From positions 248,001 to 312,000 of the forward strand of contig NZ_VRTZ01000002.1 in NCBI RefSeq assembly GCF_008017545.1: a DNA stretch of 64,000 bases. Direction: 5' to 3'. A program made the position numbers and the translations under genes. Source of the DNA: Homoserinibacter sp. GY 40078. Lineage in GTDB: Bacteria > Actinomycetota > Actinomycetes > Actinomycetales > Microbacteriaceae. Positions 1 through 64,000 of this stretch are shown one piece after another. Every line of letters starts with the position of its first letter. Within the stretch, counting starts at the first letter, position 1. The notes under the pieces were generated by a model that ran no database searches, was not told the DNA's origin, and saw only the letters and a program-made list of their open reading frames with translations.

Positions 1-1
1 C

Positions 2-547
2 GCCGCGCTCGCACTCGCGGTGGAGGAGGTCGTCCGAGAAGCGGCGGCACTTCCCGAGCTGTGGCTCGCGCAGGCGCTCGCGAAGGGCGACCGTGATGAG
101 CTCGCGGTGCAGGCCGCCACCGAGCTCGGCGTCGCGGGCGTGATTCCGTGGGCGGCCGAACGCTCGGTGTCGCGCTGGCAAGGTGCGAAGGTCGCCCGGG
201 GTGAGGAGCGTTGGCGCTCGATCGTGCGCGAGGCGAGCAAGCAGGCGATCCGTGCCCGGGTGCCCCAGGTGTCGGGGTTGGCATCGACGGGTGAGCTCGC
301 GGCACTCGGCGGGCTGCTCGTGGTGCTGGAGCCGAGCGCAGCGACGCCCCTCAGCTCGGTGGAGCTCGGCGACGCGGAGCGCGTCACGCTGATCGTCGGC
401 CCCGAGGGCGGGATCGCGCCCCGTGAGCTTGAACGCTTCGCCGAGGCAGGAGCGGTGCTCGCTCGGCTCGGGTCAGAGGTGCTGCGCACCTCGACCGCGG
501 GGCCCGCGGCGCTCGCGGTGCTGAACGCCCGTCTCGGCCGATGGTGA
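2..547 (+). CDS. rsmE: 16S rRNA (uracil-1498-N3)-methyltransferase RsmE, 5' end missing
   Basis: The reading frame is open from the window edge, so the N-terminal PUA-like domain is absent and about 180 residues of the SPOUT methyltransferase domain remain. Visible RsmE motifs are QALAKGDRDELAVQAATELG, the SAM-binding knot element LIVGPEGG, and the C-terminal LGSEVLRTSTAGPAALAVLN. The enzyme methylates N3 of U1498 in 16S rRNA in the assembled small subunit. It overlaps the next gene by 7 nt (ATGGTGA), which suggests co-translation. The family call is secure; the real start lies outside the window. Confidence 0.95.
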   Translation, partial: AALALAVEEVVREAAALPELWLAQALAKGDRDELAVQAATELGVAGVIPWAAERSVSRWQGAKVARGEERWRSIVREASKQAIRARVPQVSGLASTGELAALGGLLVVLEPSAATPLSSVELGDAERVTLIVGPEGGIAPRELERFAEAGAVLARLGSEVLRTSTAGPAALAVLNARLGRW

Positions 548-1254
548 TGCCCCTCGCCTCGGCTCCCCGGGGTCCGGTCGAGATACCGGATGTCGTGCGC
601 GTGCGTGCACCGGACGCGATTGCCGTGTGGCAGAACCAGGCGGGCGGGCTCACCTTCCGCGCCGACGGGCGCTACCTCAAGTGGAATCCGGCGGGCACGG
701 GGGAGTCTCTGGCCGCCGAGCGGGAGCGCCTCGCGTGGATGGCGCCGCTCCACCCGGTGCCCGAGGTGCTGGATTACGTGGCGGCCCAGGACGGCGAGCT
801 GCTCGTCACCCGCGCCCTGCCCGGCGAGGGCGCCGTGCACGAGCGTTGGCTCGCCGAGCCGCGCACCGCAGTACGCGCGATCGGCGAGGGGCTGCGCGCC
901 ATGCACGAGGGCCTCCCGGTCTCGACGTGCCCGTACGACTGGGGCGTGGAATCACGGATGCGCGGAAAGGACGTGCCCGACCTCGGCACCACGCCCGAGA
1001 TCGATCTGCTCGTCGTCTGTCACGGCGATGCCTGCGCACCGAACACGATCATCGGCGCCGATGGGCGCTGGGTCGGTCATGTCGACGTCGCGGCGGTCGG
1101 AAGCGCGGACCGCTGGGCCGATCTCGCGGTGGCGAGCGTGAGCCTCGACTGGAACTACGGCCCCGGATGGGAGCCGGAGTTCTTCGCCGCGTACGGGATC
1201 GCGCCCGATGCGGATCACATCCGCTTCTACCGGGCCCTGTGGAACGCCACCTGA
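541..1254 (+). CDS. APH(3')-like aminoglycoside/small-molecule phosphotransferase
   Basis: This 237-residue protein has the protein-kinase-like APH fold. It shows a Lys in YLKWNP (ATP contact), a Glu in ESLAAERERL, the catalytic loop VCHGDACAPN (APH(3') enzymes have HGDACLPN), and GHVDVAAVGSADRWADLA, whose Asp would hold Mg2+. It is somewhat shorter than classical APH(3') enzymes (about 260 residues). In GHVDVAAVG the usual Asp-x-Gly is altered, so the substrate need not be an aminoglycoside. The start overlaps the rsmE stop; an ATG two codons later is an alternative. A chromosomal housekeeping kinase is as likely as a resistance gene. Confidence 0.75.
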   Translation: MVMPLASAPRGPVEIPDVVRVRAPDAIAVWQNQAGGLTFRADGRYLKWNPAGTGESLAAERERLAWMAPLHPVPEVLDYVAAQDGELLVTRALPGEGAVHERWLAEPRTAVRAIGEGLRAMHEGLPVSTCPYDWGVESRMRGKDVPDLGTTPEIDLLVVCHGDACAPNTIIGADGRWVGHVDVAAVGSADRWADLAVASVSLDWNYGPGWEPEFFAAYGIAPDADHIRFYRALWNAT

Positions 1255-1321
1255 TATGGTCGAGGACCTCATCGGTTCCCGAAGCCTCGCGATGAGAACG
1301 ACATATCTTCGGAGGGCTTCG

Positions 1322-1567
1322 ATGATCTCCCGCATCTACACCGCGCCGGTGGCGATCTCGGTCGCGCTGTTGAGTCTGGTGATCGCCGTCGTCCTGTCGC
1401 CGCTCTGGTTCGTCGTCGTGGCCGCGCTGGCGTGCGTGAACATCGTTCGGAACGGACGGCGCCTGATGGCGGATCCATCGGCACCTCTTGCGACGGTCTC
1501 CCTCATCGTGGTGGTCAACCTGGCGCTCATCGCGGTGGTACTCGTCTGGCTCGCCTCTCTCCTGTGA
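1322..1567 (+). CDS. small membrane protein, unknown function
   Basis: This is an 81-residue, very hydrophobic protein with two or three predicted membrane segments (about residues 8-25, 27-42 and 57-80) and a short basic loop, NIVRNGRRL. The ATG was chosen because GGAGG lies 6 nt upstream. Longer in-frame versions reach back into the phosphotransferase gene and have no such site. I recognise no family. It stands alone between the APH-like gene and the HIT gene. Confidence 0.6.
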   Translation: MISRIYTAPVAISVALLSLVIAVVLSPLWFVVVAALACVNIVRNGRRLMADPSAPLATVSLIVVVNLALIAVVLVWLASLL

Positions 1568-1622
1568 CCGCGGCGGCTTCTCGCCCGAGCGGGCGGCGAG
1601 CCGGTTTCCGTAGAATGAAGCA

Positions 1623-1970
1623 ATGACGGATGCCCCCACGATCTTCGAGCGGATCATCGCGCGCGAGATCCCCGCGGACATCGTCTTCGAAGACGACCGG
1701 GTGATCGCGTTCCGCGACATCGCGCCCAAGGCACCCGTGCACCTGCTGGTCGTGCCCAAGACGGCCGCGTATCCGGATGTCGCGTCGCTCGCCGATGCCG
1801 ACCCGGCCCTGCTCGCGCACGTCGTCGCCGTCGCGAAGCAGCTCGCGGGCGAGCACGCCGACGGCGACTACCGCCTCGTGTTCAACAGCGGTGTCGGTGC
1901 CGGGCAGACGGTATTCCACGTGCACGCGCACGTGCTCGGCGGCGGACTGACGGAAGGCTCCCTTGGCTGA
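1623..1970 (+). CDS. HIT family nucleotide hydrolase (HinT-like)
   Basis: This 115-residue protein is the usual HinT length and carries the histidine triad HVHAHVLGG near its C-terminus (residues about 98-106), plus IFERIIAREIPADIVFEDD at the N-terminus. The family hydrolyses purine nucleoside phosphoramidates and similar AMP conjugates. A TAGAAT hexamer (1611-1616) ends 6 nt before the ATG with no ribosome site, so a leaderless transcript is likely. The 3' end overlaps the following phoH start by 8 nt, opening the HIT-phoH-ybeY-CNNM-era run. Confidence 0.93.
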   Translation: MTDAPTIFERIIAREIPADIVFEDDRVIAFRDIAPKAPVHLLVVPKTAAYPDVASLADADPALLAHVVAVAKQLAGEHADGDYRLVFNSGVGAGQTVFHVHAHVLGGGLTEGSLG

Positions 1971-3015
1971 GCTCACCACCGGCTCTCAGGAGTTCGCTCA
2001 CGCGGAACTCGAGGTCGACGGCGTCGCCATGGTGCGTCTGCTCGGCCCGCAGGACCGCCTCCTCACCACGCTCGAGCACCAGTACCCGCGCGTGCAGGTT
2101 CTCGTGCGCGGCAACCAGGTGAACCTCGACGGGCCCGCCGACCAGGTCGAGGCCGCCCGTCGTCTGGTGTCCGAGCTCGTCGAGCTCGTCCGTCAGGGGG
2201 TCGACCTCTCGCCCGGCGAGGTCACGACCTCGCGCCGCATCCTCGATAGCGGCGGTGCGCCCACCGAGGTACTCAGCCAGGCGATCCTCACGGCGCGCGG
2301 CAAGGCGATCCGCCCCAAGACACTCGGGCAGAAGGCCTACGTCGACGCGATCGACGAGAACACGATCACCTTCGGGATCGGCCCCGCCGGTACTGGAAAG
2401 ACCTACCTCGCCATGGCGAAGGCCGTGCAGGCGCTTCAGCGCAAAGAGGTCGACCGCATCATCCTCAGCCGCCCTGCGATCGAGGCGGGGGAGCGGCTCG
2501 GATTCCTGCCGGGAACCCTCACCGACAAGATCGACCCGTACCTGCGGCCGCTGTACGACGCGCTCAACGAGATGATGGATCCGGAGCTCGTGCCGAAGCT
2601 CCTCGCGGCGGGCACCGTCGAGGTCGCGCCGCTCGCCTACATGCGCGGCCGCACGCTCAACAACGCTTTCGTGGTTCTCGATGAGGCGCAGAACACCACG
2701 CCCGAGCAGATGAAGATGTTCCTCACCCGGCTCGGATTCGGTACCAAGATGGTCGTGACCGGCGACATCACGCAGATCGACCTGCCCACGGCGGCGTCGG
2801 GCCTGCAGCTCGTCACGCGCGTGCTCGACGGCATCGACGACATTCACTTCGCGCGGCTCACGAGCGACGATGTCGTGCGCCACTCGCTCGTCGGGCGGAT
2901 CGTCGACGCCTACACGAAGTTCGACGCCGAGAAGCAGGCGCGGGCGCACGAGCGCCGCGAGGCCGCCGAATTCGCGAACCGCGCCGAGCGGCGCCGGGGC
3001 ATGGGGAAGAGATAG
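1963..3015 (+). CDS. phoH: PhoH-like ATPase
   Basis: This 350-residue protein has an N-terminal KH-like region (residues 1-100) and a P-loop ATPase domain with Walker [14 protein letters not shown] and Walker B VVLDEAQN. Position next to ybeY and era is conserved in bacteria and points to an RNA-processing or ribosome-quality role; the precise substrate is not established for the family. The start is a TTG inside the HIT gene, preceded by GGAAGG. The next gene follows after 2 nt. Confidence 0.93.
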
Positions 3016-3017
3016 CG

Positions 3018-3482
3018 ATGTCGATCGAGATCAACAACGAGTCGGGCATCGCCGTCGACGAAGAGGCGCTCGTGCGGCTGTCCGCCTTCGCCCTCGACTT
3101 CCTCCATGTGCACCCGGACGCCGACCTGGCGATCGTGCTTGTCGACGAGGCCGCCATGGAGCAGTTGCACGTGCAGTGGATGGATGAGCCCGGCCCCACC
3201 GACGTGCTGAGCTTCCCGATGGACGAGCTGCGCCCCGGAAGCGAAGAGGAGCTCACCCCGGCCGGGTTGCTCGGCGACATCGTGCTGTGCCCGCAGGTCG
3301 CGATCGAGCAGGCGAAGACCGCCGGCCACTCGACGCAAGATGAGCTGCAGCTGCTGACCGCGCACGGCATCCTGCACCTGCTCGGATTCGACCACGCCGA
3401 GCCCGACGAGGAGAAGGAGATGTTCGGCCTGCAGCGCGACATCCTCGTCGGGTACGCGCACAGCCAGCGCCGCAGCCGATGA
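3018..3482 (+). CDS. ybeY: endoribonuclease YbeY, rRNA maturation factor
   Basis: This 154-residue protein contains the metal-binding signature [11 protein letters not shown], whose three His coordinate Zn2+ in the family. YbeY is a single-strand endoribonuclease needed for 16S rRNA 3' maturation and late 70S quality control. It sits between phoH and the CNNM gene, and its stop overlaps the next start (ATGA). All catalytic residues are present. Confidence 0.96.
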
Positions 3483-4780
3483 TCACACTCTTCGTCGCGG
3501 TGGCGGCGCTCGCCGTGGCGGTGGGCGGGCTGCTCGCGGCGGTCGATGCGGCCCTCTCGGTACTCTCGCGCACGGACCTCGTCGAGCTCGCCGGGCACAG
3601 CCGCGCGAAGCGGTCGCTCGTGGCGATCTCGTCCGATATCGGCGCGCACGTCAACGCGGTGAACTTCGTCCGCGTCATGTCGGAATCGATCGCCGCGGTG
3701 CTCGTGACGTTGAGCTTCGTCGAACTCTTCGAGGACTGGTGGTGGGGGCTTCTCGCGAGCTTCTTCGTGGTGACCGGCATCTCGTTCGTGCTCGTCGGCT
3801 CCAGCCCCCGCTCCGTGGGGCGCGCGCACGCCAAGGGGATCATTGCGTTCTCGGCGGTGCTGATCCGCGCGGTGCGGGTGATCCTCGGGCCCGTGGCGGA
3901 CGGCCTCGTGGCTCTCGGCAATCGCGTCACGCCGGGTCGCCCGAAGTCGTCGGCCTCCTTCTCGAGCGAGGAGCAGCTGCTGTCGATGGTCGACGAAGCG
4001 GCCGAGCTGGAGGTGCTCGGGGAATCGGACCGCGAGCTGATCCACTCGATCTTCGAGTGGGGCGACACGCTCGTGCGCGAGATCATGATCCCTCGAACCG
4101 ACATGATCACGATCGAGCAGGACGAGAGCGTGGGCGCCGCTCTCGGGCAGTTCTTCCGCACCGGCGTCTCGCGGATCCCGGTGGTCGGCAAGGATGCCGA
4201 CGAGGTCGTCGGGGTGCTCTACCTGCGCGATGTCGCGCGGATCAGTCACGAGCAGCCGCTCGACGTCGCCTCGATCGTCGCTCGGGATCTCGCGCGGCCG
4301 GCGACGTTCGTCCCGGAGTCGAAGAAGGCCGACGACACCCTTCGCCTCATGCAGCGCGACCGCGCCCACCTTGTGATGGTCGTCGACGAGTACGGCGGAA
4401 TCGCGGGTCTCGTCACCCTCGAAGACCTCATCGAGGAGCTCGTGGGCGACATCTCCGACGAATACGACCGCGATGTGCAGGAAGTGCAGGCGATCGGCGA
4501 GGGCGTGTATCGCGTGAGCGCGCGTCTGCCGACCGACGAGCTCGGTGATCTGTTCGGAATCGAGCTGGAAGACGACGACGTCGACTCGGTGGGCGGCCTG
4601 CTCACCAAGGCGCTTGGGCGCTTGCCCGGTCCCGGTGCGGTGGTGACGGTGTCGGGGCTCATCCTGACCGCCGAGCGTACCGAGGGGCGCCGCAAGCGAC
4701 TGTCGACAGTGGTGGTCGAGCGTGACCAAGCGCTCGCCGAAGTCGAGGAGGCGCTCGCGCGCGCGGAGGGGGAGTCATGA
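3479..4780 (+). CDS. CNNM/HlyC-CorC family membrane protein with two CBS domains
   Basis: This 433-residue protein has an N-terminal CNNM (DUF21) region with about four membrane segments (residues 1-150). A CBS pair follows (about 200-330; [49 protein letters not shown]), then a C-terminal CorC_HlyC domain from residue 340. Relatives are linked to Mg2+/Co2+ efflux or homeostasis. The gene lies between ybeY and era with 4-nt overlaps on both sides, a conserved actinobacterial arrangement. Two further paralogues occur at 44453 and 45772. The old name hemolysin is misleading here. Confidence 0.9.
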
Positions 4781-5688
4781 GCGAGGAGTCGATGCCGAGT
4801 GCAGGGTTCCGCGCGGGTTTCGTGACCTTCGTCGGGCGCCCGAACGTCGGCAAGTCGACGCTCACCAACGCGCTCGTCGGCGAGAAGGTCGCGATCACGT
4901 CGTCGAAGCCGCAGACCACGCGCAACGCGATCCGCGGGATCGTGCACACCGAATCCGGTCAGCTCGTGATCGTCGACACCCCGGGGATCCACCGGCCGCG
5001 CACGCTTCTCGGCGAGCGTCTCAACGCGGTGGTCACGTCGATCCTGGGCGATGTGGACGTCATCGGATTCTGCGTGCCCGCCGATGAGAAGATCGGCCCC
5101 GGCGACCGCTTCATCGACGAGCAGCTGGAACGCTTCCCTCGCGCGAAGAAGGTCGCGATCGTCACGAAGATCGACGCGGTGCCGCGCCCGCGGGTTGCGG
5201 AACAGCTGCTCGAGGTGAGCCGCCTGCGCGAATGGGAGGCGATCATCCCCGTCTCGGCGCAGAGCCGCATCCAACTCGACACCTTGATGCGTGAGCTGAT
5301 CGGTCTGCTACCGGAGTCTCCGCCGCTGTATCCGGAGGACGCGCGCACCGACGAGTCGCTCGAGCACCGGATCGCGGAGCTCATTCGCGAGGCGGCGCTC
5401 GAGGGCGTGTCGGATGAGCTTCCGCATTCGCTCGCGGTGACGATCGACGACATCGTGGAACGCGACGACCAGGAGCTCGTGGAGGTCTACGCGAACGTCT
5501 GGGTGGAGCGCGACAGTCAGAAGGGCATCATCATCGGCAAGGGCGGCGCACGCCTGCAGGAGGTGGGAACGCGCGCCAGAGCCGGCATCGAACCTCTCGT
5601 GGGATCGCGCGTCTACCTCTCGCTGCGCGTGAAGGTCGCGCCCAACTGGCAGCGCGACCCCAAGCACCTGACCCGCCTGGGCTTCTGA
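4777..5688 (+). CDS. era: GTPase Era, 30S assembly factor
   Basis: This 303-residue protein has a GTPase domain (G1 GRPNVGKS, switch I SKPQTTRNAIRG, G3 DTPGIHRP, G4 TKID) and a C-terminal KH RNA-binding domain with GIIIGKGG. Era binds the 3' end of 16S rRNA and checks small-subunit assembly. Length and motifs are typical. It ends the phoH-ybeY-CNNM-era run. Twelve nt after its stop begins the palindromic repeat at 5701, which could act as its terminator. Confidence 0.97.
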   Translation: MSEESMPSAGFRAGFVTFVGRPNVGKSTLTNALVGEKVAITSSKPQTTRNAIRGIVHTESGQLVIVDTPGIHRPRTLLGERLNAVVTSILGDVDVIGFCVPADEKIGPGDRFIDEQLERFPRAKKVAIVTKIDAVPRPRVAEQLLEVSRLREWEAIIPVSAQSRIQLDTLMRELIGLLPESPPLYPEDARTDESLEHRIAELIREAALEGVSDELPHSLAVTIDDIVERDDQELVEVYANVWVERDSQKGIIIGKGGARLQEVGTRARAGIEPLVGSRVYLSLRVKVAPNWQRDPKHLTRLGF

Positions 5689-5700
5689 CCCCGCCCCCAT

Positions 5701-5765
5701 CCCGCGAGATGTCCATATCTGCACATCTCGCGTGTCGAATCCTGCACTTCTCGACATCTCGCGGG
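5701..5765. repeat. 65-bp palindromic repeat, left copy (E1)
   Basis: The outer arms CCCGCGAGATGT (5701-5712) and ACATCTCGCGGG (5754-5765) are perfectly complementary. Two inner hairpins fit inside: CGCGAGATGT/ACATCTCGCG, and TGTCGA/TCGACA around 5733-5756. Its reverse complement matches the copy at 6694-6758 at 56 of 65 positions without gaps. The element at 29841-29904 shares the same arms. Confidence 0.9.
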
Positions 5766-5826
5766 ATGTGCACGGGGGGAGGGATGCGGAGGCGGTTGCG
5801 GAGAGGCGCGCGGGCAGGGTGGGCGG

Positions 5827-6711
5827 ATGCACGACATCCCTCACGATCTCGCCCGCCGTCCCTTCAGCGTTCAGGAGGCTCTCGCCCGCGGAATGACGCC
5901 GGGTCAACTCCGACGGATGCGGTGGGCGCGGCCGTACCCCGGCGTCCGGTCATCGCAAGCACCGCCAGAGGACGACATCGACGAGCGCTGCAGGCACTAC
6001 CTTCCGAGGCTCGGGGCGGATGAGTACTTCAGCCACCTGACCGCCGCGCGCCTCTGGGATCTGTGGCTCCCGACGCGCGTTCAGCCCGCCGAGCCGTTGC
6101 ACGTGACCGTGACCGGCTCGGCGCGCGCACCCCGCATCCAGGGTGTCATCGGACATCACATCGAGCCGGATGCCGCTCACGCCACCTTCGTCCGCGGTCT
6201 GCCGGTATCGACGCCGATCGACACCATCCGGATGATCTCTCCGTCGCTCAGCTTGGAGGCGCTCATCGTCGTCCTCGACGGTGTTCGCCGCCGCACCGAC
6301 CCGCTTGTCGGTGAGCGCAGCCTCCTCCACATGCTTGCCAAGCACCGAGGCAGGCGAGGCATCCGGATGCTGCGTGCGGCATATGAGTTGAGTCGACTCG
6401 GGGTCGACTCGCCGCGCGAGACGCGCCTGCGCCGCCGAATGGTGTTGGCCGGATTGCCGGAGCCGGCCGTGAACGCGGTGATCTCGCGGCCGGGCGCGCC
6501 CGAGCGCCGGGGAGACCTCGTATTCGCGTCCTGGGGCGTCGTCGTGGAATACGAAGGCGAGCATCATCAGAGCGACCGCGCCACCTATGTGTCCGACATT
6601 GCGAGGTTCGAGCAGCTGCGCGATGACTGGACTTTCGTACGCGTCACCGCCGAGCACATGCGAGACATCCCTGCGCTCATCGCTCGCATCCGCCGCGCGA
6701 GACGTCGATAA
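5827..6711 (+). CDS. AbiEi-like N-terminus with C-terminal DUF559/Vsr-like nuclease fold
   Basis: This is a 294-residue protein. Residues about 10-45 (FSVQEALARGMTPGQLRRMR) look like the winged-helix start of AbiEi-type antitoxin domains. Residues 65-160 resemble the AbiEi middle region. Residues 198-280 look like a PD-(D/E)XK nuclease of the DUF559/Vsr type: E198, D230 in GDLVF, and E241/E243 with H246-H247 in VVVEYEGEHH. No partner toxin gene is adjacent. The gene lies inside inverted palindromic repeats, and its last five codons and stop lie within the right repeat. Function is unknown; nuclease activity and any link to the repeats are inferred. Confidence 0.65.
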   Translation: MHDIPHDLARRPFSVQEALARGMTPGQLRRMRWARPYPGVRSSQAPPEDDIDERCRHYLPRLGADEYFSHLTAARLWDLWLPTRVQPAEPLHVTVTGSARAPRIQGVIGHHIEPDAAHATFVRGLPVSTPIDTIRMISPSLSLEALIVVLDGVRRRTDPLVGERSLLHMLAKHRGRRGIRMLRAAYELSRLGVDSPRETRLRRRMVLAGLPEPAVNAVISRPGAPERRGDLVFASWGVVVEYEGEHHQSDRATYVSDIARFEQLRDDWTFVRVTAEHMRDIPALIARIRRARRR

Positions 6712-6758
6712 CTGCACGATTCGGCCCGCGAGATGTGCATATTTGGACATCTCGCGGG
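6694..6758. repeat. 65-bp palindromic repeat, right copy (E2)
   Basis: The strong half is CCCGCGAGATGT (6725-6736) and ACATCTCGCGGG (6747-6758) with a 10-nt loop. The left half (6694-6724) is a diverged second hairpin that overlaps the 3' end of the upstream gene, including its TAA at 6709-6711. It is inverted relative to the copy at 5701-5765, with 9 mismatches in 65. Confidence 0.88.
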
Positions 6759-6833
6759 ATGGGGGATGGGGCGGGGGAGGGATACATCGGGGGGTGGATG
6801 TGGCCGGGGAGGCGGGCGCGTAGCGTGGCGGGT

Positions 6834-8072
6834 ATGTGGAGGCCGATCGCGACGTTCCAGCTCGTCGTCGACATCCTCATCGCCTCCGGCTATTTCGTCT
6901 TCTTCGGCCTGCTCGCCTACCGCGGCTATGTCGTCGACCTCATCGTGATCGCTGGGTTCGCGGCCTCCCTCGCCCTCCGGCGGAAGGCGCCGGGCTTCGC
7001 TCTCGGCATCGCGTGGTGCGCGGCGATCCTTCAGATGGTGCTCCGCATCGATCCCGGCCCGCTCGATGTCGCCGTGTTCCCGATCGTCTACACGGCGGCC
7101 GCCTACGGCACGTCGCTCGTCCGCTGGCTCGCGCTCGCCTCGTCGATCGTCGCCCCCGCCACGATCACCGGGTACATCATCATCACCCAGGGCTGGGACT
7201 CGCTCAGCATGTGCCTGCAGTTCCAGTACAGCTCTTGCGCCAGCTACGTCCCCGGCCTCGCCGGACGTGCCGTCGGCTGGTTCGTCGCCTTCACGTTCGC
7301 ATTCCTCCTGGCCTGGACGATCGGGCAGCTCGTGCGCACACGCGTGCGCGCCCGGGCGAGCCGCGCCGCCGCGCTCGCCGCCGAGACGGAGATCGTGGCC
7401 GAGCAGGAGCGCACCCGCATCGCCCGCGACATGCATGATGTGGTCGCGCACTCCCTCGCGGTCGTGGTGGCCCAGGCGGATGGCGCGCGCTACGCAGCCG
7501 CGTCCGATCCCGAGACCGCCAACGAGGCGCTCCGGACGATCGCCGCCACGGCCCGCGAGGCGCTCGCCGACGTTCGGGTGCTGCTCGCACAACTGCGCTA
7601 CCAGCAGGACGACGGCCCGCAGCCTACTCTCGGCGATCTCGACCGCCTCCTCGATCAGCTGCGCTCGTCCGGACTCCGGATCGTGCGCGAGGACTCCGGT
7701 GCGCCGCTGCCTCTCGGCGCGACGATGCAGCTGGCCGTGTATCGCATCGTTCAGGAGTCGCTCACCAACGTTCTCCGTCACGCGGACGCGTCGCGCGACG
7801 TGGGCCTGCGTTTCGCCTGGAGCTCGCACGGTCTCGAGCTGCAGGTCTCGAGCGCGTTGCGCGATGCGCGACCTCGAACGGGACTCATCCAGGTTCCCGG
7901 CAGCGCGGGTCACGGCATCGCAGGCATGACCGAGCGCGCCGCGCTCTCCGGGGGATGGCTGCGCGCGGCCCCGCAGGGCGATCGCTTCATCGTCACCGCG
8001 TGGCTTCCCTACGCGCCGACGGCCTCCCATCCGCCCATCACGGTTCCCGTCGCCCCGAAGGACCCCGCATGA
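6834..8072 (+). CDS. sensor histidine kinase (HisKA_3 type)
   Basis: This 412-residue protein has about five or six N-terminal membrane segments (residues 1-165). The dimerisation/phosphoacceptor helix RTRIARDMHDVVAHSLAVVV (His near 201) and a HATPase domain with IVQESLTNVLRHA and GHGIAGMTERA follow. It should autophosphorylate and pass phosphate to the regulator encoded directly downstream (ATGA overlap). The ATG was chosen over an upstream ATG inside the palindromic repeat because TAGCGT (6821-6826) ends 7 nt before it, matching the leaderless pattern. Envelope stress or antimicrobial sensing is plausible given the ABC exporter downstream. Confidence 0.88.
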   Translation: MWRPIATFQLVVDILIASGYFVFFGLLAYRGYVVDLIVIAGFAASLALRRKAPGFALGIAWCAAILQMVLRIDPGPLDVAVFPIVYTAAAYGTSLVRWLALASSIVAPATITGYIIITQGWDSLSMCLQFQYSSCASYVPGLAGRAVGWFVAFTFAFLLAWTIGQLVRTRVRARASRAAALAAETEIVAEQERTRIARDMHDVVAHSLAVVVAQADGARYAAASDPETANEALRTIAATAREALADVRVLLAQLRYQQDDGPQPTLGDLDRLLDQLRSSGLRIVREDSGAPLPLGATMQLAVYRIVQESLTNVLRHADASRDVGLRFAWSSHGLELQVSSALRDARPRTGLIQVPGSAGHGIAGMTERAALSGGWLRAAPQGDRFIVTAWLPYAPTASHPPITVPVAPKDPA

Positions 8073-8731
8073 CGATTCGCGTCGCACTCGTCGACGACCA
8101 GGCCCTCTTCCGAACCGGCATCCGGATGCTCGTGAGCTCCCAGCCGGACCTCGAATTCGTGGGGGAGGCGGGCGACGGCGCCGAAGGGGTCGCCCTCGTG
8201 GAGAGCTCGCAGCCGGATGTCGTGCTCATGGACATCCGGATGCCCGTGATGGACGGCATCGAGGCCACCGAGCGGATCCTCCGCACCGCCGATGCGGGCG
8301 GCCGCTCGACTCCGCGGGTGATCGTGCTCACGACCTTCGACCTCGACGAGGCGGCGACTCGCGCGATCCGCGCGGGGGCGAGCGGTTTCCTGCTCAAGGA
8401 CTCCGACCCCGAGTTCCTCCTCGCGGCGATCCGCACGGTGCACGCCGGCACGGCGGTGCTCGCGCCCTCGGCGACCCGGGAACTGTTCGAGCACTTCGAC
8501 TCCCGGGGAGCGACAGGCATCGAGCCGGAGGAGTTCCAGGCGCTCACCGCGCGCGAGCGTGACATCTTCCTGCTCGCCGGTCGGGGTCTCTCGAACTCCG
8601 AGATCGCACGCAGTGAGTACGTCAGCGAGGCCACCGTGAAGACGCACATCTCCCGGATCCTCGCCAAGCTGGGCCTGCGCGACAGGGTGCAGCTCGTCGT
8701 CTACGCGTTCGAGCACCGGCTGGTCGACTGA
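8069..8731 (+). CDS. LuxR-type (NarL/FixJ) response regulator
   Basis: This 220-residue protein has a receiver domain (DD at residues 8-9, phospho-acceptor D55 in VVLMDIRMPVMDG, Lys in LLKDSDPEF) and a C-terminal LuxR helix-turn-helix (LTARERDIFLLAGRGLSNSEIA, EATVKTHISRILAKL). It is the partner of the overlapping histidine kinase. The likely target is the ABC transporter 78 bp downstream, in the same direction but with its own TAGCGT box. Confidence 0.92.
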   Translation: MTIRVALVDDQALFRTGIRMLVSSQPDLEFVGEAGDGAEGVALVESSQPDVVLMDIRMPVMDGIEATERILRTADAGGRSTPRVIVLTTFDLDEAATRAIRAGASGFLLKDSDPEFLLAAIRTVHAGTAVLAPSATRELFEHFDSRGATGIEPEEFQALTARERDIFLLAGRGLSNSEIARSEYVSEATVKTHISRILAKLGLRDRVQLVVYAFEHRLVD

Positions 8732-8808
8732 GCGTCATCCTCAGGGTGGATGCGGATGCCCCGCCCGCCCGATGCGGGCTCCTCGACCCGATCCCTAGCG
8801 TCGTGAGC

Positions 8809-9591
8809 ATGGACCTCACCACCAGCATCCCGACCTCCGGTGCTCCCGCTCCGAGCCTCGTCGCCCGTGTCGAGGCGCTCACCAAGAGCTACGGCGCACA
8901 CGGCGCGCGGGTCGACGCCCTGCGGGAGGTGACCCTCGGCATCCGGCGGGGCGAGTTCACCGCAGTCATGGGGCCGTCGGGCTCCGGCAAATCGACACTC
9001 ATGCACATCATGGCCGGGCTCGACTCGCCCACCTCCGGCCGGGTCTGGTTGGGCGACACCGAGATCAGCGGGCTCGACGACGAGAAGCTCACGCTGCTGC
9101 GTCGTCGCCGCGTCGGCTTCGTGTTCCAGTCGTTCAACCTCGTGCCCACACTCGACATCGAGGGCAACCTTCTGTTGCCCTTCGAGCTCGACGGGCGTTC
9201 CCCGAGCGCGCGCGAGCTCGAGTGGATCGACGAGCTCGAGTCGACGCTCGGCCTCGATCAGCGTCTTACTCATCGGCCCCACGAGCTCTCTGGAGGCCAG
9301 CAGCAGCGCGTCGCGATCGCGCGGGCGCTCGTGACTCGCCCCGAGCTGGTGTTCGCCGACGAGCCGACCGGCAACCTCGACTCCCGCTCGGGTCGCGAGG
9401 TGCTGCGAGTGTTGCAGGCGGCGACCCGCGACTACGGCCAGTCGATCGCGATGGTGACGCACGATCCGGTCGCGGCGAGCCACGCGGACCGTGTGCTCTT
9501 CCTCGCGGACGGTCGTCTCGTCGACGATCGGGCGCGTATGGATGCCGCCGAGATCGCCCAGTACATGCTCGCGATGGAGGGGGTCGCCTGA
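8809..9591 (+). CDS. ABC transporter ATP-binding protein, MacB/LolD type
   Basis: This 260-residue protein has Walker [10 protein letters not shown], signature LSGGQQQR, and Walker [11 protein letters not shown] followed by the switch His in VTHDP. The family drives FtsX-like permeases that export peptides, antibiotics or lipoproteins by mechanotransmission. The ATG was chosen because TAGCGT (8796-8801) ends 7 nt upstream; a longer in-frame version from 8746 is possible but unsupported. The stop overlaps the permease start (TGATG). Confidence 0.93.
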
Positions 9592-11000
9592 TGGCCGTCT
9601 CGACCTCGACGGGCCTGCGCGAGCACGCCTCGTCGATTCTCGTCGCGGGGCTCTCGTCGGCTTTCGGTGTGAGCCTGCTGCAGGTCACCAACGTGTTGGC
9701 GGATGCTCTCCGCAACGATCCGCTCGCGTCCTCGAGCGACACGGTGCTCTTCGTGTTGCAGATCATCGCCCTCGTCTTCATCGTGATCGCGGTCTACGTC
9801 GGCTCGATCGTCACGGCGAACACGTTCGCGACGATCGTCTCCGGGCGGTCGCGACTCATCGCGCTCCTGCGTCTCATCGGGTCGAGCGCCCGCGCTCAGC
9901 GTCGCGCGGTCGCCCGCGAAGGGCTCGTCGTGGGCCTCATCGGCTCGGCGGCCGGGGCGATCGTCGGGACGGCACTCGCCCTCGGGCTCGAACGGATCGC
10001 GGTCGCGATCGGGTGGCTGCCGGACATCCCGCACGCCTGGTTCGCTCCGATCCTGCTCGCTCCGATCCTCGGCATCGTCCTGACGACGTGGCTGGCCTCC
10101 TGGGTGGGGTCGCGCCGCGTGCTGACCGTCACGCCCCTCGAAGCCATCGGCGGATCGCAGCCGTCGTCGACCGAGGAACTGCGCGCGCGTCCCGCCCGCA
10201 CCGCGATGGCGATCGTCCTCTCCGTCGGCGGTCTGGGGCTGCTGGTGCTCGCCGTGTTCGTGGGTCTCGTGAGCCCGATCGCGGTGCTCATCGGGGTGGC
10301 CGGCGGGGTCGTCTCGTTCACGGGCGTGATCCTCGGTGCGCACCTCTTCATGCCCGCTGCACTGCGGCTCGTCGGGAGGGCGCTCGGACGCACCCCCACG
10401 GCGCGCCTGGCGGCGGCGAACGCCGTTCGGTACCCCGAGCGCGCGACGCGGACCACGATCGGGGTCGTGATCGGGGTGACCCTCATCACGATGTTCGGTG
10501 TCGCCGTCGCGAGCTTCCGCCAGATCATCGCGGAGGCTCAACGCGGGCAGCCCGAGGTCTCCCAGGCCGCCGACCAGATACTCGACGCGGTCACGGCGGT
10601 GTTCTCCACGCTCATCGGAGTGAGTGCGGTGATCGCCGCGGTGGGCCTCGTCAACTCGCTCTCTTTGAACGTGCTGCAGCGCACCCGCGAGCTCGGGTTG
10701 CTTCGTGCGCTGGGGTTCTCGCGGGCGCAGCTGAGGCGCATGATCCTCGCCGAGGCGACGCAGTTGACGGTCACATCAGTCGTCGTCGGACTCGTGCTCG
10801 GCTCGTTCTACGGCTGGGTCGGCGCGCAGTCGTTGCTCGGATCGGCGAACGGGGTGCCGGGGATCGTGCTTCCGGGCATTCCATGGGCGCTGCTCGGAGC
10901 GATCCTCGTGGCGGCCGCCGCGCTCACCTTGATCGCCACGGTCGCACCCTCGCGCCGGGCGACGCGAGTGACCCCGGTCACGGCGCTCGCCGTCGACTAG
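9591..11000 (+). CDS. ABC transporter permease, FtsX-like
   Basis: This 469-residue permease has around ten hydrophobic segments. It contains two FtsX-like modules (about residues 20-180 and 310-469) without a large extracellular MacB domain, so it looks like a duplicated four-helix FtsX unit. VLQRTRELGLLRALGFSRAQ is the typical cytoplasmic coupling motif of the family. It is co-transcribed with the ATPase. Together with the upstream two-component system it forms a sensing-and-export module; the substrate cannot be told from sequence. Confidence 0.88.
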   Translation: MAVSTSTGLREHASSILVAGLSSAFGVSLLQVTNVLADALRNDPLASSSDTVLFVLQIIALVFIVIAVYVGSIVTANTFATIVSGRSRLIALLRLIGSSARAQRRAVAREGLVVGLIGSAAGAIVGTALALGLERIAVAIGWLPDIPHAWFAPILLAPILGIVLTTWLASWVGSRRVLTVTPLEAIGGSQPSSTEELRARPARTAMAIVLSVGGLGLLVLAVFVGLVSPIAVLIGVAGGVVSFTGVILGAHLFMPAALRLVGRALGRTPTARLAAANAVRYPERATRTTIGVVIGVTLITMFGVAVASFRQIIAEAQRGQPEVSQAADQILDAVTAVFSTLIGVSAVIAAVGLVNSLSLNVLQRTRELGLLRALGFSRAQLRRMILAEATQLTVTSVVVGLVLGSFYGWVGAQSLLGSANGVPGIVLPGIPWALLGAILVAAAALTLIATVAPSRRATRVTPVTALAVD

Positions 11001-11022
11001 GCGCTGCGGGCGGCGGCGCGAG

Positions 11023-11994
11023 TCAGGACATCGACATGAGGTCCGACCGCGCCGTCGTGCCGTCCCAGGTGGAGAGGAAGCAGCCGAAGGGATACAGGCC
11101 TTCGTCCACCGCTCCGCTCTCTGCGGTGTCCCAGTCGCCTCCCACGAACCAGCCGGACCACGCGTAGTACAGATCCTCGTTCCAATCTCCGTACACCGTT
11201 CGGATCATCGCATCGCACAGGGAGTCGGATCCGGAAAGGGTCTCGGCATCGTACGTGTCCGGATCCCGAATGAAGTCCTCGCCGAGGGCGAGCGCCGAGA
11301 ACATCAACATGCTCTGATCCGTGTGCGGCTGGCTGCACTCCACGGCGAAGAGGTTGTAGTCGTCGTCGACCTGGTAGCAGTCGCGGGCACGGTTGGGGAA
11401 TGCGGGGTCGAGCAGGTCGGAGAGCTGCTGGCCCGAGGTGTAGGCGATCGGGTCGTACCAGCGGACCAGGCACCGGATGCGGTGGTCGCCAACCACGAAC
11501 GCCTCGCGCGGAGCGAGGGCGGCCCGGAGCTCGTAGGCGCCGCCGGGCAGAAGATCGAGTTCTTCTGCGCTCTTCCCTCCCGCCTCGATGTCGGTCCAGC
11601 CGATCACTTCGCGGAACGACTGACCGCACGCACGCTCGCCCCAGTGGTCGAAGTCCAGAACCTCGGTGTAGGTCACGCGGGCGTTCGAGAGCTTCTTCCA
11701 TGCGCCCTCCTCGTCGGACTCCGCGATCAGGGCATCCATATTCGACCACTCGACGAGGCCGACCAGGTCGGCGTGGTGGCGCGTGGCGCAGGTCACGAGC
11801 TGGGAGGAGTCGGCGACCGCACCCATCACGTCGTCCAGGCAGTCACCGACCTTCAGCTCGCCCTCCGGATCGACGGTTTCGATGGGCGGCGGATTGAGCA
11901 GATCGCCGGGGGACGGCAGCACGCCGCATGCCGACAACAGTGACATAGTCGTGAGGGCGAGCATCGCCCCCGCGACCCGTATGGTGGTGCGCAT
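11023..11994 (-). CDS. septum-formation family lipoprotein
   Basis: This 323-residue protein begins with a lipoprotein signal (lipobox LSAC, residues about 20-23). Two repeats follow with the Septum_form pattern of Cys, Cys and His: VGDCLDD...LVTCATRHHADLVG, and RDCYQVDD...FAVECSQPHTD. Further paired Cys suggest disulfides outside the membrane. AGAGGA lies before the ATG on the minus strand. The gene is convergent with the ABC permease. The family name comes from a cell-division link in actinobacteria; the molecular role is unknown. Confidence 0.75.
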   Translation of the reverse strand: MRTTIRVAGAMLALTTMSLLSACGVLPSPGDLLNPPPIETVDPEGELKVGDCLDDVMGAVADSSQLVTCATRHHADLVGLVEWSNMDALIAESDEEGAWKKLSNARVTYTEVLDFDHWGERACGQSFREVIGWTDIEAGGKSAEELDLLPGGAYELRAALAPREAFVVGDHRIRCLVRWYDPIAYTSGQQLSDLLDPAFPNRARDCYQVDDDYNLFAVECSQPHTDQSMLMFSALALGEDFIRDPDTYDAETLSGSDSLCDAMIRTVYGDWNEDLYYAWSGWFVGGDWDTAESGAVDEGLYPFGCFLSTWDGTTARSDLMSMS

Positions 11995-12079
11995 TCTTCG
12001 GGTCCTCTCTGCGCCGGGTCGCCACAGGTTACTCCATGAGTTGTCGTCATGATCGACTTCAGCCGCCTAGGGTGGCCCA

Positions 12080-12436
12080 ATGGATCGCAGCACGTGGATC
12101 GAGCATCGCCGTGGCGACGGCGAACTCGTCGGGTGGTTCCGGCCGAGCGGCGATGGATACGTCGTGGTCGACCTCCTCGGGCGCGACGTGAGCGGTGAGC
12201 TGAGTTGGCTCGAGGCCGAAGAGACGCTCGATGCCCTCGGGATCGGCTACCTCGCGGACCCGTACCTGCTCGACCGCGAAGGCGAGGAGCCTCTCCGGGT
12301 GCGGATCGTGGAGGTCTCGACGCAGCGCATCGTGCTCAAGCTCGACGATTTCGGCGCGATCGGCGGTCCGCGGTACAGCTACGAGCTGCCCTGGCCGATG
12401 CCTTCTGAGTTGCGCCCTCTGGTCCGCGGAACGTAG
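12080..12436 (+). CDS. hypothetical protein, 118 residues
   Basis: A soluble, acidic protein starting MDRSTWIEHRRGDGELVGWF, with no signal peptide or membrane segment. TAGGGT (12068-12073) ends 6 nt before the ATG, so it is probably leaderless and expressed. The pattern of alternating beta-strand-like stretches (GYVVVDLLG, LRVRIVEVS, IVLKLDDFG) suggests a small beta-rich fold. I recognise no family. It stands just upstream of prfB in the same direction. Confidence 0.65.
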   Translation: MDRSTWIEHRRGDGELVGWFRPSGDGYVVVDLLGRDVSGELSWLEAEETLDALGIGYLADPYLLDREGEEPLRVRIVEVSTQRIVLKLDDFGAIGGPRYSYELPWPMPSELRPLVRGT

Positions 12437-12497
12437 AGCAGCAGATCCGCGACGGGCGCCACGCTATCGACCGTCCGATCGTTAGGCTGTACAGGCC

Positions 12498-13604
12498 ATG
12501 CTCGATGAACTCCCCGCCCAGGTTGCGGCCCTCCGCAGCACCTTCTCCGACATCCGCGCCGTCGTGGGGGTGGAGCGGCTCCAGGACGAGATCGCCGATC
12601 TCTCCGAGAAGGCGGGCGCTCCCGATCTGTGGGACGACCCCGAGTCGGCCCAGAAGGTCACCAGCACTCTCAGCCACCGGCAGTCCGAGCTCGCTCGCAT
12701 CACGGCGCTCGAGCGTCGCATCGACGACCTCGAGGTGCTGATCGACCTGGCCCGCGAAGCCGATGACGCGGATGCCGCGGCGGAGGCCGAGCAGGAGTTC
12801 GGCTCGCTGCAATCGGCGGTCGGCGACCTCGAGGTGCAGACCCTCCTCGATGGCGAGTACGACTCCCGCGCCGCCGTGGTCACGATCCGTTCCGGTGCGG
12901 GCGGTGACGACGCCACCGACTTCGCCGAGATGCTGCTGCGCATGTACTTGCGCTGGGCGGAACGGCACGGCTACCCGGTCAAGGTGATGGACACCTCGTA
13001 CGCGGAGGGCGCCGGCATCAAGTCGGCCACCTTCGAGGTCGATGCACCGTACGCCTACGGCACGCTCTCGGTCGAAGCCGGCACCCACCGCCTCGCGCGG
13101 ATCAGCCCGTTCGGTTCGGCCGACAAGCGGCAGACCTCGTTCGCGGCGGTCGAAGTGATCCCGCTCATGGAGGAGGCGACCGAGGTCGACATCCCCGAGG
13201 GCGACATCCGGGTCGACGTCTTCCGCTCGTCGGGTCCCGGTGGGCAGTCCGTCAACACGACCGACTCGGCCGTGCGGATCACGCACCTCCCCACCGGCAT
13301 CGTCGTGTCGATGCAGAACGAGAAGAGCCAGATCCAGAACCGTGCCGCGGCGCTGCGGGTGCTTCAGACGCGTCTGCTGCTGCTCAAGCGCGAGGAGGAG
13401 GCGGCGAAGAAGAAGGAGCTGGCAGGCGTCATCACGGCGAGCTGGGGCGACCAGATCCGCTCCTACTTCCTCTACGGTCAGCAGCTTGTGAAGGACCTCC
13501 GGACGGGCTACGAGATGTCGCAGCCGGATGCAGTGTTCGACGGCGACCTCGACGGCCTGATCGCCGCGGGCATCCGCTGGCGCAAGTCTTCTCCCGTCGA
13601 CTGA
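12498..13604 (+). CDS. prfB: peptide chain release factor 2
   Basis: This 368-residue protein has the catalytic GGQ loop ([18 protein letters not shown]) and SPF ([15 protein letters not shown]), the tripeptide that reads UGA/UAA. It terminates translation at those codons. The frame is open from ATG through the region where many bacteria carry an in-frame UGA and +1 frameshift, so that autoregulation is absent here. TAGGCT (12483-12488) lies 9 nt before the ATG. It heads the conserved prfB-ftsE-ftsX-smpB-ssrA cluster. Confidence 0.97.
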
Positions 13605-13685
13605 ACCGCGCCTCCTCCGACGGGTGTCAACCGGGGGAGTGTCGTAACCGGGCTCTCGTCGCGGGGTGCTTAGGCTCGAATGGCC

Positions 13686-14684
13686 ATGATCCGATTCGAC
13701 CAGGTCACCAAGACCTATTCCGGCACGACGCGCCCCGCCCTCGACGGCGTGAGCCTCGAGGTACTGAAGGGCGAGTTCGTCTTCCTCGTCGGAGCCTCGG
13801 GCTCAGGCAAGTCGAGCTTCCTGCGGCTGATCCTCAAGGAGGAGCGCCCCTCGAAGGGACGCATCCATGTGCTCGGGCACGACCTCACCACCTTGGCCAA
13901 CCGCAAGGTGCCGTACTTCCGGCGCAGCCTCGGCGTGGTGTTCCAGGACTTCCGACTGCTTCCCGGCAAGAACGTCTTCGACAACGTCGCCTTCACCCTG
14001 CAGGTGATCGGAAAGTCGAAGGGGTTCATCCAGGAGGCGGTGCCCGACGTCCTGAAGATGGTGGGTCTCGCAGGCAAGGCGCAGCGCCTGCCGCACGAGC
14101 TCTCCGGCGGTGAGCAGCAGCGCGTGGCGATCGCCCGTGCGATCGTCAACAAGCCGGCCATCCTTCTCGCCGACGAGCCGACCGGAAACCTCGACCCCGC
14201 GACGAGCGCCGGGATCATGACCCTGCTCTCCACGATCAACGCCAACGGCACGACCGTGCTCATGGCGACCCACGACTCGGGCATCGTCGACACGATGAAG
14301 CGGCGCGTCATCGAGCTCGTCTCGGGCCAGATCGTGCGCGACGAGCGCGCCGGCGGATACCAGACCCAGGCGCTTCCCATTCAGGACATGTCGGCGGCGA
14401 TGGAGCGGGAGCAGCTCGCGTTCTCCGGTCCGCCCGCTCCGGACTCCTTGCGCACGCAGGTGCCGCCGCCCGGTTCGAGGTTCGCGCCCCAGCCTTCGGC
14501 GGCTCCCGCTCCTTCGCAGGCCTCGCCCGCGCCGCAGCCTGCAGCCGCGCCCGAACGGCGGCAGAGCTCCGCGCCCGCGACGCCCGTGAGCCCCATGTCC
14601 CCGCCGTCCCCTGCGTCCGTGCCCCCGACGACCTCGTCGTCTCCGTCGGCGCCTCCGCCGCTCGTCGAACCCGGGAGCCGATGA
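13686..14684 (+). CDS. ftsE: cell division ATP-binding protein FtsE with long C-terminal tail
   Basis: The first 225 residues are a standard FtsE: Walker [10 protein letters not shown], signature LSGGEQQR, Walker [12 protein letters not shown]. With FtsX it couples ATP hydrolysis to activation of cell-wall hydrolases at the division site. A tail of about 105 residues rich in Pro, Ala and Ser follows, which is long for the family and probably disordered. An ATG at 13680 is in frame, but the TAGGCT box (13671-13676) is only 3 nt away from it, so the ATG at 13686 ([11 protein letters not shown]) is preferred. It overlaps ftsX by 4 nt. Confidence 0.93.
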
Positions 14685-15592
14685 TGCGCCTCGGACTCAT
14701 CCTGTCGGAGGTCGGTCAGGGCTTCCGCCGCAATCTCTCGATGGTCGTCTCCGTCATCCTCGTGACGTTCATCTCGCTCACGTTCTTCGGTGCCGCGGTG
14801 CTGCTCCAGCTGCAGATCGGCCAGATGAAGGGCTACTGGTACGACCGGGCCGAGGTCACGGTCTACATGTGCTCGGCGATCGTGCCCACCTGCGACGGCG
14901 CGGATGCCACCGAGGAGCAGATCGACGCCGTGAAGGCGCAGCTCGAGGGTGACACCCTCGCCGACTTCGTCGACGCGGTCAACTACGAGACCGCGGAGGA
15001 CGCCTTCGCGCGGTTCCAAGAGGAGTTCGAGGGCACCACAGTGGCCGAGCTCGCCACGATCGACTCGTTCGGCCCCGACTTCCAGGTGAGGCTCGTGAAC
15101 CCCGAGGAGTCGGGCGTCATCATCGACAGCGTGAGCGGGATGCCCGGCGTCGACGAAGTGCGCGACCAGCGGGCGTTGCTCCAGCCGATCTTCGATGTCA
15201 TGAATGCCGCGAGCTACACGGCGGTCGGCATCGCTGCGCTCATGCTCGTGGCGGCTGTGCTGCTCATCTCGACCACCATCCGCCTTTCGGCGTTCTCGCG
15301 CCGACGGGAGCTCGCCATCATGCGTCTGGTCGGTGCGTCGAACCGCTTCATCGAGACGCCGTTCATCCTCGAGGGGATCGTCGCCTCGTTCATCGGGTCG
15401 CTTCTGGCGTCCGGTGCCGTCATCGTGATCGTGCACTTCTTCGTGCAGGGATATCTGACTGAGATGTTCACGACGTATTCGTTCATCGGATTGCAGGATG
15501 CGCTTCTCGTGGCTCCGATTCTGATCGGGGTGGGTGCGCTTCTCGCAGCGTTGTCGGCGAGTGTCGCGATCCGGCGATACCTCAAGGCGTAA
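14681..15592 (+). CDS. ftsX: cell division permease FtsX
   Basis: This 303-residue protein has an N-terminal membrane helix (about 20-45) and an extracellular domain (about 50-165) with two Cys ([11 protein letters not shown]), then three C-terminal helices and the coupling segment [16 protein letters not shown]. FtsX transmits FtsE activity to peptidoglycan hydrolases outside the cell. Length and topology are typical. It follows ftsE with ATGA overlap. Confidence 0.95.
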
Positions 15593-15676
15593 CGCCCTGC
15601 ACCGCGTTCGTCGCATAGACTGAACGGCTGCCCGTGATCCGCGGGCCGTTTCATCGAGCGTGCAGGGAGGTGCGCC

Positions 15677-16153
15677 ATGCCCCGCGAGAAGGGCGAGAAG
15701 GTCGTCGCGACGAACCGCAAGGCGCGCCACGACTACACGATCGAGGACACCTACGAGGCCGGCATCGTGCTGTCGGGCACCGAGGTGAAGTCGCTGCGGC
15801 AGGGGCGGGCGTCGCTCGTCGACGGCTACGCCTTCATCGATGGCGGCGAGATGTGGCTCGACGCGGTGCACATCCCGGAGTACACCGAGGGCACGTGGAC
15901 CAATCACGCTCCTCGACGCAAGCGGAAGCTGCTGCTGCACAAGGCGCAGATCATCAAGATCAGCCACCGCACGAAGGACGGCGGGTACACGCTCGTGCCG
16001 CTGTCGATCTACTTCAAGGACGGCAAGGCGAAGGTCGAGCTCGCGGTCGCGAAGGGCAAGCGCGACTACGACAAGCGTCAGGCGCTGCGTGAACGTCAGG
16101 ACAAGCGCGAGGCCGAGCGCGCGATGTCCACTCGCCGCCACCTGGGGGAGTAG
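15677..16153 (+). CDS. smpB: SsrA-binding protein SmpB
   Basis: This 158-residue protein has the SmpB core [20 protein letters not shown] and [14 protein letters not shown], plus a basic C-terminal tail with [20 protein letters not shown]. SmpB carries tmRNA into stalled ribosomes for trans-translation. GGGAGG (15665-15670) precedes the ATG. A TAGACT box at 15616-15621 and a small hairpin (AACGGC 15623-15628 with GCCGTT 15645-15650) suggest its own promoter and 5' leader. The tmRNA gene lies 800 bp downstream. Confidence 0.97.
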
Positions 16154-16154
16154 C

Positions 16155-16835
16155 TCAGCTCGCCTCGAAGCGGGCGTCGACGCTGACGGAGACCTCGATG
16201 TCCTCCGGTGTGAAGTCGAGGACGCGGTCGCCGCCGCCGCTGCCCGTGCTGGCCGCGGCGCGCATCGTCGCCGGCGAGGTGGTGTCCGCGGTGCTCCGCA
16301 CGCCCAGCATGCCGGGGTCGGAGATCGCGACCGCCCGTACGTCGCTCGCGCCGATCGCCTGCGCGAACACACGCGCCTTGTCGGCGGCGCCCTTCACGGC
16401 GCGGGAGCGTACCTCGGTGGTGACGGACGTGCGCCGCGCCTGGGTGAGCGCCCACTCGATGCCGCTCACCTGCACGCCCGGGACTGTCGCCGCCTCCGTC
16501 AGCCATTCTGCGAGGGCATCGAAATCCTTGAACTTCACCGACACGGCGATGGAGGCATGGTGCACGGGCGCGAGCTGCTTGCCCTCGGTGTTCCACGGGC
16601 GTTGCGCCCACACCCGGATGCGATCCGATGACCACCAGGTGACGGGACCGTCCTGCGGGTCGTGGAGCGGTGCGATGGACGACGTGACGGTCTGCACGGC
16701 GGCCGTCACCGAGCTCAACACGCTCGATCGCTCCGGCCCGTCGAACCCGACCACGATGCTGACTGTGGCACGCTCGGCGGGGATCCACGCGGTGAAGTGA
16801 CCCTGGACGGTGATCTCGGTGCTCACCGGCCCCAT
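16155..16835 (-). CDS. SIMPL domain (DUF541) protein
   Basis: This 226-residue protein has the SIMPL fold signature: EITVQGHFTAWIPAERATVS near the N-terminus, the internal AVKGAADKARVFAQAIGAS, and the C-terminal DFTPEDIEVSVSVDARFEAS. No signal peptide is evident, so this copy seems cytoplasmic, although many SIMPL proteins are periplasmic. Family function is unsettled. The stop lies 1 nt from the smpB stop on the other strand. It interrupts the smpB-ssrA pair. Confidence 0.8.
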   Translation of the reverse strand: MGPVSTEITVQGHFTAWIPAERATVSIVVGFDGPERSSVLSSVTAAVQTVTSSIAPLHDPQDGPVTWWSSDRIRVWAQRPWNTEGKQLAPVHHASIAVSVKFKDFDALAEWLTEAATVPGVQVSGIEWALTQARRTSVTTEVRSRAVKGAADKARVFAQAIGASDVRAVAISDPGMLGVRSTADTTSPATMRAAASTGSGGGDRVLDFTPEDIEVSVSVDARFEAS

Positions 16836-16860
16836 CCTGCCAGCGCTCGCCGGTCTCGGC

Positions 16861-16866
16861 TAGGAT
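16861..16866 (+). promoter_or_regulatory. candidate -10 box for pre-tmRNA
   Basis: TAGGAT matches the TANNNT boxes seen before many genes in this window. No coding start follows at the usual distance. A transcript starting near 16873 would carry an 84-nt 5' leader that RNase P would remove to give the tmRNA end at 16957. No convincing -35 element was seen. Confidence 0.45.
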
Positions 16867-16956
16867 GGTGGATCACGCCTTCGGGCGCTCTTTGAAACTC
16901 CACAGCGCGTGATGACGGCCCACCTCTCACGGATCCGCGGATCCGGAGGTGACCAT

Positions 16957-17327
16957 GGGGATGATCGGTTTCGACATCGCCTGCGAAACTGCGAGAAGCG
17001 GGCCGAGGATGCAGGGTTATCTCGTTAACGATCTCTGCAAACCATAGGTGCCAACGTTAAGCGCACCGACCTCGCTCTCGCTGCCTAAGCGGAGTAGATA
17101 GGTCCGTCAGTCCGGACTCGTCCCCGATCCGGATCCTGGCGTCATCTAGGGGACTTGCTGCGCGGTTGGGTTCCAGGGCCGCGCGGGACTTTCACTGGGG
17201 CTGGGCTCGTCGACCTAGGTGTTCGTGACAAAGGTCGGAGCCGAGCAGAACGAATCCACGGACTGCGCCCGGAGAAGGCGCAGAATCACAGCGATGGACG
17301 GGGGTTCAATTCCCCCCATCTCCACCA
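16957..17327 (+). ncRNA. ssrA: tmRNA (transfer-messenger RNA)
   Basis: The acceptor stem GGGGATG (16957-16963) pairs with CATCTCC (17317-17323), followed by A and an encoded CCA (17325-17327). The T arm is GGGGG-TTCAATT-CCCCC (17300-17316). The tag frame runs from about 17050 to the TAA at 17086-17088 and encodes ANVKRTDLALAA, where the first Ala is the likely resume codon GCC. The LALAA end is the usual protease-recognised tail. tmRNA with SmpB rescues stalled ribosomes and tags the peptide for degradation. Length is 371 nt, normal for one-piece tmRNA. Confidence 0.96.
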
Positions 17328-17619
17328 TCGGCCGTCATCACGCGCTGCGGTCAGGCCAACGCGAATCGATCGCGCGCTGCGAGGCTCGGTCCGGGAACCG
17401 CTCGGAGTGCATTGCGCTCGCGCGTGTCCCCCGATTGCTCGGGCGGGGTGCAAATGGTCGGGGATGTCAACCGTGGAACGACTGCTCTGTCTGTGGTCCA
17501 TCCGGGTGAGCCCGAGGGACTGATACCAAGGAATGGGACGTCGACTCATCCGAGTCAGAGCGCCCACCACTCTCACTCGCCGGGCATGAGCCCGAATTCT
17601 CTGAAGGAGAACTCCACGC
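17328..17619 (+). other. 292-nt gap behind tmRNA
   Basis: I see no convincing gene here. GAAGGAG at 17603-17609 serves the next gene. No duplicate of the tmRNA 3' end was found here or in the following 2.5 kb, so there is no visible attachment-site scar. Confidence 0.5.
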
Positions 17620-18726
17620 ATGAAGCGCGCCCTGAAAGTCGGCATTGCCGCCGCCACTGCCGGGATCCTCACGATGGCGGTTGCTGCCCCGGCTCAGGCG
17701 GACCCGTGGGACGGTGACGACATCGACTACGGACTCGGAATCTGGGGTTTCTACGACGGTCGCATCGAGGACGTCTATCTGAAGACGAGCGGCGAGCCCG
17801 AGTACACCGACATCTGGGATGGAATGGGACAGGTCTTCATCGCAGCGGCCGACGCGGGGATCGACGATGAGCTGGTCGACTGCCCGTCTGACGAGGCCAC
17901 CGACGTCTCGATCGACGATGTCACGGGCGACTTTCTCTTGACCTGCACCTCGGAGGCGGGAGTGTTTGAGGACGCGGGCCTGACGGTGAAGCTCGAGGTG
18001 CGCATCTATGCAGACAGCGACCTCGTGCGTGTGTCGACCACGATCGAGAACACGACTGCCGAGCCCGTCGACATCGACGGCGTGGGTTTCTACACCGACT
18101 TCGGCACCTCGGGATCGCTGTGGGGTTATCAGGGTCAAGATGACGCGGTCCTTCCCGTTCCTGCGGACGAGACCGAAGAGTCGGGTGAGGCACTCGCGGC
18201 GGCCGGCGCGCGGTGGGCAGTTCACTACAACGACTATGACGCGCCTGGCGGGCTTGCATGGGGGAGCGCGGGCGCGTCGGCCCCGGCGTCGCTCGACTAT
18301 CTGGACGGTGACGAGTACCTCGCCGTGGTCAGCGGATTCACGGTGCCGGCGGGCGCGTCGCGCACCGTCGCATACTTCGCTCTCTGGAACCCGCAGCTGC
18401 TGATCGACCTCGGCTACACGAACGACCCAAGCGAGGTGCAGGAGACAGCCGCTGACGCCCTCGTCCCGTCGATGTCGGAGTTCGACACCTTCTCGGGTCG
18501 CCTGGCGACGGGCCTCAGCAACGTCGTGAACTGGAGCGTCGTCGCGGACGAGGAAGAGGAAGAGGAGCCTGCGGCCGCGCCGGCCGCAGAGTCGGAGGAC
18601 CCGGAGCTCGCCGACACGGGTGTGGACGATGTCGCGCTCGGCCTCGGAGCTGCCGCTCTGCTCGCGCTTCTCGGTTCCGCCGCGATCGTCGTGAGCCGCA
18701 CGCGTCAGCGTCGCGCGACGCGCTGA
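17620..18726 (+). CDS. secreted, sortase-anchored (LAXTG) surface protein
   Basis: This 368-residue protein has a signal peptide (residues 1-28, cleavage after AQA). A beta-rich acidic extracellular region of about 290 residues follows. The C-terminal cell-wall sorting signal consists of LADTG (about residue 330), a hydrophobic stretch (LGLGAAALLALLGSAAIVVS) and the basic tail RTRQRRATR. LAXTG is the motif of class E sortases in actinobacteria; no sortase lies in this window. The ectodomain matches no family I recognise. GAAGGAG sits 10 nt before the ATG. It is the first gene behind tmRNA. Confidence 0.8.
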   Translation: MKRALKVGIAAATAGILTMAVAAPAQADPWDGDDIDYGLGIWGFYDGRIEDVYLKTSGEPEYTDIWDGMGQVFIAAADAGIDDELVDCPSDEATDVSIDDVTGDFLLTCTSEAGVFEDAGLTVKLEVRIYADSDLVRVSTTIENTTAEPVDIDGVGFYTDFGTSGSLWGYQGQDDAVLPVPADETEESGEALAAAGARWAVHYNDYDAPGGLAWGSAGASAPASLDYLDGDEYLAVVSGFTVPAGASRTVAYFALWNPQLLIDLGYTNDPSEVQETAADALVPSMSEFDTFSGRLATGLSNVVNWSVVADEEEEEEPAAAPAAESEDPELADTGVDDVALGLGAAALLALLGSAAIVVSRTRQRRATR

Positions 18727-18751
18727 TCGTCTGGCGGGCTTCCGCCATCAT

Positions 18752-18789
18752 CGAGAGCGGCTGGGTGCGTACGCGCCCAGCCGCTCTCG
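18752..18789. terminator. bidirectional hairpin terminator
   Basis: CGAGAGCGGCTGGG (18752-18765) pairs perfectly with CCCAGCCGCTCTCG (18776-18789) around a 10-nt loop. It lies between the convergent surface-protein and ImmA-like genes and can serve both. Confidence 0.8.
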
Positions 18790-18806
18790 CATATGTGCGG
18801 TGACGC

Positions 18807-19190
18807 TCACGCGCTGCGGAGCATCGACTCCGGCCCGAGGCACAGGGTGCGGTAGGACTCGATGATCTTGACCGTCACGCGGAGCTCGTCGGCGATCGCC
18901 TCGGCCTCCGAGTAGAGGCGCTCGGCTTGCGCGTATTCCTCGGGGTCGATGAGGAGGCGGGCGGCGTAGCGGTTGGCCAGGCGCTCGTTGCGCGGGGTGC
19001 TCTCGCGATGGCCGTAGTGGTGATGACCCAGCTCGTGGGCGATGACCGATCGACGCTCGTGCGGGGTGAGTCGCAGGTCGAACCAGATGCGCTCCGCGCC
19101 CGGCTCGTAGCATCCGAGCATGTCGCCGGGCAGGTGGCAGGCGTGGACCGTGACACCGCGTTCAGAGGCGAGTCGGAGTAGCTCGAGCAT
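18807..19190 (-). CDS. ImmA/IrrE family metallo-endopeptidase
   Basis: This 127-residue protein carries the Zn-binding HExxH as H52-E-L-G-H56, followed by HHYGHRES. In phages and integrative elements ImmA-type proteases cleave the neighbouring ImmR-type repressor and so switch on the element. Here it follows the HTH repressor gene by 14 nt in the same operon. AGGAGGGACG precedes the ATG on the minus strand. No other phage genes are visible, so this is either a remnant or a domesticated switch. Confidence 0.85.
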   Translation of the reverse strand: MLELLRLASERGVTVHACHLPGDMLGCYEPGAERIWFDLRLTPHERRSVIAHELGHHHYGHRESTPRNERLANRYAARLLIDPEEYAQAERLYSEAEAIADELRVTVKIIESYRTLCLGPESMLRSA

Positions 19191-19204
19191 CGTCCCTCCT
19201 CGCC

Positions 19205-19561
19205 TCAGCTGTCGGTCTTGCGTTCCCCGTGTTCGGCGGCCAGTCCGAGATCGGATGCGGGGCCGTCGGGGGTGACTTCATAGTGGGCGCCGCGTCCGAC
19301 ATCGGAGCCGGATTGTGCGGCGAAGCGCTCCTCGGCCCGCTGCACGATCACGTGCGGGGGCACGTCGACGGCGCTGGCGATCCGGTAGAGCGTCGTGATG
19401 CTCAGTGCACGCTCTCCCTTCACCCAGCGGTCGAGGGTCTCTCGGTTGATACCTGTGGCGCGCGCGACGCCCGCGACCGTCGTGTTCGCCGCCGCGATCT
19501 CGGCACGGACCTGCGCAGCCACCGTCTGGGCGAACCGCTCTGCATCGGAGGGGATGACCAT
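19205..19561 (-). CDS. XRE-family HTH repressor (ImmR-like)
   Basis: This 118-residue protein has an N-terminal helix-turn-helix (about residues 22-60; TTVAGVARATGINRETLDRW, LSITTLYRIASAVDV). The C-terminal tail of about 40 residues is hydrophilic and may be the protease-sensitive part. The start at 19561 (MVIPSDAERF) is preferred to an in-frame start at 19597. It is co-directional with the ImmA-like gene and divergent from the small HTH gene at 19645, the classic layout of a lysogeny-type switch. Confidence 0.82.
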   Translation of the reverse strand: MVIPSDAERFAQTVAAQVRAEIAAANTTVAGVARATGINRETLDRWVKGERALSITTLYRIASAVDVPPHVIVQRAEERFAAQSGSDVGRGAHYEVTPDGPASDLGLAAEHGERKTDS

Positions 19562-19644
19562 GTGGGCAACGATATGCGCATCGCGGCTACACAACAAAGC
19601 CGGATCGATATCCCTGTCGGGGCGCGGCCAGGTAGTGTATCTGC
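19562..19644. promoter_or_regulatory. divergent control region of the ImmR/Cro-like pair
   Basis: This 83-bp region between two divergent HTH genes contains the palindrome ATGCGCAT (19574-19581). CGATATCC (19606-19613) has an inverted match GGATATCG (19664-19671) inside the rightward gene. These are candidate operators only; 8-bp matches can arise by chance. Confidence 0.4.
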
Positions 19645-19887
19645 ATGGCTACATACTCCAGCTGGATATCGCAGGCGATTGCTCAACTGGTGATCGCGTT
19701 GCTCGGGGAGACGGGTCTCACCCGTCGCGCGCTCGCGACATCGAGCGGGATCACGTACTCCACGCTGCTGCGCAAGCTCGATGGGCAGGGCGAGTTCTCG
19801 GTGCAGGAGCTCTATCTGATCGCGAAGGTGTTCGGCATCCCGCCGTCCGAGTTGCTGCCGCGTGCGTTCCAGCGGGTCGCAGCCTGA
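19645..19887 (+). CDS. small XRE-type HTH protein (Cro-like)
   Basis: This 80-residue protein is almost entirely a helix-turn-helix domain: GETGLTRRALATSSGITYST (about residues 23-42) and FSVQELYLIAKVFGIPPSEL. It is transcribed divergently from the ImmR-like gene. By position it could be the Cro-like antagonist of that repressor. It could also be an antitoxin, but no toxin gene is nearby. Its stop is 9 nt from the convergent rskA stop. Confidence 0.75.
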   Translation: MATYSSWISQAIAQLVIALLGETGLTRRALATSSGITYSTLLRKLDGQGEFSVQELYLIAKVFGIPPSELLPRAFQRVAA

Positions 19888-19896
19888 GCATCCGGC

Positions 19897-20628
19897 TCAG
19901 GTGCTGCTGAGCACCAGGATCGGCTCGCTCGTCGGCGCGCTCGAGCCGCCCGCAGGCTCGACGGTGATCCCGAGGCTCGCGCCCGCAGGCATCCGTCCGT
20001 CGACGAGAACCGTCTCGTCGCCCCCGGCGAGCAGACCTGCCGGCATCGCCCCGGCGTCATCGATGTACCAGAGCTGATACGTCTCGTCGTCGGTCAGGGT
20101 GGGCATGTCGTCCACGATCACCGCGGACCGCGCGAGCGAGGGCGACCATACCCAGCTCACCGTCCCACCATCGGGCATCGCGGTGTCGATGTGTTCGGCA
20201 TCCGGGGCGTCCAGCACCTCATCGAGGGCGGAGATGACCGGCGCGGGCCGGTTCAGCAGCGTGACTGCCGTCGCGGTGCCGCCCACGATCAGGCCGAGCG
20301 CGGCGGCCACGGCCACGAGTCCCGTCACGGGTCGCCGCATCCAGTCGCGGATCGACGTCACCCGCCCACCCGAGGGCTCGGGGGTGGGCGGGCGACGTAC
20401 GAGGTCGGCGTCGACCGCCGCGAGCACCGAGGCTCGCAACGACGCCGGAGGCTGTTCCGGCTGCACCGCGAGACCGAGGATCGCCGCGGTCTCGGCGAAC
20501 TCCGCCGTCTCGGCGGCGAGTTCCGGATCGGTGGCTCGACGGCGCTCGAACTCGGCGCGTTCGACGTCGCTCAGCGCGTCGAGGGCGTACGCCGCGGCCT
20601 GCGCGGTGAGGTCGTCGCGTTCGGTCAT
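19897..20628 (-). CDS. rskA: anti-sigma-K factor RskA
   Basis: This 243-residue protein has an N-terminal cytoplasmic anti-sigma domain without Zn-binding Cys (residues 1-90; AAYALDALSDVERAEFERRR), one membrane helix (about 105-128; VAVAAALGLIVGGTATAVTL) and an extracytoplasmic RskA domain. It should hold SigK at the membrane until regulated intramembrane proteolysis. Its ATG overlaps the sigK stop by 4 nt. In mycobacteria the pair controls mpt70/mpt83 and dipZ; homologues of those lie directly upstream here. Confidence 0.92.
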   Translation of the reverse strand: MTERDDLTAQAAAYALDALSDVERAEFERRRATDPELAAETAEFAETAAILGLAVQPEQPPASLRASVLAAVDADLVRRPPTPEPSGGRVTSIRDWMRRPVTGLVAVAAALGLIVGGTATAVTLLNRPAPVISALDEVLDAPDAEHIDTAMPDGGTVSWVWSPSLARSAVIVDDMPTLTDDETYQLWYIDDAGAMPAGLLAGGDETVLVDGRMPAGASLGITVEPAGGSSAPTSEPILVLSST

Positions 20629-21296
20629 GACGTCACCCCCAGGTCATCGCGCAGGCGGATCATCGCGTCGCGCAGTCGGGTCTTCACGGTGCCGAGTGGA
20701 ATCCGCAGGATCTCGGCCATTTCGCTGTGAGTGTAGCCGCCGTAGTACGCGAGGATCAGGGCCTCCCGCTGCAGTTCGGTGAGCCGCGACATGGCGCGCT
20801 TCACGCGTTCATGCTCCAGGCGAACCTCGACGGTCTCGGCGACGTGATCGTAGGGGGCGTCGAGATCACGAACCCCGATCCGCTCGTCCCGGTCTCGACT
20901 CGACTGGGCGGACCGCACGCGGTCGACGGCGCGTCGGTGAGCAATGGTGAGCATCCACGACACGGCGGCACCGCGCGCGGTGCGGAACGACGAGGCCTGC
21001 TGCCAGATCTCGAGGAAGACCTCCTGGGTGACCTCCTCCGACTGCGCCCCGTCGCGCAGGAGCCGCTTCACGAGGCCGAAAACCCGAGACGCCATCCGGT
21101 CGTAGAGCTCGGCGAAGGCGTCGCGATCCCGGTGGGCGACGCGCGCGAGGAGCACCTCCAGCGTTTCCCCGCGCGCGTCGTGACCCGAATCGGCGTCGTC
21201 GTCGGCCGCGCTCACGTGGCCCAGCATGACATCCGGTCTCCCCCTCGGATCCGTGCGACCCGCACGATGGAGCGGAAAGGCGATGACGGAGCTCAT
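20625..21296 (-). CDS. sigK: ECF RNA polymerase sigma factor SigK
   Basis: This 223-residue ECF sigma factor has region 2 (DRDAFAELYDRMASRVFGLV, SEEVTQEVFLEIWQQA) and region 4 (LTELQREALILAYYGGYTHSEMAEIL, LGTVKTRLRDAMIRLR). The start at 21296 has a strong AGGAGG 7-12 nt upstream; a longer frame from 21386 would cross the sigK-type promoter. Coupling to rskA and nearby dipZ and fasciclin genes supports SigK rather than another ECF group. A matching promoter upstream implies autoregulation. Confidence 0.92.
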   Translation of the reverse strand: MSSVIAFPLHRAGRTDPRGRPDVMLGHVSAADDDADSGHDARGETLEVLLARVAHRDRDAFAELYDRMASRVFGLVKRLLRDGAQSEEVTQEVFLEIWQQASSFRTARGAAVSWMLTIAHRRAVDRVRSAQSSRDRDERIGVRDLDAPYDHVAETVEVRLEHERVKRAMSRLTELQREALILAYYGGYTHSEMAEILRIPLGTVKTRLRDAMIRLRDDLGVTS

Positions 21297-21343
21297 GCGC
21301 TTCTCCTCCTGTCGTCGGGTCGTGGTCGGTTGTGTCGACGGTA

Positions 21344-21370
21344 ATTCGGAGCCGTCGGTCGATCGGATGG
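21344..21370 (-). promoter_or_regulatory. predicted SigK promoter of sigK-rskA
   Basis: On the minus strand CCATCC (21370-21365) is followed by a 15-nt spacer and CCGAAT (21349-21344). These equal the -35 and -10 elements reported for mycobacterial SigK. A start near 21336 would give a 40-nt leader containing the AGGAGG site. It lies between the dipZ stop and sigK. Confidence 0.75.
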
Positions 21371-21382
21371 GACCGATTCCGT

Positions 21383-23104
21383 TCACCCGAAAGTGAAGGA
21401 GTACACGGTCACACCCCGGGGCACGGTCAGCTCGATCTCGCCCACCGTGGGACCGTCGACGGCGAGGATCTGCGACGAGTCCGGAGCGCCCGCCACCTCG
21501 ATGCTCCCCGCATCCGATCCGTCGACTCTGACTCGGATCGTGCCGGTGCCTCCGGCCACCACCCGTACCTCCTGTGTCGCCGTGAACGCGAGCCGGATGG
21601 ACGCGTCGCGGCCCGAGGGGGTGGCGCCCTGGAAGTCGAGTGTCCAGGCGCCGTCGAGCGCGAAGGTGTCGCGCGCAAGGTCATCCGGGAAGCGGTAGCT
21701 CGACGTTCCCGAGCGGTACTCCTCGGCTCCGCCGAAGTTCACCTCTTTGCCGAGCCCCAGGTAGCTCTCCGGTGTCGTCGCGCCAACTTCGGGGGTGTCG
21801 TCGGCTACATCGGTAGCCTCCGGAAGCTGAACGTCCGGATCGGCATCGGTCAGCAGCTCGCGGATGAGCTTCTCGGTCGTCGCGTATCCGCCCTCGCCGA
21901 ACTTCACATGCCGCACGACACCCTCGGCGTCGATCAGGTAGTGCGCGGGCCAATAGCGGTTGCGGTAGTTCGTCCAGGTGGAGAGCGAGTTGTCGAGTCC
22001 GACCGGATACTCGATCCCGAACTTCGCTGCACCCTGGGCGACGTTGCGGGTCCCCTTCTCGAAGGCGTACTCGGGGGAGTGGATGCCGACGACCTGAAGC
22101 CCCAGGTCGCGATAGGCCTCATCCCACGCGACCACGTGCGGCAGCGACCGCTGGCAGTTGATGCAGGAGTAGGCCCAGAAATCCACGAGCACGACCTGAC
22201 CCCGCAGCTCGGCGAGGTCGATGCCGGAGCCTCCCGGGGTGTTGAGCCAGGTGTCGATGCCGCGGATATCGGGGGCTGTCCCGCAACTCTCGAGCTCGGT
22301 CGCGCCGTTCGAGCACTTGTCGAGGTCCTTGTTCTGCTCGTTGACGAGTCCGCCGAGGTCGAGGGCGTCGCGCACCTGGTCGGATTCGGCGAGCTGCTCC
22401 TGCAGGGTGCTCGTGTAATCGGGCACGAGCCGCTGCAACGCCGCGGGCACGTCGAAGACGAGGCCGACGGCGAGAGCCAGCATTGCGACTCCTCCCGCGA
22501 TGCGGATGCCCCGCTGCCGCCGGCGGAACGACTTGACCCGCTCGGCCACCGCGCGCCCGGCGAGAGCGAACACGAGCAGCGGGGCCGCGGCGCCGAGCGC
22601 GAACGACACGGTGAGCACCACGGTGTCGATCCCTACGCGACCTGTCGCTCCCGCGACCGTGATCGCCGCGAGGACCGGTCCCGCGCACGGCACATACACG
22701 GCGCCCAATGCGAACCCGAGGACGAAGCCGTTGCGCTCGACGCCGACCGCCTTCTGCGGGATCCGCGAGAACGGCTTCTCGAGCAGATGCTGCACGCCCG
22801 GCACGATGAGGCCCACGCCGATCACCGCGAGCACGATGATCCCGGCCCAGCGCAGCACATCCTGGGGCAGTCCGAGGAGCGAGAGCAGCACCGAGCCCAG
22901 CAGGGTCACGAGGGTGAAGCTCAACACGAGACCGGCGATCACGAGGAATGGGCGCCAGCGGCTGGGTGAGGCGCTGCCGCCGTCTCCGCGCGCACTCTGC
23001 GCGCCGCCCGAGAGGAAGATCACGGGCAGCACCGGGAGGATGCACGGCGAGATTCCGGTGACGAGACCGCCGAGCAGTCCGATGAGAACGAGCGAGATGT
23101 CCAT
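21383..23104 (-). CDS. dipZ: DipZ: CcdA/DsbD-like membrane domain fused to a thioredoxin domain
   Basis: This is a 573-residue protein. The N-terminal CcdA-type membrane domain (about residues 1-250) has the redox Cys in [11 protein letters not shown] and [12 protein letters not shown] TlpA-like thioredoxin domain follows with CINC in [11 protein letters not shown]. The C-terminal 130 residues are a beta-sandwich, carbohydrate-binding-like domain as in mycobacterial DipZ. It would carry electrons across the membrane to extracellular disulfides. The ATG at 23104 is 7 nt after a SigK-type -10 element, which suggests a leaderless mRNA; an in-frame ATG at 23143 lies upstream of that promoter. Confidence 0.9.
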
Positions 23105-23111
23105 GCCGGGT

Positions 23112-23138
23112 GTTCGGAGACGACGCCCGCTGGGATCG
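23112..23138 (-). promoter_or_regulatory. predicted SigK promoter of dipZ
   Basis: Minus strand CGATCC (23138-23133, one mismatch to CCATCC), 15-nt spacer, CCGAAC (23117-23112). Transcription would begin at or next to the dipZ ATG at 23104. Confidence 0.6.
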
Positions 23139-23164
23139 GTCATCGACCGAGATCAGATCCGTAC

Positions 23165-23191
23165 CCATCCGATCCCGGGGGTGTTCCGAAC
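23165..23191 (+). promoter_or_regulatory. predicted SigK promoter of the fasciclin lipoprotein gene
   Basis: CCATCC (23165-23170), 15-nt spacer, CCGAAC (23186-23191). It shares CCCATCCGATC with the sigK promoter. The start would fall near 23199, giving a leader of about 40 nt to the ATG at 23238. It is divergent from the dipZ promoter. Confidence 0.7.
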
Positions 23192-23237
23192 CCCTCGTGA
23201 GCGTCGCCGCCAGGCGGCCCACTGCGAAAGGGACATC

Positions 23238-23888
23238 ATGCGAAACACACGTCACACACTCGCGGCCGTTGCGCTCCTCGCGACCGCCGGTCTCGCCCTC
23301 ACGGGTTGTATGGCCAGCACCGACGACACCGATGCCGACACCGCCGCTCCTGAGGAGACCACTCCGTCGATGCAGACGGAAGCGGCCTACGACGACCTCG
23401 TCGGCCCCGGATGCGAGGCCTACGCCGAGCAGGTTCCGGACGGCGCCGGCTCGATCGTCGGGATGTCGCAGGACCCGGTCGCGGTTGCCGCGTCGAACAA
23501 CCCGCTGCTCACCACGCTCGTCGCCGCGGTCTCCGGAGGTCTCAACCCTGAGGTCGACCTCGTCGACACTCTGAACGGCGGCGAGTTCACGGTGTTCGCG
23601 CCGGTCGACGACGCGTTCGCGAAGCTCGACGCCGAGACGGTGGACGCGCTCTCCCAGCCGGAGAACGCCGACATGCTCATCTCGATCCTCACGTACCACG
23701 TGGTGCCCGGGCAGATCCTGCCGGCCGACATCGTGGGAACCCAGACGACCGTGCAGGGGGGCACGGTCGAGGTGACCGGTACGCCCGACATGCTGATGGT
23801 CGGTGACGCCAACGTGATCTGCGGTGGCGTTCACACGGCCAACGCAACGGTCTACCTCATCGACTCGGTGCTCGTCCCAGCGAGCTGA
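23238..23888 (+). CDS. fasciclin-domain lipoprotein (MPT70/MPT83-like)
   Basis: This 216-residue protein has a lipobox LTGC (residues about 21-24), a Thr/Asp/Glu-rich linker, and one fasciclin (FAS1) domain from about residue 75. Motifs include [30 protein letters not shown] and [13 protein letters not shown]. Two Cys ([10 protein letters not shown] and VICGG) can form the disulfide known in MPT70-type proteins. GAAAGGGA precedes the ATG. Its closest functional parallel is M. tuberculosis MPT83, a SigK-controlled lipoprotein flanking dipZ. Confidence 0.9.
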
Positions 23889-23898
23889 CCGAGAACGA

Positions 23899-23931
23899 CC
23901 GACGGCCCCGGCGCTCCACCGGGGCCGTCGG
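23899..23931. terminator. hairpin terminator
   Basis: CCGACGGCCCCGG (23899-23911) pairs with CCGGGGCCGTCGG (23919-23931), 13 bp with a 7-nt loop, between the convergent fasciclin and VanY genes. Confidence 0.82.
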
Positions 23932-23951
23932 CTTGCCCGCAGGCCACGCGC

Positions 23952-25376
23952 TCAGTCGTAGTCGGGTGCGGCGGGCAGCCCGAAGTACTCCTCCAGGGTC
24001 TTCGTCCCGCTCGCGTGCATCTCGGCGGCGACGGTCGTGCCCACATAGCGGAAGTGCCACGGCTCGTAGCGATACCCCACGATGGGCTGCCACCCGTTGC
24101 CGTAGCGCAGCACGAATCCGTACTTCCAGGAGTTCTCGGCGAGCCACCGGCCGCCGGGCCGATCTGCGAAGCAGACGTTGAGGTTGCAGCCGGTGCCGTC
24201 GTCGAAGTCCGCCGCGAGACCCAGTTGGTGTTCCGAGTGGCCCGGGCGCGCCGAATGCTCGTCGGCTCCCGCAACTCCCTCTCGCGCGACGAACCCGTTG
24301 TAGATCGTCGCCTGGCGGCTGTAGCTGCGGTATCCGCTCGACATCCGCAGCGAGATGCCTTCCTTCGCCATGGCGGCGGCCATCTTCTCGGCGGCCGTCG
24401 CGGCCTCGGCGCGCAGGGGCAGCGCCCCTCCGATGCCGACCGGTCGCCGGAGGCCCGGGGGCACGTAGTTCGCCGAGAGGCTGCGTTGCTTGTTCACGAC
24501 GGCGGTGAGCGAGGCGGGGTCCGGGATCCGGTATCCGCCGCCGCCCTCGCCGTCGGTCGTGATGTTGCCGCCGCCCGTCGAGGTCGCGCGGGCGGCATCG
24601 GATGACGTCACGACGGCGTCGACGCTGCGGCGGTAGGCGGCGAGCAGTGAGGCCAGCTCGTCCGGCGCCGCGACGCGAAGGGCGTCGACCGCGGATGTCA
24701 GCTGGGCGAGATCGTCGTCGTCTGCATCCGAGCGATCGTCGAGCACCTCGTCGCCCCGATCCGCCGTCGCCTGGGCGTACGAGGACGACGCGAGGGTGAG
24801 GTCCGCGAAAGCGTCGCGCAGAAAGGTCGTGGCGGCGACAACGAGAGCCGTACGTTCGCCGAGCGCTGTGGTGCGGGCGGTGACGCGGTCGCGCTGAGCG
24901 TCCAGTTGCTCGACGGTCGCCGCATCGGCGTCGATCGGTTTCACCGCCGCGGCGACCGGGGGAGAGACCACGGAGTCGCCGGAGGTCGCGGCGGCGGTGT
25001 CGATCGCGTCGCGGAGCGCCGCGCGATCCTCGTCGTCGATCCCGGCTCCGCTCACGTCGAGTGCCGCACGGAGTTGCGTGATCAGAGCGACGAGTTCCTG
25101 CGATGCCGCTTGGGCGTCGTTCTCGATCCGTCGGTCGGCGTCCGCGGCCATCTTCTGGATGCGCTGGGCCGCATCGAGCCGCTCTGCTGCGGCGTCATGC
25201 GCGAGTTGAGCGCTGACGAGCACCCCTGTCAGTGTGCCGCCCACCAGCAGCACGACGAGCAGCGAGGCGACGACGGCGATGAGCCGACTGCGGCGGCGTC
25301 GCGTCGTCGTCGGCGCGTGCGCCGTATCGGGCTCGGCCGCATCCGCGGTCTCGACCACGTCGTCGGGTGCGGTCAT
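23952..25376 (-). CDS. D-alanyl-D-alanine carboxypeptidase, VanY/M15B family
   Basis: This is a 474-residue protein. An N-terminal membrane anchor (about residues 30-55) is followed by a long Ala/Asp-rich, probably coiled-coil region. The C-terminal M15B peptidase domain has SSGYRSYSRQ, the Zn motif SARPGHSEHQLGLAADF and the second Zn motif EPWHFRYVG. It should trim the terminal D-Ala of peptidoglycan stem peptides outside the membrane. TAGGCT (25389-25384, minus strand) ends 7 nt before the ATG. Intrinsic wall maintenance is likely; no van cluster is present. Confidence 0.9.
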   Translation of the reverse strand: MTAPDDVVETADAAEPDTAHAPTTTRRRRSRLIAVVASLLVVLLVGGTLTGVLVSAQLAHDAAAERLDAAQRIQKMAADADRRIENDAQAASQELVALITQLRAALDVSGAGIDDEDRAALRDAIDTAAATSGDSVVSPPVAAAVKPIDADAATVEQLDAQRDRVTARTTALGERTALVVAATTFLRDAFADLTLASSSYAQATADRGDEVLDDRSDADDDDLAQLTSAVDALRVAAPDELASLLAAYRRSVDAVVTSSDAARATSTGGGNITTDGEGGGGYRIPDPASLTAVVNKQRSLSANYVPPGLRRPVGIGGALPLRAEAATAAEKMAAAMAKEGISLRMSSGYRSYSRQATIYNGFVAREGVAGADEHSARPGHSEHQLGLAADFDDGTGCNLNVCFADRPGGRWLAENSWKYGFVLRYGNGWQPIVGYRYEPWHFRYVGTTVAAEMHASGTKTLEEYFGLPAAPDYD

Positions 25377-25448
25377 GGCGACGAGCCTAGGGTGCGACGA
25401 CGCTGCGAGGGGAGAACCGCGTGGTCTACCGATGGACCTCTCCGCGGG

Positions 25449-25952
25449 TCAGTCCGTGCTCTGCTCGGTGAACATGGATGCGTACCGCTCGTCCGGATCG
25501 AGGGCGCGGTTGATGCTGGATGCGATCGTGGCGAGCTGATCGAGCTGCTCGCGGCTCAGGCTGTCGATGACCACACGCCGGACGAGCGCGATATGGCCAG
25601 GTATCGCGCGGACGAGCTCGCGCCTTCCGATGGTCGTGAGTCGCACGTTGGTGGCACGGCGGTCCTCCATGCACGGGAGGCGCTCGACGATCCCGCGCCT
25701 CTCGAGGCGGGTGATCACGTGCGAGAGCCGGGGGAGTGTCGCCGCGACACCCGCTGCGAGCTCCGTCATTCGGACGGTCTGGTCGGGCGAGAACCGCAGG
25801 AACGACAGCACTCCGAACTCGAAATGCGTCATGTCGGAGTCTCTCTGGAGCTGAGAGTCGAGCGCGCTCGGCAGCAGTTCGAGCAGCGTGATGAGCGAGA
25901 GCCAGGCGGCCGATTCCTCGGCGTCCAGTCGTGGAACCAATCGGGCGGTCAT
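25449..25952 (-). CDS. MarR family transcriptional regulator
   Basis: This 167-residue protein has a winged helix with FEFGVLSFLRFSPDQTVRMT, LSHVITRLERRGIVERLPC and the wing residues DRRATNVRLT. A single Cys in LPCMEDRR is common in this subgroup and might act as a redox sensor. It is transcribed divergently from an NADP-dependent oxidoreductase, with two palindromic operators between them. TAGGAT (25964-25959) ends 6 nt before the ATG, so it is likely leaderless and autorepressed. Confidence 0.92.
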   Translation of the reverse strand: MTARLVPRLDAEESAAWLSLITLLELLPSALDSQLQRDSDMTHFEFGVLSFLRFSPDQTVRMTELAAGVAATLPRLSHVITRLERRGIVERLPCMEDRRATNVRLTTIGRRELVRAIPGHIALVRRVVIDSLSREQLDQLATIASSINRALDPDERYASMFTEQSTD

Positions 25953-25972
25953 GCAGGCATCCTATCGGAATG

Positions 25973-26015
25973 GTTGTCATAACAACTTTAATGACCTATG
26001 GTTGTTGATACAACC
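25973..26015. promoter_or_regulatory. pair of MarR operators
   Basis: GTTGT-CATA-ACAAC (25973-25986) and GGTTGT-TGAT-ACAACC (26000-26015) share the same half-sites and 4-nt spacing, with centres 28 bp apart. The first sits just upstream of the marR -10 box; the second covers the likely start region of the oxidoreductase gene. Confidence 0.8.
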
Positions 26016-26032
26016 AACTGGAAGGATCTGTC

Positions 26033-26656
26033 GTGACCTCGATCAGCATCATCGGAATCGGCAAAATGGGTGGCGCCATCGCCGGCATCGCGTCGGCCAG
26101 CGGAGCGGACGTGCAGGTGGTCGCGCGCGATGTCGCCAAGGCGGAGCAGCTCGCGGCCGGGTCCGGAGCCGCTGTCGCGGCGCTCGGTGAGCCGTTGACG
26201 GGCGAGATCGTCGTGCTCGCGGTTCCCTTCGCGGCACTCGATGAGGTCCTCGAGAGCTACGGTGACCAGCTCGCGGGCAAGGTCGTCGTCGACATCACCA
26301 ACCCGGTCGACTTCTCGACCTTCGATGGGCTCGTCGTCCCGTCGGACTCGTCCGCAGCGGCGGTCATCGCGGAGAGGGTGCCTGCGGCTCGCGTCGTGAA
26401 GGCCTTCAACACCACTTTCGCGGCCGCGCTCGCGACCGGATCGATGGGTCAGGCGCCGACGACCGTCCTGGTCGCGGGTGACGACCAGGCGGCGAAAGAC
26501 GCGGTGATCGGATTCGTGCGCGCCGGGGGCCTCTCCGCGGAGGACACCGGCTCGCTGAAGCGCGCGCGTGAGCTCGAAGGAATCGGATTCCTGCAGATGA
26601 CGCTCGCCGTCACCGAGAAGATCGGATGGAGCGGCGGGCTCGCGCTCTCCAAGTAG
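26033..26656 (+). CDS. NADPH-dependent F420 reductase-like oxidoreductase
   Basis: This 207-residue Rossmann protein has the dinucleotide loop GIGKMGGAIA at the N-terminus, VVLAVPFAALDEVL, VVDITNPVD and a typical ending GFLQMTLAVTEKIGWSGG. The family includes F420H2:NADP oxidoreductase, but many small members act with other substrates. The start is GTG with GGAAGGA upstream. Control by the divergent MarR suggests induction by a toxic or redox-active compound. Confidence 0.8.
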   Translation: MTSISIIGIGKMGGAIAGIASASGADVQVVARDVAKAEQLAAGSGAAVAALGEPLTGEIVVLAVPFAALDEVLESYGDQLAGKVVVDITNPVDFSTFDGLVVPSDSSAAAVIAERVPAARVVKAFNTTFAAALATGSMGQAPTTVLVAGDDQAAKDAVIGFVRAGGLSAEDTGSLKRARELEGIGFLQMTLAVTEKIGWSGGLALSK

Positions 26657-26674
26657 CTTCCCTCGTCCCCCCAA

Positions 26675-26705
26675 GGGCCCCGGTGTATACATCGGGGCCC
26701 TTTCT
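26675..26705 (+). terminator. Rho-independent terminator
   Basis: GGGCCCCG (26675-26682) pairs with CGGGGCCC (26693-26700), followed by TTTCTT. The loop contains the palindrome TGTATACA, which also occurs 52 bp downstream. Confidence 0.85.
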
Positions 26706-26743
26706 TCGGCCTAGGCTGGCGGAATTGTTGCTCAGTGTATACA
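26684..26743 (+). promoter_or_regulatory. gntR-prp promoter flanked by two TGTATACA operators
   Basis: TGTATACA occurs at 26684-26691 and 26736-26743. A TAGGCT box (26712-26717) lies between them. With a 17-nt spacer, the -35 would overlap the first site, and the second site lies about 12 nt after the likely start point. The sites therefore bracket the promoter, as expected for repression by the FadR-type GntR regulator encoded next. Confidence 0.65.
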
Positions 26744-26751
26744 TTGAAGGA

Positions 26752-27417
26752 GTGGTGGCCACAAATCCCCGCGCGAGTGATCGTGCCTATGCGACGCTCC
26801 GGGAGGAGATCCTCCACGGCAGCCTCGCGCCGGGCGCGGTGCTCGCGGAGGTCGAGCAGTCGTCGCGTCTGGGAATCTCACGCACGCCGCTGCGGGAGGC
26901 CCTCGCACGTCTCGCGGCGGACGGGCTCGTCGAGCAGCTGAGTGGTCGCGGGCTCGTGGTCGCATCCGTTTCGCCGGATGCCATTCGCGCCCTGTTCGAA
27001 CTGCGTGAAGCACTCGAGACCACGGCCGTCGCCCTCGCCGCTGCGCGTGGAGACCGAGAGCTGTTCGCTCGTCTCGTCGACGAGTTCGCCGACGCCGAGT
27101 CGCTCGTCGCCGAGCATCGAATCGACGACTACTACGCGCTCGTGGCGCGCTTCGACGATGCGATCGACGAGAGTATCGACAACCCGTACCTCGTGACCGC
27201 ACTCCGGGGGGTGCGCACCCATCTGCAGCGCCTCCGCCGTCTCGCACAGGACGACCCGGCGCGCCTCGTGCGCGCAGCTGCGGAACACCGTCTGATCGCG
27301 GAGGCGATCCGCGACCGTGACGCCGACCTCGCGCGCCACGCCACGCACGTTCACCTGCGGGCGAGCCTGCGCCGCATCTCGACCGACCCCCACCTGCACC
27401 AGAAGGGCACCGAATGA
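26752..27417 (+). CDS. GntR family regulator (FadR/FCD type) of the methylcitrate operon
   Basis: This protein of about 221 residues has an N-terminal winged helix ([40 protein letters not shown]) and a C-terminal FCD ligand-binding domain ([20 protein letters not shown], then [20 protein letters not shown]). Starts are uncertain: GTG at 26752 or 26755 close to AAGGAG, or a leaderless TTG at 26725. It overlaps prpD by 4 nt, so it is the first gene of the operon it probably controls. Confidence 0.85.
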
Positions 27418-28928
27418 AGCTCCACAGCGTCCGTACCTATCGCAGCGATGAGCAGCTGCCGCGCGAAGACGAGCTTGCCTGGAAGATCGCCCAGGTCGCC
27501 GCCGACCCGGTGGCTGTCGATTCCGAGGTCGCCGAGATGATCGTCAACCGCGTCATCGACAATGCGGCTGTCGCAGCCGCCTCCCTGACGCGCGCCCCGG
27601 TCGTAGCCGCCCGCGGGCAGGCGGAGTCCCGCCCCCAGTCCGACCCGCGCCCGGGTCGTGCCGGGTCGCGCGTCTTCGGCATCGACGGCGACTATTTGCC
27701 CGAGTGGGCGGCATGGGCGAACGGGGTCGCGGTTCGCGAGCTCGACTATCACGACACGTTCCTCGCCGCCGAGTACTCGCACCCCGGCGACAACATCCCC
27801 CCGATCCTCGCGGTGGCGCAGCACACCGGAGCGGACGGCGCCGCGCTCGTGCGGGGCATCGCCACGGGGTACGAGATCCAGATGGATCTCGTCCGCGCCA
27901 TCAGCCTCCACCGGCACAAGATCGACCATGTGGCCCATCTCGGCCCCTCTGCGGCGGCCGGCATCGGCACCCTGCTGGGCCTCGCGCCCGAGGTGATCTA
28001 CCAGGCGATCGGGCAGGCGCTCCACACGACGACCGCGACGCGGCAGTCGCGCAAGGGACAGATCTCGACGTGGAAGGCGCACGCACCCGCATTCGCCGGA
28101 AAGATGGCCGTCGAAGCGATCGATCGCGCGATGCGCGGTCAGACCTCGCCCGCTCCCATCTGGGAGGGCGAGGACGGCGTCATCGCGTGGCTGCTCGACG
28201 GCCCCGACGCGCGCTACGAGGTGCCGCTTCCCGAGCCCGGCGAGTCGAAGCGGGCGATTCTCGACAGCTACACGAAGGAGCATTCGGCGGAATACCAGGC
28301 GCAGGCGTGGATCGACCTCGCCCGCCGCCTGGGGCAGCAGCATCCCGAGTTGCGTGATCCGGCCGCAGTCCGCTCGATCGTGCTGCACACGAGCCACCAC
28401 ACGCACTTCGTGATCGGATCCGGATCGGGCGATCCCCAGAAGTACGATCCGACGGCCAGCCGCGAGACGCTCGATCACTCGATCCCGTACATCTTCACCG
28501 TCGCCCTCCAGGACGGCGCGTGGGATCACGTCGGTTCCTACGCCCCGGAGCGTGCGGCCCGCCCCGACACGGTCGCGCTCTGGCGTCTCGTCACGACCGC
28601 GGAGGACCCGGAGTGGACCCGCCGCTACCACTCGATCGACCCCGACGAGAAGGCGTTCGGCGGTCGGGTCGAGATCGAGCTGGCCGACGGCTCACGGATC
28701 GTCGACGAGATCGCCGTCGCCGATGCGCACCCCCTCGGTGCCCGCCCGTTCGCACGCGCCGAATACGTGCACAAGTTCCGGACCCTCGCCGATGGGATCC
28801 TCGAGGCGGAGGAGATCGAGCGCTTCCTCGCGCTCGCCACCCGCCTGCCCGAGCTGCGGGCCGACGAGGTCGCCGAACTCACCGTCACCGCCGCTGGAAT
28901 CCCGGCCGCCCCGGAAGGACTCTTCTGA
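27414..28928 (+). CDS. prpD: 2-methylcitrate dehydratase
   Basis: This 504-residue MmgE/PrpD family protein shows [21 protein letters not shown], the dense His/Lys segment [13 protein letters not shown] and [15 protein letters not shown], which are typical of PrpD. It dehydrates 2-methylcitrate to 2-methyl-cis-aconitate in the propionyl-CoA detoxification cycle. Length is normal. It overlaps the regulator upstream and prpB downstream. Confidence 0.94.
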
Positions 28929-29836
28929 TGCTTCACTCCCGCCTCACCTCCCAGAGCAAGCGTCGCGCGCTGCGTGACCGGCTCGCGTCGGGCGAGCTCG
29001 TCCGCATGCCGGGCGCGTTCAACCCGCTGTCTGCGAAGCTCATCGAAGAGAAGGGCTTCGAGGGCGTCTACATCTCGGGTGCCGTGCTCTCGGCCGATCT
29101 GGGCCTGCCCGACATCGGACTCACCACCCTCACCGAGGTCGCGCAGCGCTCGAGTCAGATCGCGCGCGTCACCGATCTTCCGGCCCTCGTCGATGCGGAC
29201 ACCGGGTTCGGCGAGCCGATGAACGTCGCGCGCACCGTCCAGGTGCTCGAGGACGCGGGAGTCGCAGGACTCCACCTCGAAGACCAGGTGAACCCGAAGA
29301 GGTGCGGGCATCTCGACGGTAAGGCCGTCGTCGACGAGGCGACGGCGCTGAAGCGGATCCGGGCGGCGGTCGACGCGCGCCGGGACCCCGACTTCCTCGT
29401 CATGGCGCGCACCGACATCCGCGGGATCGACGGGATGAGCGCAGCGGTGGACCGCGCGAAGGCGCTCGTGGACGCGGGCGCGGACGCCATCTTCCCGGAG
29501 GCGATGGCGAGCCTGGAGGAGTTCGCGGCCATTCGCGCAGCTGTCGACGTGCCGGTGCTCGCCAACATGACCGAGTTCGGCAAGTCGGAGCTGTTCAGCA
29601 CTCAGCAGCTGGCCGACGTGGGCGTGAACATCGTGATCTTCCCCGTGTCGTTGCTGCGGCTCGCCATGGGGGCCGCCGAGCGGGGTCTCGACACGCTCGT
29701 CGAGGAGGGGAGTCTCACCTCGCGCGTGCCCGAAATGCAGACACGTGCGAGGCTGTACGAGCTGGTCGACTACGCCGGGTACTCGGACTTCGACGCCGGC
29801 GTCTACACCTTCGATCTCCGCAACAACCGATCCTGA
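28928..29836 (+). CDS. prpB: methylisocitrate lyase
   Basis: This 302-residue protein of the isocitrate lyase/PEP mutase superfamily has DADTGFGEP (Mg2+ site), the catalytic loop NPKRCGHLDGK, and MARTDIRGIDG. It cleaves 2-methylisocitrate to pyruvate and succinate. The start ATG overlaps the prpD stop by 1 nt (TGATG). A perfect 64-bp palindrome begins 4 nt after its stop, between it and prpC. Confidence 0.95.
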   Translation: MLHSRLTSQSKRRALRDRLASGELVRMPGAFNPLSAKLIEEKGFEGVYISGAVLSADLGLPDIGLTTLTEVAQRSSQIARVTDLPALVDADTGFGEPMNVARTVQVLEDAGVAGLHLEDQVNPKRCGHLDGKAVVDEATALKRIRAAVDARRDPDFLVMARTDIRGIDGMSAAVDRAKALVDAGADAIFPEAMASLEEFAAIRAAVDVPVLANMTEFGKSELFSTQQLADVGVNIVIFPVSLLRLAMGAAERGLDTLVEEGSLTSRVPEMQTRARLYELVDYAGYSDFDAGVYTFDLRNNRS

Positions 29837-29840
29837 CGAC

Positions 29841-29904
29841 CCCGCGAGATGTCCGTTTTGGCACATCTCGCGCGCGAGATGTGCCAAAACGGACATCTCG
29901 CGGG
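29841..29904. repeat. perfect 64-bp palindrome (E3), stand-alone copy
   Basis: Two 32-nt arms are exact reverse complements without a loop. Each arm is itself a hairpin (CGCGAGATGT, 10-nt loop, ACATCTCGCG). The terminal CCCGCGAGATGT/ACATCTCGCGGG arms equal those of the repeats at 5701 and 6694. It lies between prpB and prpC inside the operon. Confidence 0.95.
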
Positions 29905-29929
29905 AACCGGGAGCATTGAGAGGACCCAT

Positions 29930-31045
29930 ATGAGCGACATCAAGAAGGGGCTCGCGGGCGTCGTCGTCGACGAGACCGCGATCTCGAAGGTCAACCCCGA
30001 GACCAACTCCCTGCTCTACCGGGGCTACCCCGTCCAGGAGCTCGCCGCGAACTGCACGTTCGAGGAGGTCGCCTACCTGCTGTGGAACGGCGAACTGCCC
30101 ACGCCCGTCCAGCTCGAGGAGTTCCAGGCGTTCGAGCGCGCGCACCGCGAGCTGTCGCACGTGGCGAAGCACGCGATCGACCTCCTGCCGCTCGACGCGC
30201 ATCCGATGGACGTCGTCCGCACCGCCGTCTCGGCGTATGGTGCGGCCGATCCGACCGTCGGCGACCCGGCGGCCGAGACCCAGCTCGACCAGGCGATGCG
30301 CCTCTTCGCGCAGCTGCCGGCGATCGTCGCGTACACCCAGCGCCGTCTCCGCGACGAGGAGATCGTGGAGCCCCGCGACGACCTCGGATACTCCGCGAAC
30401 TTCCTCCACATGACGTTCGGTGAGGTCCCCGATCTCGTGGTCGTGAGCGCCTTCGACGTGTCGATGATCCTGTACGCCGAGCACTCCTTCAACGCCTCGA
30501 CGTTCACCGCCCGCGTGGTGACCTCGACGCTGTCGGACCTCTACTCGGCGGTGACGGCGGCGATCGGAACCCTGAAGGGTCCGCTCCACGGCGGCGCGAA
30601 CGAGGCGGTCATGCACATGTTCGACGAGATCATCTTCGCCGACCGTGCCGAGGAGTGGCTCGACACCGCTCTCGCCGAGAAGCGCAAGATCATGGGCTTC
30701 GGGCATCGGGTCTACAAGAACGGCGACTCGCGCGTGCCGACCATGAAAGCGGCCCTCGACACGTTGCTCGCCGAGTACGACCGTCCCGATCTCGGCGAGC
30801 TGTACGAGAAGCTCGAAGCCGCGATGGACGCTCGCAAGGGCATCAAGCCGAACCTCGACTACCCGTCCGGCCCGGCCTATCACCTCATCGGATTCGACAC
30901 CGAGCTCTTCACGCCGCTTTTCGTCGCGAGCCGCGTCACCGGATGGACTGCGCACATCCGGGAGCAGGCCGCGTCGAACGCGCTGATCCGCCCGCTCTCG
31001 GAGTACGTGGGTCCCGACGAGCGTCACGTGAATCCGCCCGCCTGA
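29930..31045 (+). CDS. prpC: 2-methylcitrate synthase
   Basis: This 371-residue citrate-synthase-family protein has the catalytic His motifs GPLHGGANEAVM and GFGHRVYKNGD and the oxaloacetate/CoA site NLDYPSGPAYHLIGF. It condenses propionyl-CoA with oxaloacetate. The ATG at 29930 follows GAGAGGA; in-frame ATG codons inside the palindrome upstream were rejected. Together with prpD and prpB it completes the methylcitrate cycle enzymes. Confidence 0.95.
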   Translation: MSDIKKGLAGVVVDETAISKVNPETNSLLYRGYPVQELAANCTFEEVAYLLWNGELPTPVQLEEFQAFERAHRELSHVAKHAIDLLPLDAHPMDVVRTAVSAYGAADPTVGDPAAETQLDQAMRLFAQLPAIVAYTQRRLRDEEIVEPRDDLGYSANFLHMTFGEVPDLVVVSAFDVSMILYAEHSFNASTFTARVVTSTLSDLYSAVTAAIGTLKGPLHGGANEAVMHMFDEIIFADRAEEWLDTALAEKRKIMGFGHRVYKNGDSRVPTMKAALDTLLAEYDRPDLGELYEKLEAAMDARKGIKPNLDYPSGPAYHLIGFDTELFTPLFVASRVTGWTAHIREQAASNALIRPLSEYVGPDERHVNPPA

Positions 31046-31058
31046 CCTTCCTCGAACC

Positions 31059-31096
31059 ACGACTGGCCGCCCGGATCCTTCCGAGCGGCCAGTCGT
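31059..31096. terminator. hairpin terminator between convergent genes
   Basis: ACGACTGGCCGC (31059-31070) pairs with GCGGCCAGTCGT (31085-31096), located between prpC and the convergent sugar permease gene. Confidence 0.82.
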
Positions 31097-31109
31097 GTGA
31101 GGTGCCCGA

Positions 31110-32429
31110 TCAGGTTCGGAACAGCGAGCCTCCGGCCCGCACCCGCGACACGGCGTCGACGGTAGCCGCGAGGACGAGCACTCCACCGGTCACGATGTAG
31201 TTCACGCCCGCCGGAAGATTCAGCAGGCCGAGCCCGTTCGCGATGACCGCGATGACGAGTGCGCCGATCGCGGCGTGCATGAGCCGGCCGCGTCCGCCGA
31301 AGAGGCTCACGCCTCCGACGACCGCCGCCGCCACACCGCTCAGCACGATGTCGACACCGAAACCGGCGTTGACCGAGCCGACCTTGCTGGCGCTGAACAC
31401 ACCCGAGACGACCGCGAGCACGGAGCACACGATGAACGCCGCCCACCGGATGGTGATGACCTTCACGCCCGAGCGGCGGGCCGCCTCGGCGTTGCCGCCG
31501 ATCGCGTAGATGTATCGCCCGAACTTTGTCCGGTCGAGCACGAATGTGCCGACCCAGAGGATCAACAGCACGATCGGAACGACGATCGGCACGCCCTCGA
31601 TCACCTTGATGCTCGACGAGCGGTTGACGCTCAGCACACCGACGACGAACCCGCCGACGGCGGCGATCACGCCGAGCTTCAGCCACACGAGCGCGATCGT
31701 GCGGTTCGGTACGCCGGCGCGGGTGCGCAGCGTGCGATCCCACATCGACATCCCGAACGAGACGAGGAGGATGACCGCGAGCATGACCCATCCGCCCCAG
31801 ACCGGCAGGTTCGAGTTCTGGATCGCGAGGATCTCGGGGATCTGGATGCGGAACACGCCACCCGCGCCGAGCAGGATGAGCGTCACGCCCTGCAGCCCGA
31901 TGAAGAGCCCCAGCGTGACCACGAACGATGGAATGCCGACGCGCGCCACGAAGAACCCGATGAAGGTACCGATCAGGAGGCCGGTCAGCAGCGCGATGAT
32001 GAGCGCGGGGATCCAGTTCATGTTCACGCCGTCGGGTTTCGTCAGCACGACGAACGCCGAGAGCGCGACACCCGAGGTGACACCGGCCGACAGATCGATC
32101 TCGCCGAGCAGGATCACGAAGACCAGCGCCATGGCGAGCATCACGAGCGAAGCCGCCTGGGTCAGCAGGTTCGCGAAGTTCCGCTCGGTGAGGAAGTACT
32201 GCTGGCCGAGGAGGACCTCGCTGAGCAGGGTGAACAGGAGCACGAGCACGACCAGTCCGCCGATGGCGGGGAGTGCGCCCATCTCGCCGGACCGCACCCG
32301 CTGCACGTATGCGCGAGCCTGATCGAGCACACCTCCCTCTTGCCCGCTGCCGATGAACCCGCCCTCGGCGGGCAGGCTCGTCGTGTCCGTCGACGGGGGA
32401 GTGCTCGGGGCCTGTGGTGTGGTGCTCAT
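31110..32429 (-). CDS. sugar ABC transporter permease (RbsC/XylH/FrcC type)
   Basis: This 439-residue protein has a Pro/Thr-rich N-terminus and about 10-12 membrane segments. It shows the family segments EIDLSAGVTSGVALSAFVVL and VGGVSLFGGRGRLMHAAIGA. It would be the membrane channel of a monosaccharide importer together with the ATPase and binding protein encoded upstream. The length exceeds RbsC (about 320), owing to the N-terminal extension and a central insert, as in XylH-like permeases. It overlaps the ATPase gene by 4 nt. Confidence 0.9.
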   Translation of the reverse strand: MSTTPQAPSTPPSTDTTSLPAEGGFIGSGQEGGVLDQARAYVQRVRSGEMGALPAIGGLVVLVLLFTLLSEVLLGQQYFLTERNFANLLTQAASLVMLAMALVFVILLGEIDLSAGVTSGVALSAFVVLTKPDGVNMNWIPALIIALLTGLLIGTFIGFFVARVGIPSFVVTLGLFIGLQGVTLILLGAGGVFRIQIPEILAIQNSNLPVWGGWVMLAVILLVSFGMSMWDRTLRTRAGVPNRTIALVWLKLGVIAAVGGFVVGVLSVNRSSSIKVIEGVPIVVPIVLLILWVGTFVLDRTKFGRYIYAIGGNAEAARRSGVKVITIRWAAFIVCSVLAVVSGVFSASKVGSVNAGFGVDIVLSGVAAAVVGGVSLFGGRGRLMHAAIGALVIAVIANGLGLLNLPAGVNYIVTGGVLVLAATVDAVSRVRAGGSLFRT

Positions 32430-33178
32430 GCGCTCGCTCCGTCGTAGGTCTTGCTGCCGGTGATGTAGCCGACGACGTCATCGCTCGTCGTGTCGGCGGT
32501 GGCGATCGAGGCGACCATCGTGCCGAGGTAGAGCACGTTGATGTAGTCGGCCACCTTGAAGACGTCCTGCAGGTTGTGGCTGATGATGATGACCGCGACG
32601 CCCTGGTCGGCGAGGCGCCGCACGAGGTTGAGCACCTGCTCGGTCTGGGCGACGCCGAGGGCGGCCGTCGGCTCGTCGAGGATGACGAGCTTGGCCTTCT
32701 TGAGCACCGATCGGGCGATGGCCACGGTCTGCCGTTGTCCGCCGGAGAGGGAGGACACCTTCTGGCGCACCGACTTCACGGTGCGCACCGACAGCGATCG
32801 GAGGGTCTCGCTCGCCTCGCGCTCCATCCGCCCTTCGTCGAAGATGACGCCGGCGCTCTCCTCACGGCCGAGGAACATGTTCTGAACGATGTCGAGGTTG
32901 TCGCAGAGCGCGAGGTCTTGGTACACGACCTCGATGCCGAGGTGTGAAGCCTCTCGCGGGGTGTGGAGGTGCACCTCCCGGCCTTCGAATCGCACCGTGC
33001 CCCCGTCATAGGGCTGCACCCCCGCGAGACCCTTGATGAGAGTCGACTTGCCTGCTCCGTTGTCGCCGACGAGGGCGGTGACCTTCCCGGAGTACGCCTT
33101 GAGGTTCACCCCCTTCAGCACGTTGACGGGTCCGAAGCTCTTCAGGATGCCGCTGAGTTCGATGAGGGGCTCGTCCAT
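32426..33178 (-). CDS. sugar ABC transporter ATP-binding protein, single-domain
   Basis: This 250-residue ATPase has Walker A GDNGAGKST, signature LSGGQRQ and Walker B LVILDEPTAALG. RbsA/XylG-type importers usually have two fused ATPase domains (about 500 residues); this one has a single domain as in FrcA, so it should act as a homodimer. The ATG at 33178 is preceded by AAAGGGG; a TTG start at 33283 would cross the upstream hairpin and is unlikely. Confidence 0.92.
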   Translation of the reverse strand: MDEPLIELSGILKSFGPVNVLKGVNLKAYSGKVTALVGDNGAGKSTLIKGLAGVQPYDGGTVRFEGREVHLHTPREASHLGIEVVYQDLALCDNLDIVQNMFLGREESAGVIFDEGRMEREASETLRSLSVRTVKSVRQKVSSLSGGQRQTVAIARSVLKKAKLVILDEPTAALGVAQTEQVLNLVRRLADQGVAVIIISHNLQDVFKVADYINVLYLGTMVASIATADTTSDDVVGYITGSKTYDGASA

Positions 33179-33233
33179 CGAGTCCACCCCTTTCTGGGGC
33201 GTCGTCGCCCCGTCGTGTCTTGGTCCAGCCCAA

Positions 33234-33274
33234 AGGGGCCCCGCGTCGTGGAGAGTTCCCGACGCGAGGCCCCT
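33234..33274 (-). terminator. intra-operon hairpin, likely partial terminator
   Basis: AGGGGCC (33234-33240) with GGCCCCT (33268-33274) and CGCGTC (33242-33247) with GACGCG (33261-33266) form a strong stem in the gap between the binding-protein and ATPase genes. No U-run follows, so read-through or 3'-end stabilisation of the binding-protein mRNA is plausible. Confidence 0.6.
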
Positions 33275-33286
33275 CGTCGCCAAGGG

Positions 33287-34351
33287 TCAGCTGACGCCGT
33301 ACTCCTCGCACTTGGCTGCGACGTCGCCGGTGCAGATCTCCGACGCGCTCGCGTTGCCGTCGTCGATGACCGTCTGGACGTCCTCCGGTCCCACGAGGAC
33401 CGGGGTGACCGCGATGTACGGCGTGCCGTCGTCGAGCGTCTTGTCGACGGAGGGCGTCTCGCCGTTCAGCAGCTGGATGGCGAGGTCGGATGCCGCCTCG
33501 GCCTCGAGCTGGAAGGGCTTGTACACCGTGGCGGTCTGCTTGCCGAGGAGCACGTTCTGCAGACCCGCGACCGAGGCGTCCTGACCCGAGACCGGAACGG
33601 TGAGGCCGTTCTTGTCGAGGATCGAGATGACTCCGGCTGCGTTGGCGTCGTTCGCCGACCAGACCGCGTCGACCTTGCCGCCGAGCGAGGTGAGTGCCTG
33701 CTCGAAGTTGGTCGCCGACTTCTCGGTGTCCCAGACACCGGTGGGCTCGGCGGCCGGCTTGATGCCTGCGGCCTCCATGACCGAGACGGCGCCGTCGTGG
33801 AACATCGCGGCGTTGCCGTCGGACGGGTCGCCGCCCATGTAGACGACAACAGCGCTCGCCGGGTCCTTGCCGGCGGCCTCGAGGCCATCGACGACCGACT
33901 GGCCCTCGAGCTCGCCGACCTTGAAGTTGTCGAACGAGACGTAGTAGTCGGCGCCCGAGATCGGACGGTCGTAGGCGATCACGGGGATGCCTTCGGCCTT
34001 CGCCTTCTCGGTGACGGCGGTGCCGGCGCCCTGGTAGTCGACGACGAGCATCACGCCGCAGCCCTTGGAGAGCTGCTGGTCGGCGATGGTCGCCATCTTG
34101 TCGGTGCTGCCTTGTGCGTTCTGGATGTCGGCCTCGAAGCCAGCGTCGGTGAACGCCTTCTCAAGAGCCGGGCGGTCGCCGTTCTCCCAGCGGTCGGACG
34201 ACTCGGTGTCGGGCAGGATGACGCAGGCGCGTGTGGAGGCCGTGCCGCCGTCTCCACCGTCCCCTCCGTCACTGGGGCTGGAACATCCGGTCAGGACCAG
34301 TGCCGAAGCACCGGCGAGTGCAGCGATCGAAATCAACGATGACTTCTTCAC
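33287..34351 (-). CDS. sugar ABC transporter substrate-binding lipoprotein (XylF-like)
   Basis: This 354-residue protein has a lipobox LTGC (residues about 20-23) and a Gly/Asp-rich linker. A type I periplasmic-binding fold follows (ACVILPDTESSDRWENGDRP, IPVIAYDRPISGADYYVSFD, VDAVWSANDANAAGVISILD), closest to the xylose-binding XylF group. It starts with GTG after AAAGGGAG. It is the first gene of the importer operon. The exact sugar cannot be assigned. Confidence 0.9.
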   Translation of the reverse strand: MKKSSLISIAALAGASALVLTGCSSPSDGGDGGDGGTASTRACVILPDTESSDRWENGDRPALEKAFTDAGFEADIQNAQGSTDKMATIADQQLSKGCGVMLVVDYQGAGTAVTEKAKAEGIPVIAYDRPISGADYYVSFDNFKVGELEGQSVVDGLEAAGKDPASAVVVYMGGDPSDGNAAMFHDGAVSVMEAAGIKPAAEPTGVWDTEKSATNFEQALTSLGGKVDAVWSANDANAAGVISILDKNGLTVPVSGQDASVAGLQNVLLGKQTATVYKPFQLEAEAASDLAIQLLNGETPSVDKTLDDGTPYIAVTPVLVGPEDVQTVIDDGNASASEICTGDVAAKCEEYGVS

Positions 34352-34400
34352 GTCGCTCCCTTTCTCATCGTTGAGGGGGGACTTCCTCGGAGTACCGCGC

Positions 34401-34438
34401 GTTCATCGGTGAACGACGGCAGTGCGATTGTGCACTGC
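34401..34438. promoter_or_regulatory. two palindromes upstream of the sugar importer operon
   Basis: GTTCA-TCGG-TGAAC (34401-34414) and GCAGTGC-GATTGT-GCACTGC (34419-34438) lie 50-90 bp upstream of the binding-protein start on the minus strand. They look like repressor sites (LacI or ROK type regulators use such symmetric sites), but no regulator gene is adjacent. Confidence 0.55.
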
Positions 34439-34569
34439 ATTCAAGTCTTGAAGGAACCACCCCGCGCCGAAAGTCGGTAACTATTCGGTAACGACGAGTG
34501 TATTCGCCGGAGGCGATGGGAGAGAAGCGCCTGCAGGGCGCAGTGAGTTCACTTCACGACGTGAACGTT

Positions 34570-35367
34570 TTAGCTGGCGAGACGCGAGAGAACAGCGTCG
34601 TGCACGACGCCGTTCGTGGCGATGATCCCGCTCGCGAAGACCGTCTCCTCGCCGTCCACGGAGGTGAGGCGTCCGCCCGCCTCGCGCAGCACGGGCGCGA
34701 GAGCTGCGACGTCCCACGGCTTCAGGTCGAACTCGCCCGCGATGTCGATGGCGCCCTCCGCCACGAGCATGTACGACCACAGATCGCCGAACGCACGTGT
34801 GCGCCCGACCTCGCGAGACAGGCCCACCAGCCGGTCGAGATAGCCGTACTGATCCCAGGTCTGCAGATTGTTGTAGCTGAGTGTGGCGTCCTCGAGGCGA
34901 TCGACGCCGCTGACCCGGATGCGCCGCGGCTCCTCGCCGTCCTCCTGGACCCACGCGCCGAGTCCGGTCGCGCCCCACCAGCGCCGCTTGAGCGCGGGAG
35001 CGCTCACGACGCCCACCACAGGGACGTCGTCCACCGCGAGCGAGAGGAGCGTGCCCCAGATCGGAACTCCCCGCGCGAAGTTGCTGGTGCCGTCGATCGG
35101 ATCCACGATCCAGCGCCTCGCACCCTGGCCCTCCGAGCCGAACTCCTCTCCGAGGATCGCATCGTGAGGTCGCGCCTCGGCGAGATGATGGCGGATCATG
35201 CGCTCGACCCGCGTGTCGGCGTCCGTGACGATCGAGGTGTCGGGCTTCAACTGGATGCCGAGGTCCTGCGATCGGTAGCGATCCATGGCGATGAGGTCCG
35301 CCTCGGCCGCGAGAGTCAGGGCGACGGCGAGGTCGTCGGCGATACCGGGCTCCGAAGGTGCGCTCAC
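34570..35367 (-). CDS. hisN: histidinol-phosphatase HisN (inositol monophosphatase family)
   Basis: This 265-residue protein shows the Mg2+-dependent phosphatase motifs GEEFGSE, WIVDPIDGTSNF and KPWDVAALAPVLREAGG. In actinobacteria members of this family dephosphorylate histidinol phosphate. It starts with GTG; TAGGCT (35379-35374) ends 6 nt upstream, so the mRNA is probably leaderless. It follows rsgA and aroA in a conserved neighbourhood. A closely related inositol phosphatase role cannot be excluded. Confidence 0.88.
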   Translation of the reverse strand: MSAPSEPGIADDLAVALTLAAEADLIAMDRYRSQDLGIQLKPDTSIVTDADTRVERMIRHHLAEARPHDAILGEEFGSEGQGARRWIVDPIDGTSNFARGVPIWGTLLSLAVDDVPVVGVVSAPALKRRWWGATGLGAWVQEDGEEPRRIRVSGVDRLEDATLSYNNLQTWDQYGYLDRLVGLSREVGRTRAFGDLWSYMLVAEGAIDIAGEFDLKPWDVAALAPVLREAGGRLTSVDGEETVFASGIIATNGVVHDAVLSRLAS

Positions 35368-35376
35368 CCGCCGAGC

Positions 35377-36417
35377 CTACCGGGAGGCGTCCGGACCGAG
35401 CGAGGCCAGCAGGCGCTGCAGGGAGTCGACCCGGGCGGCGTCGAGCTCCCCGCGCTCGACCGCCTCAGCGAGGGCGCAGTCGGGTGCATCCGGCAGGTGC
35501 GTGCAACCGCGCGGGCAATCCTCCGCGACCGCGGCGAGGTCCGGAAATCCGCGCAGGATGTTCGCCGGATCCACGTGCCCGAGGCCGAAGGACCGCACCC
35601 CCGGGGTGTCGATGATCCAGCCGCCCGTCGGCACGCGCAGCGAGACGGTGGACGACGAGGTGTGCCGACCACGCCCGGTCACGGCGTTCACCACACCGGT
35701 CGCACGGTCGGTGCCCGGCACGAGCGCGTTGACGAGCGTCGACTTGCCCACCCCGGAGTGACCGACCGCGACGGTCGTGCGGCCGTCGAGGAGCGGCGCG
35801 AGCTCGTCGAGGGGCCAGCGCCCTTGCGCGCTGCGGATCACCGGGATATCGAGCGCGGTGAAGTTCGCGAGGAATGGCCCGGGGTCGGCGAGATCCGTCT
35901 TCGTGATCACCATGAGCGGCTGGATACCCGCGTCGTAGGCGGCGACGAGGTACCGGTCGACGAGGCGCGGTCGTGGCTCGGGGTTGGCGGCTGCGACCAC
36001 GATCATCAACTGATCGGCGTTGGCGACGATCACGCGCTCGACGGCGTCCGTGTCGTCGGCGCTCCGGCGCAGCAGCGTCGTCCGCGGACGGATTCGGACG
36101 ATGCGGGCGAGCGTGCCGACCTCTCCGGATGCGTCGCCGACGAGATCCACGCGGTCACCCGTGACGATCGCCTGATCGCGGAGCTCGCGGGCCCGCGTCG
36201 CGAGAACGGTTCGCTCGTCCGGCGAATCCGCCTCGACCAGCACGGTGTACCGGCCCCGATCGACCGAGAGCACGCGCGCCTCGACGGCGTCGACGTGGCT
36301 CGGGCGGATCTTCGAGCGGGGGCGGTTGCCCTTGGGGTTCGGGCGCACTCGCACATCCGACTCGTCCCAGGCGTCGAAGCCCTCCGGATCGTCGTCGTCG
36401 TCGCTGAGCCAGCTCAC
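35377..36417 (-). CDS. rsgA: ribosome small subunit-dependent GTPase A
   Basis: This 346-residue circularly permuted GTPase has an OB domain (about 40-110), G4-like TKTDLAD before G1 GHSGVGKSTLVNAL, G3 DTPGVRSFG, and a C-terminal Zn knuckle (CPRGCTHLPDAPDC). It checks late 30S assembly. A GTG start overlaps the aroA stop (GTGA). The N-terminal acidic stretch SDDDDDPEGFDAWDESD is typical for actinobacterial RsgA. Confidence 0.95.
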   Translation of the reverse strand: MSWLSDDDDDPEGFDAWDESDVRVRPNPKGNRPRSKIRPSHVDAVEARVLSVDRGRYTVLVEADSPDERTVLATRARELRDQAIVTGDRVDLVGDASGEVGTLARIVRIRPRTTLLRRSADDTDAVERVIVANADQLMIVVAAANPEPRPRLVDRYLVAAYDAGIQPLMVITKTDLADPGPFLANFTALDIPVIRSAQGRWPLDELAPLLDGRTTVAVGHSGVGKSTLVNALVPGTDRATGVVNAVTGRGRHTSSSTVSLRVPTGGWIIDTPGVRSFGLGHVDPANILRGFPDLAAVAEDCPRGCTHLPDAPDCALAEAVERGELDAARVDSLQRLLASLGPDASR

Positions 36418-37856
36418 AGAGGCAACTGCTCCCACCGGGTCGCGTGCGCGCCGCGTCCCAGCATCGCGTTCCAGAGCTCCGGGAACTCGGGCAGGGTCTT
36501 CGCGGTCGTCCCGATGTCGTCGACCGTCACGCCCGGCACGATGAGACCCGCCAGCGCCCCGGCGGTCGCTATGCGGTGATCGGCATACGCCTCCCACGCT
36601 CCGCCGTGGAGGGGCGCGGGGCGGACCTCGAGGCCGTCCTCGAGCTCATCCGCGTCGCCGCCGAGCCGTCGGATCTCGGCGACGAGCGCCGCGAGCCGGT
36701 CGGTCTCGTGTCCGCGCAGGTGGCCGATCCCAGTCAAGCGGCTGGGACCGTCCGCAAAGGCGAGCAGGATCGCGAAGGTCGGTGCGAGCTCGCCGCCGAT
36801 CGTGAGGTCGAGGTCGGCGGCCCGCACAACGCCACCTCCGCGGACTCCGGCGCCGCCATCCACCGTGACGGCGTCGCCCGTCCTCGTCACCGTCGCGCCG
36901 AGCCGCGGCAGGATGCGCAGGAATTCGTCGCCCACCTGGGTGGTCTGCTCGGGCCAACCGTCGATCGTCACCGTCCCGCCCGCGAGGAGCGCGGCGGCGA
37001 GGAACGGGCCGGCGTTCGAGAGGTCGGGCTCGATGTCGACGTCGCGCGCACGGATGGGCTGAGGTGCGACGTGCCAGACGCCCTCCTCGGGCTCGTCGAC
37101 CTGGACGCCGTGGGCGGCGAGGCATGCGATCGTCATCCGGATGTGCGGCATGCTCGGCAGGCGTTCGCCCGTGTGGCGAAGGGTCAGCCCGTCGCGGAAC
37201 CGCGGGGCGGCGAGCAGCAACCCGGAGACGAACTGGCTCGAGGCGGATGCGTCGATCGCCAGGTCGCCGCCGATGACTTCTCCCGTGCCGTGGACGGTGA
37301 AGGGCATCGTGCCGCGCCCGTCATCGTTCACCTCGACACCGATCCCGCGGAGCGCGTCGATCGTGGTGCGCATGGGGCGCTTCCGCGCGTAGGGATCGCC
37401 GTCGACGTTCGTGGGGCCGAGCGCGAGCGCCGCGACGATCGGCAGGAACCGCATCACGGTGCCCGCGAGCCCTCCATCGATCGTGCCCCCGAGCAGTTCG
37501 CCCGGTGTCACTCGCAGGTCCGGCCCGAAGTCGCCGTCGCCGGGCACCTCGGCGATGTCGATGCCCAGCGCGCGGAGACCGTCGACCATGAGCGAGGTGT
37601 CGCGTGAGTGGAGAGGCCGCCGGATCGTGGACGGACCGTCGGCGAGCGCGGCGAGGACCAGCTCGCGGTTGGTGAGGCTCTTCGATCCCGGGAGGGTGAG
37701 GCGGGCCGCGAGCGGTGCCTCGGCGGTGGGCGCCGACCACGGCCCCGACTCGCTCGGAGGCGCCAGAATGTCGCCCGTCACCGGATCCGTCTCCTCCGGC
37801 CGGGCACCGAGGCCCAGGATCAGTTCGTCCCGACCGGAATACCGCAACACGCCCAT
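36414..37856 (-). CDS. aroA: 3-phosphoshikimate 1-carboxyvinyltransferase (EPSP synthase)
   Basis: This 480-residue protein shows PGSKSLTNRELVLAALADGP, GGLAGTVMRFLP, RKRPMRTTIDALR, SNAGPFLAAALLAGG and YADHRIATAGALAGL. It makes EPSP from shikimate-3-phosphate and PEP in aromatic amino acid synthesis. About 45 N-terminal residues before the first motif are extra compared with E. coli AroA. In the substrate loop, DGGLAGT replaces the DCGLAGT often seen in actinobacteria. It overlaps rsgA by 4 nt. Confidence 0.95.
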   Translation of the reverse strand: MGVLRYSGRDELILGLGARPEETDPVTGDILAPPSESGPWSAPTAEAPLAARLTLPGSKSLTNRELVLAALADGPSTIRRPLHSRDTSLMVDGLRALGIDIAEVPGDGDFGPDLRVTPGELLGGTIDGGLAGTVMRFLPIVAALALGPTNVDGDPYARKRPMRTTIDALRGIGVEVNDDGRGTMPFTVHGTGEVIGGDLAIDASASSQFVSGLLLAAPRFRDGLTLRHTGERLPSMPHIRMTIACLAAHGVQVDEPEEGVWHVAPQPIRARDVDIEPDLSNAGPFLAAALLAGGTVTIDGWPEQTTQVGDEFLRILPRLGATVTRTGDAVTVDGGAGVRGGGVVRAADLDLTIGGELAPTFAILLAFADGPSRLTGIGHLRGHETDRLAALVAEIRRLGGDADELEDGLEVRPAPLHGGAWEAYADHRIATAGALAGLIVPGVTVDDIGTTAKTLPEFPELWNAMLGRGAHATRWEQLPL

Positions 37857-37974
37857 CGGTTATTCAGGGTAGTGCCCGCGAGAGAGGGATGGAGCGCCCG
37901 TGCTGCTGTTGGAAGCACCTCCCGCGTCGAGCGCCCCACGTGAGGTCGCCCGACGCGACATAGACTCGACCCCG

Positions 37975-38592
37975 ATGGCCGACACCGACCGACCCGCACC
38001 GACCCCCGACGAGCTTCGGGGAGCCTTCTCCGAACAGGCGATCCCGTTCATGGATCAGCTGTACGCGGCTGCCATGCGGATGACCCGCAACCCCTCGGAT
38101 GCCGGGGATCTCGTACAAGAGACGTACGCGAAAGCGTTCGCCGCGTTCGCGTCGTTCGAGCAGGGCACCAACCTCAAGGCGTGGCTGTACCGCATCCTCA
38201 CGAACACCTACATCAACAGCTACCGCAAGAATCAGCGCAGCCCCTACCAGGGCACCCTCGACGACCTCGAGGACTGGCAGCTCGGGTCCGCCGAGTCCCT
38301 CACCCAGGGGCGCTCCGCGCGATCCGCGGAGGCGGAGGCGATCGATCACCTCCCTGACAGCGATGTCAAGGAGGCCCTGCAGTCGATCCCCGAGGACTTC
38401 CGTCTCGCCGTGTACCTCGCCGACGTGGAGGGGTTCTCCTATCAGGAGATCGCGGACATCATGAAGACCCCCGTCGGCACCGTGATGAGCCGACTCCACC
38501 GCGGGCGTCGACTGCTGCGCGAGCGGCTCGCCGACTACGCCCGCGAGCGCGGCTATGTTGCCGCGGACCCGACACCCCGGAGCACGACATGA
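37975..38592 (+). CDS. sigH: ECF sigma factor SigH/SigR (redox stress)
   Basis: This 205-residue sigma factor has region 2 [20 protein letters not shown] and [20 protein letters not shown], and region 4 [20 protein letters not shown] and [20 protein letters not shown]. These match the SigH/SigR group that answers disulfide stress. It overlaps the Zn anti-sigma gene downstream. TAGACT (37961-37966) ends 8 nt before the ATG, so the housekeeping transcript is probably leaderless; a longer frame from 37900 was rejected. Confidence 0.93.
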
Positions 38593-38816
38593 CCGATTGT
38601 GGCTGCGACAAAGCCAAGGCCGAGCTCGAAGAGTTCCTGCATCGGGAGCTCTCCGATAAGGACCTGGAGGACATCCAGGACCACCTGGACGCATGCGAGG
38701 ACTGCTCCACCGAGCACCTCGTGGGGTTGACGCTCACCCAGAAGGTGCAGCGCGCCTGCCAGGAGAAGGCCCCCGACGAGCTTCGCGCGCAGATCCTCGC
38801 GAGCCTCGACAGCTGA
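38589..38816 (+). CDS. rsrA: Zn-containing redox-sensing anti-sigma factor (RsrA/RshA)
   Basis: This 75-residue protein contains the ZAS motif HLDACEDC (HxxxCxxC) and an N-terminal CGC near residues 4-6, like mycothiol-system anti-sigma-R factors. Disulfide formation releases Zn2+ and frees the sigma factor. It overlaps sigH by 4 nt and is followed by a strong hairpin. Confidence 0.93.
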
Positions 38817-38832
38817 TTCCCGACGCCTGATC

Positions 38833-38870
38833 GGCGGACTCCGAGGGCGATGAGGCCCCGGGAGTCCGCC
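38833..38870. terminator. bidirectional hairpin terminator
   Basis: GGCGGACTCC (38833-38842) pairs with GGAGTCCGCC (38861-38870), lying between the convergent rsrA and kgd genes. Confidence 0.8.
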
Positions 38871-38875
38871 GTCGG

Positions 38876-41800
38876 CTAGATGTTGAGCGCGTCGGCGATC
38901 AGAGTCGACTGCTCCCCCGAGCTGCGCTTCGACGACCCGGTCGCGGGCGACGCGGATGCCGCACGCGAGGAGACGAGCAGCTCTCGGTCACCGAGCAGCG
39001 GCGCGAACTCGAACGACAGGAACGGCCAGGCGCCCTGGTTCGCCGGCTCCTCCTGGACCCACATGAGCGAGGCCTCCGGGTAGCGCTCGGCGATGGCGAG
39101 CAGCTGCTCGCTCGGGAGCGGGTAGAACTGCTCGAGTCGCACGAGTGCGAAGGCACCCGAGTCGCCGCGCTTCTCGACCTCAGCCAGCAGGTCGTAGTGG
39201 ATCTTCCCGGAGTGCAGCAGCACGCGCTTCACGGTGCTCGGATCCTGGATGCGTGCATCGTCGATGACAGGCTCGAACTTGCCGTTTGTGAAGTCGGCGA
39301 CATCGCTCGTCGCTCCACGCAGGCGCAGCATCGACTTCGGGGTGAAGACGATGAGCGGTCGCCGCGGGCGCGCGTAGGCCTGTCGGCGCAGCAGGTGGAA
39401 GTACGACGCGGGAGTCGACGGCCGGGCGATCGTCATGTTGTTCTCGGCCGCGAGCTGCAGGTAGCGCTCGATGCGGGCCGACGAGTGGTCGGGACCCTGC
39501 CCCTCGTAGCCGTGGGGGAGCAGCATGACCACACTCGAGCGCTGGCCCCACTTCTGCTCTGCGCTCGAGATGAACTCGTCGATGACGGTCTGGGCTCCGT
39601 TGGCGAAGTCGCCGAACTGGGCCTCCCACAACACGAGGGCATCGGGTCGCTCGACCGAGTAGCCGTACTCGAACGCGAGTGCGGCGTACTCCGAGAGCAG
39701 CGAGTCGTAGATCGCGAGCCGCGCCTGCGACTCGGAGAGGTTCCCGAGGGGCAGCCACTCCTGGCCGTTCTCACGGTCGTGGAAGACGGCGTGACGCGAG
39801 ACGAACGTGCCGCGCCGCGCATCCTGGCCGACGAGCCGCACGGGGGTTCCCTCGAGCAGCAGCGAGCCGAGAGCGATCAATTCGCCGAAGCCCCAGTCGA
39901 CCGATCCGTTGCGGCTCATGTCGTGCCGCTTCTTGAGCAGCTGCTGGAGCTTGGTGTGCACGGTGAAGCCAGCTGGCGGGTTGGCGTGCGCGTCGCCGAC
40001 GAGCTCGACCACCGAGAGGTCGACGGCCGTCGACGCCGGTTCCCCGACGGCGCTGTCGTCGGCCTGCTGGGATCCTGGACGCTCGAGGTCGGCGACCGGC
40101 TTGCGGTCCTGCGCGACGACGGGGAGCGATCCGGTCTGCGCGGCGTGCGTCTCGGCGAACGCGCGCTCCAGGCGGTCCTGGAAGTCGCGCTGCGACTGCT
40201 CGAACTCCTCCTGCGTGATGTCACCGCGACCGACGAGTGCCTCGGTGTAGAGAGTTCGGACGCTGCGCTTCGCCTCGATGAGGTTCGTCATGAGCGGCTG
40301 GGTCATCGACGGGTCGTCGCCCTCGTTGTGCCCGCGGCGGCGGTAGCAGACGAGGTCGATGATGACGTCGCGCTTGAACTCCTGGCGATACGCGAAGGCG
40401 TGCTCCGCGACGCGCACCACGGCCTCCGGGTCGTCGCCGTTCACGTGGAAGATCGGCGCCTGGATCGTCTTGGCGACATCGGTCGAGTAGACCGAGCTGC
40501 GTGCATCGTGCGGCGTCGTGGTGAAGCCGACCTGGTTGTTGATGACGACATGGATCGTGCCACCGGTGCGATACGCCCGCAGCTGCGACATCTGTAGCGT
40601 CTCGACGACGACTCCCTGCCCGGCCATCGAGGCGTCCCCGTGCACCAGGATCGGGAGTGTGGCGAACTGCCCGCCGCCGGAGCGGTCCTGCTTCGCGCGC
40701 ACGATGCCTTCGAGGACTCCGTTCACCGCCTCGAGGTGCGAGGGGTTCGCGGCGAGGTAGACCGGCACCTCCTTACCCGACATCGAGGTGTAGCTGCCCT
40801 CGGTGCCGAGGTGGTACTTCACGTCTCCGGATCCCTGGACGGTGCGCGGGTCCTGCGTGCCCTCGAACTCGCGGAAGATCTGACCGTAGGTCTTCCCCGC
40901 GATGTTCGCGAGCACGTTGAGGCGCCCGCGGTGCGCCATCCCGATCGCGACCTCGTCGAGACCTGCCTCGGCCGCGCCCTGCAGGATCTCGTCGAGGAGC
41001 GGAATCGTCGACTCGCCGCCCTCGAGGCTGAAGCGCTTCTGTCCGACGTACTTGGTCTGGAGGAAGGTCTCGAACGCCTCCGCCTCGTTGAGCTTGCCGA
41101 GGATGCGCAACTGCTCGTCGTGGGTGGGCTTCACGTACGGCTTCTCGAGGCGATCCTGGAACCACGCGCGCTGCGCCGGATCCTGGATGTGCATGTACTC
41201 GAGCCCCACCGTGCGGCAGTAGGAGTCGCGCAGCACGCCGAGGATCTCGCGCAGCAGAGCACTGCGCTTGCCCCCGAACCCACCCGTCACGAATTCGCGA
41301 TCGAGGTCCCAGAAGGTGAGGCCGTGGCTCGCGATGTCGAGGTCGGGGTGCGAGCGCTGGCGGTATTCGAGCGGGTCGACATCGGCCATGAGGTGGCCGC
41401 GCACCCGGAAGGAGTTGATGAGCTCCTGTACGCGCGAGGTCTTAGAGATGCGCTCGGAGAGATCGACGTTGATGTCCTCGGCCCAGTGGATCGGGTCGTA
41501 GGGGATCCGCAGCGCGGCGAAGATCTCCTCGTAGAAGTGCCGCTCCCCGATGAGCAGTTCGTGCACCTTCTTGAGGAACTCGCCCGAGCCCGCGCCCTGG
41601 ATCACACGGTGGTCGTACGTGCTCGTCAGCGTGATGGTCTTGCCGATGCCGAGCTCCACGAGCGTCTTCGGCGAGGCGCCCTGGAAGGCTGCCGGGTACT
41701 CCAGCGCTCCGGCTCCGACGATGCAGCCCTGGCCGCGCATCAGGCGGGGCACGGAGTGCTCGGTGCCGATGCCGCCCGGGTTGGTGAGCGAGATCGTCAC

Positions 41801-42730
41801 GCCCTGGAAGTCGGCGGCGGTGAGCTTGTTGCCGCGTGCGCGCGCGACGACGTCCTCATACGCGGCGAGGAACTCGGCGAAGTTCATCGTGTCGGCGCGC
41901 TTGATGCCCGGAACGAGCAGCGAGCGCGTGCCGTCCGGCTTCGGAAGGTCGATCGCGATGCCGAGCGTCACGTGCGCGGGGGAGACGACGGCGGGCTTGC
42001 CGTCCTCTTCGCGATAGAAGACGTTCTGGCTCGGGAAGTCCTTGAGCGTCTGCACCATCGCCCACGCGATGAGGTGCGTGAACGAGACCTTGCCGCCGCG
42101 AGCGCGGCGCAGGTGGTTGTTGATGACGATGCGGTTGTCGATCATGAGCTTCGCGGGCACGGTGCGCACGCTCGTCGCGGTCGGGACCGTGACGCTCTGA
42201 TCCATGTTGGTCGAGAGGGTCTTCGCCATTCCCTTGAGCACCGTCACCGACTCCTGCGGCTCGGCGGATGCGACGGGAGTGGACGCCGTCGTCGGGGCCT
42301 GGGCGGGGATCGGCTGCGGCTTGGCGGGTGCGGAGGTGGTGCGCGCGATCGGTGTGGTCGGGGGAGCGGGCTCCGTGGCGGTCGGCGCCGGCTGCTGGGG
42401 CGCGGGCTGGGAGGCGGCGGGCTGCTCCTGTGCGGCGGGCGGCTGCGGTGCCGCGGGCTGCTCCTGTGCGGCGGGCTCGGCGGCCTGCTCTGTCGGCTCA
42501 GCCGCGGCGGGCTCTGCGGCCGACTCGGAATCCGCGACCACGGGGATCGCGGAGGTCGGAGTCGGGTCGTCTACCGGCCGGTAGGACTCGAGAATCGGCC
42601 ACCAGCTCCTGTCGACCGAATCCTTGTCGACGAGGTACCGCTCGTACATCTCGTCGACGAGCCATTCATTGGCTCCGAACTCGCCCGAGGCACTATCCTC
42701 GGGCGTCACACCCGCGACGGGGTTGGACAC
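38876..42730 (-). CDS. kgd: multifunctional 2-oxoglutarate decarboxylase/dehydrogenase
   Basis: This 1284-residue actinobacterial fusion enzyme has several parts. The E1 N-terminal helix (WLVDEMYERYLVDKDSVDRS) comes first. An Ala/Pro/Gln-rich linker (about residues 70-160, with QEQPAA repeats) replaces the lipoyl region. An E2-like succinyltransferase domain (catalytic DHRVIQGAGSGEF) and the thiamine-diphosphate E1 domains (AIGMAHRGRLNVLANIAGK, VHGDASMAGQGVVVE, VVINNQVGFTT) follow. It acts in the TCA cycle; FHA proteins of the GarA/OdhI type regulate such enzymes. It starts with GTG at 42730. Confidence 0.95.
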   Translation of the reverse strand: MSNPVAGVTPEDSASGEFGANEWLVDEMYERYLVDKDSVDRSWWPILESYRPVDDPTPTSAIPVVADSESAAEPAAAEPTEQAAEPAAQEQPAAPQPPAAQEQPAASQPAPQQPAPTATEPAPPTTPIARTTSAPAKPQPIPAQAPTTASTPVASAEPQESVTVLKGMAKTLSTNMDQSVTVPTATSVRTVPAKLMIDNRIVINNHLRRARGGKVSFTHLIAWAMVQTLKDFPSQNVFYREEDGKPAVVSPAHVTLGIAIDLPKPDGTRSLLVPGIKRADTMNFAEFLAAYEDVVARARGNKLTAADFQGVTISLTNPGGIGTEHSVPRLMRGQGCIVGAGALEYPAAFQGASPKTLVELGIGKTITLTSTYDHRVIQGAGSGEFLKKVHELLIGERHFYEEIFAALRIPYDPIHWAEDINVDLSERISKTSRVQELINSFRVRGHLMADVDPLEYRQRSHPDLDIASHGLTFWDLDREFVTGGFGGKRSALLREILGVLRDSYCRTVGLEYMHIQDPAQRAWFQDRLEKPYVKPTHDEQLRILGKLNEAEAFETFLQTKYVGQKRFSLEGGESTIPLLDEILQGAAEAGLDEVAIGMAHRGRLNVLANIAGKTYGQIFREFEGTQDPRTVQGSGDVKYHLGTEGSYTSMSGKEVPVYLAANPSHLEAVNGVLEGIVRAKQDRSGGGQFATLPILVHGDASMAGQGVVVETLQMSQLRAYRTGGTIHVVINNQVGFTTTPHDARSSVYSTDVAKTIQAPIFHVNGDDPEAVVRVAEHAFAYRQEFKRDVIIDLVCYRRRGHNEGDDPSMTQPLMTNLIEAKRSVRTLYTEALVGRGDITQEEFEQSQRDFQDRLERAFAETHAAQTGSLPVVAQDRKPVADLERPGSQQADDSAVGEPASTAVDLSVVELVGDAHANPPAGFTVHTKLQQLLKKRHDMSRNGSVDWGFGELIALGSLLLEGTPVRLVGQDARRGTFVSRHAVFHDRENGQEWLPLGNLSESQARLAIYDSLLSEYAALAFEYGYSVERPDALVLWEAQFGDFANGAQTVIDEFISSAEQKWGQRSSVVMLLPHGYEGQGPDHSSARIERYLQLAAENNMTIARPSTPASYFHLLRRQAYARPRRPLIVFTPKSMLRLRGATSDVADFTNGKFEPVIDDARIQDPSTVKRVLLHSGKIHYDLLAEVEKRGDSGAFALVRLEQFYPLPSEQLLAIAERYPEASLMWVQEEPANQGAWPFLSFEFAPLLGDRELLVSSRAASASPATGSSKRSSGEQSTLIADALNI

Positions 42731-42888
42731 TGCCGACCGCCCACTCTCACTACTCGTCGATGCCCGGGATCCGGCTGATCCCCACTGGCCACACCGGGTC
42801 CAAGCCTAGTCCGGTCTCGAGGCGCGTTGCGGCTCTCATCGCGGACATTGCGCGAAAGCACAGCATCGCGCGCGCGTAGCCTGTGAGC

Positions 42889-44328
42889 ATGCGCTTCACG
42901 GGACAGATTCCGGCCCACGACCTCACCTATTCCGACGTGTTCCTGGTGCCGAGTCGATCGGATGTCGCCAGTCGTCTCTCGGTCGATCTGGCGACCACAG
43001 ACGGCACGGGCGCGACCCTCCCGATCGTCGCCGCGAACATGAACTCGGTGACCGGCCCGCGACTGGCCGCGACACTCGCCCGCCGCGGGGGTCTGGGCGT
43101 ATTGCCGCAAGACCTTCCGCTGCAGGAGCTCGACGCGGCGATCCGGTGGGTGAAGGATCAGCCGGTCGGCTGGGATGCCCCCATCGAACTGCCCGCTCAT
43201 GCGACCGTGCAGGACGCGTTGCGCGTCATCCCCGCGATCGCCGCTGGGCTCATCGTGCTGCGCGCCCCCGACGGATCCGAGGCGGGGTGTGTTCCTGCAT
43301 CGCGACTCGCGACGGCACTTCCGGATGCCCGGCTGGGCGATCTCGTGCACGGGACGGTCGCCTCCCTCGATGTCGACGACCTCACGGGAGCGCGTGCGGC
43401 CTTCGATCTCCTCGTCGAGGCGGATCTCGACGCCGCGCTCGTGCGACATCACGGGCACCTCGTGGGCGAGGTCACCCGCAGAAGTGCATTGCGCTCGACC
43501 CTCTATCGGCCCGCGGTCGATCGTGACGGTCGCCTCCGGGTTGCGGCGGCGGTCGGCATCAACGGCGACGTCGCCGCCAAGGCGCGCGCGCTCGCCGACG
43601 CGGGTGTTGACGTTCTCGTCGTCGATACCGCTCACGGCCACCAGGAGGGCATGCTGCGTGCGCTCCGCACCGTCGCCGGTCTTGGTCTCGGCATTCCGAT
43701 CGTCGCCGGCAATGTCGTCACGGCTGAGGGCGTGCGGGATCTGGTGGAAGCGGGGGCATCGATCGTCAAGGTCGGCGTGGGTCCCGGCGCCATGTGCACG
43801 ACCCGCATGATGACCGCCGTGGGTCGCCCGCAGTTCTCCGCGGTGCTCGAGACGGTCGAGGCGGCCCGCGAGCTCGGCGCCCACGTGTGGGCGGACGGTG
43901 GCGTGCGCTACCCGCGCGACGTCGCGCTCGCGCTGGCGGCGGGAGCGGCGTCCGTGATGATCGGATCGTGGTTCGCCGGCACGATCGAGGCGCCGGGGCG
44001 TCTGGAGACGGACGCCGACGGCCGGCTCTACAAGGAGAGCTGGGGCATGGCGTCGACGAAGGCGGTGCAGGAGCGCTTCGGGCGGCTCGACCCGTACGAG
44101 CTCGCCCGCAAGGAGCTGTTCGCCGAGGGGATCTCGAGCTCGCGAATCTACCTCGACCCGAACCGCCCCTCGATCGAGGACCTGCTCGACATGATCACCT
44201 CGGGCGTGCGCAGCTCGTTCACGTATGCGGGAGCGGGAACGCTCGCCGAGTTCCACGAGCGCGCGGTCGTCGGTTTCCAGTCCGCGGCCGGCTACGAGGA
44301 GGGCAAGGCGCTCCCGGTTTCGTGGTGA
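42889..44328 (+). CDS. guaB1: GuaB1-type IMPDH family enzyme, probable GMP reductase
   Basis: This 479-residue protein has an IMPDH/GMPR barrel with an inserted CBS pair (about residues 95-210). The catalytic loop [12 protein letters not shown] resembles GMP reductases (GPGSVCTTR) more than IMPDH (GSICTTR). Mycobacterial GuaB1 was shown to be a CBS-containing GMP reductase, converting GMP to IMP with NADPH. Earlier annotations call it IMP dehydrogenase. TAGCCT (42877-42882) ends 6 nt before the ATG; a GTG at 42883 would touch that box. Confidence 0.88.
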
Positions 44329-44375
44329 CCGGCGCCCTGCGGATTCCTGGGGCGTGCCGCTAAGCTTTTCCGATC

Positions 44376-44456
44376 ATGGATGACCCTCCGTCTTCGACGT
44401 CAGAGCCAGACCACAGTCCCACGCCGGTGGGGTCCGAGACGGGTCGCCTCCGATGA
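44376..44456 (+). CDS. possible 26-residue leader peptide before a CNNM gene
   Basis: A short frame begins at ATG 44376, 9 nt after TAAGCT (44361-44366), and ends with a TGA that overlaps the ATG of the next gene (ATGA at 44453-44456). It encodes MDDPPSSTSEPDHSPTPVGS followed by ETGRLR. It is Pro/Ser-rich and hydrophilic. The promoter spacing and stop-start overlap suggest translational coupling; a role in control, rather than a functional peptide, is an inference. Confidence 0.45.
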   Translation: MDDPPSSTSEPDHSPTPVGSETGRLR

Positions 44457-45775
44457 GCGCCGAATGGTGGATGCTCATCGCGGGAATCATCCTCACGGTC
44501 GGCACCGGCTTCTTCGTCGCCAGCGAATTCGCGCTCGTCAATCTCGATCGGCATGACCTCGAGGACCGCCAGTCCAAGGGCGAGACCATGCTCGGGCCGA
44601 CCATCTCGGCCCTCAAGGTCACATCGACTCATCTCTCGGCGGCTCAGCTCGGCATCACGCTCACGACACTGCTCGCCGGTTTCACGCTCGAACCCGCCTT
44701 CAGCGTCTGGCTCGAGCCCCTGTTCTCGGGATGGGGACTCACCGACGCGACCGCGGGCATCGTCGCCACGATCGTCGCGGTCGCTGTTGCCACCTTGCTC
44801 TCGATGATCGTGGGCGAACTCGTGCCGAAGAACTTCGCGCTCGCGCTCCCGCGGCAGACCGCCAAGCTCGTCATCCCGTTCCAGATCGTCTTCACCACGG
44901 TGTTCCGCCCCGCCGTCGCCCTCCTCAACGGCACCGCGAACGCCGTGCTGAGACGCATCGGCATCGAACCCAAGGAGGAGCTCAGTTCGGCGCGCACGGC
45001 CGACGAGCTGAAGAGCCTCGTCCGGCGCTCCGCGAGTGAAGGCGCGCTCGACCGCGACACCGCCACGCTCCTCGCGCGCACTCTTGCCTTCTCGGAGCAC
45101 ACCGCATCCGATGTCATGACGCCTCGGCCGCGCCTCGCGATGCTCGAGCGCACCGACTCCGCGGAGAGCGTCATCGAGCTCGCCCGGCGCACCGGGTATT
45201 CGCGCTTCCCGGTCGTGGAGGACGGCATCGACGACATCGTCGGGATCGTGCACGTCAAGCAGGCGGTCGCCGTGCCGCGCGAGCGTCGCGCATCCGTTCC
45301 CGTGCAGGCGCTGCAGACCGACGCGCTGCGGGTGCCGGAGACGATGAAGCTCGACATGCTCTTGGGCGAACTGCGCGCGCGCAGCTTCCAGCTCGCCGTC
45401 GTCGTCGACGAGTACGGCGGCACCGCGGGGGTTGCCACACTCGAGGATCTGGTGGAGGAGCTGGTCGGTGAGGTCGCCGACGAGCACGACCGCTCGCGTG
45501 CCGACGTGGTTCGCAGCCGCGACTGGCTGACCTTCCCCGGAGCACTCCGCCCCGATGAGCTCGTGGAGCGGGCCGGGGTGCGGGTTCCCGAGGACGGCCC
45601 CTATGAAACGGTCGGCGGTTTCCTCATGAGCGAGCTCGGCCGGATCCCCGAGGCGGGCGACACGGTCGAGATCGAGGCCGGGATCTTCCGGGTCGAGCGG
45701 ATGGACGGTCGACGCGTGGATCGGGTGCGTTTCACGCCGCGCCGCGAGGTCACGGGCGAGGAGGCGAAGGCATGA
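44453..45775 (+). CDS. CNNM/HlyC-CorC family membrane protein with CBS pair
   Basis: This 440-residue protein has an N-terminal CNNM domain with four membrane segments (GFFVASEFALVNLDRHDLED, SAAQLGITLTTLLAG, IVGELVPKNFALALP). A CBS pair (SDVMTPRPRLAMLERTD, YSRFPVVEDGIDDIVG, LAVVVDEYGGTAGVATLEDL) and a C-terminal CorC_HlyC domain (WLTFPGALRPDELVE onward) follow. It is probably a metal-ion (Mg2+/Co2+) transporter or its regulator. It is followed with ATGA overlap by a second CNNM protein; the pair may form a heterodimer. Confidence 0.9.
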   Translation: MSAEWWMLIAGIILTVGTGFFVASEFALVNLDRHDLEDRQSKGETMLGPTISALKVTSTHLSAAQLGITLTTLLAGFTLEPAFSVWLEPLFSGWGLTDATAGIVATIVAVAVATLLSMIVGELVPKNFALALPRQTAKLVIPFQIVFTTVFRPAVALLNGTANAVLRRIGIEPKEELSSARTADELKSLVRRSASEGALDRDTATLLARTLAFSEHTASDVMTPRPRLAMLERTDSAESVIELARRTGYSRFPVVEDGIDDIVGIVHVKQAVAVPRERRASVPVQALQTDALRVPETMKLDMLLGELRARSFQLAVVVDEYGGTAGVATLEDLVEELVGEVADEHDRSRADVVRSRDWLTFPGALRPDELVERAGVRVPEDGPYETVGGFLMSELGRIPEAGDTVEIEAGIFRVERMDGRRVDRVRFTPRREVTGEEAKA

Positions 45776-46818
45776 CCTCCGCTGATTGGTGGGGCATCGG
45801 CTGGCTCGTCATCCTGCTCGCCGCGAACGCGTTCTTCGTCGGCGCCGAGTTCGCTGTCATCTCGGCCCGGCGCTCGCAGATCGAGCCTCGGGCGGAAGCC
45901 GGATCCCGTGCCGCGAAGACCGCTCTTTGGGCGATGGAGCACGCGACGCTCATGCTCGCGACGAGCCAGCTCGGCATTACGGTCTGCTCGCTGCTGATCC
46001 TGAACGTCTCGGAGCCTGCCATCAAGCACCTCCTCGAGGTGCCGCTCGGCGGCTTCGGATGGTCGGAGGATGTCATCGCGACCGTCGCGTTCATCATCGC
46101 GCTCGTGGTGGTCTCGTTCCTCCACGTGGTGTTCGGCGAGATGGTGCCGAAGAACATCTCGTTCTCGGTTCCGGATCGCTCGGTACTGCTGCTGGCGACG
46201 CCGCTCGTGGCGATGGCGACGGTGCTGCGCCCCATCATCCGCGCCCTCAACGCGACCGCCAACGGCGTGCTGCTGTTGTTCCGGGTGCAGCCGAAGAACG
46301 AGGCGACGAGTGCGTTCACGGTCGAGGAGGTCGAGCTGATCGTCAGGACCTCGACCCGCGAGGGTGTGCTCACCGACACCACCGGAACGCTCAGCAACGC
46401 GTTCGAGTTCACGACGAAGCGGGTGAAGGAGGTCGCGGTCACGATGGACGGCCTCATCACGCTGCCGGAGGACGCGACGCCCGCCGATGTGGACCACGCC
46501 GTCGCCCGTCACGGATTCAGCCGCTACGTCTTGGTCGATGACGACGGCGAGCCGACCGGCTACGTGCATCTGAAGGACGTCATCGACCTCGACGACGACG
46601 AGTACACCGAGCCGGTGCCCCCGAAGCGCATCCGTCAGCTCATCTCGCTCTACCGCGAGATGGAGCTCGAGGACGCGCTGACGACCCTGCGTCGTGCCGG
46701 GAGCCACGTGGCGCGGGTCTTCGACCAGAACGGCGCGACGCGGGGTGTGCTGTTCCTCGAGGACATCATCGAGGAGCTCGTCGGCGAGGTGCAGGACGCC
46801 ACACGTCGCCGGCCGTAG
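45772..46818 (+). CDS. CNNM family membrane protein, short form
   Basis: This 348-residue paralogue of the preceding protein has the CNNM domain (ANAFFVGAEFAVISARRSQI, ATSQLGITVCSLLI, FGEMVPKNISFSVPD) and a CBS pair (MDGLITLPEDAT, FSRYVLVDDDGEPTG, GVLFLEDIIEELVG). It stops right after the second CBS and lacks the CorC_HlyC domain. The tandem arrangement of a long and a short CNNM gene is common in actinobacteria and suggests a heteromeric complex. Confidence 0.9.
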   Translation: MTSADWWGIGWLVILLAANAFFVGAEFAVISARRSQIEPRAEAGSRAAKTALWAMEHATLMLATSQLGITVCSLLILNVSEPAIKHLLEVPLGGFGWSEDVIATVAFIIALVVVSFLHVVFGEMVPKNISFSVPDRSVLLLATPLVAMATVLRPIIRALNATANGVLLLFRVQPKNEATSAFTVEEVELIVRTSTREGVLTDTTGTLSNAFEFTTKRVKEVAVTMDGLITLPEDATPADVDHAVARHGFSRYVLVDDDGEPTGYVHLKDVIDLDDDEYTEPVPPKRIRQLISLYREMELEDALTTLRRAGSHVARVFDQNGATRGVLFLEDIIEELVGEVQDATRRRP

Positions 46819-46828
46819 GCGCGAAGCG

Positions 46829-47905
46829 TCAGAGACGCGCGCGGAGGTACTGCGGCGGCCAGTAGTCGAGGTCGACGCCGAGAGCGGATGCCGCCCGTAG
46901 GGGAAAGTGCGGGTCGCGCAGCATCTCGCGGCCCATGAGCACCGCGTCGGCGCGCCCCTCGCGGACGATCGCATCGGCCTGCTCGGGGGTCGTGACGAGT
47001 CCCACCGCTGCGACCTCGACGTCCGCAGTGCGCGCGACCTCCTCGGCGAACGGCACCTGGTAGCCGGGCGCGACGGGGATCTGCACGCCGGCCACGAGGC
47101 CTCCGGTCGAGACGTCGAAGAGGTCGGCTCCCGCGTCGCGCGCCCACGCGGCGACCGTCGCCGTCTGGGCGGCGTCCCATCCGCCGTCCGCCCAGTCCGT
47201 CGCCGAGAAGCGGACGAGCATCGGCACGTTGTCGCCGATCGCGGCGCGCACCGCGCGCACCACCTCGAGCAGCAGGCGAGCCCGGTTCTCGAGCGAACCG
47301 CCGTACTCGTCGTCGCGCTCGTTCGACAGGGGTGAAAGGAACTGGTGGAGGAGGTACCCGTGCGCCGCATGGACCTCCACGAGCCCGAACCCGGCCCGCA
47401 CCGCGCGCGTGGCGGCATCGGCGAACGCGGCGACCACCTGTGGCAGCTCATCGGCATCCAGCGCCCGCGGGGTCGCGAAGCCCTCGTAGGCGATCGCCGA
47501 CGGTGCCACCGTCGACCAGCCGCCCTCGTCGAGCGGGACCGAACCGCGGCGTTCATCGCCCCACGGTGAGAACGTCGACGCCTTGCGGCCTGCGTGAGCG
47601 AGCTGGATCCCCGGCACGGCGCCCTGCCCGCGCACGAACGCGGCGATCCGCGACCAGGCGTGCTCCTGCGCGTCGTTCCAGATGCCGACGTCCTCCGGTG
47701 AGATGCGGCCGTCCGCCGTCACGGCCGTGGCTTCGGCGATCACGAGACCCGCGCCGCCGCGCGCGAACGAGCCGAGATGCACGAGGTGCCAGTCGGTCGG
47801 GACGCCGTCGCGGTCGAGCGCCGAGTACTGACACATCGGTGCCACCCAGAGTCTGTTGCGGATCGGGATGCCGCGGATGTCGATCGTGTCGAAGAGCGCG
47901 GGCAT
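46829..47905 (-). CDS. NADH:flavin oxidoreductase, Old Yellow Enzyme family (YqjM type)
   Basis: This 358-residue FMN barrel has VAPMCQYS (the Cys typical of YqjM-like class), QLAHAGRKAS, and the substrate His pair in LVEVHAAHGYLLHQFLSP. Late segments GYQVPFAEEVAR and LMGREMLRDPHFPL bind FMN phosphate. Such enzymes reduce activated C=C bonds in unsaturated carbonyls, often as detoxification. The ATG at 47905 touches the stop of the HAD gene upstream, so the two are probably co-transcribed. Confidence 0.92.
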   Translation of the reverse strand: MPALFDTIDIRGIPIRNRLWVAPMCQYSALDRDGVPTDWHLVHLGSFARGGAGLVIAEATAVTADGRISPEDVGIWNDAQEHAWSRIAAFVRGQGAVPGIQLAHAGRKASTFSPWGDERRGSVPLDEGGWSTVAPSAIAYEGFATPRALDADELPQVVAAFADAATRAVRAGFGLVEVHAAHGYLLHQFLSPLSNERDDEYGGSLENRARLLLEVVRAVRAAIGDNVPMLVRFSATDWADGGWDAAQTATVAAWARDAGADLFDVSTGGLVAGVQIPVAPGYQVPFAEEVARTADVEVAAVGLVTTPEQADAIVREGRADAVLMGREMLRDPHFPLRAASALGVDLDYWPPQYLRARL

Positions 47906-48528
47906 CAGGCGGCCTCGGCGAGGTTCTCGAGGAAGTGGCGCAGTCCACTCGCGTCGCGGAACACGTGGCCGGTCGCACCGAGGGCCACCGCACCGTCGAC
48001 ATTGACTTCCTTGTTGTCGATGAAGACGAGCTGCTCGGGACGGATGTCGAGCTCGTCGATCACGTGGCGGTAGATCGAGGCGTCGGGCTTCAGCATCCCG
48101 AGTTCGGCGCTCACGAAGACCTTCTCGAACACGACTGCGGTCGGCGCGCTGCGGAACGGGTCGCCGAAGTCGAAGCCGGCGTTCGAGAGCAGGGCCAGAC
48201 GCGTGCCACCCGCGTGGAGCTCGTCGAGCAGCTGTGCGGTGGCCTCATCGACGCTGATCCAGCTGCGGAAGTCCGCTGCCCAGATCCGCTGGATGGTGGC
48301 GAGATCCCACTCGGCTCCCAGGTCGGTCGCGACTCGCCGCCAGTAGTCGGTCACGCGCAGCCGGCCCGCGTCGAGCGCGTCGCGGTGGCGCCAGTACACG
48401 GGCCAGAACGCCTCGCCCGGCTGCCCGGCAGCGCGGAGGATGGCGGCGCGGTCCTCATCGCTGGGTGACCGGGAGATCACCTCCCCGTAGTCGAAGACGA
48501 CGACACGGCCGGGGATGCTGATACTCAC
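47905..48528 (-). CDS. HAD superfamily hydrolase, altered first motif
   Basis: This 207-residue HAD-IA protein (epoxide-hydrolase-N/YihX-like) has motif I VVFDYGEVI, motif II LALLSNAGFD, motif III Lys in LGMLKPDASIY and motif IV FIDNKEVN. In motif I the second Asp of DxD is Gly, which removes the usual general acid for phosphatase activity. Similar DxG forms occur in several HAD-IA relatives. It starts with GTG; TAGTTT (48540-48535) ends 6 nt upstream and shares its TA with the divergent promoter. Confidence 0.82.
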   Translation of the reverse strand: MSISIPGRVVVFDYGEVISRSPSDEDRAAILRAAGQPGEAFWPVYWRHRDALDAGRLRVTDYWRRVATDLGAEWDLATIQRIWAADFRSWISVDEATAQLLDELHAGGTRLALLSNAGFDFGDPFRSAPTAVVFEKVFVSAELGMLKPDASIYRHVIDELDIRPEQLVFIDNKEVNVDGAVALGATGHVFRDASGLRHFLENLAEAA

Positions 48529-48534
48529 TTCCCC

Positions 48535-48544
48535 AAACTATCGT
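48535..48544. promoter_or_regulatory. overlapping divergent -10 boxes
   Basis: TAGTTT on the minus strand (48540-48535) and TATCGT on the plus strand (48539-48544) share the central TA. Each ends 6 nt before the start codon of its gene (48528 and 48551). The two leaderless promoters would exclude each other. Confidence 0.6.
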
Positions 48545-48550
48545 GGCGAC

Positions 48551-49366
48551 ATGGATGCCACCTTTGGGCCCCGCGAGGCTGCCGCCTGGATCGCGGTCCC
48601 CGGTCCCGAGGACGACAAGTACAGCCGCGGAGTGCTCGGGCTGGCCACGGGGTCCGCCCGTTACCCGGGTGCGGCCGTTCTCGGTGTCGAGGCCGCGATG
48701 CATACCGGCGTCGGAATGATCCGCTACCTCGGCGTCGGACGGCCGACTCGTCTTGTGCTGCAGCGGCGACCGGAGGCGGTCACGGAACCAGGGCGTGTAC
48801 AGGCGTGGGTCGTCGGGTCGGGTCAGGATCCCGACGAGCTGGATGCGCGCAGCGCCGCCATCCGCGACCGCGCTCTCGCCGATCCGGTGCCGATCGTGAT
48901 CGACGCGGGCGCGCTCTCGCTCGCGGATCGCGCCGTCGGCACCCGAGTGCTGGTTCCGCATACGGGTGAGTTGGCCCGGCTCCTCGGGCGTGAACGCGAC
49001 GACGTGAACGCCGACCCTGCGGGTGCGGTCCGCGAGGCGGCGGTGCAGCTCGGCGCCGTAGTGCTGTTGAAGGGCCACACGACACGCGTCGCCGACCCGG
49101 CGGGGAGCGTCCTCGAGGTGTCCGAGGCGCCGAACTGGACGGCCACAGCGGGTGCCGGAGATGCCCTTGCCGGCGTGCTCGGTGCGCTGCTGGCAACCCA
49201 CGCGCTCGAGCTCGAGGCCGATCCCGGCGCCGCGGTGCCGATCGCCGCGACGGCGGCTGTGCTGCACGGCCGTGCCGCCGCACGCGCGAGCCGCGGCGGC
49301 CCGTTCACGGTGCTCGGGCTCTGCGCGCAGCTCCCCGAGGTCGTGCGCGAGCTCGCCGGGGCCTGA
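48551..49366 (+). CDS. nnrD: ADP-dependent NAD(P)H-hydrate dehydratase
   Basis: This 271-residue ribokinase-like protein has KYSRGVLGLATGSARYPGAA, LVPHTGELARLLG, LLKGHTTRVADP and the catalytic NWTATAGAGDALAGVLG. It repairs hydrated NAD(P)H at the expense of ADP or ATP. It lacks the N-terminal epimerase domain that some fused Nnr proteins carry. The ATG follows TATCGT by 6 nt. Confidence 0.92.
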   Translation: MDATFGPREAAAWIAVPGPEDDKYSRGVLGLATGSARYPGAAVLGVEAAMHTGVGMIRYLGVGRPTRLVLQRRPEAVTEPGRVQAWVVGSGQDPDELDARSAAIRDRALADPVPIVIDAGALSLADRAVGTRVLVPHTGELARLLGRERDDVNADPAGAVREAAVQLGAVVLLKGHTTRVADPAGSVLEVSEAPNWTATAGAGDALAGVLGALLATHALELEADPGAAVPIAATAAVLHGRAAARASRGGPFTVLGLCAQLPEVVRELAGA

Positions 49367-49380
49367 CGAGGGCTCGGGCC

Positions 49381-50118
49381 TCAGCCGCCCGACATCCGCG
49401 AGAGGAACTCGCGCGTCCGTGCCTCGCGGGGTGAGCCGAAGACCTCCGCCGCGGGACCTTCCTCGATCACGACCCCTCCGTCGAGGAACAGCACGCGGTC
49501 GGCGACGTCCCGGGCGAACGCCATCTCGTGCGTCGCCATGAGGATGGCCTGGCCGTCCGTCGCCAACTCGCGGACGAGGTCGAGAACCTCACCCACGAGC
49601 TCGGGGTCGAGGGCGCTCGTGATCTCGTCGAGGAGCAGCACCTCAGGTTCCGTGGCGATCGCGCGAACGATCGCGGCGCGCTGCTGCTGCCCGCCGGAGA
49701 GCCGATCCGGATGGTCGGCCGCCTTGTCGGCGAGACCGATCCGCTCGAGCAGGTGCATGCCGCGCTCTTCCGCGGCCGCTCGCGGCACGCGATGCACCCG
49801 TCGCGCGGCGAGAGTCACGTTGTCGAGCACCGAGAGATGCGGGAAGAGGTTGTAGTGCTGGAACACGACGCCGAACCGCGCGCGCACGGCGTCGACCTTC
49901 ACACGCGGGTCGGAGATGTCGTCGCCGCCCAGCAGGATCTGCCCGTCGTCGATCGGCTCGAGCAGGTTCAGGCAGCGCAGCAGGGTCGACTTTCCGGATC
50001 CGCTCGCGCCGATGAGCGCGACCACCTCGTGCGCGGCGAGGTCGAGCGAGACGCCGCGCAGCACCTCGCGGTCGCCGAACGACTTCCAGAGCCCGGAGGC
50101 CTGCAGCAGCGCGCTCAT
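49381..50118 (-). CDS. polar amino-acid ABC transporter ATP-binding protein
   Basis: This 245-residue GlnQ-type ATPase has Walker [11 protein letters not shown]-loop FQHYNLFPHL, signature LSGGQQQR and Walker B VLLLDEITSALDPE. It powers uptake of an amino acid with the permease (ATGA overlap) and the binding protein upstream. It is the last gene of the operon and is convergent with nnrD. Confidence 0.94.
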   Translation of the reverse strand: MSALLQASGLWKSFGDREVLRGVSLDLAAHEVVALIGASGSGKSTLLRCLNLLEPIDDGQILLGGDDISDPRVKVDAVRARFGVVFQHYNLFPHLSVLDNVTLAARRVHRVPRAAAEERGMHLLERIGLADKAADHPDRLSGGQQQRAAIVRAIATEPEVLLLDEITSALDPELVGEVLDLVRELATDGQAILMATHEMAFARDVADRVLFLDGGVVIEEGPAAEVFGSPREARTREFLSRMSGG

Positions 50119-50969
50119 ACGATCGATCCCATCTGCTCCCGGTTGCGCAGGCGCGCCGTGTACCAGTCGGACAGCCGGATGGTCGGGATCGCGAGCAGCA
50201 CGAACAGAACCCCCGCAACGATGTAGGGCGTGAAGTCGTAGGCGAGCGCGGTCTCGATCTGCGCGCCGCGCACGGCGTCGACCGCGCCGAGCACCGAGAT
50301 CAGGCCCACATCCTTCTGCATGGCGACGAAGTCGTTCATGAGGGCGGGCGTCATCTTCCGGATCGCCTGCGGCATGACGATGAGCCGCAGGGTCTGCGCG
50401 TATCCGAGCCCGAGCGCGCGAGAGGCGAGCCGCTGAGACGGATGCACGGCCTCGATCCCCGCACGGATCACCTCGCTCACGTACGCGGAGTAGGTGAGCG
50501 TGATCGCGGCGGTGCCGAGCACGACGACCGGGATGCGCGTGTTGAGGAGTGCGGGAACGCCGAAGCCCACGAGATACAGCACGATGATGAGCGGCAGCCC
50601 GCGGAAGACGTCGGTGTAGCCCGCCGCGAGGGCGCGAAGCGGGAAGAACACCGGACCGCGAAGCGTACGCAGGGTGGCGAGCACCGTAGCAAGGATCGCG
50701 ACCGTGACGACGGAGTACAGCAGCACCTGCAGGTTCAGCAGGAAGCCCTCCGCCACGCGGGGGAGCGCGGCTACGAAGGTCGTCGGGTTGAAGAACGCCT
50801 GCTGGACCGCAGCCCATCCGGGGGTGTTGATGATCGTCGCCCAGACGATGATCGCGAAGGCGATCGTCGACCCGACCGCGATCAGCACCGAACGGAGGGA
50901 CTGGCGGCGGCGGAACTCCCGGCGGCCGAGCTCGAGGTCGCTCGGCCGCCGGGGTGCGGAGTCGGTCAC
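50115..50969 (-). CDS. polar amino-acid ABC transporter permease
   Basis: This 284-residue protein has about five membrane segments and the HisMQ-type coupling region SQRLASRALGLGYAQTLRLI followed by VMPQAIRKMTPALMNDFVA. The GTG start at 50969 was chosen because TAGCGT (50982-50977) ends 7 nt before it. The promoter-like box implies that permease and ATPase can be transcribed separately from the binding protein. Confidence 0.92.
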   Translation of the reverse strand: MTDSAPRRPSDLELGRREFRRRQSLRSVLIAVGSTIAFAIIVWATIINTPGWAAVQQAFFNPTTFVAALPRVAEGFLLNLQVLLYSVVTVAILATVLATLRTLRGPVFFPLRALAAGYTDVFRGLPLIIVLYLVGFGVPALLNTRIPVVVLGTAAITLTYSAYVSEVIRAGIEAVHPSQRLASRALGLGYAQTLRLIVMPQAIRKMTPALMNDFVAMQKDVGLISVLGAVDAVRGAQIETALAYDFTPYIVAGVLFVLLAIPTIRLSDWYTARLRNREQMGSIV

Positions 50970-51009
50970 GGTGACGACGCTAGCCCAGGAGCCGCCGGTC
51001 GCCGACGCG

Positions 51010-51852
51010 TCACGAGAGCTTCGCGACGCCCGCGTTCGCGCCGAGCCACTCGTCGGCGATCTCCTGCAGCTTGCCGCTGTCGCGGAGGGCATCGACGGCC
51101 GCCGTGACGTCGGCGGTCAGGGGCGAATCCTTCGCGAGCACGAAGCCCCACTCGTCCGGGATTCCGGCCGACGGCAGCTCACCGACGATGACGCTGTTCT
51201 CGATCTCGACCCCCGTCGTGTAGAAGGCAGTCGGCAGGTCGAGCACGAGGCCGTCGATCTGGCCCGACTCGAGCGCGAACTTCGCATCCTCATTCGTGTT
51301 GAAGAGCACGGCGCCGGCGTCCGGCTGGATGACCTCGTCGATGGTCTGCGCGCTCGTGGTGCCGACCATGGCGCCCAACTGGAGCTTCTTCAACTCGGCG
51401 ATCGTGGTCACACCGTCTGCTGCCGACCCGGCGATCGTCACGACGGCCTGGCTCGCCTGGTAGTAGGGCGAGGAGAAGTCGACGTTCTGCTTGCGCTCGT
51501 CGGTGATCGAGTACTGCTGGATGTTGATGTCGAAGGTCTTCGGCCCCGGTGCGATGGCCTCTTCGAACGTCGTGCGGACCCACACGACGTCGTCCTTCGA
51601 GAATCCGAGCTCATCGGCGACGGCGTAGGCGATCGCCGCCTCGAAGCCCTCGCCCGACTCGGGCGCGTTGTCGATGACGTAGGGGTAGTACGCCGGCTCG
51701 CCCGTGGCGATCGTGAGCTTGCCGGGCGTGATGTAGGCGGCGTCGGTGTCGTCGTCGGCCGCCGGAGTCTCCGAGGTCGCGCACGCCGCGAGGCTCAGCG
51801 CGATGACGGATGCGACGGCGACGGCGGCCAGACGGGTGCGGATGCGGGGCAT
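51010..51852 (-). CDS. amino-acid ABC transporter substrate-binding lipoprotein
   Basis: This 280-residue protein has a lipobox LAAC (residues about 22-25) and a SBP_bac_3 fold: LTIATGEPAYYPYVIDN, DINIQQYSITDERKQNVDFS and LGAMVGTTSAQTIDEV. It should bind a polar or cyclic amino acid outside the membrane. The ATG at 51852 has GGAGGT upstream; the longer frame to 51936 lacks support. Confidence 0.92.
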   Translation of the reverse strand: MPRIRTRLAAVAVASVIALSLAACATSETPAADDDTDAAYITPGKLTIATGEPAYYPYVIDNAPESGEGFEAAIAYAVADELGFSKDDVVWVRTTFEEAIAPGPKTFDINIQQYSITDERKQNVDFSSPYYQASQAVVTIAGSAADGVTTIAELKKLQLGAMVGTTSAQTIDEVIQPDAGAVLFNTNEDAKFALESGQIDGLVLDLPTAFYTTGVEIENSVIVGELPSAGIPDEWGFVLAKDSPLTADVTAAVDALRDSGKLQEIADEWLGANAGVAKLS

Positions 51853-51950
51853 GGGACCTCCAGATGCTGTGTCGGGACCCTCCATCTTCCCGCGAACCGG
51901 GCGATGCGCGCAGATCGTCGCGTCTTCGAGCGTCACGTACGCTGGCAGGC

Positions 51951-53210
51951 ATGACGGAAGCGGCGCCGGCCTCCGGCGCCCGCGCCTTCGCGGGCGCCTT
52001 CCTCACCCACCCCGCGGTGCTGTGGTCGGCGTTCGTTCTTGTACACCTCATCCTCGGGCTCATCTGTCTCACGGCACCGAGCCTGCCGATGGGCGACGTC
52101 ACGATCGCCTACGCCTTCTGGGTGCGGCAGGGCGTCGAGGCGGATATCTGGGTCGGCATCGACACCGCGTGGGTCTATCCGATCGTGGCGCTCGTTCCGA
52201 TGCTGGCCTCGCTCATCGCGGGCTGGACCTTCTACGCGAGCACCTGGCTCACCCTCGTGATGGCGGTCGACGCCATCGCCTTCGCGGTGCTGTTGCGTCG
52301 CGGGCGCCCGGATCGCGCGACGGCCCCCGTGGCCTGGTGGTGGCTGGGGTTCCTCCTCGCGCTCGGACCGGTTGCCCTCGGCCGGATCGACAGCTTCGCG
52401 ACAGCGCTCGCGATCGTCGGCGCGCTGCTCGTCGTCGGGCGCCCTGTGATCGGCTCCGCGTTGCTCGCGACCGCCGCCTGGATCAAGGTCTGGCCGGCGG
52501 CACTCGTCGCCGCGGCGGTGATCGCCCTCCGTCGTCGGCTGACTGTGGTCGCCACAGCCCTCGCGGTGAGCGTCATCGTCCTCGGGGTGGGTGTGCTCCT
52601 CGGCGGGGGGCCGGGTCTCGTGAGCTTCATCACTCAGCAGGACGGCCGGGGTCTGCAGATCGAGTCGCCGCTCGCGATCCCGGCGATGTGGGCGGCCTGG
52701 GCTCACGACGGCACGGTGATCTACTACGACCGCGAGATCCTCACCTACCAGTTGCAGGGGCAGGGGGTCGCCGAGGCGGCCGCGCTCTCGACCCCGTTGC
52801 TCGCCCTCGCCGTCGCGGCGATCAGCGCCCTCGGCATCGTCGGGGCGGTCCGCCGCCGTGATCCGGCCATCCTGCTCCCGCCGCTCATGCTCGCCTTCAC
52901 GGGTGCGCTGATCCTGTTCAACAAGGTGGGTTCGCCGCAGTTCACGGGGTGGCTGGCGGTCCCGGTGATCTTCGGGCTCGTGATGGCGCGCATCGGCGGA
53001 GGCCGGTCGTTCCGTACGCCCGCCGTGATCGCCGTCGTGATCGCGGCGTTCACGCAGGTCGTCTATCCGTACCTCTACGGGAAGCTTCTCGCACTCGACA
53101 CTGTTCTGCTCATCACGCTCACAGCGCGCAACATCCTCACCGCCGTCCTCGTCGCATGGGCCGTCAAGGCCCTCATCGACGCCGTCCGATCGGATCCCGA
53201 ACTCTCGTGA
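51951..53210 (+). CDS. multi-pass membrane protein, GT87/DUF2029-like
   Basis: This 419-residue protein has about 10 membrane segments. Its organisation is that of a C-type glycosyltransferase: an acidic loop early (LPMGDVTIAYAFWVRQG), a cluster LGRIDSFATALAIV, WIKVWPAALVAAAVI and the late NKVGSPQFTGWLAVP. GT87 enzymes use polyprenyl-phosphate mannose to build cell-envelope mannans. Assignment rests on overall pattern, so confidence is moderate. TACGCT (51938-51943) ends 7 nt before the ATG. It overlaps the MFS gene by 4 nt. Confidence 0.6.
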   Translation: MTEAAPASGARAFAGAFLTHPAVLWSAFVLVHLILGLICLTAPSLPMGDVTIAYAFWVRQGVEADIWVGIDTAWVYPIVALVPMLASLIAGWTFYASTWLTLVMAVDAIAFAVLLRRGRPDRATAPVAWWWLGFLLALGPVALGRIDSFATALAIVGALLVVGRPVIGSALLATAAWIKVWPAALVAAAVIALRRRLTVVATALAVSVIVLGVGVLLGGGPGLVSFITQQDGRGLQIESPLAIPAMWAAWAHDGTVIYYDREILTYQLQGQGVAEAAALSTPLLALAVAAISALGIVGAVRRRDPAILLPPLMLAFTGALILFNKVGSPQFTGWLAVPVIFGLVMARIGGGRSFRTPAVIAVVIAAFTQVVYPYLYGKLLALDTVLLITLTARNILTAVLVAWAVKALIDAVRSDPELS

Positions 53211-54418
53211 CCACCACCGCACAGCCTGCGACCGGCATCGTCCGCACGCGGCTCGCTCTTCTCTCGCTCGCTCTCGGAGGCTTCGGCATCGGGGCGACCG
53301 AGTTCGTCGCGATGGGGCTCCTTCCGCAGATCGCCCATGATCTTCTGCCGCAGGTGTGGGCGCAGTCGCCGGATGACGCGATCGCCCAGTCGGGTGCGAT
53401 CATCTCGGCATACGCACTCGGCGTCGTGGTCGGCGCCCCCACGATCGCGGTGATCGCGGCACGTGTTCCTCGGCGCGCGATCCTCCTCGCCCTCGCGATC
53501 GCGTTCACGATCGGCACAGTCGGGTCTGCGCTTGCGCCGACCTTCGGCACGGTCCTGCTCTTCCGGTTCCTCGCGGCGCTGCCGCACGGCGCGTACTTCG
53601 GCATCGCCTCGCTCGTCGCGGCGCGCTTGATGGGTCCCGGCAAGCGCGGGCAGGGAGTCGCGTTCGTGCTGTCGGGGCTCACCGTGGCGAACGTGGTGGG
53701 AGTCCCGCTCATCACCGCGCTCGGGCAGTCCGCGGGGTGGCGGGTCGCGTATCTCGTTGTCGCGGGGATTTTCGCCGCCTCCGTGGTCGCGATCAGGCTC
53801 ACGGTTCCCGCGCAGCCCGGCGACCCCGAGGCGACGCCGCGGCGCGAGCTGGGCGCCTTCGCGCGTCCGGCCGTGTGGTTCGCGCTCCTCACCGGGTCCG
53901 TCGGCTTCGCGGGATTCTTCGCCGTCTACAGCTACGTGGCGCCGCTGGCCACCGAGGTGGCGGGCGTTCCGGAGGCGGCGGTGCCGTGGGCGCTCGTGAC
54001 TCTGGGCCTCGGGATGACGCTCGGTAACGCACTCGGCGGGTGGGCTGCCGACCGCGGCGTGCTGCGTGCCATGTTCGTGTGCTTCGGTGCGTTCGCGCTG
54101 GCGCTCCTCGGTCTCGCGCTCACCGCGGCGCAGCCCGTCGGACTCTTCGCATTCCTCTTCGCGGTCGGCGCCGCTGCCGCCGCACTGTCGCCGGCGATTC
54201 AGACGCGCCTCATGGATGTGGCGGGCGACAGTCAGACGCTCGCGGCGGCGGTCAACCACTCCGCTCTCAACATCGGGAACGCCCTCGGTGCGTTCCTCGG
54301 CGGCATCGTGATCACGGCCGGCTTCGGCTTCGTAGCGCCCACCTGGGTGGGGCTCGTGCTCTGCGTTCCCGGCGTGCTCCTCGCGCTCGCGGGCGCGAGG
54401 ATCACGCGTCGGCGCTAG
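53207..54418 (+). CDS. MFS transporter (AraJ/PbuE-like drug or nucleoside efflux, DHA1)
   Basis: This 403-residue protein has 12 predicted helices. TM1 carries GGFGIGATEFVAMGLLPQIA and loop 2-3 APTIAVIAARVPRRAILLAL, the pattern of DHA1 exporters such as AraJ, YdhP or PbuE. The substrate is unknown. It starts with GTG overlapping the upstream stop. Its TAG stop overlaps the stop of the convergent response regulator (CTAG, 54415-54418). Confidence 0.88.
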   Translation: MTTTAQPATGIVRTRLALLSLALGGFGIGATEFVAMGLLPQIAHDLLPQVWAQSPDDAIAQSGAIISAYALGVVVGAPTIAVIAARVPRRAILLALAIAFTIGTVGSALAPTFGTVLLFRFLAALPHGAYFGIASLVAARLMGPGKRGQGVAFVLSGLTVANVVGVPLITALGQSAGWRVAYLVVAGIFAASVVAIRLTVPAQPGDPEATPRRELGAFARPAVWFALLTGSVGFAGFFAVYSYVAPLATEVAGVPEAAVPWALVTLGLGMTLGNALGGWAADRGVLRAMFVCFGAFALALLGLALTAAQPVGLFAFLFAVGAAAAALSPAIQTRLMDVAGDSQTLAAAVNHSALNIGNALGAFLGGIVITAGFGFVAPTWVGLVLCVPGVLLALAGARITRRR

Positions 54419-55077
54419 AAGTTGCCGTTCGGCGAGTCCTGGATGAGGATGCCGTCCTGGATCGCCCGGCGGCGCAGAGCGACCTTCGTCCCGACGTCGA
54501 TGCCCGCAACCCGGTACTTCTCCCGGATGCGCTTCAGGTAGCTCTTCGCGGTCTCCTCGGAGATACCGAGTTGGAAGGCCACCGACTTGACCGGCTCGCC
54601 GCCTCCGTAGAGGGCCATCACGCGGCGCTCCTGCGCGGAGAGCTTGGGAGCTCCGCCGATGTCGGCGGCGTTGATGGCCAGGTCGAGTTCCGCCGAGACG
54701 AAGCTCTCACCCTGGGCGGCGGCGCGAATCGCCTCGACGATCATCTCGGCGTCCTCGCTCTTGACGAGGTATCCGAGCGCGCCCGCGGCGAGCGCCTCGC
54801 GCACGACGTTCGGTTCCGAGTAGGTGCTCATCAGGACGACGCGCACGCCCGTGGCCTTGAGCGCCGCGATCTTCACCGCGACGGGGATGTTGTCCTTGAG
54901 GTCGAGGTCGAGCAGCACGACATCGACGGGGAACTCAGGGTGGGTCAGCAGTTCCGGCCAGGTCGCCAGCTCCGCGACGACATCGATCTCGTCGCTCGCC
55001 GTACGGATCCAGTTGGCCAGACCGCTGAGGATCATGCGGTGGTCGTCCACGACGGCGACACGGATGGGAGCTGCCAT
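54415..55077 (-). CDS. LuxR-type response regulator
   Basis: This 220-residue protein has a receiver domain (D11-D12, phospho-acceptor D57 in VVLLDLDLKD, Lys in YLVKSEDAE) and a LuxR HTH (LSAQERRVMALYGGGEPVKS, ISEETAKSYLKRIREKY). AAGGAGG precedes the ATG. It is the third gene of a kinase-membrane protein-regulator operon. The HTH signature departs from the standard family, with GEPVKSVAFQL where most have G-x-SNKEIA-x-x-L. Confidence 0.9.
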   Translation of the reverse strand: MAAPIRVAVVDDHRMILSGLANWIRTASDEIDVVAELATWPELLTHPEFPVDVVLLDLDLKDNIPVAVKIAALKATGVRVVLMSTYSEPNVVREALAAGALGYLVKSEDAEMIVEAIRAAAQGESFVSAELDLAINAADIGGAPKLSAQERRVMALYGGGEPVKSVAFQLGISEETAKSYLKRIREKYRVAGIDVGTKVALRRRAIQDGILIQDSPNGNF

Positions 55078-55109
55078 GGGCGCGCCTCCTTGATTCTCGC
55101 GGGGGGTGG

Positions 55110-56366
55110 TCAGACGTCGGCCGGATTGTCGACGAGAGTCTCGATGTCGACGCGAAGGCTGCTGTCCTGCGTTGTGTCAGAGTAGCGTCCGACCCGACCG
55201 AGGGCGGCCCAGATCGCCGGGTCGACACGATTCCGGCTGATCCCGGTGCTCGTGATCGTGATCGGGACCATGATCTTGTGGTCCTCTCGATCGGACGCTC
55301 CGGGAGCGAGCGGACCGATCTGCAGGGTCACCGTTCGGTGCGGGTTGGACTTCTTGCGTGTGTCGCTCACGAGCAGCCATGCCGCTGAGAGCAGCCCGTC
55401 GCGCTGCGTCGGGTCGAGGAGGCCGGCAAGGGCGGACTTGTCGACGAGAGTGACGGACTTGCCGAGCATCTCGGACTCGGACACGGCGTGGTAGAGCCAG
55501 GTCTCACGCCGCCCTTCGATGAGGTGCAGGCGCAGCTCCGTGGCGAGCGAGGCGGCCAGCGACGCGCTCTTCGGAGTGAGGGGGAGTGCGGTCTTCTTCG
55601 TCGCAATGGAGTCGAGCAGGCGCTCGGCAGCGAGGTCCAGTCGCGCGAGCTCCTCGGATGCCAGCATTCCGACCGCATACCGGGGGGCTTGGATGTTGCT
55701 CTGCACGAGCACGCGGTCGAGCTCGAGCTGCACCATCGTGCGGTACCCCCGCACGACGATCACCCCGATCACCGCGGGGAGCACCGTGAACGCGAGTGCC
55801 GCGAGCGCGGGCGCCAGGTGATCCGCGTCGATCGGCGTCCCCGGCGGCGTATTGAGGAACATCGCCACGCCGATCCCGAGACCGAGCGCGCCGGCGGAGA
55901 CCAGCACCTCGGTGGCACCGCGGTGGGTGACGACGAGCAGCAGTGCCATTCCGGCGGTCGTGGCTGCGGTGAGCGAGCGCCCCAGGTCGTGGAGCTCCCA
56001 CACGGAGGCGATGTCGAGCCCCGCGCTCGCGACCAGCCCGGCGACCACCAGCACGAAAGCCCAGATGGGCATCCGATCTCCGCCGAGCCGCGTCCCGACG
56101 ATGGTGCCGATGATGACGGCCAACAGGACGGCCCACGCCGACGCCCCGAGGATCGGATCGGGGTGGCTACTCCAGGAGACGACGAAGAAGGTGAGCCCGT
56201 AGAGGGCTCGGAGCGAGACGAGGATGTCGGCACCGAGCCCGAGGAACGAGCTGCCGAGGCTCGGGCGAGTCGCCTGACCGAGCCGCTTGGCGGTCTTGGA
56301 GACGGCGCGCGCTGCATTGCCGACGACGATACCGAGGGTGTTCTCTTCGGGGATTCCCGCGGTCAT
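55110..56366 (-). CDS. membrane protein between histidine kinase and response regulator
   Basis: This 418-residue protein has about eight membrane segments (residues 45-230) and a C-terminal cytoplasmic part (240-418). That part resembles a kinase-like helical and ATPase-like module: LASEELARLDLAAERLLDSI, ALAGLLDPTQRDGLLSAAWL. I see neither a phospho-His motif nor an ATP lid. It overlaps the true kinase gene by 4 nt. A pseudokinase or sensor partner is an inference; I recognise no named family. Confidence 0.6.
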   Translation of the reverse strand: MTAGIPEENTLGIVVGNAARAVSKTAKRLGQATRPSLGSSFLGLGADILVSLRALYGLTFFVVSWSSHPDPILGASAWAVLLAVIIGTIVGTRLGGDRMPIWAFVLVVAGLVASAGLDIASVWELHDLGRSLTAATTAGMALLLVVTHRGATEVLVSAGALGLGIGVAMFLNTPPGTPIDADHLAPALAALAFTVLPAVIGVIVVRGYRTMVQLELDRVLVQSNIQAPRYAVGMLASEELARLDLAAERLLDSIATKKTALPLTPKSASLAASLATELRLHLIEGRRETWLYHAVSESEMLGKSVTLVDKSALAGLLDPTQRDGLLSAAWLLVSDTRKKSNPHRTVTLQIGPLAPGASDREDHKIMVPITITSTGISRNRVDPAIWAALGRVGRYSDTTQDSSLRVDIETLVDNPADV

Positions 56367-57541
56367 CGGGGCACCTCCAGGACGACGGTCGTGCCGGAGC
56401 CGGGGGAGGAGAACAGGCGGGCGTTGCCCCCGATGTCACGCAGGCGCGCGACCACGGACTCCGCGAAGCCGAGTTTCGCCTCGTCGATGTCCGCGATGTC
56501 GAACCCCACACCCGCATCGGTGACCATGGCACGCACCGTGGTGTCGTCTTCGGTGATCGTGACGTGCGCCTCGGTGACGCCCGAGTGCCGCCGCACGTTC
56601 TCGAGGCACTCGGCGAGTGCGAGCAGGAATGCGTCGAGCACGTCGCTCGGCAGCAGGACCTGTCCCGTCCCGTGCCAGCTGACCGTGAGACCCATGCGTC
56701 CGAAGCGCTGCTTGACCGACTCGAGGGTGCGCCCGAGCACCGGCTCCTCGCCGGGGGCGGTCGCGGCACCCAACCGGTAGCTGCCGGAGGCCTCGGGAGT
56801 CGGAGTCGAGCCGAGACGCAGCTGACGCAGCAGACGCGCATCCTCCGAGGCCTGCTGCCGGAGCGCTTCGGGAGTCACGCCCACACCCGAATGCGCGAGC
56901 AGGGTCAGCGTGGCGAGCACGGTGTCGTGCAGCAGACGCGCCGACTGACGCCGCTGGGCCTCCAACTCGCTCGCCTGTCTCTCCGCCCGATGAGCTCGGC
57001 CGATGCTTCCGATGCGCTTGGCGATCTGGGGGATACCCGCCGAGATCCAGGCGCCGATACCCGCGGCGAGCAGCCAGCCGAGGAGCAGCAGCCCTCCGGT
57101 GCGGAGCGGCGGCTGGCTCGCGTCGAGCATCCAGAGGGACGCCGCGGCCACCACGATGAGGGCGCTCGTCGTGCCGAGCAGGCGCCACGCGGTGCCCGCG
57201 AGGACGATCGCGGTCGAGGCGAGTGATCCCGAGAGGAGAAGCTGAAGTGCAGTCACACCGCCGTCGCCGAGCGCCGTCTCGCCGAGCCCCGTCGCGGCGG
57301 CGAGGACGCCGACCCCGGCACCCAGCGCGATCAGCACCCAGAGCGGGTTGCGGCTGATGCCGATGACGTATTGCGCGATCGCGACCACCGCGAGTCCGAG
57401 CAAACCCAGGACGGCCGACATGACGTCGTCGACCGCTCCAGGGAGCGCGTAGCACGCGGCCGCCACGATGGTGAAGCCCAGTCCGTAGGCGCGCGCCGTC
57501 CGCTGCAGGACGCGGTCGCGTTCCTTGGCGATCAGTTCCAT
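56363..57541 (-). CDS. sensor histidine kinase (NarL-type)
   Basis: This 392-residue protein has six or more membrane segments (residues 18-170). A phospho-acceptor helix RRQSARLLHDTVLATLTLLA (His near 205) and a HATPase domain (LAECLENVRRHSG, TDAGVGFDIADID, SSPGSGTTVVLEVP) follow. It is the first gene of the three-gene signalling operon. The ligand cannot be inferred. Confidence 0.9.
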   Translation of the reverse strand: MELIAKERDRVLQRTARAYGLGFTIVAAACYALPGAVDDVMSAVLGLLGLAVVAIAQYVIGISRNPLWVLIALGAGVGVLAAATGLGETALGDGGVTALQLLLSGSLASTAIVLAGTAWRLLGTTSALIVVAAASLWMLDASQPPLRTGGLLLLGWLLAAGIGAWISAGIPQIAKRIGSIGRAHRAERQASELEAQRRQSARLLHDTVLATLTLLAHSGVGVTPEALRQQASEDARLLRQLRLGSTPTPEASGSYRLGAATAPGEEPVLGRTLESVKQRFGRMGLTVSWHGTGQVLLPSDVLDAFLLALAECLENVRRHSGVTEAHVTITEDDTTVRAMVTDAGVGFDIADIDEAKLGFAESVVARLRDIGGNARLFSSPGSGTTVVLEVPR

Positions 57542-57625
57542 CGCGCACTCAACCCCGCCGGGACCGGGGCCTCCTCGGGTGACATGGTGGCAGACGCTGC
57601 CACCCGAACGGGGGGTGACACGCCA

Positions 57626-58480
57626 TCACGTTCCGCAGTAATCGGTGACGAAGGTGTGGATCGCCGAACGGAACGCATCGTCGACCGTGGGAACCAGCCG
57701 AATCGAGGTGCCGTCGACGGTCACGTCGAGCGGCAGGTTCGCTCCGACCTTGTCGTCGGCGAGGCCATGAGCGTCGCACCGCACGGGAACGATCGGCACC
57801 CATACCGTGCTCGGTGCGTCCGTCCCGCTGATCTCCACCCCGATCGCCGCGGATTCTGCCGCCTCACCGTCGTCGGACATGGCGATGAGCGGCGTCGCGC
57901 GGATCCCGTCGAGAGATGCGGTTCCGGCCGCGCCGGTGGGCGTGACCTCGATGACGACATCCGCCGGGTGGCCTGGCTGGCCGTCACCGTCCACGGTGGC
58001 GAGGTGGACTGTGGCGATGCGGGCAAGGGCATCGCTCGCGCATCCCTCGTCGGCGAAGCGCGGGAAGAGGTCGAACGGATCGCCGGGAGTGACATCGAGG
58101 CTGCCCGTGCGCCCCTCGTCGTCCACGAGGTCGATGGTGACGCTGCCCGGTCCCTCGGCGCCGTCGCAGCTGAGTTCCGTCGGAACGATGCGCAGGTCGA
58201 GAGTCCTGCCGACGCCGAGCGTGCGCGAGCCCTCGTCCCACACCATCGGATCCGTGAATCGCGGCGAGGTGTAGGAGGCGCGCGTGAAGGTGACCGGTGC
58301 GTCCGATCCGTTCGTGATCGAGATCGCGAGCAGCCCGTCGGCGATGTCCGTCCGTCGCTGCAGGATGTCGGCGGTGACGCCCTCGGGAACCGTGGCGGCG
58401 GGTGCCGAGCACCCGCTGAGGCCCGCGGCGGCGAGCAGGCATGCCGCGATCGTGCGGAGAACTCGTCGCCTCATCGTCAT
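57626..58480 (-). CDS. hypothetical lipoprotein coupled to metX
   Basis: This protein of about 284 residues has a lipobox LSGC (residues about 21-24) and a beta-rich extracellular region. It holds scattered Cys in TELSCDGAEG, ADEGCASD, PVRCDAHG and TDYCGT that could form two disulfides. No family recognised. Its ATG overlaps the metX stop (TGATG), so translation is coupled to a methionine gene. An ATG two codons later is an alternative start. Confidence 0.65.
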   Translation of the reverse strand: MTMRRRVLRTIAACLLAAAGLSGCSAPAATVPEGVTADILQRRTDIADGLLAISITNGSDAPVTFTRASYTSPRFTDPMVWDEGSRTLGVGRTLDLRIVPTELSCDGAEGPGSVTIDLVDDEGRTGSLDVTPGDPFDLFPRFADEGCASDALARIATVHLATVDGDGQPGHPADVVIEVTPTGAAGTASLDGIRATPLIAMSDDGEAAESAAIGVEISGTDAPSTVWVPIVPVRCDAHGLADDKVGANLPLDVTVDGTSIRLVPTVDDAFRSAIHTFVTDYCGT

Positions 58481-59694
58481 CAGGCGTCCAGCAGCCGCGC
58501 GAGCTCAGCGCCCACGAGGGCGTCTTCGATGAGAAATGCATCGTGGCCGAAAGGAGAGGAGATGACGACAGGCTCGGAGCCGCTCAGGCTGTGGGGGAGG
58601 TGCCTGGCGATGGTGCGCTGCCCGGGCACGGGGAAGAGGCGGTCGGAGTCGATCCCGAGTACGAGGCCGAGGCTCGTGGCGCGAGCGAGCGCAGCGGCGA
58701 TGCCGCCGCGGTCGCGGCCGAGGTCGTGCGAGTTCATCGCCTCCACGAGCACGAGGTAGCTGTTGGCGTCGAATCGGCGCGTGAACTTGTTGCCGTGGAA
58801 GTCGAGGTAGCTCTCGACGGCGAATCGGCCGCCGCCGCCCATCGGGTTCAGCCCGCTCTGCCAGCTTCGCGCGAATCGATCGTCGAGTTCGTCGGGGGAG
58901 CGGTAGTTGAGCAGCGCCATCCTGCGCGCGAGGGCGAGGCCGCGGAACGGCCCTTCGCCGTCTCGCGCGTTGTAGTAGTCGCCGCCTTCGAACGCCGGGT
59001 CCATGCGGATCGCCTCGGTCTGCACCGAGTTGAGGGCGATCTGATCGGCCGACGACAACGGCGGAGCGGCGAGCACGGCGAATCTGTCGACCCGCTCCGG
59101 ATAGGTGACAGCCCATTCGAGCACGTGCATGCCGCCCATCGAGCCGCCCACGACCGCGGCCCAGCGGTCGATGCCGAGCTGATCCGCGAGGACGCGCTGC
59201 GCCTCCACCTGATCGCGGATGGTGAGGAACGGGAACCGCGCGCCCCATTCCGCGCCGTCGGGGGCGATCGACGCCGGGCCCGTGGAGCCCTGGCATCCGC
59301 CCAGCATGTTGGGCGCCACGATGAAGTAGCGGGCGGGGTCGAGCACCTTGCCCGGGCCGACGAGACCGCCCCACCAGCCGGCGGTGGGGTGTCCGGGCCC
59401 GGCGGTGCCCGTCACGTGGCTGTCGCCCGTGAGCGCGTGCAACACGAGAACCGCGTTGTCGCCGGAGGGCGAGAGCTCGCCCCAGGTCTCATAGGCCAGA
59501 GTGACCGCCGGCAGCGAGCCGCCACGCTCGAGCTCGAGCGCACCGAGTTGCGCGAAGAGGCGGTCGCCGGGGTCGTCGCCGATGCGCCAGGCGCCGGATG
59601 CGGGCGGCAGCGCCGAGAGCGCCCGCCGATTGGACTCGGTGACGAACGCGGCCTGCACCGCGTCCTCGGGTGTCTGCCAGTCCATTCCGCCCAT
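58480..59694 (-). CDS. metX: homoserine O-acetyltransferase
   Basis: This 404-residue alpha/beta hydrolase has HALTGDSHVTG, the nucleophile elbow VVGGSMGGMHVLEW, GIDSDRLFPVPGQ (catalytic Asp) and SSPFGHDAFLIE (catalytic His). It acetylates L-homoserine with acetyl-CoA in methionine synthesis. metY lies upstream in the same direction. ATG codons at 59694 and 59685 are both possible starts. Confidence 0.95.
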   Translation of the reverse strand: MGGMDWQTPEDAVQAAFVTESNRRALSALPPASGAWRIGDDPGDRLFAQLGALELERGGSLPAVTLAYETWGELSPSGDNAVLVLHALTGDSHVTGTAGPGHPTAGWWGGLVGPGKVLDPARYFIVAPNMLGGCQGSTGPASIAPDGAEWGARFPFLTIRDQVEAQRVLADQLGIDRWAAVVGGSMGGMHVLEWAVTYPERVDRFAVLAAPPLSSADQIALNSVQTEAIRMDPAFEGGDYYNARDGEGPFRGLALARRMALLNYRSPDELDDRFARSWQSGLNPMGGGGRFAVESYLDFHGNKFTRRFDANSYLVLVEAMNSHDLGRDRGGIAAALARATSLGLVLGIDSDRLFPVPGQRTIARHLPHSLSGSEPVVISSPFGHDAFLIEDALVGAELARLLDA

Positions 59695-59723
59695 TCTGGC
59701 GTGTCTGCGGGACTGTTACGCGA

Positions 59724-59755
59724 CAGGGGCCCCGCCGATGACGGCGGAGCCCCTG
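59724..59755. terminator. hairpin between metY and metX
   Basis: CAGGGGC (59724-59730) with GCCCCTG (59749-59755) and CCGCC (59732-59736) with GGCGG (59743-59747) form a stable stem with one mismatch. No U-run follows on the minus strand, so it may attenuate rather than stop transcription into metX. Confidence 0.6.
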
Positions 59756-59770
59756 CGGTGACGCGTGGGA

Positions 59771-61087
59771 TCAGGCGTTGGCGCTCGCCGCGCTCACCTT
59801 GCGGGCGGCGTCGAAGCCCGCCTGCAGGTCGGCGATGAGGTCGTCGACGTGCTCGAGCCCGACCGAGAGGCGCACGAGGCCGGGCGTGACACCCGTCGTG
59901 AGCTGCTGCTCGGGGGTCAGCTGCGAGTGCGTCGTCGAGGCCGGGTGGATGATGAGGCTCCGCACGTCGCCGATGTTGGCGAGGTGGCTGAACAGCTTCA
60001 CGTTGTCCACGAGTGCGCGACCCGCGTCGACACCGCCCTTGAGCTCGAACGAGAGCACCGCTCCGACGCCGTGGGGGGCGTAGGTGTTGGCGCGCGCGTA
60101 CCACGGGCTCGAGGGGAGGCCGGAGTAGTTGACCGATGCGACGTCCGGGTGCGAGTCGAGCCACTCGGCGACGTGCTGCGCGTTCTGCACGTGACGCTCG
60201 ATGCGGAGCGAGAGGGTCTCGATGCCCTGGATGAGCTGGAAGGCGCTGTCGGGCGAGATCGCCGCACCCAGGTCGCGCAGCAGCTGCACGCGCGCCTTGA
60301 TGACGTACGCGATGCCGTCGCCGAGCACGCCGGTGTAGCTCGCCCCGTGGTACGACGGGTCGGGCTCCGTGAGGCCGGGGAACTTCTCGACGTTCTGCGA
60401 CCAGGGGAAGCGTCCGCCGTCGACGATCACGCCGCCGATGACCGTGCCGTGCCCGCCGAGGAACTTCGTGGCCGAGTGCACCACGATGTCGGCGCCGTGC
60501 TCGAAAGGCCGGATGAGGTACGGCGTCGCGATCGTGTTGTCCACGATGAGCGGCACGCCTGCCTCGTGTGCGATGTCGGCCACGGTGCGGATGTCGAGCA
60601 CGTTGATCTTCGGGTTGCCGATCGTCTCGGCGAAGAAGAGCTTGGTGTTCGGGCGCACCGCTGCGCGCCACTCGTCCGGGTCGTCCTGGTTCTCGACGAA
60701 GGTGACCTCGATGCCGAGCTTCGCGAGCGAGTACTTGAACAGGTTGTAGGTGCCGCCGTAGATCGAGCTCGACGAGACGATGTGGTCGCCCGCGCCCGCG
60801 ATGTTCAGCACCGCGTAGGTCTCGGCCGCCTGACCGGACGACACGAGCAGCGCTGCCGTGCCTCCCTCGAGCGCGGCGACGCGCTCCTCGACGACCGCCT
60901 GGGTGGGGTTCTGGATGCGGGTGTAGATGTTGCCGAACTCGGCGAGCGCGAAGAGGTTCTTCGCGTGATCGGCATTGTTGAAGACGTACGACGTGGTCTT
61001 GTAGATCGGCGTCGCACGGGCGTTCGTCACGGGGTCGGGCGCCGCGCCCGCGTGGATCTGCTGGGTCTCGAACTTCCAGTCCGACAT
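59771..61087 (-). CDS. metY: O-acetylhomoserine sulfhydrylase
   Basis: This 438-residue PLP enzyme of the Cys/Met metabolism family has the PLP lysine in HSATKFLGGHGT, YTRIQNPTQAVVEERVAALE near the N-terminus and SVGLEHVDDLIADLQ at the end. It makes homocysteine directly from O-acetylhomoserine and sulfide. The ATG at 61087 has CAGGAG upstream. With metX it forms the direct sulfhydrylation route. Confidence 0.95.
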   Translation of the reverse strand: MSDWKFETQQIHAGAAPDPVTNARATPIYKTTSYVFNNADHAKNLFALAEFGNIYTRIQNPTQAVVEERVAALEGGTAALLVSSGQAAETYAVLNIAGAGDHIVSSSSIYGGTYNLFKYSLAKLGIEVTFVENQDDPDEWRAAVRPNTKLFFAETIGNPKINVLDIRTVADIAHEAGVPLIVDNTIATPYLIRPFEHGADIVVHSATKFLGGHGTVIGGVIVDGGRFPWSQNVEKFPGLTEPDPSYHGASYTGVLGDGIAYVIKARVQLLRDLGAAISPDSAFQLIQGIETLSLRIERHVQNAQHVAEWLDSHPDVASVNYSGLPSSPWYARANTYAPHGVGAVLSFELKGGVDAGRALVDNVKLFSHLANIGDVRSLIIHPASTTHSQLTPEQQLTTGVTPGLVRLSVGLEHVDDLIADLQAGFDAARKVSAASANA

Positions 61088-61112
61088 GGTCTGCTCCTGA
61101 TCGGCTTCGGGG

Positions 61113-61130
61113 AGCGGGCAGGTGCCCGCT
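61113..61130 (-). other. short hairpin in the metY leader
   Basis: AGCGGGCA (61113-61120) pairs perfectly with TGCCCGCT (61123-61130) around 2 nt, 25 nt upstream of the metY start. I could not match the leader to a known SAM riboswitch. Confidence 0.4.
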
Positions 61131-61197
61131 TGTCGGATCACGGTAGATGCAGCGCTTGACCGCGGCAATGTGCGTGAAACGGAGCGTCACATCCGAC

Positions 61198-61238
61198 TTG
61201 ACACGCGCGGGTACTTTCGTGAAAGTAGTCGCGTGTCA
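61198..61238 (+). promoter_or_regulatory. padR promoter with overlapping operator
   Basis: TTGACA (61198-61203), a 17-nt spacer and GAAAGT (61221-61226) precede the GTG at 61233 by 6 nt. The palindrome TACTTTC-GT-GAAAGTA (61212-61227) covers the -10. A wider pair, TGACACGCG (61199-61207) and CGCGTGTCA (61230-61238), reaches into the first codons. Confidence 0.7.
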
Positions 61239-61802
61239 TCCATCCGTCTCTTCGTCCTCGGATCGCTCGCCGAGCGGGGCCCGATGCATGGCCATGCGCT
61301 CGTCGCCCTCGCCGAGGAGGAGCACGTCACCGAATGGACGGACATCTCGGTCGGCGGCCTGTACGGGGCCATCCGGCGGCTCGACCGCGAGGGTCTCATC
61401 GCAGCCGTCCGGGTCGAGCGCGTCGGCAACTATCCCGAGCGGCAGGTCTACGCCATCACCGACTCCGGTCGTGAGGCGCTCCGCAGCATCCAGGCCGAGA
61501 CCCTCGAGACGCTCGACCTCCGGCACGACCCCGTCGACCTGGGCATCGCGCGACTCGATCCCGAAGCGCTCGACCGACTCGAGGCCGTCGTGCGGTCCCG
61601 TCACGCCCGGCTCACGGCCTCCCTCGCCGAGCTCGACGCCCGCCGCGCGCGGATCCGTCAGTACCTCACCGAGGCCGAGTGGGTCGCGATGGCCCACGGC
61701 ACTCACCGCTTGCGGGGCGAGATCGCCTGGCACGACGAACTGCTCGCCGCACTCCCCGACATCATCCGCGACGAACGTGCGCGCAGAGAGGAAACCCCAT
61801 GA
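61233..61802 (+). CDS. PadR family transcriptional repressor
   Basis: This 189-residue protein has a PadR winged helix (IRLFVLGSLAERGPMHGHAL, SVGGLYGAIRRLDREGLIAA) and a long C-terminal helical domain (residues 110-189, rich in Arg/Glu) for dimerisation. The GTG start is nested in the operator palindrome, so the gene is probably leaderless and self-repressed. It overlaps the exporter gene by 4 nt and likely controls it in response to the exported compound. Confidence 0.92.
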   Translation: MSSIRLFVLGSLAERGPMHGHALVALAEEEHVTEWTDISVGGLYGAIRRLDREGLIAAVRVERVGNYPERQVYAITDSGREALRSIQAETLETLDLRHDPVDLGIARLDPEALDRLEAVVRSRHARLTASLAELDARRARIRQYLTEAEWVAMAHGTHRLRGEIAWHDELLAALPDIIRDERARREETP

Positions 61803-63268
61803 CCCGCACCGCCCCCTCATCGCTCTCGTCGACCCGAGGGCGCTGGCTCGCCCTCGCCGTGCTCATCCTGGGCGTCGCCATGGGAATGCTCGACACCACG
61901 ATCGTGAACGTCGCGCTCCCCACGCTCAGCACAAGCATCGAGGCCTCCGAGGCGACTCTCTCGTGGATCATCGCCGGATACGCGCTCGCCTACGGCCTCG
62001 TCCTCATCCCCGCCGGGCGGATCGGTGATCGCATCGGGCACAAGTGGGTGTTCCTGATCGGCGTCTCCGGGTTCACGATCGCGAGCCTCGCGTGTGGTCT
62101 CGCCCAGGACGGCACGGCGCTCGTCATCGCCCGCGTCGCGCAGGGACTCGCCGGGGGCTTCTTCTTCCCCGCCGTGACGGCGCTGATCCAGCTCATGTTC
62201 ACGGGGCGCGACCGCGGGCGTGCGTTCGCCGTGATGGGGGCCGCGATCGGGGTCTCCACCGCTCTCGGGCCGATCATCGGAGGCCTCCTCATCGAGTGGC
62301 TCGGCGACGCGGAGGGCTGGCGCTCGATCTTCTTCGTGAATCTGCCCATCGGCGTGATCGCGGTCGTGGCCTCCTGGATCGTCCTTCCCGGGGGCGCGGA
62401 GGGGCGGGATGCCCAGGGCGTCGACATCGTGGGCACTCTGCTGCTCGCGGGGGCGCTCGTCGCGATCCTCGTGCCGCTCATCGAGGGCCAGGATCTCGAC
62501 TGGCCGCTGTGGACGTGGCTCTCGCTCGTCGGCGGGGCGCTGCTGGTCGTGGTGTTCGCCCTGTGGGAGGTGCTGCTCGACCGGAGACGCCGAACGACGC
62601 CGCTCGTGCCGCCGCACCTGTTCACGCACCCGGCCTTCACGGGTGGCGTGATCCTCGCGATGGTCTACTTCGCGGCCTTCACGAGCATCTTCTTCACCAT
62701 CTCGATCCTCTGGCAGTCGGGTCTCGGCCACTCGGCGCTCGAGTCGGGCCTCGTCTCGGTGCCGTTCGCCCTCGGGTCGATCATCGGCGCATCCCAGAGC
62801 GACCGGGTCGCTCACCGACTGGGTCGCGGAGCGCTCGTGCTGGGTACCGGGATGGTCGCGGCGGGTCTCATCGTCGTCTGGATCGTGCTCGCCACGGTTC
62901 CGGCTGCCGACCTCACCAACTGGGAGCTCCTCGCGCCACTCGCGATCGCGGGGATCGGCTCGGGCCTGTTCATCGCCCCGAACGCGCAGTTCATCGTGGC
63001 GACGGTCGACCGTGCCGAGGCGGGTGCGGCCTCCGGGGTGATCGGCACGATGCAGCGTGTGGGATCCGCGGTCGGAATCGCCGTGATCGGATCGGTGCTG
63101 TTCGGAACGCTCGAGATCACGGGTCCCGACGCCGTGGCAGCGGGCTTCGCGGTGTCGGCCGGGCACGCGATGCTCGTGAGCGCGATCTTCGCCGTGGCCG
63201 CGTTCGGTCTCGTGTTCGTGCTGCCCCGCCGGGTCTCGGCAGTTCCCGCGGCCGTGCCGACGGAGTGA
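61799..63268 (+). CDS. MFS drug exporter, DHA2 (EmrB/QacA) family
   Basis: This 489-residue protein has 14 predicted helices and the DHA2 marks GMLDTTIVNVALPTL in TM1, GRIGDRIGHKWVFLIG (motif A) and GAAIGVSTALGPIIGGLLIE (motif C). It would export hydrophobic or cationic toxic compounds with the proton gradient. It is coupled to the PadR repressor upstream. Confidence 0.93.
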   Translation: MTRTAPSSLSSTRGRWLALAVLILGVAMGMLDTTIVNVALPTLSTSIEASEATLSWIIAGYALAYGLVLIPAGRIGDRIGHKWVFLIGVSGFTIASLACGLAQDGTALVIARVAQGLAGGFFFPAVTALIQLMFTGRDRGRAFAVMGAAIGVSTALGPIIGGLLIEWLGDAEGWRSIFFVNLPIGVIAVVASWIVLPGGAEGRDAQGVDIVGTLLLAGALVAILVPLIEGQDLDWPLWTWLSLVGGALLVVVFALWEVLLDRRRRTTPLVPPHLFTHPAFTGGVILAMVYFAAFTSIFFTISILWQSGLGHSALESGLVSVPFALGSIIGASQSDRVAHRLGRGALVLGTGMVAAGLIVVWIVLATVPAADLTNWELLAPLAIAGIGSGLFIAPNAQFIVATVDRAEAGAASGVIGTMQRVGSAVGIAVIGSVLFGTLEITGPDAVAAGFAVSAGHAMLVSAIFAVAAFGLVFVLPRRVSAVPAAVPTE

Positions 63269-63269
63269 C

Positions 63270-64000
63270 TCAGCCGCGGCGGGAACCCGTCGGGTCGGTC
63301 CGCGACTGCGTTCGCGGGCGCGAGTCCGCGTCGCGGAAGAGCCAGTCGGGCTTCGGCTCGATCACGGGCCGGAACACACGTCGCACCCACGGGCTCGACA
63401 GGACGATCGAGATCGCGAGAGACGCGAACACCATCGTGAGCAGCCAGATCGCCGACGAGTGGTCGTCGCGCAGGATGCCCGACTCGCGGATCGGATACAG
63501 CACGAACGAGTGCAGCAGGTAGACGTACATCGTCGCCTGACCGAAAGTCGTGAAGAAGGTGGCGCGACGCGGCACGAGCGCGAGGAAGGCAGCGGTCAGC
63601 AGCACCGCGAGAAGGATGAGCGCGAACCGGAGAAGACCCGCCCACCAGGTGGGCTCCCCGAGCGCCTGATACGAGTCGTCGTAGAAGAACCAGAGGCGCA
63701 GGTCGAACGCGCGGAAGGACTGCACGTTGACGATGACTACGGCGAGCCATGCGCCGAGCACCGCGAGCGCGGCGACACGTGCCGCCCAGACGCCGCGCCC
63801 GAGGTCGAGCCAGCGTCCCCACACATCCCATTGCCGCAGCTTCCAGCCGAGCACGAAGAACGGAAGGATGCCGATCGCTCGCGACAAGGAGAACGTCGAG
63901 TCGACATTGGCGAAGTATCCGACCGTCACCGAGAAGAGAACGGCCCAGACGAGCGGCCAACGCAGCAGCGCGAGGTAGGGGAGCACGATGCGGAAGATCG
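63270..64000 (-). CDS. acyltransferase 3 family membrane protein, N-terminus beyond window
   Basis: The frame is open to the window end, so only the C-terminal 240 residues are seen. They contain about six membrane segments, including GILPFFVLGWKLRQW and TTFGQATMYVYLLHSFVLYP, which are typical of OafA/YrhL-type membrane O-acyltransferases. Such enzymes modify cell-surface glycans. The cytoplasmic tail is basic. It is convergent with the exporter gene. Confidence 0.75.
   Translation of the reverse strand, partial: IFRIVLPYLALLRWPLVWAVLFSVTVGYFANVDSTFSLSRAIGILPFFVLGWKLRQWDVWGRWLDLGRGVWAARVAALAVLGAWLAVVIVNVQSFRAFDLRLWFFYDDSYQALGEPTWWAGLLRFALILLAVLLTAAFLALVPRRATFFTTFGQATMYVYLLHSFVLYPIRESGILRDDHSSAIWLLTMVFASLAISIVLSSPWVRRVFRPVIEPKPDWLFRDADSRPRTQSRTDPTGSRRG

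Follow-up and report, generated by a model that had tools for sequence, protein, structure and literature searches.

To our knowledge, REPIN/RAYT is the best-studied instance in which an enzyme encoded on the chromosome is linked to palindromes of one family. The comparison with it made in this study draws on four sources (PMC3116915, PMC8266576, PMC3733652 and PMC8049555). The conflict-system protein MTES_1575 itself is described in PMC3710099 as having more than 2,100 residues with HEPN, helicase and transglutaminase domains. The locus considered here lies in a 64,000-nt stretch of DNA (the window) from the 2.98-Mb genome of Homoserinibacter sp. GY 40078 (G000), and consists of a nuclease-like gene boxed in by two palindromic repeats. 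We consider it probable, at roughly 0.68, that this gene together with its repeats represents a single copy of a two-part mobile system, nuclease and palindrome, widespread in actinobacteria. No account of such an association was found in the open PMC literature, outside which most subscription papers lie, and its novelty is provisional.

The left palindromic element (5698-5768) comprises a 65-bp repeat at 5701-5765 with three bases of extended palindrome on each side, and has a 16-bp outer stem; the right element occupies 6694-6758. The reverse complement of the left repeat matches the right one at 56/65 positions without gaps, and the inverted match extends to 75 nt at 87% identity, bearing out the original prediction that the two are true inverted copies flanking one gene. 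The next-best places in the window for this alignment were the left repeat itself (44/65, because it is palindromic) and position 29840 (37/65), part of a third copy. This third, solo copy of the same repeat family (29841-29904) is a perfect 64-bp palindrome. Folded as single-stranded DNA, the left copy reaches -21.4 kcal/mol (z -6.0 against 200 shuffles), versus a z of only -3.4 for the right copy, in which the well-formed hairpin is the outer half (6725-6758); the corresponding values are -14.1 for the solo copy and -10.9 for the repeat of another homologue locus, L025. The boxed gene runs from 5827 to 6711 on the forward strand and encodes 294 amino acids. As had been predicted, its last codons and TAA stop are supplied by the right repeat, in the worn inner half of that element. 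No other convincing gene was seen inside the box at the window locus. Its neighbours, recognised from their sequence, are an era-like gene ending at 5688 and a histidine kinase-like gene starting near 6834; no AbiEii toxin gene is adjacent at the window locus. The solo copy sits between methylisocitrate lyase-like and methylcitrate synthase-like genes, recognised in the same way, and might affect the mRNA of the operon there.

The N-terminus of the encoded protein is AbiEi-like over residues 13-146 (5863-6264, forward strand; PADLOC PDLC02228, E 2.1e-7) and is probably DNA-binding. Residues 195-280 (6409-6666, same strand) form a nuclease core of the Vsr/DUF559/MTES_1575 type, containing S195, E198, R202, D230, E241, H247 and D257. 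The window protein alone had no match to Pfam or NCBIfam. Among 20 aligned members used for Pfam matching, from which the window protein was left out, MTES_1575 (PF18741) was matched at E ≤ 0.01 in 14/20 and DUF559 (PF04480) in 7/20; for L071 the respective values were 8.6e-8 and 5.6e-7. AbiEi models matched 15/20 members. The proposed pairing of an AbiEi-like region with a DUF559/Vsr-like PD-(D/E)XK nuclease is upheld. No transposase domain was found in the 20 members with Pfam or NCBIfam, the matches being MTES_1575, DUF559 and single marginal families. Across 68 homologues, S195, E198, R202, D230, H247 and D257 are invariant (68/68), E241, Y242 and G244 are kept in 67/68, and E243 of the window protein is not conserved. 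Accordingly, the residues first named for the nuclease stand at E198, D230, E241 and H247 but not at E243, and S195, R202 and D257 had gone unnamed.

A profile search against solved structures pointed to 3hrl (E 0.004), the homing nuclease domain 3r3p (E 0.006), which we take to be I-Bth0305I of the EDxHD motif class, and PvuRts1I (E 0.05), all of them marginal. The predicted structure model, built from three sequences, has a mean pLDDT of 49, with 54-78 by block in the last 94 residues. In this low-confidence model only, the nuclease core follows an alpha-beta-beta-beta-alpha-beta order, and a fold search with the same poor model gave no match at E ≤ 0.001 and a weak one to the EDxHD/Vsr-fold homing class (E 0.64). 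The two named relatives of the window protein among public genomes belong to Microbacterium.

Homologues were detected in 103/149 sampled genomes of the family at E ≤ 1e-10, and in 147/296 genomes of the class at E ≤ 1e-8 with a Microbacterium query. Co-occurrence of gene and repeat, a check suggested with the original prediction, proved general: the same element was present on both sides, at a score of at least 18, at 81/115 usable loci from 83 genome or plasmid records. By group, the boxed loci were 48/74 in f1, 15/16 in f24, 2/3 each in f4 and f19, 1/1 in f2, 2/2 in f34, 3/4 in f29, 2/5 in f10, 0/1 in f27, 2/2 in f5 and 1/1 in Microbacterium, and all three Arthrobacter plasmid records with a homologue were boxed (3/3); phages gave one distant match. 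The denominator is 126 homologue loci less 11, namely the duplicates L147 and L151, L082, whose frame was not placeable, and those cut at contig ends (L030, L081, L091, L096, L160, L205, L207 and L211), with L144 (the same place as L024) and G004's copy within L033 uncounted. The 34/115 loci under the threshold of 18 include one, in G003, with worn but visible repeats.

Mismatched flank pairs reached a score of 18 once in 4,744 (0/2,586 cross-family and 1/2,158 within f1). Looser controls at a threshold of 17 gave 14/4,494 and 20/992, figures in which some pairs came from orthologous loci or had a repeat in common; the 992-pair control also contains L160, mis-framed by its contig-end cut, whose direct score of 476 is an artefact. 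In an earlier set of 98 loci, which still included L160, flank against flank scored at least 18 at 63/98 loci and in 0/42 window ORFs, and any of three measures was positive at 78/98 loci versus 4/42 window ORFs, one of the four being era, which terminates at the left repeat; the set of 42 was drawn mechanically on length, and some of its ORFs may be false. The mismatched-flank, window-ORF and window-alignment controls together lead us to reject a chance origin of the box. The element sequence varies from homologue to homologue, and in most boxes the elements lie ~75-210 bp before the start of the protein match and 0-180 bp after its end. At the 73/117 loci with a score of at least 20, the two copies were inverted in 28 cases, direct in 20 and undecidable in 25. 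Both relations occur because each copy is itself a palindrome, and the 20 direct pairs rule out strictly inverted terminal repeats as a general feature.

The tie between enzyme and repeat was examined in genus g120 (family f24), whose palindromes are of two kinds, A (TTGATCATGGAG) and B (TTGATCTTGGAG). Ten of its 18 homologue loci are flanked by the A 12-mer, eight by the B 12-mer and none by both, the exact 12-mer being on one side only at some loci; L160 was assigned in the course of the tree analysis. In a tree of 17 g120 proteins (L160 left out) and seven outsiders, the A and B nucleases fall on separate branches with 100/100 support; four genomes (G277, G322, G218 and G249) carry A and B both. 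Family A elements are present in 11/12 g120 genomes versus 0/8 others. The exact A elements number 28 in G205, 10 in G190, 7 in G249, 1 in G304, 33 in G277, 8 in G322, 8 in G218, 2 in G258, 3 in G346, 0 in G364, 4 in G286 and 44 in G268, counts that include box copies (1/1 in G304, 2/3 in G346 and 4/10 in G190). B elements number 38 in G322, 9 in G277, 0-2 in the other ten g120 genomes and 1 in G295; these are undercounts, as the gap limit of 45 in the B pattern misses 70-bp copies, such as both box copies at L170, L198 and L206, and they therefore say nothing on whether copy number follows the B nuclease. The link between copy number and nuclease presence is not a clean one: G268 has its 44 A elements yet one weak nuclease match only (E 8e-9). 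Cognate copies were counted for three repeat families.

Within G268, 15-20 of 20 A copies show pairing at positions 13-22; compensatory changes are almost lacking in the stem, and the inner loop pairs poorly. The inner stem of A differs between genomes and, by eye, is still paired in many copies; the invariance of the outer 12 bases of A and B is by construction, the search patterns having fixed them. L025, L099 and L100 share one locus (downstream DNA ~80% identical) and encode proteins 47-66% identical. Their palindromes are related and by eye have in common a core resembling AGTACG(C/T)ACTT, which reads AGTACATACTT in one of the copies. That a palindrome core should remain recognisable at such protein identity is unexpected of unselected intergenic DNA, and this persistence argues that the repeats are probably needed.

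Whether repeat-gene-repeat units sit at different loci was among the checks suggested with the original prediction, and they do. Proteins 72-81% identical are found at unrelated loci, and the DNA match ends exactly with the two repeats, at their outer borders, in L103/L112 and within ~50 bp of them in L154/L165, L165/L157 and L161/L170. L154/L157 have both flanks in common with the box inverted; the box is inverted in L168/L166 too, where the left flank of one matches the right flank of the other, a flank match on one side only. The L154 site is present in 4/12 g120 genomes: the box lies there in G205 and, inverted, in G190, G322 (which carries both A and B nucleases) has a solo B, and in G268 there is other sequence that includes half an A element.

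A crude ORF test on 40 elements read in G322 and G268 placed them between convergent genes in 20 cases, tandem genes in 11 and divergent genes in 1, with 2 inside an ORF and 6 unclassified; elements may insert at terminators, or copies at other sites may be selected against. Their flanks are C-rich on the left and G-rich on the right, and no target-site duplication of length 2-9 stood clearly above shuffles in the 40 elements. A few elements form the middle of longer palindromes. Flank complementarity over 39 elements averaged 3.41 versus at most 3.10 in 500 shuffles, a difference carried by a few copies, and insertion at the centre of older palindromes is suggestive only. The element dropped from this comparison, L256, has the same 14-nt flanks as L237; the two are the same element near both ends of a 7.7-Mb contig (G268 C1:9411 for L237 and C1:7708877 for L256), and their wider 260-nt flanks are not identical. 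On its reverse complement, L194 has another palindromic pair, CCTGGGTGTGAGGCGCG and GCGCCTCACACCCAGG, within 900 bases.

In the system that we propose, the first part would be the AbiEi-like N-terminus joined to a Vsr-type PD-(D/E)XK nuclease, and the second a cognate palindrome of ~55-75 bp that boxes the gene and also stands solo between genes. The AbiEi-like region would most likely bind palindromes of its own family, whether in duplex form or as an extruded hairpin, and the nuclease would nick or cut at or near the palindrome. Resolution of the break by repair or strand transfer could then copy the palindrome or the whole box into intergenic sites, flip it there or remove it, and the symmetry of the palindrome may allow a box to land in either orientation. 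At the level of sequence, the association, the cognate specificity and the movement of the unit are supported, as is the original suggestion of a nuclease that may act on the repeats, spread them or depend on them in a REP/RAYT-like manner with an unrelated enzyme; we infer that the protein binds and cuts the palindrome, and that the elements are moved by it and not by some other enzyme. We give an even chance to the fuller statement that, in much of the actinobacteria, hairpin-ended elements of a new class are mobilised by a Vsr-type nuclease joined to an AbiEi-like domain, each clade moving its own palindrome family as solos and as one-gene boxes able to insert, invert or depart, with the nuclease in place of a transposase.

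The nuclease would equally be the driver in a homing-type variant, in which it cuts solos or the empty site, the box is copied in by recombination, deletion between repeats regenerates a solo, and solos spread by other means. The alternation of box (G205, G190) and solo (G322) at the L154 site is what this variant predicts, and so is the era locus, which was compared in nine genomes of the genus, G000 included. The nuclease gene lies between era and the kinase in G000, G003 and G004 and is absent there in the other 6/9, which answers, here for sister species, the suggested check for empty sites in relatives. In G006 and G008 the era site holds a solo palindrome of another family; among the palindromes from the 98 loci, the closest to the G008 solo is the box of G008's own nuclease, L100. 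The alternation at the L154 site and the G008 solo speak for the proposed system as well. At this locus the left repeat has scores of 20 (G003) and 18 (G004), where shuffles reach 10 at most, and the right repeat is weaker (13 and 11, scores without shuffle) and visible by eye. Repeat matches at E ≤ 0.001 were confined, among the nine, to G000, G003 and G004, which may share the repeat by descent. A palindromic target further predicts insertion in either orientation, and in-place inversion was seen; the nearest solved relatives by profile, which include 3r3p and 3hrl, also point this way, but at marginal E-values. The dozens of solo copies are unexplained by homing itself, and the solos at one site are often of different families in different species. 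We judge this variant unlikely.

The repeat family elsewhere in the genome bears on a further reading, in which the palindromes are MITE-like, moved in trans by another enzyme, and the nuclease is chance cargo. A search of G000 with the 65-bp repeat returned 25 match rows, and 11 distinct places match at least 63 of the 65 positions, the two box copies and nine more; the half-unit GCGAGATGT-N10-ACATCTCG had 30 strand hits in the genome and its reversed pattern 0. Eight of the 11 places form four pairs, each spanning less than 1 kb: the window box and three pairs round other genes, presumably DUF2236-like, DUF899-like and GNAT-like. Pairs round non-nuclease genes would suit chance cargo, as would a box holding one gene only, and they show that such boxing is not peculiar to the nuclease. 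However, the DUF2236-like gene, whose pair (C1:987831/988667) has the same repeat as the window box, was rejected as passenger cargo, since it is resident at the same place and in the same orientation in G002, G005, G006 and G008 without that repeat; its pair is thus best read as two solo copies. The repeat family also follows the nuclease clade in g120, and across many bacterial families the members of this gene family are boxed by repeats that differ widely in sequence. In a search made for PF01797 only, this HUH Y1 transposase was found in 0/9 genomes of the genus and in 5/14 control genomes, an absence for which identity with RAYT is likewise rejected. We hold chance cargo to be quite improbable. 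As evidence against its inference, the original prediction had named same-locus homologues without repeats, together with repeats spread independently of the gene: repeats without the gene do occur (the solos, and the pair round the resident DUF2236-like gene), but the same-locus homologues in two other species keep worn flanking repeats.

At the DUF2236 site, palindromes of other families are present in G005, G006 and G008, with none evident by eye in G002; sites recur, then, while palindrome families change. Downstream of a beta-glucosidase-like gene (L172-L176), different palindrome families were seen by eye at one convergent gene end in 4/5 species, as if the site had been refilled again and again. 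In G000, three repeat copies (L013, L014 and L018) form a local cluster within 0.8 kb (C1:1375849-1376612).

A purely regulatory role, with the palindromes as operators for the AbiEi-like domain and/or two-way terminators without a part in movement, would accord with the preference for convergent gene ends (20/40, crude ORF test), the strong hairpins and the AbiEi-like domain itself, but deserves hardly any weight, as an operator is not needed after the gene and lineage-specific multi-copy sequence, homology edges at the repeats and in-place inversion are unexpected of terminators. Both this role and chance cargo fit less well than the readings in which the nuclease is the driver.

If the proposed nuclease-palindrome system is real, an unrelated second enzyme would occupy the same role and the REPIN/RAYT way of life would have evolved more than once. 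It could also explain the interspersed palindromes of actinobacterial genomes and would provide a function for a large set of DUF559/AbiEi-like genes. The proposal is directly testable, because dozens of enzyme-palindrome pairs are now listed.

Among known systems, insertion sequences and MITEs resemble the box in having one gene between terminal repeats and repeat copies without the gene; unlike in those elements, a known transposase domain was not found here, nor a target-site duplication among the 40 elements. The AbiE toxin-antitoxin systems share the AbiEi-like region, which is here fused to a nuclease in a box without a partner toxin gene. The MTES_1575-type REases (PF18741) of conflict systems have the nuclease domain family in common with the 14/20 aligned members, whereas the present gene stands alone and encodes 294 amino acids. 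With the EDxHD/Vsr-fold homing endonucleases the likeness is in fold class and in the order of E, D, H and D (the profile match at E 0.006), while the gene described here is intergenic, palindrome-boxed and provided with an AbiEi-like N-terminus.

The comparison with REPIN/RAYT is the most extensive. Both have a single enzyme gene beside palindromes, extragenic multi-copy repeats and repeat families tied to particular enzymes (PMC3116915; PMC8266576), and both show long persistence (PMC8049555). Doublets folding as one long hairpin are a further likeness, clear for the left copy of the window and less so for the right, and in both systems repeats also occur without the enzyme gene. A difference lies in the enzyme, here a Vsr-type nuclease with an AbiEi-like domain rather than an HUH Y1 transposase. 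The conserved ends, as seen in the window copies and families A and B, also appear not to be GTAG. GTAG/CTAC occurs in none of the three window copies, CGTC/GACG occurs once, inside the right copy, and GTAG/CTAC is present somewhere in 4/40 family A or B elements, the ends of which read CCCGCGAG or GTTGATC. Finally, and again unlike REPIN/RAYT, whole boxes of gene and palindromes relocate and invert.
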